Of a DNA stretch of 21,286 nt, positions 1 through 21,286 are shown in pieces. Under the pieces are notes generated by a model. That model was given only the letters and a program-made list of their open reading frames with translations, did not search any database and was not told the DNA's origin. Position numbers and translations under genes: made by a program. How positions within the stretch are numbered: position 1 is the stretch's first letter; each line of letters begins with the position of its first letter. Origin of the DNA: a virus; the IMG/VR virus record IMGVR_UViG_3300046514_000260, positions 1 to 21,286 of that record; one strand, given 5' to 3'.

Positions 1-1483
1 GGCTCAATGCGTAGCCCGGGGTATGAAAGGCTGCTCGCCACTGCTTTTTCCTGTTCACATCCAGGCACCACCAGCTGGTATCCCAGTCCGACACGTCCCA
101 AACCGCACAGGAGGGGCTTCCCCCACCTGGGGAAAAGGAGTTTATGTTTACGTTACTGTAATCCGCGGAGATAGCCCACTTTATGTCCAGCGAACCATCG
201 TATTCCATCAGGAATCGCAGTAACCTTACCTTCTTCATCCGCGCTGAGGAGCCAAAGTACTGGTAGGCTTGATATACGGTAGCAGTAATTGCCGCGCCAG
301 CGTCGCTTACCCCTGTCCAAGCCTTTTGTACTGCCCCAGTGGCATCACCGAAGTATAGCTGTCCCTGAAAGACTTCGAAGCAGGTAGCACTCCACCCGGA
401 GAACGTACACCACTGGCCGGTAATCGTGTTCATAACGAACTGGGTAGCCTTACCAGTCGCTACGTTTGGCATGTTCACGATCAGCGCATTTGTCTTGGGA
501 TACACGCAGCCTTCATATCCCTTCGCATATGGTCCACTGATAGCCACCGCCGCCGACACACTGGGCTGAATCTTGTTACTCAGTGCTGCAGCGAAGTTCA
601 TCGACCCGAGCTGCAAGGCCCGCGACAGCGGATAAATACCACTTTCCGTGATCAGCCCGACGTCTCCCCCGAGCTTGAAGAAGCACTTCCTACCGGCGGG
701 TTTCCCAACATAGAAGATTCCAGATAGGGCCCATGCTGATGCGCTATTGGGGTCCGTGCCTTGAAACACGGCTAATTCCCCCTCGCTGGTAATCAGCACC
801 AGCGCATCATCCGGTCCATCGCCTCCATCGAGGGTCCAGTTCGTTCCCGCTACCAGATATCCACCCCGACGGAACAAGTTCCCCATCGGGTACTGCGTCG
901 CTTCGCCCTGAATTGAGTCAATCGGCAGGTACCAGGCGTTCATCGTATTCTGTTCGATGAACCAGATTCGATGCTTGAATATCCAGGACTGGACTATATC
1001 AGCAGCAATAAGGCCAGTTATTGCCGCAGGTGTCCATGCTGCTCCATCATAGTACTTGGGCGTGTCAACCCCATTACAGATCCATAGAAATGAATCCCCG
1101 GCGCTGTTGGTGAAGTTCAGTGTCTGAACATAACCATTAGTGAGGGCACTTCCCGTCATAATCCCGCCGATAGCACCACCGGCGGTAATATCATAAGCTC
1201 CCGCGTCGGTGAACGCGAGAAACTGATCCGCTCCGCTAGGTACGTTGTAGCTAGCCAGCGCCTTAATAATCCCGGTCATGCCCGTAGCAAAGGAAGTATA
1301 TCCACCTCGCTGCCACACCTCACTGGCCTGCGGGAACCAGTTATCCAGCACCAGTGCATCGCGGGCGTCCATATGGACGACTGAGTCGCGGGTATTCAGT
1401 CCTCCAACGGGAGCGCCGGCATGCGTGGCATGGCTAGTCCCTCCGCGGTCGCGGGGGATGGAGTCCTGTGTAGGCTGCCGCAT
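1..1483 (-). CDS. Large head-closure/tail protein, C-terminus beyond window
   Basis: My own translation from the ATG at 1483 stays open for 494 codons and leaves through the left edge, so the protein is incomplete. The start overlaps the TAA of the adaptor gene by one base (TAATG). The first 60 residues contain GGLNTRD, then DARDALVLDNWFPQ and RGGY. That pattern (gene product with GGLN-x-RD near the start and a 'DNWFP' box) is familiar from large proteins lying after the adaptor gene in BPP-1-like podoviruses, where they are thought to close the head or build the tail hub. The rest is rich in Gly, Trp, Tyr and Thr with short beta-type segments and repeated W/F-x-G turns, consistent with a beta-propeller-like or beta-rich virion protein. 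No membrane segment or signal peptide is seen. The exact role (stopper, hub or DNA-stabilising protein) is inference. Confidence 0.8.
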   Translation of the reverse strand, partial: MRQPTQDSIPRDRGGTSHATHAGAPVGGLNTRDSVVHMDARDALVLDNWFPQASEVWQRGGYTSFATGMTGIIKALASYNVPSGADQFLAFTDAGAYDITAGGAIGGIMTGSALTNGYVQTLNFTNSAGDSFLWICNGVDTPKYYDGAAWTPAAITGLIAADIVQSWIFKHRIWFIEQNTMNAWYLPIDSIQGEATQYPMGNLFRRGGYLVAGTNWTLDGGDGPDDALVLITSEGELAVFQGTDPNSASAWALSGIFYVGKPAGRKCFFKLGGDVGLITESGIYPLSRALQLGSMNFAAALSNKIQPSVSAAVAISGPYAKGYEGCVYPKTNALIVNMPNVATGKATQFVMNTITGQWCTFSGWSATCFEVFQGQLYFGDATGAVQKAWTGVSDAGAAITATVYQAYQYFGSSARMKKVRLLRFLMEYDGSLDIKWAISADYSNVNINSFSPGGGSPSCAVWDVSDWDTSWWCLDVNRKKQWRAAFHTPGYALS

Positions 1484-2202
1484 TAGAGATTCCAGCTACC
1501 TGGCGACACGAAGATCCCCGGCAGGTACTGTTTATCCCCGGAATCAAGATTCAGTACTGGATTCGGCGTCCGTCCTACTGCGTCCACCAGCATGGATTCA
1601 CAGGTGCGAAAGTCCTCAGCATAAGGCAGTCCCTTTTCCTTTTTCCACCGCCACTTGAGGTCCGCCTCAATCAGGTAAGTAGGGAGCCGGGGGGTGTAAC
1701 TGTCCTCTTCGTAGGTCTCGAACAGGGCAGATCCGTCGGTGACTCCGCACTTGGACTGGTAGAAAAAGGAGAAGACAGTTCCAGGAATATCTCCCGGAAC
1801 CGGATAAATCCTTATCGCATCCCCGTATAGGGTGTAGGTGTAGACGGCTGGAGCCACCGTCATCACGATGATCTGCTGCCACTCTTGAATAGTCGCCGGT
1901 CCTCGCAGAGGCAGCCGGGTCGCCGTATTCCAGATCGTGAGCGGAGCGTTGTACTTCCAGTCTGAGGCCCCAGCCTTTAGATCCAGCGCCAGGAAATCTG
2001 TGCCATTTGCATGGGTGAAGTTCCAGCGGGTCATTAACTGCTGCAGCGCGTACCTATCACAGATCTCCTGGATACCCTCATTCAGGAGGGCTACAACCTG
2101 CACCGTAGTGTCGTCTCCAGAGCCCGCGGCAACCGGGGGAACAGGCAACCCCACCCGCTTGCAAAAGTCCTGCACGATCTGGAGAAGGTTTTTCTCGGCC
2201 AT
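1483..2202 (-). CDS. Phage head-tail adaptor (head completion) protein
   Basis: A 239-residue protein. The N-terminus is helical (LLQIVQDFCKRVGLPVPP, then VVALLNEGIQEICDRY), the middle is beta-rich and includes FSFFYQSKCGV, and the C-terminal part reads LPTYLIEADLKWRWKKEKGL followed by YAEDF. The 'F-x-Y-x-S ... LP-x-x-L-I-x-x-x-L-x-WRWK-x-x-KGL-x-Y' arrangement is typical of adaptor proteins that bind the underside of the portal ring and receive the tail. Position fits: it lies downstream of the capsid genes and directly before the large tail/closure gene. The start codon follows the upstream stop by one base, with only a weak ribosome site (AAGAGC), suggesting translational coupling. Family assignment is from pattern recognition; role is established for homologous adaptors. 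Confidence 0.8.
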   Translation of the reverse strand: MAEKNLLQIVQDFCKRVGLPVPPVAAGSGDDTTVQVVALLNEGIQEICDRYALQQLMTRWNFTHANGTDFLALDLKAGASDWKYNAPLTIWNTATRLPLRGPATIQEWQQIIVMTVAPAVYTYTLYGDAIRIYPVPGDIPGTVFSFFYQSKCGVTDGSALFETYEEDSYTPRLPTYLIEADLKWRWKKEKGLPYAEDFRTCESMLVDAVGRTPNPVLNLDSGDKQYLPGIFVSPGSWNL

Positions 2203-2203
2203 G

Positions 2204-2917
2204 TCAGCTCTTCAGTATGTCGTCGAGGGCTTCAGCCTCATCCGCGTTGCTGCTGTCCCGAACGTCCGCCAGCCGATCCTCGGGGGAGGGCATGCCGACT
2301 GGAAACCTCGAGCCCACGCTCGCTTGCTTGGCCTCCGTTGCCTCTCGCGCCAGGCTCGCGTTCGCTTCCATCAGGGCCTTAATTTGCTGTCCCTGCGCCT
2401 CAACTGTCTGCCGCAGGGTGTCCAACTGCGCCACGAGGGGTCCCTGGGCCTGGTTCGCCGAAATCCAGTCAATTGCGAGCTGCTTCAACCGCCTGGCCCC
2501 CATCCCAATCTTGCCCATCCACTCCTCGTTCGCCTCCGCCAGATCTTCGATGCTCCGTACCCCCGCAAACAGCAGGATCTTGCACTCCGCGGGACTGATC
2601 GCCGGCCAGTTCTTCACCGGCGTCCCCATCACAGGATCCGCGTTCGTCTCTTTCCAGATCTTGTACATCTCCTCGAAGCGGGGAATCCAGCCTGGCGGGT
2701 ACATTCCGTCCGCGGCTGCCCGCTTGATCTGGGGAATCCATTCCTTCCAGATCTTCTCCGTCGTGTCCTTGCTTCCTTGCGCCGTTATGAGCGCAAAGTC
2801 CGTGTCCTCGTACCGCAGTTCCCCGGTTTCCGTCCTCTTTTCCACCGGCCGCTGCTCAAAGCGAATAAACGGAATCCGTGGAGCCTGAATTCCGATAAAC
2901 GGTTGCACTTGTTCCAT
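2204..2917 (-). CDS. Conserved phage structural/morphogenesis protein
   Basis: A 237-residue soluble protein. Residues near 40-60 read ITAQGSKDTTEKIW, followed by a Trp/Pro-rich stretch (PPGWIPRFEEMYKIWKE), then GTPVKNWPAISPAECKIL and VRSIEDLAEANEEWMGKIGMGARRLK. The last part resembles a helix-hairpin-helix-like element. Similar proteins (GTPIKxWPxLSPAQ ... RTVEDLA ... IGMGAxxLK) occur after the capsid genes of many podoviruses and have no assigned function I can name. The C-terminal third (from about residue 150) is a predicted coiled coil followed by an acidic tail. The start has AGGAG six bases upstream, and it immediately follows a hairpin terminator after the PEP-CTERM gene. It could be a minor capsid, chaperone or scaffold partner; I cannot separate these. 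Confidence 0.75.
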   Translation of the reverse strand: MEQVQPFIGIQAPRIPFIRFEQRPVEKRTETGELRYEDTDFALITAQGSKDTTEKIWKEWIPQIKRAAADGMYPPGWIPRFEEMYKIWKETNADPVMGTPVKNWPAISPAECKILLFAGVRSIEDLAEANEEWMGKIGMGARRLKQLAIDWISANQAQGPLVAQLDTLRQTVEAQGQQIKALMEANASLAREATEAKQASVGSRFPVGMPSPEDRLADVRDSSNADEAEALDDILKS

Positions 2918-2928
2918 GCCCTGCTCCT

Positions 2929-2968
2929 AAAAAGGTCCCCGAGGGGGAGGGTAAGAGCCCCTCGGGGA
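2929..2968 (-). terminator. Rho-independent-type terminator after the PEP-CTERM gene
   Basis: Perfect 11-bp inverted repeat, arms TCCCCGAGGGG (2936-2946) and CCCCTCGGGGA (2958-2968), with an 11-nt loop. Read leftward it is followed by CC and then TTTTT. It begins about 5 nt after the PEP-CTERM stop codon and ends 11 nt before the start codon of the next virion gene, leaving no room for a new promoter. It may therefore be leaky or overcome by antitermination. Confidence 0.8.
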
Positions 2969-2973
2969 GAATA

Positions 2974-3813
2974 TCAACTACGCTTGCGCCGAATCAAGCC
3001 AAAGCCAATCAGGCCAGAACCAAGCAGTGCTAGCGAACCTGGCTCGGGAACGGCTCGCGGGCCTGCACCGGGCAGAAATGCCCACTCCTCGAACCCATCC
3101 TGCGCCAGTGCCCCGGCGAAGTCCGCACCGCCATACTGCACGGCGAACACGATGCGGCTGTTCGGGTCGAGACTGCTGAACAGGCTAGTCGGAATCAATA
3201 ACGAGAGGTCGTAGCCGAGGCCACTGCCCGCGAACAGGCTGTAGTCCAGGATCAAGCTGTTGGTGATCCCCAACCTGTAGACGATGTCCAGATTCGGAAA
3301 CACATCGACGTCCGCCAGCGACGTGATGTTGGTGCTGTTCAGATCCACTGCCGCTCCCGGCGTTGCACCGGTCTGACCGAAGATCGCCAGCCTGTCAATT
3401 GACAGGAACCTCGCCGGATCGTTGTTCGGCTCGTTAATATCGAGGAAGAAATCGAAGTAATCCACTCCCCCGATCGTCACGAAGCCGAGTTGATCCAGAC
3501 TCATCGTCTCGGTGAAGGTATTTGCATTGTCCCGCTTGTCATCCAGCGGCAGCAGGTTCACACTCGCCTGGTCTGTATTGACCCCAAACTCCGTGCCCCC
3601 GTTCCCGCCAACCTGCGTGCCCAGGAACGGATTGATCTCCCCGGACCCGATGTTACTCAGGTTGCTCGGGTTCGTGTAAAGCGTCGTGCCCCCGCTCGTA
3701 TCCGTGCTGAACGTGCAGGTCGAATCCACCGTCCCGAGCACACACAAACTCGCTTGCGCACTGCCCGCGAGCGCTGCCATCGCCAAAGCCACCAGGTTTC
3801 GTCTAAGCTTCAT
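2974..3813 (-). CDS. PEP-CTERM sorting-domain secreted protein (moron-like)
   Basis: A 279-residue protein with a Sec signal peptide (MKLRRN, hydrophobic VALAMAALAG, cleavage after AQA at residue 21). The mature domain is beta-rich, Asp/Asn/Gly-rich and contains two early cysteines (24 and 33) and GFEEWAF near residue 240. The last 25 residues (255-279) are the full PEP-CTERM tripartite signal: VPEPGS, hydrophobic helix LALLGSGLIGFGLI, basic RRKRS. In known systems exosortase EpsH/XrtA-type enzymes recognise this signal and process exported proteins at the envelope, often linked to exopolysaccharide. The start has GGGGAA about five bases upstream. It is co-oriented with the virion genes but is not a virion-type protein. 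I infer a host-fitness or surface-altering moron; a virion role cannot be excluded. Confidence 0.9.
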   Translation of the reverse strand: MKLRRNLVALAMAALAGSAQASLCVLGTVDSTCTFSTDTSGGTTLYTNPSNLSNIGSGEINPFLGTQVGGNGGTEFGVNTDQASVNLLPLDDKRDNANTFTETMSLDQLGFVTIGGVDYFDFFLDINEPNNDPARFLSIDRLAIFGQTGATPGAAVDLNSTNITSLADVDVFPNLDIVYRLGITNSLILDYSLFAGSGLGYDLSLLIPTSLFSSLDPNSRIVFAVQYGGADFAGALAQDGFEEWAFLPGAGPRAVPEPGSLALLGSGLIGFGLIRRKRS

Positions 3814-3830
3814 TCTATTCCCCAGTCAAT

Positions 3831-3857
3831 CGGAGCGGACTTAATGGCGCCGCTCCG
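3831..3857. promoter_or_regulatory. Hairpin in the leader of the PEP-CTERM gene
   Basis: Perfect 8-bp inverted repeat CGGAGCGG (3831-3838) and CCGCTCCG (3850-3857) with an 11-nt loop. In the leftward transcript it lies 17 nt before the PEP-CTERM start codon, just ahead of the ribosome site. It has no U-tract, so it is more likely a leader or processing structure than a terminator. Confidence 0.55.
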
Positions 3858-3883
3858 CAGCCAGAGACTTACCGCCTACGTCG
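3856..3883 (-). repeat. Intergenic repeat element, copy B
   Basis: Read on the minus strand it begins CGACGTAGGCGGTAAGT and matches 24 of 28 bases of copy A at 4226-4253. Both copies are followed by a GGCGGCGCC or AGCGGCGCC box. Copy B includes the TAG stop codon of the gp49-family gene and runs into the PEP-CTERM leader hairpin. Confidence 0.75.
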
Positions 3884-4172
3884 GAGAGTTACGCTTCTCA
3901 GCCAGCAAATACCCCTCCAGCTGCCACATCTTCGAGAAGGCGTCTCGATACGCCAGCTGCTGCCCGATCTCCATGTTAAAGTTCCGTGGATCGACGCAGG
4001 CTGACTCACCCCTGACGCTAAACCCGTTCTTCAGCAGCAAGTTACAAATCGTCACAGTGCTATCCGGCAGCACCATGTAACTTACTCTCTCCACCTTCGC
4101 CTCGATTCCCTCCTTAGTCACCTTCGGATAAGACCTCTCGGCAATCGCTTTGTCCAGCTCTCTATCATTCAT
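3876..4172 (-). CDS. N4 gp49/Sf6 gene 66 family protein
   Basis: A 98-residue protein matching the small phage family named after N4 gp49 and Sf6 gene 66. Diagnostic segments are the N-terminal KVTKEGIEAKVERVSYMVL, the central LLLKNGFSVRGESACVDP, then NFNMEIGQQLAY and the C-terminal MWQLEGYLLAEK. The family's biochemical function is not established. It is usually an accessory early or moron-type protein, so a place between the decoration and PEP-CTERM genes is a little unusual. The start has AAGGAG with eight bases of spacing. Its 3' end runs into one copy of a repeated intergenic element; the other copy follows the decoration gene. I infer that it arrived together with the PEP-CTERM gene. 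Confidence 0.88.
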   Translation of the reverse strand: MNDRELDKAIAERSYPKVTKEGIEAKVERVSYMVLPDSTVTICNLLLKNGFSVRGESACVDPRNFNMEIGQQLAYRDAFSKMWQLEGYLLAEKRNSPT

Positions 4173-4200
4173 CTCATCTACTCCTTCGTTATGGGACGGT

Positions 4201-4237
4201 CTTTCGGGCGCCGCCCCTTGGCCCTCACAGCCCGAAA
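4201..4237. promoter_or_regulatory. Hairpin between decoration and gp49-family genes
   Basis: Arms TTTCGGGC (4202-4209) and GCCCGAAA (4230-4237) pair perfectly over 8 bp around a 20-nt GC-rich loop. It is in the same position relative to copy A of the intergenic repeat as the hairpin in the PEP-CTERM leader is to copy B, although the stems differ in sequence. There is no U-tract in the leftward direction. Confidence 0.5.
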
Positions 4238-4253
4238 CTTACCGCCTGCGTCG
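4226..4253 (-). repeat. Intergenic repeat element, copy A
   Basis: Lies four bases after the decoration-gene stop. On the minus strand it begins CGACGCAGGCGGTAAGT. It matches copy B (3856-3883) at 24 of 28 positions, in the same orientation, and each copy sits at the 3' end of a gene. Confidence 0.75.
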
Positions 4254-4257
4254 AAGG

Positions 4258-4959
4258 CTAGGTAATAGCCCCTTGCGTGAGCGGATTCTGAATCATCAGC
4301 ATGTTGTACCCAGTCCAGGTAAACGTCACCGTGACCGTGCCACTGGCTGTTGAGTTCGCGCTCACTGCGATGCGCGTCCCGCCAGGATCCAGCGTAACAA
4401 CCGTTCCCGCTGCCACCCCCGTGCCGCTCACCGCCAGGCCCTTGAACAGCCCATCCACGTTACTCACGTCGATGAACTTGGTCCCGTTGTAAGTCGTACC
4501 CGTCTTCGTGAGCGTGAACGTCGCCGGCTGCAGCACGCGCACGCCGAGCAGTTGCTTGCCCGCTGCGTTCGTGGTCGCCCGGCCTGCCGTCGTGCCGATC
4601 CCGATTGCAGCGCCCGCGGCCACGCCGGTGTCCACGCGCACTGGGCAGATCCCCTCGAACTGGAACCAGCCCCACACGTTGACCGCCGACATAACTTGGC
4701 GGACGACATAGAAGCTCGTCCCCAGGTTCGCCGTCGTCGCGAGCACTGCCGTCAGAAACGTTTGGTCCACAACTGTGACCAGCACGCCGGGGTCGTATGC
4801 TGCCCCAGCCTGCAGGTACACGAACCGCCCGAACCCAAAGTACGGATCTACTGCGTCGATCACCGTCCCCGCCTGAAACTTCTGCGTGGTGTCGGGCACC
4901 ATGATATCTGTGACCGGCCCCATTCCTGCAAGGGGATGAACTGGTGCGTATCCAGGCAT
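4258..4959 (-). CDS. Putative capsid decoration/head protein
   Basis: A 233-residue protein directly downstream of the major capsid gene. The first 125 residues (PVTDIMVPDTTQKFQAGTVI, DPYFGFGRFVYLQAG, then WGWFQFEG and CPVRVDTGVAAG) follow a pattern I know from podoviral head proteins: a beta-tulip-like fold with 'GxFxYLxG' and 'YGWYQxxG' boxes, commonly annotated as decoration or cement proteins. Residues about 165-220 look like an inserted beta module (VSGTGVAAGTVV, then ASGTVTVTFT), before the chain resumes at GYNMLMIQNP. The start has AAGGAGC with good spacing. Its role on the capsid surface is inferred from position and family pattern; a head-fibre role is possible. Confidence 0.72.
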   Translation of the reverse strand: MPGYAPVHPLAGMGPVTDIMVPDTTQKFQAGTVIDAVDPYFGFGRFVYLQAGAAYDPGVLVTVVDQTFLTAVLATTANLGTSFYVVRQVMSAVNVWGWFQFEGICPVRVDTGVAAGAAIGIGTTAGRATTNAAGKQLLGVRVLQPATFTLTKTGTTYNGTKFIDVSNVDGLFKGLAVSGTGVAAGTVVTLDPGGTRIAVSANSTASGTVTVTFTWTGYNMLMIQNPLTQGAIT

Positions 4960-4981
4960 TTCAAGCTCCTTAAGAAATACG

Positions 4982-5000
4982 TTCCGCTAAAGCGGCCGGG
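4982..5000 (+). repeat. Dispersed hairpin repeat TTCCGCTRAAGCGGCCGGG, copy 1
   Basis: A 19-bp sequence identical in all but one position to 11695-11713 on the same strand. It contains the palindrome CCGCT-AA-AGCGG. Here it lies between the capsid and decoration genes. Confidence 0.55.
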
Positions 5001-5043
5001 GATTGTGGATCACGATATCGCTCTGTATCCGGCCCCCGTTATG

Positions 5044-6024
5044 TTACGCCTTGAGCACTCCTTGCAGGCGCCGATTGGACAGCGTGGTATTGCCCATCCA
5101 GAGCACCGGGATGACCGCTGCATCTTGGTTGAACGGATGGACCTGATCCAGCACCGTCATGTTCGCATCCTCATGCACGGTCAGATCGAAGTAGTCCGTG
5201 TTGAGGAAGTACATGTGCGCTGCTGGGATCCCACTCCCGCCGTCGAACACAACATCGGCGGACTTGTATTTCAGGGAGAGGAATCCCCCAGTCGCCTGGT
5301 TATGTGGGTTGTCGCCGGTATAGCGCTTGATGCTCGTCTGCGACTGCTCGTAGAACGTGTAGTAGTCGTTCGACGCGACGATCAAGTTGGGCTTGTCGTC
5401 CCCCCGGACTTGTTGCAGCCACAGGGGCAGCATTAACGACTCCATCGTTGTCCCACTTGGCACGATCGCGCCACCACCCTGCAACGGCGCCGCAGCGCTC
5501 TGCACCGTGTTCGCCCAGAATGGCCACGTGCCGCTATCGATCCCGCCCACCGTTCCAGTCCCGGCGTCCGCCACCAGCGCCTGCAGCCCGGTGATCTGAT
5601 TCGGCAGCGTGCCGTCGGAGTAGAGGTCGACGCTGAAGTTGTTCTTGAACGTCCGAATCGCGTTCTTGATCCGGGACTTCACCAGCGCGATGATCTGCGT
5701 GTCGCCCTTGTTGATGCGCATTTCCAGGCCGCTGGCGACGACGTTGATCGCGATCTGGCGCCACGGGTACTCCGCGCTTGTCAGCACGTCGCTCTGCGCC
5801 ACGTTCAGCACATCATACCCGCTGTACCGTTGATAGGTACTGTTGCTGTTGTAGTCGAGGGGCTTGACGATCGTAAGCCCCCCAGCCACAGTCGTGATCT
5901 CGTTGTTCCGAGTAATCCAGGCCAGGAAAGCGTTGTTCTTCGACACATTGTCGATGAACTTCTTTCCGTGCCGCCGGAAGGTCGTGCTGACCAGTTCCGT
6001 GAAGGTTGCGTTTGGGCTTGCCAT
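5044..6024 (-). CDS. Major capsid protein
   Basis: A 326-residue protein, the right length for an HK97-fold capsid subunit. Support: N-terminal MASPNATFTELVSTTFRRHG, then LTIVKPLDYNSNSTYQRYSG and EYPWRQIAINVVASGLEMR, a central RTFKNNFSVDLYSDGT spine-like helix, GGIDSGTWPFWAN, and C-terminal PNLIVASNDYYTFYEQSQ with YFLNTDYFDLTVHEDANM. These boxes recur in capsid proteins of BPP-1-like and related podoviruses. No delta-domain or protease is evident, in keeping with a separate scaffold gene just upstream. The ribosome site is GAGGA five bases before ATG. It follows the scaffold stop by 7 nt. It probably forms the T=7 shell; copy number is from family knowledge, not the sequence. Confidence 0.92.
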   Translation of the reverse strand: MASPNATFTELVSTTFRRHGKKFIDNVSKNNAFLAWITRNNEITTVAGGLTIVKPLDYNSNSTYQRYSGYDVLNVAQSDVLTSAEYPWRQIAINVVASGLEMRINKGDTQIIALVKSRIKNAIRTFKNNFSVDLYSDGTLPNQITGLQALVADAGTGTVGGIDSGTWPFWANTVQSAAAPLQGGGAIVPSGTTMESLMLPLWLQQVRGDDKPNLIVASNDYYTFYEQSQTSIKRYTGDNPHNQATGGFLSLKYKSADVVFDGGSGIPAAHMYFLNTDYFDLTVHEDANMTVLDQVHPFNQDAAVIPVLWMGNTTLSNRRLQGVLKA

Positions 6025-6031
6025 TTGGTCC

Positions 6032-7120
6032 TCAGTGGGGTGCTCTTGCGTGAATGTCGCTCAAGGTAGTGCGAAGCGTCTCGTCGATGGTTTCTTCCGC
6101 CGGCGCTAGGCGCCCGCTTCCTCTTGACTTGACGTTCGCGCTCGTAGCCTTCCGCGCCGCAGCAGACTTCGCTGCGTTCGCCGTTGCTGCCGCCTCGGCC
6201 TGCCTCTTGGAATCCAGTGCGAGCTGCTTGGCCCGCGTGACTGGATTCTTCAGCACTGCAAGCTCATATGCGTCACTCAGTGTCCGAGCTGCGCCACTAT
6301 CAATGAGAGCCTTTATCTCACCAGTATTGGCGACTTCCCAGAAGAACGGGTGGTTCTCGGTATCACTTGCAAAGGCCGTTATCCCTTGCGAGAGTTCGGC
6401 TTCTCTCGCTTCCTGGATCGTAGAGGTAACGCCAGTCACCCCAGTCTCCATGCGGGCCAAACGCTCCTCCAGCGCGCGGATATAACCAAGCTGTTGGTTA
6501 TTCGCTTGCGCTGTGGAGTTGGGGTCTGATGCAAGCGCTTGGATGTCAATCCCGGCACTTTGGATCAGATTCCGAGCCATTTGAGCTTTAGTCTGTGGGT
6601 CCCCGAAGAGCAGTAGCGTATGCCCCTCCAGTAACCTTGAAATGTGTACTATTGGGTCGATGCCATAGCGCTGCAGCATTGGCAGGTATGGCTCAAAGGT
6701 CTTCGTCACCGCCTTGGCAATGTTGATCGCGGGAGTTGCTTCCCCTACGAAGCGGGCTACATCCTGCTCACGCTTCGCAATCTCCGCTCGCACCACCGGG
6801 TCGACAGTGGCCCACTTCGCTTGAGCCTCTGGCCTCCAAGTATCCGGTACTCGCTCGTCCGCCGTGGGAGGAGCAACCGGAGCCGCGCCTTGCTCTGCCG
6901 CCGCCGGGGCAGCACCCTCTGTCGATTCCTGCTCGGTGCCTGCCGGGGGAGCCGCACCATCTTGAGTCGATGCTTCACCTTGCTCATTTCCCTTTCCCTC
7001 CGCCTGCTCCTCTACCAGATGCAGGCTCTCCGCCAGGTCATTGACCGTTTCCTCGACACTCAGCCCGTCATCTGCCCCGGTCATGCCTTCCGTGCCCGTA
7101 CCCTCGGTCTCTCCAGCCAT
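6032..7120 (-). CDS. Scaffold-like capsid assembly protein
   Basis: A 362-residue, strongly acidic N-terminal protein (Glu/Gly/Ala-rich, about residues 1-95) followed by VPDTWRPEAQAKWATVDPVVRAEIAKREQDV, a conserved box (P-x-x-W-x-P-E-A-x-x-x-W, then RE-x-D) typical of podoviral scaffold or pre-scaffold proteins that precede the capsid gene. Then a helical region (GIDPIVHISRLLEGHTLLLFGDP, ALEERLARMETGVTG) and an Ala/Lys/Arg-rich C-terminus with a likely coiled coil and a basic tail that could bind the capsid interior. The TGA of the zinc-ribbon gene is separated from its ATG by a single base. It likely guides shell assembly and leaves afterwards; that is family knowledge, not shown here. Confidence 0.78.
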   Translation of the reverse strand: MAGETEGTGTEGMTGADDGLSVEETVNDLAESLHLVEEQAEGKGNEQGEASTQDGAAPPAGTEQESTEGAAPAAAEQGAAPVAPPTADERVPDTWRPEAQAKWATVDPVVRAEIAKREQDVARFVGEATPAINIAKAVTKTFEPYLPMLQRYGIDPIVHISRLLEGHTLLLFGDPQTKAQMARNLIQSAGIDIQALASDPNSTAQANNQQLGYIRALEERLARMETGVTGVTSTIQEAREAELSQGITAFASDTENHPFFWEVANTGEIKALIDSGAARTLSDAYELAVLKNPVTRAKQLALDSKRQAEAAATANAAKSAAARKATSANVKSRGSGRLAPAEETIDETLRTTLSDIHARAPH

Positions 7121-7121
7121 C

Positions 7122-7511
7122 TCAGCCTCTCATCAGTTGTTGGCGGGCGTCGCTGCCCTCGTCGTGTTGTGTCAGCACTTCCATCGAACGATCCACAACT
7201 TCGTCGACGGTCTTGTCCAGTTCCCGATCAGCAGTCGCTCTTCTGCGCTCAAACTCAGCCCGTTCACCGTCCTCGTATGGGCGGCAGTTGGTCCGTTTAA
7301 GGTCCTCGAGCCGGGCCCGCCTGCCTTCGATCCATTTCCCGCTCGTCGGTGACTCATATCCTTCATAATCCCCGAAGACCCGCGGTGCGTGCAGTATCAC
7401 CTTCTGGGTCATATGCCCACAGTAACATTCCGGCGCCCGCTCGCGGTCCGCTACCGTCCTCAGCTCATTTGTCACATGCCCTTCCGGGCACTGGTATTCA
7501 TAAACAGGCAT
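7122..7511 (-). CDS. FmdB-like zinc-ribbon protein
   Basis: A 129-residue protein taken from the internal ATG at 7511. It begins MPVYEYQCPEGH and continues to ECYCGHMTQKVIL: a single Cys at residue 8 and a CxC pair in a short ribbon of the FmdB/Zn-ribbon type, although the first pair is CPEGH rather than the usual CxxC. The remainder is charged and helical (EFERRRATADRELDKTV). The longer frame (from 7730) is dominated by an Arg-rich shadow of the portal gene, so I reject it. No ribosome site is visible: in the place of one are three tandem copies of CGCTATACTA. The gene sits between portal and scaffold, where zinc ribbons of this type do occur in podoviruses. Function unknown; it may act as an assembly co-factor. 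Confidence 0.75.
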   Translation of the reverse strand: MPVYEYQCPEGHVTNELRTVADRERAPECYCGHMTQKVILHAPRVFGDYEGYESPTSGKWIEGRRARLEDLKRTNCRPYEDGERAEFERRRATADRELDKTVDEVVDRSMEVLTQHDEGSDARQQLMRG

Positions 7512-7513
7512 GT

Positions 7514-7543
7514 TAGTATAGCGTAGTATAGCGTAGTATAGCG
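7514..7543 (-). repeat. Three perfect 10-bp tandem repeats before the zinc-ribbon gene
   Basis: Three perfect, adjacent copies of TAGTATAGCG (plus strand). Read leftward they are CGCTATACTA, each carrying a TATACT box like a -10 element, and end two bases before the start codon. They fill the space where a ribosome binding site would be expected. Confidence 0.9.
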
Positions 7544-7563
7544 CTTTTCTCGCGTTCGCTCGC
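7541..7563 (-). repeat. GCGAG...GCGAGAAAAGCGC mini-repeat, copy 1
   Basis: Minus-strand core GCGAGAAAAGCGC at 7541-7553, preceded by GCGAGCGAAC. Same 13-bp core occurs at 9671-9683 (minus), 15111-15123 (plus) and 15720-15732 (plus), always preceded by a GCGAGCnnn-type half. Confidence 0.7.
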
Positions 7564-7566
7564 CAG

Positions 7567-10128
7567 TTAACTCCCATTTCCCTTCGGTCTTGCTGCTGCA
7601 GCCTGTTTCGCTGCCTTCGCCTTCGTTTGCGCGGTTTGCACCTGCGTCCTCGCCAGCGTCTCTGCCGTCCGGGCTCCCATCTGCGCAGTCTCCATCTGCA
7701 GTCCCTGCTGCATCCTATCCGCTTGTGCATCCATCATCATCCCCTGGCCTTTCAGTGCCAGTTCCTGTTGCTTCTGCTGCAGGGTCATCTGTGCTACTTG
7801 CTTCTTCATCGCGATCTCTTGCATCTGCAGGTCCATCTGCGCCAGCTTCACTTGATGCTGTTGCTGCGCTAGCTGCTCATCCCGCTGCGCCTGTGCCATC
7901 TTCATTTGGCTCTCCTGCGCCTTCACTTGCAGGTCCTGTTGTGCCTGCTGCCCCTCCATCCCGGCGAGTTGCAGCTTGCTCTGCGCTACTTGAATCTTGA
8001 CGTTTGCTTCCTGTTTCTTCGCATCCAGTTCCTCAGGCGACGGAGCGCTTGGGTCCGGTGGAGGCGACGGAGCTTGATCCGGCATCTGCTTAATCGCATC
8101 CTCGCACTCCCTGCCAAATGCGAACTTCCTCACAGTCGTCAGCAGAATCGTCTTCATCACCGGCATGGTCAGCACGCCTTGCTGTACCATCGGGGCAAAG
8201 CTCTGCAGCATCTGACTAATCCCTGTCAGCGCATCGCTAACATTGTCCTTGTCTTCCTGCGTATCTGATGCGATCGTGGAGTTAGTCTCAATGTCGATCC
8301 GGTAACTCCGCAGCATGTCATTCCGCAGGAGTTTCACCACGTCATCCCACGCCGGTTTCTGCAGTACTGCCTGCGCCTGCTCCATCCCCTGCTGCATCTC
8401 CGGAGTAGGCTGTAGAGGGGGCGGCGGTGCAGCGGGACCCGCGGGAGCACCCGGAGGCGCGACAGGAGCAGCGCCTGGAGGCTGGGGAGAGCCGCCGGGT
8501 GGACCGGGGGGACCTTGTTGAGGCTGCATCGCCGCTTGTTGTTGTGCCTGCTGCTGCATCTGCATCATCTGCTGATTTATCGCTCTCAGCGTTTGTTGCG
8601 CTCTCTTAATGTCCTCCGGCTTAGCGAAGTCGAGGTTGGTAATCGTCGCAAGGGTATTAATCGAGAAATGCTTGCCCGCAAGCTCTCCCATAATGCGCAG
8701 GCACGAGCGTACATACTCTTGAACATAGCGCTGCCACCTCTTCAGTCTCAGTGTACCCCACTGATTCTTAATTTGCTGCAGCGTGGCGGGAGCACTGGCG
8801 GCGCCTTCCCCGCGCATAATGTCCGCCATGCCAGTAATTTCATAAATCGTGTCCTTTATCTCCTCCCGGCCTTGCCACAGTGCTTGCAACGCGCTCACAA
8901 GCACCTCAAAGGGCATGAACCACACGCTATTCTGCAGATTCTGCCCCTGCTGCAGCGCCGCGACGTTCTCCGCCGGTAGGAGCGTGTTATCGTCCGCTTC
9001 GAGCAGGTTTTTCAGCCCCTGCATCGTGCCGTCGTAGAAGCCCCGCACTTTGAGGGCGCCCAGTATCTTATTAATCCTCGTCGTGATGCGGTTCAGCTCC
9101 TTCGCCTGCTCCTCGTACAGGATATAAAGCGGCGTCGGCACCAACGTGCTCCGCTTTAGTAGAAAATGCAGTGGCTCCGGGCAAGGAAAGAACCCACTCA
9201 GCCCATACGGATCCTCCACTGTCTTCAGCAGGTCGTCGGGGTAACTCGGGGAGTAAAAGTGTACCTCCTTTTTCTCCTTATTCCAGATCTCCCACACCGG
9301 ACTCACATGCTGTGTGCCCTGCGGGTCCTGCTCCTCGCTATTCTCCTTTTTCCAGCCATCAACATTGATCTTGGTCGCCGTCTGATACTTCAGCTTGCTG
9401 GCAATCTTCTTCCCAAAGCTCGCAACCGCGTCCGCCTCCGTCATCAGGTGGTATCTCGCCACCCAGGGCACATTTACCCATTGCCTTCCGGGCCCGAAGC
9501 AGAACGAATCATAGTCAACATCTTCCCCGCAGATCGTCTCGTACTTAACCTTCTCTTGGGGAGTCTCAAGTATCTCTTCCCCTTCTGTATCCCGTTGCGC
9601 TTGCTTGGCGGTCTCATCGGCATCCTCCGGTAAATCAGCGTTTTTCTGTTCCGCGCTTTTCTCCGTATCAGCGCTTTTCTCGCCTTGCTCGCTGGATTCA
9701 AACTCAGCATCGTACTTGAACCACGTCAGTCCCCGCCCGGGAACCAGCGCGCCGAGCACCGCCTGCTCCATCAAGGTCCCAAATGGTTGATACTCCGCGC
9801 TCCCGCTATCTTCTAGCGAGCTGAGCGTGCGCTCAAGACACTGAGCAGCGGCTTTTCCTAGAGGATCCTCATCCTTAAATCGTCGATCGACGTACGGCCG
9901 GGGAAGTTGATTATAACACGCTGGAAGAAGCGTCTCTGTATTAGAGAACAGGACATTAAAGCTATTTTCTTGCCTTTTTTCCCCTTCGTAAATCTCCACT
10001 ACCCGCAGTGCTTCTCGCCGGAACTTTTTCTCCCTTTTCTGCGCGTTCTCGAGCTCTTGCCTCCAGAATTTAACCCGCGGGTGCTCCGCCCGGTCAGCCA
10101 TTTGCAGTTCGCGCAGCGGATCACTCAT
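7567..10128 (-). CDS. Portal protein (P22-like, with long coiled C-terminus)
   Basis: An 853-residue protein, long for a podoviral portal. The core (about residues 1-500) has the pattern of P22-type portals: N-terminal helical QELENAQKREKKFRREALRVVEIYEG, NVLFSNTETLLPACYNQLPRPYV, the clip/stem region with YFFP-like boxes (SGFFPCPEPLHFLLK, ITGMADIMRGEGAASAPATLQQIKNQ). Residues about 515-580 form a Gln/Met-rich then Pro/Gly/Ala-rich linker. Residues about 700-846 are a Gln-rich coiled coil comparable with the long barrel of P22 portals. It forms the DNA gate and packaging motor dock at a single capsid vertex. The start has GAGG about seven bases upstream. The low-complexity linker is unusual. 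Assignment to portal is strong; the relation to P22 is by shape, not by a search. Confidence 0.9.
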   Translation of the reverse strand: MSDPLRELQMADRAEHPRVKFWRQELENAQKREKKFRREALRVVEIYEGEKRQENSFNVLFSNTETLLPACYNQLPRPYVDRRFKDEDPLGKAAAQCLERTLSSLEDSGSAEYQPFGTLMEQAVLGALVPGRGLTWFKYDAEFESSEQGEKSADTEKSAEQKNADLPEDADETAKQAQRDTEGEEILETPQEKVKYETICGEDVDYDSFCFGPGRQWVNVPWVARYHLMTEADAVASFGKKIASKLKYQTATKINVDGWKKENSEEQDPQGTQHVSPVWEIWNKEKKEVHFYSPSYPDDLLKTVEDPYGLSGFFPCPEPLHFLLKRSTLVPTPLYILYEEQAKELNRITTRINKILGALKVRGFYDGTMQGLKNLLEADDNTLLPAENVAALQQGQNLQNSVWFMPFEVLVSALQALWQGREEIKDTIYEITGMADIMRGEGAASAPATLQQIKNQWGTLRLKRWQRYVQEYVRSCLRIMGELAGKHFSINTLATITNLDFAKPEDIKRAQQTLRAINQQMMQMQQQAQQQAAMQPQQGPPGPPGGSPQPPGAAPVAPPGAPAGPAAPPPPLQPTPEMQQGMEQAQAVLQKPAWDDVVKLLRNDMLRSYRIDIETNSTIASDTQEDKDNVSDALTGISQMLQSFAPMVQQGVLTMPVMKTILLTTVRKFAFGRECEDAIKQMPDQAPSPPPDPSAPSPEELDAKKQEANVKIQVAQSKLQLAGMEGQQAQQDLQVKAQESQMKMAQAQRDEQLAQQQHQVKLAQMDLQMQEIAMKKQVAQMTLQQKQQELALKGQGMMMDAQADRMQQGLQMETAQMGARTAETLARTQVQTAQTKAKAAKQAAAARPKGNGS
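9671..9692 (-). repeat. GCGAG...GCGAGAAAAGCGC mini-repeat, copy 2 (inside portal gene)
   Basis: Minus-strand core GCGAGAAAAGCGC at 9671-9683 preceded by GCGAGCAAG. A degenerate neighbour (GCGCTTTTCTCCG) lies at 9653-9665. It encodes part of an acidic Glu/Lys/Ser-rich stretch of the portal protein. Confidence 0.65.
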
Positions 10129-10172
10129 TCAGCACCTCAATGCACGCTGCCTGGCTCGCTCCGCTAGAGGTT

Positions 10173-11681
10173 TTAGTCATTCGAATACGCTCCTTCTTCC
10201 CTCTCCTGCCTTCTATGCCGAAAGTGCTGCTCCAGAATCTCATTCAGCGTCATTTGATCCGGCGTCTTCGGATACACAATCCTGCTCTCTTCCGGTTGCC
10301 CCTTCACCCAAGGCCGGGCCATGCAAGCATACCTCGTCTCATCCGCTGCATGATCCTCGCCCTCTGTATCCAAGTCCTCCGGGTCCGTTTGGTCCACTTG
10401 CAGTGTAGGTATCGTTCGTATCGAGTCGTCGCAGCAGCTCAAGAAATACAGAAGTGGTCTTCCCCCCTCCCCGTTCAGCCTCCGTCTCATCTCTGCCCAG
10501 CCAGGCACGCGCTTGTTGTCTCCCCGCCTCCATTGGCATCTCGCTGCCCCCATCGTCTCTGCAATGCTCGGCCCGCCATCCCTGATAAAGATACTCGGGT
10601 CCGCGACCCCGTACAGTACATTCTCCTCTTTATAGTTCCCGGTCTTGCTATCCAGCGTCACTTCCCTCTGCAGTACCCCCTTCGCGACCAGGTCCACCGT
10701 CATTCTCAGTCCTTCATTCGGCTTTCCATTTGTCCCGTACCATTCCCTATACTTGAGCAACGCCCCTTCAGGCAGTCCCCAAGTCCCATCGCTGACTGCG
10801 TACCAGCCGACGGAGAACGGCTTTGCATAACCATGGTCAAAACTACGAAAACGAAGAGAATAATAAGGAATACGAGAAAGCCAGTCGCCAGTATCCAGAA
10901 CGTGCTTGGTTTCATCCCAACAATCAAAAAACGCTCCGTCCACCAGGTCCCAATTGCCTTCCAACCACGCACGAACCAGCGCTTCACTCCCACTTTGCCT
11001 CAGCCGCGCTATGTAGAATGGATCATTCCTAAGCAGCAGCACATTATCCGCGATCTTGCTTGGAATGAACACTCTCTCAAGCGTCAGTTTCTCCCCGTTC
11101 AGTCCCTCATAATCCTCCTTCAGTATCCTCCACCCTCTCGGGTCTGGAGTTATGAACCTCGCTTTAACCCAGTGGTGCCCGGGGCCGCCGGGATTCCCAG
11201 TAAGACGCATCCCCACCTGCACTCCTGCGGACGATCGCAGCGTTGCGCGCAGTAGATTGATCGGCGCGGGAGTAGGAAAGTTCGTGACTTCTTCAACGTA
11301 TACCCGGGTATAACTGTGTCCTTGGTATTCTTCTGCATCTTTATCCTTTTCCAGGTATCTAAACTTCAGCCGCCCACCGCCGGGCATCACCCATTCCGCT
11401 TTTTGCTCGTTGTACTTCGCCCCCAGCCTCGGAAATAGCTCCTTAGTCCGCGCCACCACCTCTTCCAGCTGCTTAAATTTCCGCCGGAAGAAGACTCCAA
11501 CAGCGCTTTGCCCGTACCTCCCGGAGTGCTCGAGCCAGTCCCCAATCGACCCTTCCGTTTTCCCTCCACCTCTAGCTCCTCCGTATAGTACCTCAAACGT
11601 CGGACACTCAATAAGCGCCGTTTGCGGTCCTGGCTGTGGCTCCCAGATGATCTGCTGCCCACTGGGATTACTCTCCAGCAT
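10173..11681 (-). CDS. terL: Terminase large subunit
   Basis: A 502-residue packaging motor. Walker A is GGARGGGKT at residues 34-42, and the Walker B region is VYVEE at about 127-131, just after YQGHSYT. The C-terminal nuclease half shows RSFDHGYAKPF near residue 272 and GVADPSIF near 345, acidic residues of an RNase H-like fold, and a later DHAADETRYACM. The start is debated: a TTG at 11720 gives 13 extra residues, but it lacks a usable ribosome site (GGGTGA is only one base away). The ATG at 11681 overlaps the small-terminase stop by 14 nt. This protein cuts concatemers and drives DNA into the procapsid through the portal. Family is Terminase_6-type by pattern; packaging mode (pac or cos) cannot be read here. 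Confidence 0.93.
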   Translation of the reverse strand: MLESNPSGQQIIWEPQPGPQTALIECPTFEVLYGGARGGGKTEGSIGDWLEHSGRYGQSAVGVFFRRKFKQLEEVVARTKELFPRLGAKYNEQKAEWVMPGGGRLKFRYLEKDKDAEEYQGHSYTRVYVEEVTNFPTPAPINLLRATLRSSAGVQVGMRLTGNPGGPGHHWVKARFITPDPRGWRILKEDYEGLNGEKLTLERVFIPSKIADNVLLLRNDPFYIARLRQSGSEALVRAWLEGNWDLVDGAFFDCWDETKHVLDTGDWLSRIPYYSLRFRSFDHGYAKPFSVGWYAVSDGTWGLPEGALLKYREWYGTNGKPNEGLRMTVDLVAKGVLQREVTLDSKTGNYKEENVLYGVADPSIFIRDGGPSIAETMGAARCQWRRGDNKRVPGWAEMRRRLNGEGGRPLLYFLSCCDDSIRTIPTLQVDQTDPEDLDTEGEDHAADETRYACMARPWVKGQPEESRIVYPKTPDQMTLNEILEQHFRHRRQEREEGAYSND

Positions 11682-12246
11682 CACTGCCACGACATTCCGC
11701 TGAAGCGGCCGGGACGTCAATCACCCGCGAACGCTGTGAACCGCCGGAGTATTTGCTCGTGCCTGCTAATCTGCTCAGCCACTCCTCGGAATTTGCCGCC
11801 TTCTCTGGCATAGCCACGACGAAGTTGCCTTGCATATGTACATTCCCGACTTTGGCACCATACCCCAGGGCACGGGAGCCGAGTTCCGCGGCCTTGAGCG
11901 CCAGGTCGGCCGTGGGCATTGCTGATCGCTCCAGTTTCTCCTGCAGTATATCCAGGCTCTGTGTCACCAGCGCCTCGAATCTTAGCTCTATTGACTGGAG
12001 CACCAAGGGGTCCACCATCTCGGCGGTCCTCGACGCGAGCATTTCCCGGAAGCTATCCGATCGGAGAATGCGGCTAATCCACGCCTGCGTGTATCCGAAC
12101 GCCTTCGCCAGTTCCCCCTGGCTAATCATCGGATTCGCAACCAGCAGGTCAATCATCGCCTTGTGCGAATAGCTCAGTTTCTCGATCACCGCACCTGTGC
12201 TCACTGCGCTCATCGCGAGTTCCTTTTCGCCGTCTTTCGCTACCAT
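11668..12246 (-). CDS. terS: Terminase small subunit
   Basis: A 192-residue DNA-binding protein. A helix-turn-helix (ISQGELAKAFGYTQAWISRIL) is followed by a long helical arm (SFREMLASRTAEMVDPLVLQSIEL, VTQSLDILQEKLER) and a hydrophilic C-terminus. That fits a terminase small subunit that binds the packaging site and regulates TerL; gene order and coupling to terL agree. The ATG at 12246 has AGGAGG nine bases upstream. A later in-frame ATG at 12213 has AAGGAA about eight bases upstream. A sigma70-like promoter (TTGACA 12265-12270, -10 TATGGT 12242-12247) overlaps the first ATG, so transcripts from it would carry only the second start (181 residues). I annotate the longer form, with this doubt. 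Confidence 0.85.
   Translation of the reverse strand: MVAKDGEKELAMSAVSTGAVIEKLSYSHKAMIDLLVANPMISQGELAKAFGYTQAWISRILRSDSFREMLASRTAEMVDPLVLQSIELRFEALVTQSLDILQEKLERSAMPTADLALKAAELGSRALGYGAKVGNVHMQGNFVVAMPEKAANSEEWLSRLAGTSKYSGGSQRSRVIDVPAASAECRGSDAGE
11695..11713 (+). repeat. Dispersed hairpin repeat TTCCGCTRAAGCGGCCGGG, copy 2
   Basis: Eighteen of 19 bases match 4982-5000, including the hairpin CCGCT-GA-AGCGG. This copy lies in the terS 3' region, overlapping the extended TTG reading frame of terL. Confidence 0.55.
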
Positions 12247-12270
12247 ATCACAGATCCTCCTAATTGTCAA
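12242..12270 (-). promoter_or_regulatory. Sigma70-like promoter for the terminase/virion operon
   Basis: TTGACA (12265-12270), exactly 17 bp of spacer ending in TGTGA, then TATGGT (12242-12247). It shares spacer length and the TGA just before the -10 with the promoters at 13630, 17080 and 18236. The -10 covers the upstream start codon of terS. Confidence 0.6.
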
Positions 12271-12325
12271 GTGTTTAACTTTCTGGCCGGGGCCGGGGGT
12301 TCTTATAGCCCAATGTCTGACCGCG

Positions 12326-12338
12326 GGGTCGCCGGTAA
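12326..12338 (+). repeat. GGGTCGCCGG repeat, copy 1
   Basis: GGGTCGCCGGTAA, a 13-bp match to 13218-13230. The 10-bp core also occurs in reverse complement at 13810, 14264 and 14633, giving five copies within 2.4 kb. Confidence 0.65.
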
Positions 12339-12461
12339 GTTCCCCGATAGGGGGGTCGTGATATGCAATGCAATCTGGATCCTGTTACTCTGTTTCTGTG
12401 CATTCCACCTGCGAGCCCGCGCCTAAAGGTCGCGCTCAGGCAGGGTACCCCCAGCGGGAGA

Positions 12462-12510
12462 GGCCGGGTGGCCCAGTGGTTGGACCACTGCAGCGGAATG
12501 CGAATCATTC
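12462..12510 (+). promoter_or_regulatory. Three consecutive short hairpins
   Basis: GGCC-GGGT-GGCC (12462-12473), directly followed by CAGTGGT-TGG-ACCACTG (12474-12490, 7-bp stem), then GAATG-CGAAT-CATTC (12496-12510). No linker separates the first two. This could be a structured RNA leader, an operator cluster or an origin element. Confidence 0.5.
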
Positions 12511-12630
12511 TCAGTCGTATTACCATTCGCATCTACGCAACCTGGAATGAGCCGACGGACGGTATATACACGCGAAAAAAGCTATGCGATAATCGGTTCA
12601 TTGAATAACGCATGAAAGGTTCAAACGGTG

Positions 12631-12652
12631 CGGCGACCGAATCGCCGATTTT
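12631..12652 (+). promoter_or_regulatory. Attenuator-like hairpin in the leader of gene 12667
   Basis: CGGCGA-CCGAA-TCGCCG (12631-12647, 6-bp stem) followed by ATTTT. It lies just before the ribosome site (GGAGA) and start codon of the gene. Confidence 0.5.
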
Positions 12653-12666
12653 GACGGAGACTTCAA

Positions 12667-13158
12667 ATGGCACGCAAAAATGCAATTTTCACGAAGTCGG
12701 TGAGCGGCGAAGGTTTTGCCACGACGATGACCTGGACGGCGATTGACGGCGGGCGCGCGGTAACGTGCGATGCGGCCAAGATTCCCGAACCGACTCGCAT
12801 GGCAATCTTCGTCCACGGTATGAACGCAAAAGTTGGTGACGCGGGCGCATTGCAAAATGCCACGACGGCGGAAAAGCTCGATTCGATGCAGAAAGTGATC
12901 GACGCATTGTACGCGGGTACATGGCGCGGCGAACGGGAACCTTCCGATGCGGACCTGATCGAAGCGATCTGCGAGAATGATCCCAAACTGGACCGCGCGA
13001 AAGTTGCCGCCGATCTCAAGAAAATGTCAACGGCGGAAAAATCGGTCCTCCGGGTGCATCCGCCGATCAAGAAGATCATCGACAGGAATGCGGCGACGGA
13101 GGCGAAAAAGTCGGCGGTCGATCCGGCGGCGATTCTCAAGAAATTCATCCACGGCTGA
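12667..13158 (+). CDS. Unrecognised phage protein, paralogue of 17200-17868
   Basis: A 163-residue soluble protein of unknown function. Residues about 46-60 (IFVHGMNAKVGDAG) and the last 60 residues (a helix-rich stretch with AEKSVLRVHPPIKKII and ending DPAAILKKF) align by eye with the C-terminal half of the 222-residue protein at 17200-17868, where the counterparts are YVGHGAEQKLGDEM, AEKAALKTSKIPNKAGVTIKQI and DAATLLAGF. The gene stands alone between two structured intergenic regions, with its own ribosome site (GGAGA six bases upstream) and terminator, a layout suited to a highly and separately expressed early protein. I infer a DNA- or nucleoprotein-associated role only from its lone position; no motif supports it. 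Confidence 0.85.
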   Translation: MARKNAIFTKSVSGEGFATTMTWTAIDGGRAVTCDAAKIPEPTRMAIFVHGMNAKVGDAGALQNATTAEKLDSMQKVIDALYAGTWRGEREPSDADLIEAICENDPKLDRAKVAADLKKMSTAEKSVLRVHPPIKKIIDRNAATEAKKSAVDPAAILKKFIHG

Positions 13159-13163
13159 ACCTC

Positions 13164-13187
13164 GCCCCCGCAAGGGGGCTTTTTTTT
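13164..13187 (+). terminator. Rho-independent terminator after gene 12667
   Basis: GCCCCC (13164-13169), GCAA tetraloop, GGGGGC (13174-13179) and a run of eight T (13180-13187). It follows the stop codon by 5 nt. Confidence 0.95.
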
Positions 13188-13217
13188 CGCCCGGATTTTG
13201 CCATATCTGGCTAGCCT

Positions 13218-13230
13218 GGGTCGCCGGTAA
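13218..13230 (+). repeat. GGGTCGCCGG repeat, copy 2
   Basis: GGGTCGCCGGTAA, identical over 13 bases to 12326-12338. It lies downstream of the terminator of gene 12667, so the two copies flank that gene. Confidence 0.65.
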
Positions 13231-13361
13231 AAAGGTGGACATTTGCTTTCCCATTTCTAAAGTCACTAAGCCATATCTCCCAGTCCCCACGGTCTCCCCC
13301 CATATTCCCCCCATATTCCACCGGTATACGTCCCACATGTATACTTTTTTTCGCTAACCAC

Positions 13362-13501
13362 ATTGTCTCCCAAATACATTACTTCAATCCCTACTTCAAT
13401 CCCTATCAAGCAACTCCTCCAGAATACTATTATTTATTTTTTTTTTTGAAGTGTAGTGGCAATGAAGTACAAGAGGCGCAGTAATGTGTTTGGGAGACAA
13501 T
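13362..13501. repeat. 22-bp inverted repeat pair
   Basis: Arms at 13362-13383 and 13480-13501 match in 21 of 22 bases in inverted orientation (the arm reads ATTGTCTCCCAAAYACATT). The spacer is 96 bp and includes a long T tract. Confidence 0.8.
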
Positions 13502-13629
13502 CCGGTCTGAGAGAAAATGTGGGCATGGGGGAGATATGGGTAGGGAATATGGGGGACGTATGGGGGGATTTGTGCAGAGCGGGGGAAACAAGGGGGACTG
13601 AATGAGGGGAAAGAGATGTAGGACAGGGG

Positions 13630-13658
13630 TTGACATTCACTCGCGGCTGTGATAACAT
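13630..13658 (+). promoter_or_regulatory. Promoter for the first rightward early genes
   Basis: TTGACA (13630-13635), a 17-bp spacer ending in TGTGA, and TAACAT (13653-13658), followed by GGG. Matches the shared promoter layout and would drive the genes from 13711 onward. Confidence 0.8.
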
Positions 13659-13710
13659 GGGCGGGTCGCATGGGTCATGGGGATCGAAGCGACATTAGGC
13701 GGAGACTGGG

Positions 13711-13935
13711 ATGAAACAGCGAGTATTGATGGGGGTTACGCAAAGCGGGATCGTGGGGCTCTTTACGGGGAATTACCTGGCGATGAGCTTGGGGCTTTCA
13801 GCAGCGCCGCCGGCGACCCGCGAAGAGACGGAGCGGCTGGCTGCCAGGTTCGGGTTCGAGGTCTACCCGCAGGCCTGGTGCACGGAAAACTACGCCCGCA
13901 AGTTTGGGATCGAGCCGGGACCGGCGACTGCGTGA
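13711..13935 (+). CDS. Unrecognised small phage protein (74 aa)
   Basis: A 74-residue protein. The N-terminal part has a hydrophobic segment (SGIVGLFTGNYLAMSLGL) that could be membrane-associated or simply buried. The C-terminal half is well ordered: REETERLAARFGFEVYPQAWCTENYARKFGIEP. Its start has GGAGAC six bases upstream (GGAGACTGGGATG), the same ribosome-site style as many of its neighbours, and a strong promoter lies 52 bp further upstream. A competing, longer frame starting at 13677 is read in another register and is rejected for its N-terminal part. Function unknown. It is the first gene of the rightward block, so an early role is an inference from position. Confidence 0.75.
   Translation: MKQRVLMGVTQSGIVGLFTGNYLAMSLGLSAAPPATREETERLAARFGFEVYPQAWCTENYARKFGIEPGPATA
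13810..13822 (-). repeat. GGGTCGCCGG repeat, copy 3
   Basis: On the plus strand it reads CCGGCGACCCGCG. The identical 13 bases recur at 14264-14276. It is within a coding gene. Confidence 0.6.
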
Positions 13936-13994
13936 ACTTGGGAAATGGGGGCGCGATATGCCCCCGTATCGAGAACCAGAATCGGAGACCTTAC

Positions 13995-14279
13995 ATGAAT
14001 CTTTACATTCACACAGCGCATCATGCCAGCTGGCAGGCCAGCAAATCCGAAGTGAGAGCATTGCTCGGGTGCGAACGGGACGCGCTGCCGGATGGAGGAA
14101 TGGACCCGCAGGACGTACAAGGGATCATCGTTTGGGTTGAGCCGAAGGACCGATTGAAGCGCACCAAGATCGGGCAACGATACTTTCACAGGGTGCTGGC
14201 GAAATGTCCTGCTTGCGGAGGGATCATGAGCGTCGGGCGCTTGCAACAACACAGCAAGATTCACCGGCGACCCGCGTAG
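13995..14279 (+). CDS. Small C2H2-type zinc-finger protein
   Basis: A 94-residue protein beginning MNLYIHTAHHASWQ, with GGAG seven bases upstream of the ATG. The C-terminal end holds a classic zinc-finger spacing, C-x2-C-x11-H-x3-H, starting CPACG and ending HSKIH, followed by a basic RRPA tail. The middle (DALPDGGMDPQDVQGIIVWVEP) is an uncharacterised helical/beta segment. A 106-codon upstream extension in the same frame looks like non-coding sequence and conflicts with the 13711 gene, so I dropped it. Possible roles are DNA or RNA binding; target unknown. The end of the gene overlaps one copy of the GGGTCGCCGG repeat. Confidence 0.75.
   Translation: MNLYIHTAHHASWQASKSEVRALLGCERDALPDGGMDPQDVQGIIVWVEPKDRLKRTKIGQRYFHRVLAKCPACGGIMSVGRLQQHSKIHRRPA
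14264..14276 (-). repeat. GGGTCGCCGG repeat, copy 4
   Basis: CCGGCGACCCGCG on the plus strand, identical to 13810-13822. It lies over the last codons of the zinc-finger gene. Confidence 0.6.
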
Positions 14280-14323
14280 GGAACCTTCCCAGGACCACGG
14301 CAAGTATCCAACCGGAGACAGCA

Positions 14324-14860
14324 TTGAAGTTTACAGAGATTGAACGCTGCAGGATCATTGCCCAGGATCGATTTGGGGTGATGCCAGATGTTACCATTGA
14401 CTGGGGCATTCGAGGGCTCACCGCCGGGCACTGTAAATACAAGGCCGGCGGGGCCAGCGAAATCTCGCTGAACGCGGACATTGCGTTGGCGGAGGGGGAA
14501 AAGTTCGCAGCCACAATCGCGCACGAGTACGCGCACGCGGTGGACTGGGCGCTGGACTTTCGCGAAGGGCATCGGCGGAAACAGGAGCATCATGGGTATC
14601 GCTGGCGCAGGATCATGGTAGCTTTCGGCCACCCGGCGACCCGTTGTCACAGCTATGAGAGCGCAGCGCCCGTTCGCATGGTGGAGAAGTTTCGCTATCG
14701 CTGCGCGTGCGGGCCGGTGCAGCTCGTAGGGCCAAAGGTTCACAGGAAGCTGCAACTCGGAGCGACGTACATTTGCAGGAAATGTAAACGGCGCCTCATC
14801 GCTGAAGCCACGATGACGGCAGAACAGCTATTGGCGAAGATCATGGGAGACGGAGAATGA
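14324..14860 (+). CDS. SprT-like zinc metallopeptidase
   Basis: A 178-residue protein using a TTG start (14324) with GGAGA about six bases upstream. The upstream part of this frame overlaps the zinc-finger gene and is not used. The catalytic motif HEYAH (residues 67-71, HExxH) is preceded by a conserved ISLNADIAL strand and followed by a second histidine in HHGYRWRRIM, as in SprT/Spartan proteases. A C-terminal zinc ribbon is made of CACG and CRKC pairs, matching the SprT zinc ribbon. Known members cleave DNA-protein crosslinks. The phage role, perhaps removing host proteins from DNA or processing replication blocks, is inference. The ATGA overlap links it to the next gene. Confidence 0.88.
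   Translation: MKFTEIERCRIIAQDRFGVMPDVTIDWGIRGLTAGHCKYKAGGASEISLNADIALAEGEKFAATIAHEYAHAVDWALDFREGHRRKQEHHGYRWRRIMVAFGHPATRCHSYESAAPVRMVEKFRYRCACGPVQLVGPKVHRKLQLGATYICRKCKRRLIAEATMTAEQLLAKIMGDGE
14633..14642 (-). repeat. GGGTCGCCGG repeat, copy 5
   Basis: CCGGCGACCC inside the SprT-like gene. Shorter match than the others. Confidence 0.5.
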
Positions 14861-15093
14861 ACAGACAGGAATGCGGGAAGTATATGCCCCGGGCGAAGCG
14901 GAAATGTCGCTTGCTCGCGGGTCACCGGGGATGCTGCCGGAACCAGTCGGTTTGGTACTGCGACACATGCAACAAACCCAGGACCGGGTTCCCGGCGGCC
15001 ACGGAGCCAGAGGCGGGCGTCGTGAGCTGTTTCATGTGCATGCTGCCAGATAACAAGTACTACGGGATAATCCCGGGAAGGAGAAAGCAATGA
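14857..15093 (+). CDS. Cys-rich small protein, paralogue of 18875-19108
   Basis: A 78-residue protein, started four bases inside the SprT-like gene (ATGA). Conserved boxes: CGKYMPRAKRKCRLLAGHRG, VWYCDTCNKP, GFPA and CFMCMLPDNKYYG. They match the protein at 18875-19108 nearly position by position (MPRA-x-x-KCRLLAGHRGC, VWYCDxC, CFMC-x-LP). Two CxxC pairs plus additional cysteines imply one or two zinc sites. I do not recognise a named family. Function unknown. The sister gene sits 4 kb away in the same strand block. Confidence 0.8.
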   Translation: MNRQECGKYMPRAKRKCRLLAGHRGCCRNQSVWYCDTCNKPRTGFPAATEPEAGVVSCFMCMLPDNKYYGIIPGRRKQ

Positions 15094-15344
15094 CGGAGCC
15101 AGCGAGCGGAGCGAGAAAAGCGCTGAATGGGGACAACACCCGCCCTTTCCGGTTGCGCGATGATGCCGCGAACCTGGACATGCGGGGCAGGTACTACAAG
15201 CACAAGAGGTCGGCGCACCACGCCGCGATGCTGTTCTGCGACAAGTGGGCGCCGATCGGGCGGACGATCACAGTCTACAACCACGAAACGACCCACGAGT
15301 CTGGGACGTACAAGCGCACGGTGAAAGGAGTGACCATCATATGA
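15090..15344 (+). CDS. Unrecognised phage protein (84 aa)
   Basis: An 84-residue basic protein. It starts four bases inside its neighbour (ATGA). The N-terminal segment EPASGARKALNG coincides with a 22-bp dispersed repeat. The C-terminus is beta-like (GRTITVYNHETTHESGTYKR, VKGVTII). No domain recognised. Its coupled position in the run of overlapping genes supports its reality more than its composition does. Confidence 0.65.
   Translation: MTEPASGARKALNGDNTRPFRLRDDAANLDMRGRYYKHKRSAHHAAMLFCDKWAPIGRTITVYNHETTHESGTYKRTVKGVTII
15102..15123 (+). repeat. GCGAG...GCGAGAAAAGCGC mini-repeat, copy 3
   Basis: A 22-bp sequence identical to 15711-15732 (starts GCGAGCGGAGCGAG). In both genes the same frame encodes PASGARKA, though the two proteins are otherwise unrelated. 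Confidence 0.8.
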
Positions 15345-15631
15345 GAAAGAAAGCGGAAGTCAAGCAAGAGAGCCAGGAAGATAAGGACCTGGCGATGATG
15401 AGCGACCCGCGTCTCTGGCCGCGTTGGCCCTGGCTGCCCATGAAGCGCCACGGGAAAGATGGGTTGGAATGCGCGACCTTGCACGCGGACGCATACGCGG
15501 ACAAGCCAAACATGCTGTACACCATCACGCTGTACGAGATCAAGACCTACTTCCCGACGCCGGAGATGCCCAAGACCAAGGAGTATCCCAACTTCGCCGC
15601 CATGCTGCAAGATGGCTGGGAGGTGGACTGA
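15341..15631 (+). CDS. Unrecognised phage protein (96 aa)
   Basis: A 96-residue protein starting at 15341, with a 4-base overlap with the previous gene (ATATGA). The body contains LWPRWPWLPMKRHGKDGLEC and a beta-rich stretch MLYTITLYEIKTYFPTP ending in DGWEVD. Trp and Pro-rich around residues 25-35. The ribosome site AGGAG is a little distant (11-12 bases). No domain recognised. It is one of several small soluble early proteins of unknown role. Confidence 0.7.
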   Translation: MRKKAEVKQESQEDKDLAMMSDPRLWPRWPWLPMKRHGKDGLECATLHADAYADKPNMLYTITLYEIKTYFPTPEMPKTKEYPNFAAMLQDGWEVD

Positions 15632-15632
15632 A

Positions 15633-15815
15633 ATGCCACGCGGAATCTACGAAAGGAAGCCAAAGGGAGCAGCCGCGAAAGCGGTTGTTCCTATTCACGA
15701 CTTGATACCCGCGAGCGGAGCGAGAAAAGCGCCCCCGCGGGTACGGCTGAATGGCCAAGCCCCGATCACGGTGCAGTTCGGGAAGATCAAGATAACGATA
15801 GAGGTGGATCAATGA
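15633..15815 (+). CDS. Small basic phage protein (60 aa)
   Basis: A 60-residue protein starting one base after the previous stop. It begins MPRGIYERKPKG, a frequent opening of small phage DNA-associated proteins, is basic in the N-terminal half, and ends with a compact beta segment (ITVQFGKIKITIEVDQ). A 22-bp dispersed repeat lies in its middle (ASGARKA). The ribosome site GGAGG is nine bases upstream. DNA binding is an inference from charge and opening motif only. Confidence 0.7.
   Translation: MPRGIYERKPKGAAAKAVVPIHDLIPASGARKAPPRVRLNGQAPITVQFGKIKITIEVDQ
15711..15732 (+). repeat. GCGAG...GCGAGAAAAGCGC mini-repeat, copy 4
   Basis: A 22-bp sequence identical to 15102-15123 and encoding the same peptide context in a different protein. 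Confidence 0.8.
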
Positions 15816-15976
15816 CCGACTTCAGGAACGTGCAGATGCTGGATATTACAGCGCCGGAGTTTGTGCAAGTGGAGTGGGACAGCGAGCGAAAAGTACTGTA
15901 TGTGCATGTGGATGGCGTGTCAGTGCTGCGGTGCTGCCGCGTCAAGGAGATCGAGATTTCAGGAGCAAGGAAATGA
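15812..15976 (+). CDS. Very small phage protein (54 aa)
   Basis: A 54-residue protein found by reading the sequence directly. The ATG overlaps the preceding stop (ATGA) and the TGA stop overlaps the next start (ATGA), so it is clamped between two genes. Most of it is a compact beta-type region (FVQVEWDSERKVLYVHVDGV), then a CC pair and a basic end (ISGARK). No family recognised. The clean coupling on both sides is the main support. Confidence 0.7.
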   Translation: MTDFRNVQMLDITAPEFVQVEWDSERKVLYVHVDGVSVLRCCRVKEIEISGARK

Positions 15977-16233
15977 ACTTCAGCGACCTACCCCCGCCGG
16001 TCAAGGAAGCGCTTGACAACAGGCCCAACGACGTGCCAGGCATGACCATCGGGGAGATATTCGACGCCTGGTGCGATTATGAAGGATTGATCCACTGGGG
16101 CCCCAAGCTGCGTACCCTCTGGCTCGAGCTGCAGCGCCTGCAGTCCATCGACGCCCGGCGGGTCGCGGCCAGGAATCTCGAGCGCCACCTGCGTGAGCAG
16201 GACATTACAGGAGAAAGCGATGCCCCGCAGTAA
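15973..16233 (+). CDS. Unrecognised phage protein (86 aa)
   Basis: An 86-residue, mostly helical protein (LPPPVKEALDNRPNDVPGM, WCDYEGLIHWGPKLRTLWLE, then an Arg-rich helix RRVAARNLERHLREQD). The start at 15973 has AGGAG seven bases before it and overlaps the previous stop. Function unknown; a nucleic-acid-binding or dimerising helix could be suggested by the Arg-rich end but is not shown. Confidence 0.72.
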   Translation: MNFSDLPPPVKEALDNRPNDVPGMTIGEIFDAWCDYEGLIHWGPKLRTLWLELQRLQSIDARRVAARNLERHLREQDITGESDAPQ

Positions 16234-16684
16234 GAACGTCAACACTTACCCAAAGGCGCTCTGGCAGATCTGCGAGCGCTGCGCCGTCGGGAAGGAGGAA
16301 TTCGCTGTCGAAGTGGAAAGCATTCAAAAGGCGCTTTCCCTCCAAGGTAAATTCTACGCCTTCCGAGGCGCGTTGCGCCAGGAATACGAGCGCGTGGCTG
16401 GGAAGAAGAAAGACCCAGCGTGGGAAGAGAAGCTTCAGGCCTATCTCGAGTTCAGCGCGCAGACAGTGTGCTGGGTGGACAGGCCCGGGCCACATGACCT
16501 GGGGAGGCAGCTCGTTGGTCCCGCGAAGGTACGCTTCGTGCACAGGGACAACACGCCTTCGAGCGAGCTGTTTGATAGGATACTGGCGTCGGGCAGGACA
16601 CAGGGGGAGGTTGCTGACAAAATGGACGAGAGTATACAGGAGCTGTTAGGTAAGCTGCATCCCGGCGCTCTAAAGGAGTCCTGA
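16220..16684 (+). CDS. Unrecognised phage protein (154 aa)
   Basis: A 154-residue protein starting MPRSKNVNTYPKALWQICER, with AGGAG six bases upstream and a 14-nt overlap with the previous gene. It is mainly helical and charged; GKFYAFRGALRQEYERVAGKK resembles a nucleic-acid-binding basic helix pair, and the C-terminus is a helix (DESIQELLGKLHPGALKE). No family recognised. The region around it changes from GC-rich early genes to a more AT-rich neighbour. Confidence 0.72.
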   Translation: MPRSKNVNTYPKALWQICERCAVGKEEFAVEVESIQKALSLQGKFYAFRGALRQEYERVAGKKKDPAWEEKLQAYLEFSAQTVCWVDRPGPHDLGRQLVGPAKVRFVHRDNTPSSELFDRILASGRTQGEVADKMDESIQELLGKLHPGALKES

Positions 16685-16685
16685 C

Positions 16686-17066
16686 ATGAGCGGCAGGCAC
16701 ATGAGCGACAAGGAATCATACAGGGAAAAGATTAGGATACTGATAGGATTCAAGCTACAGTATCCTCTTGAAGAAGACAAGCTATCATTCATCCAAAGAT
16801 TTGAGAAGGACAATCCTTGGATGATAAACAAGCCGGTAGTAGTGCTGCTTAAAGCAGGGCAGGTAGATCGTGCGTTTGGGGAGTTAGAGAAGCAGCTGAG
16901 CGGATACAGGTTCAACATGACTGGTCATACGAAGGAGGAATATGCGAACGTCCTAGGGTTTTCCTTGGATGAACTTGGGGACCCAGAGGACAAGCGACGC
17001 CGGGAAGAACACAGGGCAAAGCACGACAGAACTAAATGGAAGCTTGAGAGCCCAGATAAAAAATAA
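16686..17066 (+). CDS. Unrecognised phage protein (126 aa), lower GC
   Basis: A 126-residue, highly charged helical protein (SYREKIRILIGFKLQYPLEE, FIQRFEKDNPWMIN, EDKRRREEHRAKHDRTKW). The start has AAGGAG with seven bases spacing and lies one base after the upstream stop. Its codon use includes many ATA and AGG codons and is visibly more AT-rich than its neighbours, which suggests separate origin. The next element is a strong promoter. No domain recognised. Confidence 0.75.
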   Translation: MSGRHMSDKESYREKIRILIGFKLQYPLEEDKLSFIQRFEKDNPWMINKPVVVLLKAGQVDRAFGELEKQLSGYRFNMTGHTKEEYANVLGFSLDELGDPEDKRRREEHRAKHDRTKWKLESPDKK

Positions 17067-17079
17067 TTCGTCAAAGTGC

Positions 17080-17108
17080 TTGACACACTTCCCCGCGCAT
17101 GATACGAT
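17080..17108 (+). promoter_or_regulatory. Promoter for gene 17200
   Basis: TTGACA (17080-17085), a 17-bp spacer ending in TGA, and TACGAT (17103-17108), followed by GGG. Transcription would give a leader of about 85 nt before the ATG at 17200, containing a CCACCCCG/GTGG hairpin. Confidence 0.82.
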
Positions 17109-17199
17109 GGGTTTCGTTGAGGCGGTCCTAGCAACCTGCCCAACACCGACAGCCACCCCGGACAGTGGTGGCACAACGCAGTAACTCAGGAGAAAGAAA

Positions 17200-17868
17200 A
17201 TGGCTGAAGCACAAGTTGCAAAGGGAACGAAGGGTAAGGAAACCCCGGCGGCAGTGGTCGCGCAAGGCGCTGTGCCCGCAGGTGATGGCGCAGCCCCGGC
17301 CACGAAGAAGGCGGCGACGCCTGTCAACTCCGTCAAGATGACCGACGGCACGATTGTGGACTTCCCGGGCAAGCGCCGGCTGCAAAAGTCCACGTTCATC
17401 ACGGAAGCCGGTGAAGTGACCGTGCGGATGGACTTCCTCAACGGGGAAACGCGGACCTTCACGCCCCGCAAGGATATGTACCCGATCTACGTCGGGCACG
17501 GAGCGGAGCAGAAGTTGGGCGATGAGATGGCTGGCATCGACGACCTGGATGACGCCATCCTCGCAGTCGACAACCTCATCGAGAACCTGAACAAGGGCGA
17601 ATGGAAGCAGAAGGGCGACGCCAGCGGCATGGCGGGAACCAGCATCCTGCTCAAGGCGATGGTCGAGTACACTGGCAAGGCGACCGAGCTGGTCAAGGAG
17701 TTCCTGAAGGACAAGACGCCGGCGGAAAAGGCCGCGCTGAAGACCTCCAAGATCCCCAACAAGGCCGGCGTTACGATCAAGCAAATCGCCGATCGGCTGG
17801 AGGAAGAGAAGGCAGCGCGTGGCAGCAAGGCAGACGCAGCCACGTTGCTGGCAGGATTCGCGGCCTGA
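17200..17868 (+). CDS. Unrecognised phage protein (222 aa), paralogue of 12667-13158
   Basis: A 222-residue protein in three parts: an Ala/Lys/Pro-rich flexible N-terminus (1-45), a beta-type stretch (STFITEAGEVTVRMDFLNGE, near 65-90), and a helical C-terminal half beginning YVGHGAEQKLGD and ending DAATLLAGF. This half aligns by eye with the 163-residue protein encoded at 12667-13158. The gene has its own strong promoter and terminator, so it may be highly expressed. Some podophages produce such abundant early proteins that bind DNA or host factors, but no motif here says so. Ribosome site: GGAGA with eight bases spacing. Confidence 0.85.
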   Translation: MAEAQVAKGTKGKETPAAVVAQGAVPAGDGAAPATKKAATPVNSVKMTDGTIVDFPGKRRLQKSTFITEAGEVTVRMDFLNGETRTFTPRKDMYPIYVGHGAEQKLGDEMAGIDDLDDAILAVDNLIENLNKGEWKQKGDASGMAGTSILLKAMVEYTGKATELVKEFLKDKTPAEKAALKTSKIPNKAGVTIKQIADRLEEEKAARGSKADAATLLAGFAA

Positions 17869-17971
17869 GGCTTATGTCTCGGCTGGCTGCGATACACTGA
17901 GCGCACACAAGCACACGGCTGAGGTTCGTCTCCGTCCCGAAGCGTAGTGCGGTCTAGCGTGAAGTGGGCAG

Positions 17972-18012
17972 AGCCCCTAGGTTAACCTGTCGGTGCCTGG
18001 GGGCTTTGTTTT
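17972..18012 (+). terminator. Terminator after gene 17200
   Basis: Stem AGCCCCTAGG (17972-17981) pairs with CCTGGGGGCT (17996-18005) over 10 bp with one G-U pair, loop 14 nt, then TTGTTTT (18006-18012). It lies about 100 nt after the stop codon. Confidence 0.88.
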
Positions 18013-18015
18013 GCC

Positions 18016-18029
18016 CGCGCGCAAGCGCG
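18016..18029 (+). promoter_or_regulatory. CGCGC-GCAA-GCGCG hairpin before the membrane gene
   Basis: A 5-bp stem with a GCAA tetraloop just ahead of the ribosome site (TGGAGG, 18035-18040). It may limit read-through or initiation for the small membrane protein. Confidence 0.45.
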
Positions 18030-18046
18030 TTAACTGGAGGTCTACC

Positions 18047-18211
18047 ATGCTAGTAACCAGTCTCATCATTCTGGTGTTCGCACTGGTGTTTGCACTGATC
18101 GAGGCGTTCAAGGGAGCAACAGGTATTCGGCCCGCGAACTTTGGCTGGCTGGCACTCGCGTTGCTGATCCTCGAACAGATCTTCTTTCACGGGCAGACAT
18201 TGCTCAAGTAA
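18047..18211 (+). CDS. Small two-helix membrane protein (54 aa)
   Basis: A 54-residue protein with two hydrophobic helices: LIILVFALVFALIEAF and NFGWLALALLILEQIFF. The start (18047) has a consensus TGGAGG seven bases upstream. Similar two-helix small proteins are common in phage early regions and have no known function; holin is possible by size, but there is no lysis cassette nearby. It sits between a terminator and the next promoter, so it may be expressed by read-through. Confidence 0.7.
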   Translation: MLVTSLIILVFALVFALIEAFKGATGIRPANFGWLALALLILEQIFFHGQTLLK

Positions 18212-18235
18212 TTGCACAGAGATGCAGTGCAGCGG

Positions 18236-18264
18236 TTGACTTCTTAACGGGTTCGTGATATTGT
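18236..18264 (+). promoter_or_regulatory. Promoter for gene 18324
   Basis: TTGACT (18236-18241), a 17-bp spacer ending in TGA, and TATTGT (18259-18264), followed by GGG. The leader that follows can fold into a nested structure: GGGTTA with TGACCC outside and GGTGGC with GCCATC inside. Confidence 0.75.
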
Positions 18265-18323
18265 GGGTTATCGGGTGGCGGAAATTGCCATCTGGTGACC
18301 CACTAACTTTGAACGGAGACGAA

Positions 18324-18875
18324 ATGCAACGCGAGCAGGATGAGATGGAGGAAGCCACCATCCTCGAAGAGGATGAGGTCGAGGCACTGGTTCCCGGCGA
18401 GCCACCCGAGGACGAGCCGAGCAAGGTCGAGGAGCTGAACTCGCTCCGGGACTTGCTCAATCAAGCCACCGCGCAATCCGCCGAGGAGAAGCGCCTCAAG
18501 GCAGCGCGCAAGCGCCTCGTCCAGATCCAGCGCCACAACCACCCAGATCAGCAACAGGAGCAAATGGATTTGCTGGTCGAGATTAACAACTTGGAGGAGA
18601 AGCGAGTATGGCACACGGTCGGGTGCGTGGCGCTGTTCTATAAGCAAGTGTGCGGCACATGCCAGACCACGCACGAGTTCTTCATGGGATGGTTTACTGT
18701 CCGCACACACGCCACCGACAAGCACCTGCGGGATCTGAAAGCCGGCGAGCCGAACGAGCCCCTGCCACGGTGGGCAGAAGTCATGGATCGCGGGATCGTG
18801 CCGGTCTGTGCGAAGTGCTGTGAACTGCGCATCGCAGCGGAAGTGGCGATGGGCTACTACCCAGGGGTCGAGTGA
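18324..18875 (+). CDS. Acidic phage protein with C-terminal CxxC pairs
   Basis: A 183-residue protein with an acidic, helical N-terminus (EEATILEEDEVEAL, PEDEPSKVEELNSLRDLL), then a basic coil, and a C-terminal metal-binding type module: CGTC near residue 112 and CAKC near 163. The middle contains FFMGWFTVRTHATDKHLRD. The start has GGAGACG upstream and the gene sits behind its own promoter. The next gene begins at its stop codon (TGATG), a coupled pair of Cys-containing proteins. No family recognised. Confidence 0.75.
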   Translation: MQREQDEMEEATILEEDEVEALVPGEPPEDEPSKVEELNSLRDLLNQATAQSAEEKRLKAARKRLVQIQRHNHPDQQQEQMDLLVEINNLEEKRVWHTVGCVALFYKQVCGTCQTTHEFFMGWFTVRTHATDKHLRDLKAGEPNEPLPRWAEVMDRGIVPVCAKCCELRIAAEVAMGYYPGVE

Positions 18876-19108
18876 TGGCGGAGAAGAAAGTATGCGGGCA
18901 TTTCATGCCCAGGGCGGATACGAAGTGCCGATTGCTCGCCGGGCACCGGGGCTGCCATCGCGCGCGGGTATGGTACTGTGATGGCTGTGGCAAGCCCCAG
19001 GCAGGGTTCCCGGCGGTGCGCAGTGAGGAGTACGGCGACCATTGCTTCATGTGCTGCCTGCCAGAGCGCAAGTACTGGGGCTTGATCCCGGCGAGGAAGC
19101 AGGCATGA
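18875..19108 (+). CDS. Cys-rich small protein, paralogue of 14857-15093
   Basis: A 77-residue protein; ATG at 18875 shares bases with the preceding TGA. Boxes MPRADTKCRLLAGHRGCHR, VWYCDGCGKP, GFPA and CFMCCLPERKYWG match the protein at 14857 at most conserved positions. Both proteins have two CxxC pairs plus extra cysteines. Duplicate copies of a small protein in one phage region suggest divergence of partner specificity; function unknown. Confidence 0.8.
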   Translation: MAEKKVCGHFMPRADTKCRLLAGHRGCHRARVWYCDGCGKPQAGFPAVRSEEYGDHCFMCCLPERKYWGLIPARKQA

Positions 19109-19281
19109 AAACCTATCTTGGAGACAGCGTATACGCGGACTTCCAGGATGGACAGATTATTCTCACAACCGAGAATGGACTGTCAACGGACCCCAGCAAC
19201 ACAATTATTTTGGAGCCGGAAGTATATGTAGCTCTAACTTGGTTTGTTGCTAAACTCACTCGAAAGGAGGGGACCGAATGA
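19105..19281 (+). CDS. Small conserved phage protein MKTYLGD-type (58 aa)
   Basis: A 58-residue protein. It starts MKTYLGDSVYADFQDGQIIL and continues TTENGL then LEPEVYVALTWF. This opening (MKTYLGDxVYxxF...TTENG...LEPEVYxAL) is a small conserved phage family that I recognise by sequence, without a known function. ATG overlaps the upstream stop; its TGA overlaps the next ATG. Confidence 0.8.
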   Translation: MKTYLGDSVYADFQDGQIILTTENGLSTDPSNTIILEPEVYVALTWFVAKLTRKEGTE

Positions 19282-19502
19282 AGTCAATCCTCGATCCAAG
19301 CTTCAAGTACGTCAGTAGCACGCACACTGACATTCGCAAGACCTTTAAACGACTGAGAAAGGAGATGGAAGATGGGAAGGAGAGCGAAGCTGGATCGGCC
19401 GGTGCATGTGCATCTGAAGCTCCCGGCTCCGTTGATCGGGGAGGTATCGTTACTTCTCTGGTCGGACGCGCACGGAAGAGTCCCGCTGGGCAAGTTGAGT
19501 GA
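19278..19502 (+). CDS. Small phage protein MKSILDPSFKY-type (74 aa)
   Basis: A 74-residue protein. The N-terminal 35 residues (MKSILDPSFKYVSSTHTDIR, then KTFKRLRKEMED) match a small phage family I recognise. The remainder is Gly/Ser/Ala-rich and low in structure. AAGGAGG is well placed. The C-terminal 131 nt overlap the next gene (19372) out of frame. Either the family core ends early and the tail is only tolerated, or a frame problem removed a stop. Function unknown. Confidence 0.65.
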   Translation: MKSILDPSFKYVSSTHTDIRKTFKRLRKEMEDGKESEAGSAGACASEAPGSVDRGGIVTSLVGRARKSPAGQVE

Positions 19503-19581
19503 GTTCTTCGAACTCGCGATTCGGGAAAAGCTCGAGAGGGTCAAGCAAGCCATGCGTCAACCGGAAATGGAGGAAGCGTAA
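19372..19581 (+). CDS. Small phage protein, WSD-type (69 aa)
   Basis: A 69-residue protein (MGRRAKLDRPVHVHLKLPAP, LIGEVSLLLWSDAHGRVPLG, KLSEFFELAIREKLERV). It is basic at the N-terminus and helical after. The pattern 'L-x-L-x-L-WSD-x-x-GRVP-x-G-x-x-x-FF' is one I know from short phage proteins (function unassigned). It has its own AAGGAG eight bases upstream, which argues that this frame, not only the overlapping 19278 frame, is translated. The next gene begins at its last base (TAATGG). Confidence 0.75.
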   Translation: MGRRAKLDRPVHVHLKLPAPLIGEVSLLLWSDAHGRVPLGKLSEFFELAIREKLERVKQAMRQPEMEEA

Positions 19582-19817
19582 TGGAACAAGCTGAAATGGA
19601 TGGACTGCCCGTCCAGGCCATGATCGACATTTGGCGGCAGAAAGCGATCGCGGGCACGCTCAGCGACGATGAGCTGAAGCACGCCGTGCAGGTCATCCGG
19701 GAGGATCGAATCGCGGCAGCTGCCCTCGGACTCGCCCGGAAGAGCAAGGCTCCCCCGCGGTCGGCCGAGGAACTGCTCGCGGGTTTCCTGGGCAGCGAAG
19801 AGGCGGGAGATCTGTGA
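19581..19817 (+). CDS. Small helical phage protein (78 aa)
   Basis: A 78-residue protein, mostly helical: VQAMIDIWRQKAIAGTLSDDELKHAVQVIREDR, then AAAALGLARKSKAPPRSAEELLAGF. The 'GTLSDDEL...AV..IREDR' pattern recurs in short phage early proteins; no function known to me. Starts within the preceding stop (TAATGG). Confidence 0.75.
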   Translation: MEQAEMDGLPVQAMIDIWRQKAIAGTLSDDELKHAVQVIREDRIAAAALGLARKSKAPPRSAEELLAGFLGSEEAGDL

Positions 19818-20032
19818 TGGAGCAGAAGTTCTGCACGGACTGCAAGTGGGTAAAGAAGGAAGAGTTGGCTACCATGTGGGAGTGCCTAGCTCCAAAGGTG
19901 AGGATCAAAAACGATCTGGTCACCGGTAAAGGCTTGCCTAACTACTGTTTCAACGTCCGCATGGATGATGCTTGCGGGCCGAGTGGCAGGTTATGGGAGC
20001 CAGGCAAGGACGTATCTGAAGGACCTTACTAA
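19817..20032 (+). CDS. Small CxxC protein (71 aa)
   Basis: A 71-residue protein, ATG at 19817 sharing bases with the preceding TGA. It starts MEQKFCTDCKWVKKEE with a CxxC, has a further Cys in WECLAP and ends YCFNVRMDDACGPSGRLWEP. The arrangement (CxxCKW ... WxCxxP ... CGPSGRLWEP) is a small zinc-ribbon-like phage family I recognise without a function. An in-frame GTG one codon upstream is a less likely start. Confidence 0.78.
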   Translation: MEQKFCTDCKWVKKEELATMWECLAPKVRIKNDLVTGKGLPNYCFNVRMDDACGPSGRLWEPGKDVSEGPY

Positions 20033-20042
20033 GGAGCATAGC

Positions 20043-20987
20043 ATGGACGGAGACAAGTTAGTCGCATTGCCGCAATATGAGGAAGTCGAGTTCCCCGAGG
20101 TCATCGACGCCAGCTTCATGAACGAGTGGCGCGCTTGCAGGCACAAAGCTTTCCGCGCACACATGCAGCACTGGAAGCCAGAGGGCGAGTCGGTTCACCT
20201 GCACTTTGGCGCATGTTTCGCCAAGGCACTGGAGGCAGCCCGCCAGGAGTTTTACATCGCGGGCAAGCCCCAGGACGAATGCCTCGGGGCTGGTATGCGG
20301 GCGTTCTTCGAGTCCTGGGGAGACTACGTTCCCCCGGAGCAAAGTGCCAAGACGCTCGACCGCGGGCTAGGGGCGCTGGACTTCTACTTCAGCGAGTGGC
20401 CGCTCGGGGACGCCAACCAGGCAATGCCCCATATCATGCCTTCCGGCAACCCGGCGATCGAATTCAGCTTCGCTGAGCCACTCCCCTTTCTCCACCCCGT
20501 CACCCGCCAGCCCGTGCTATACGTCGGCCGCAGCGATATGATCGCCGACTTCGCCGAAGGAGTCTACATTGAAGACGACAAGACAACCACGCAACTTGGT
20601 GACAGTTGGCCCAAACAGTGGGAACTTCGTGGCCAGTTTACAGGTTATTGTTGGGCCGCACGAGAGTCTGGAACTGAGACAAATGGAGTGCTCGTGCGAG
20701 GTGTGTCAATCCTTAAAACGAAGTATGGCTCCGCTCAAGCTCTCACTTACCGTTCAGCAGCAGAAATTGACGAGTGGCTTGCCACAACACTTGACGATCT
20801 TGCAGACCTTAGAACCGCGTGGGAAAAGCGAGAGTGGAAAAAGAACTACGGCGACTCCTGCAGCTCCTACGGCGGATGCCAGTTCGTCCCCGTCTGCAAG
20901 TCCCCAGAGCCAGAAACCTGGCTGAAGGTCTACTTCCGGCGAATCCGCTGGGACCCGATCGAGCGCACAAACACCCCGCTGGATTGA
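20043..20987 (+). CDS. Cas4/RecB-like PD-(D/E)XK nuclease with Fe-S-type Cys cluster
   Basis: A 314-residue nuclease of the RecB/Cas4 superfamily. Motifs: FG-x-x-FAKALE (55-63), GRSDMIAD (162-169), IEDDKTT (176-182, the D...D-x-K active site pattern), and QFTGYCWAA (198-206, the Q-x-x-x-Y motif). Cysteines at 32, 273, 279 and 285 (C...CSSYGGC...C) have the spacing of the 4Fe-4S cluster of Cas4/AddB. It probably processes DNA ends in replication or recombination. The ATG at 20043 has AAGGAG; the longer upstream frame is ignored. No cas1, cas2 or CRISPR array is nearby, so a CRISPR role is not supported. Confidence 0.88.
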   Translation: MDGDKLVALPQYEEVEFPEVIDASFMNEWRACRHKAFRAHMQHWKPEGESVHLHFGACFAKALEAARQEFYIAGKPQDECLGAGMRAFFESWGDYVPPEQSAKTLDRGLGALDFYFSEWPLGDANQAMPHIMPSGNPAIEFSFAEPLPFLHPVTRQPVLYVGRSDMIADFAEGVYIEDDKTTTQLGDSWPKQWELRGQFTGYCWAARESGTETNGVLVRGVSILKTKYGSAQALTYRSAAEIDEWLATTLDDLADLRTAWEKREWKKNYGDSCSSYGGCQFVPVCKSPEPETWLKVYFRRIRWDPIERTNTPLD

Positions 20988-20990
20988 GCC

Positions 20991-21173
20991 ATGTTCCTCA
21001 TCGAGCTGTTCTTGATCCTCGCGGGGATAGGACTGGCAATGGGAGGAGTCGCCACGGTACTGCCCAAGCGGGCGTGGACCGGGAAGGACCTCCCGTTGAA
21101 GTACATCCTGTTGTTCATCTTCGTCGGTAGCACTTTCATCAGCATATGCTCTTCCCTGTTCGGTTTGAAGTAG
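20991..21173 (+). CDS. Small two-helix membrane protein (60 aa)
   Basis: A 60-residue protein with two hydrophobic segments (FLIELFLILAGIGLAMGGV, then YILLFIFVGSTFISIC) separated by a polar loop with several basic residues. Start 4 bases after the nuclease stop, weak ribosome site. Function unknown; holin-like shape cannot be confirmed. Confidence 0.65.
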   Translation: MFLIELFLILAGIGLAMGGVATVLPKRAWTGKDLPLKYILLFIFVGSTFISICSSLFGLK

Positions 21174-21184
21174 AAGGAACCCCG

Positions 21185-21286
21185 ATGGGGACAGGAGTAT
21201 CCCCATCAGTCCTCGTGCACAACGAGGTACAAGAGCCCTGCAGCTTCGCCTGGTTCTGCCCAGTTTGCGGGCGGATCTGGGCGAAG
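21185..21286 (+). CDS. Zinc-ribbon-type protein, C-terminus beyond window
   Basis: Only 34 residues are visible before the right edge. ATG at 21185 with AAGGAAC upstream. Residues include CSFAWFCPVCGRIWAK, with a CPVC pair, so a zinc ribbon is likely. Incomplete; nothing more can be said. Confidence 0.6.
   Translation, partial: MGTGVSPSVLVHNEVQEPCSFAWFCPVCGRIWAK

Follow-up and report, generated by a model that had tools for sequence, protein, structure and literature searches.

Exosortase/PEP-CTERM sorting was discovered through comparative genomics, and the roles of most of its substrates, as well as their exit from the cell, are still open. We investigated a stretch of viral DNA of 21,286 bases (hereafter the window), an IMG/VR phage fragment from an environmental metagenome, in which a gene with a complete PEP-CTERM signal lies among virion genes. 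The locus raises the question of whether this gene genuinely belongs to a phage and, if so, what its product would do for the virus and to the infected cell.

The PEP-CTERM gene and its protein

The gene at positions 2974-3813 of the minus strand starts with ATG and encodes a protein of 279 residues. From its open reading frame and translation, the PF07589 and TIGR02595 matches and 17 viral relatives, it was assigned to the phage clade of a family with a DGFEEWA signature. By inspection, residues 1-21 (3751-3813, minus strand) form a classical Sec signal peptide with a KLRR n-region, a hydrophobic core and AQA before the cleavage site, the N-terminus reading MKLRRNLVALAMAALAGSAQA up to this site and SLC after it. 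The sorting signal, residues 255-279 (2977-3051, minus strand), reads VPEPGSLALLGSGLIGFGLIRRKRS and consists of VPEP, a hydrophobic segment and the basic end RRKRS at the extreme C-terminus. Indeed, the protein matched the Pfam PEP-CTERM model PF07589 with 28.8 bits (E 1.2e-6; gathering score 20.7) and TIGR02595 with 28.4 bits (cut-off 16), and a record-level scan detected the motif only once in the 21,286-base record (2986-3054, E 1.7e-9) and in none of 14 control genomes. These results confirmed the sequence-only reading, which had described a 279-residue product with a Sec signal peptide and a complete PEP-CTERM tail, and whose observation was correct in every checkable part.

Between the two signals lies the putative exported body, residues 22-254 (3052-3750, minus strand), which contains the DGFEEWA motif and the cysteines Cys24 and Cys33. 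An AlphaFold model predicted a beta-sandwich (pLDDT 81.7, pTM 0.77). Foldseek searches of this protein against the PDB and BFVD gave only weak matches to beta-sandwiches and capsid jelly rolls, with a best PDB E value of 0.015, and the best match in a second-look fold comparison, a domain of an Akkermansia glycosidase, was within chance range (Z 5.9). A known function by fold was thus rejected, since the fold matches were weak and none of them named a function. Furthermore, no PHROGs family matched the protein, and no PADLOC model matched it, or four other phage PEP-CTERM proteins, at E 0.1. Among the curated PEP-CTERM subfamilies of NCBIfam, no full-length model exceeded its cut-off, the best being NF038125, which matched the tail only (37.6 vs a cut-off of 85). 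A lipoprotein reading was also rejected, because the protein has no lipobox: Cys24 follows an AXA-type site, and the residue in front of it is L, F, V or T among the phage members.

Genomic setting and insertion site

Annotation of the flanking minus-strand genes with Pfam and PHROG bore out the claim that the gene is placed among virion genes on the same strand, its neighbours being the terminase large subunit, the portal, the major head protein, a virion structural protein, an SU10-type adaptor and phrog_5107. Directly 3' of the gene is an intrinsic terminator (2929-2967, minus strand), read from the sequence and found in a shorter form by search, in which a 10-bp GC-rich inverted repeat (2937-2946/2958-2967) is followed by a T5 run; the hairpin has a folding energy of -25.2 kcal/mol (z -3.2). 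Upstream, a 29-nt leader repeat precedes the PEP-CTERM gene (3858-3886, minus strand; core CGACGTAGGCGGTAAGT), and its second copy (4228-4256, minus strand) precedes a gene similar to N4 gp49 and Sf6 gene 66 (3876-4172, minus strand; PF13876, 86 bits). These are the only two copies of the repeat (core CGACGYAGGCGGTAAGT) in the window, with a chance expectation of 0.04, and the leader may be a regulatory element that travels with the cassettes. A search for sigma-70 consensus promoters found none, so that we infer the timing of expression from gene position only.

We compared the site in about 75 sister phages, that is, IMG/VR relatives fetched by their major head protein. The insertion is bounded upstream by the virion structural protein gene (4258-4959, minus strand; phrog_29386) and downstream by a conserved phage gene recognised by a PHROG match and the sister comparison (2204-2917, minus strand; phrog_20268). 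In most of the sisters these two flanking genes adjoin, commonly about 90-150 bases apart, and a phage with 89% identity in the head protein (L043) likewise has a nearly empty site. The gp49-like gene, which forms the other half of the inserted two-gene cassette, is also missing at the site in the sisters. As many as 39 of the 40 sister records of at least 10 kb lack a PEP-CTERM motif, and the sole positive record (L051/L012) has its gene elsewhere in the genome. The window phage has thus gained two genes, the gp49-like and the PEP-CTERM gene, as a cargo insertion (moron). As in other morons, the gene is extra, its site is nearly empty in most sisters, and it has its own leader repeat and terminator. 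The sequence-only reading had proposed that consistent absence from related phages, together with a break in coverage at the gene, would mark an artefact; the absence was found in most sisters, but the assemblies show no break at the gene, which makes the gene a cargo insertion rather than an artefact.

The gene thus resembles the accessory cargo that phages carry at fixed sites in its sporadic occurrence, its own signals and the reuse of the site, since some sisters fill it with other genes, some of them structural-looking. It differs from such cargo in that a host-directed sorting tail is kept through changes of the body, as described below. By eye, we also noted glycosyltransferase-, methyltransferase- and MAF/DUF115-like genes between the head-protein and phrog_20268 genes of L112, L113, L115 and L118, and it is possible that the sister genes at this site are surface-modifying cargo too.

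Distribution and selection of the family

Two scans of IMG/VR yielded 17 viral contigs with the family, at 44-100% identity, and these comprise myo-, sipho- and podo-like backbones. All 16 relatives whose C-terminus is complete have the PEP-CTERM tail, a conservation that is not expected by chance, and in L016, whose contig breaks off within the tail, VPEP and the hydrophobic stretch can still be read. By inspection, all full-length relatives also have a signal peptide, which varies in sequence but keeps its pattern. Among the carriers, L005 encodes a baseplate-wedge-like protein and an integrase, L008 a head-tail adaptor/portal-like protein, and L011 lambda-type tail proteins. In other carriers the gene closes the replication module or precedes the terminase, suggesting that late expression may not be general. 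A phrog_1 integrase was detected in one of the 20 carrier or sister records scanned, all of them fragments, and most carriers may be lytic. In L005, which is unrelated to the window phage, a glycosyltransferase-like gene (L005:9013-9720) lies beside the PEP-CTERM gene. The 50,697 records of cultured phages gave no match to the window family or to the second family described below, nor to a generic PEP-CTERM peptide, the latter being a weak negative since this query is short and of low complexity.

The family also has bacterial relatives, at 25-39%, in Pseudomonadota, Thermodesulfobacteriota, Omnitrophota, Hydrogenedentota, Verrucomicrobiota and Planctomycetota. In the phylogenetic tree, the phage sequences fall on one side of a single branch with a support of 100/97. 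The Cys24/Cys33 pair was present in 14 of 14 phage sequences vs 0 of 18 bacterial ones, with neither cysteine in any bacterial member, and these two are the only cysteines in nearly all phage members. The pair would fit a disulphide outside the cytoplasm, as expected. The planctomycete members L037 and L038 are longer proteins with an LEALEDR leader and no PEP-CTERM tail behind the domain, suggesting that the domain may belong to proteins exported by more than one route. The dN/dS ratio was 0.06-0.22 in most pairs and 0.47 for L015/L017, being low for the body and usually for the tail, and the phage copies are thus mostly under purifying selection.

Since PEP-CTERM genes are normally chromosomal, the locus might represent a chimeric assembly or host DNA binned as viral. 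However, the same gene and its flanks, with phage genes on both sides, recur in contigs from other samples, at 100% in L002 (42.9 kb) and L003 and partly in L010 and L004. In the 5.8-kb contig of L004, the head-gene part does not differ from the window, but a tract at about 2500 to 3350 does. Divergence there peaks at 20-31 differences per 100 bases within the 3' half of the PEP-CTERM gene and declines into the neighbouring gene, the product of which remains identical; this is allelic recombination centred on the PEP-CTERM gene. Homologues in many other phage contigs, and the lack of a close bacterial copy among 84,980 species genomes by the scan used, likewise argue against foreign DNA. A chimera was thus rejected, because independent assemblies carry the same locus, and we consider such an artefact, including host DNA, to be extremely improbable. 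A genuine phage gene might still be a passenger taken from a host and useless to the virus, as its bacterial homologues in several phyla and its sporadic occurrence among the sisters could suggest. This is very unlikely in light of the single phage clade that circulates on unrelated backbones, the low dN/dS, the phage-only cysteine pair, and the retention of the sorting tail where the body has been replaced.

A wider class of phage PEP-CTERM genes

The window family is accompanied by others. In L006, L007, L008 and L011, a second, unrelated PEP-CTERM gene adjoins the first or lies near it. A generic PEP-CTERM DNA pattern run over IMG/VR, which yields no frequency estimate, gave at least nine further true PEP-CTERM genes among the 120 stretches listed, most of which are chance sites. 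A scan with the second PEP-CTERM family added more carriers, for a total of at least 13 further viral contigs. All 13 further records scored above the Pfam PEP-CTERM cut-off, and 10 of them hold two such genes. Many of these genes sit among DNA polymerase, tail fibre, tape measure or terminase genes; L196, with two-component-like neighbours, could be host DNA. The product of L231:2278-2886 belongs by score to the bacterial FxDxF PEP-CTERM family NF038126 (75.1 bits, cut-off 50), whereas the window protein is not, scoring 10.4 with its tail alone. We also observed a phage-like contig in which two PEP-CTERM genes and a gp49-like gene stand side by side, as in the window (L180:11961-13762).

The related phages L008 and L259 provided a clear case of body replacement. 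Nucleotide identity is 88% across the PEP-CTERM gene upstream and 83% across 1 kb downstream. Between these regions lies the second PEP-CTERM gene, whose body belongs to the window family in L008 but bears no relation to it in L259, where forcing an alignment gives 46%. From the first base encoding VPEP onwards the two phages match again, with 93% identity over the 75-nt tail vs 27% in the preceding 75 nt. The boundary of the swap thus lies exactly at VPEP, so that the tail and the terminator were kept, as expected if the label must stay while the exposed part may vary. Similarly, L007 and L258 share 81% over 80 nt of the tail, with differing bodies before it. A further site, which follows a helicase gene and two small genes and is itself followed by a tail fibre gene, is occupied by the window family in L014, L015 and L017, and by pairs from two other PEP-CTERM families in L231, L170 and L177. 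When 17 tails were compared, those with different bodies from the same phage group were more alike (0.556 identity) than those with the same body from different groups (0.490); one of 5000 label shuffles gave a difference as high, in a set that is small, hand-picked and non-independent.

Judging from these comparisons, the window gene is one member of a broader class of exchangeable PEP-CTERM cargo genes. It is close to an even prospect, if slightly short of one, that phages of exosortase-positive bacteria maintain a diverse and fast-exchanging PEP-CTERM arsenal, often in tandem. In such an arsenal, recombination would replace the bodies and the tail would remain as a fixed address label, and infected cells would receive a coat of exchangeable outer-surface proteins, perhaps as a means of competing with other phages.

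Presumed dependence on host exosortase and proposed mechanism

Exosortase substrates, with a Sec signal and a PEP-CTERM tail, need the enzyme to reach the cell exterior, and they tie exopolysaccharide to the cell (PMC12188702; also PMC11980579); their route across the outer membrane is not known (PMC12188702). Exosortase (PF09721) was absent from all 12 carrier phage records, and was present in 15 of the 17 bacterial genomes with homologues. The host's own enzyme should thus show the protein on the cell surface. The phage protein presumably depends on a host exosortase, as the sequence-only reading had supposed, and its further proposal, an action on the surface of the infected cell, is supported as probable by what is known of the pathway.

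We establish here the anatomy of the protein, its residence in phages, the conservation of both signals, purifying selection, mobility among unrelated phages, and body replacement in which the tail is retained. We judge it fairly probable that the gene is a phage cargo (moron), whose product, a secreted beta-sandwich protein, is placed on the surface of the infected cell via the host exosortase/PEP-CTERM pathway. The gene would be transcribed late, along with the head genes, and the product would be exported by the Sec system, followed by removal of the signal peptide. By the known pathway, the PEP-CTERM helix would then anchor the protein in the inner membrane until the host exosortase cuts the tail and transfers the protein to the outer surface or the exopolysaccharide on it. 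We conjecture that the body covers or changes the cell surface there, most likely so as to stop other phages or the phage's own progeny from adsorbing to the infected or lysed cell. Such a block on adsorption is the purpose we favour, as possible rather than probable, and we rank changes in polysaccharide or aggregation next. Superinfection exclusion, exopolysaccharide and aggregation, all suggested by the sequence-only reading, are thus candidate effects.

The candidate adsorption block is drawn from the analogy with exported exclusion proteins such as Llp of phage T5, a small periplasmic lipoprotein that acts on FhuA and blocks re-infection (PMC9586334). Like the T5 Llp and Cor exclusion lipoproteins, the window protein would be a phage-encoded, exported envelope protein of the infected cell, and the Llp gene also adjoins a structural gene. 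In contrast to them, the window protein lacks a lipobox, has a large beta-sandwich body and would need a host exosortase for its sorting; this putative analogy is functional only. With the PEP-CTERM/exosortase (EpsH) sorting of Gram-negative bacteria (PF07589/TIGR02595; PF09721), it shares the signal peptide and the PEP motif, hydrophobic stretch and basic end, as well as homologues of its body in exosortase-positive genomes. It differs from that system in being a phage-borne substrate, without an exosortase gene, and a mobile and swappable cargo.

The same surface cargo might serve another purpose by altering exopolysaccharide retention, flocculation or biofilm, and would thereby hold neighbours within reach of the progeny or shelter the infected cell. 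PEP-CTERM proteins are indeed required for floc formation and exopolysaccharide retention on Zoogloea cells (PMC9012009) and serve in polysaccharide adhesion in Nostoc (PMC12188702), and the FxDxF family member of L231 is a phage protein in a bacterial PEP-CTERM family. However, the window family lies outside the curated floc families, and a late gene of an apparently lytic phage would leave little time for building a matrix, so that we regard this purpose as rather unlikely. A virion component or decoration protein would accord with the location between head genes, with weak second-look fold matches to small capsid/neck proteins of Agrobacterium phages (Z 4.6 and 4.3), and with the structural-looking genes that some sisters place at the site. 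This role is nevertheless improbable: a Sec signal and a membrane-sorting tail occur together in all full-length relatives, nearly all sister records with the same head genes lack the gene, and in other carriers it adjoins replication genes. The suggested display on virions is unlikely because Sec export would remove the protein from the compartment of capsid assembly, and because sisters that share all the flanking head genes do without it.

Placement on the surface of the infected cell is thus the reading that we prefer. In the literature searched (open-licence papers), we found no report of phage-borne PEP-CTERM proteins, and phages go unmentioned in the founding PEP-CTERM/exosortase paper. 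Cargo genes of phages and PEP-CTERM sorting are both known already, but their combination, with bodies exchanged before a kept tail, appears to be new. This suggests that phages use a bacterial surface-sorting system that had not been tied to viruses in the literature searched, and exchanging exposed bodies before a constant sorting tail would represent a novel design of phage cargo. If phages do hijack exosortase, they would provide natural substrates that are small, strongly selected and open to individual testing of their replaceable bodies, and the pathway would be linked to phage-host conflict. The tail would also serve as a host clue for uncultured phages, since a contig with a PEP-CTERM-tailed protein probably infects an exosortase-positive bacterium.

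Other genes of the window

The plus-strand region of the window encodes two paralogous small cysteine-rich proteins, CGKYMPRAKRKCRLLAGHRGC... (14857-15093) and CGHFMPRADTKCRLLAGHRGC... (18872-19108), whose genes lie 4 kb apart and whose products probably bind zinc. An SprT-like zinc metalloprotease, with a score of 66.6 that is below the NCBIfam cut-off of 175, is encoded at 14204-14860. Finally, a small open reading frame at 19278-19502 (MKSILDPxFKYVxSTHT...) is common to the window phage and L018, where it is located just upstream of the PEP-CTERM gene (L018:9500-9664).
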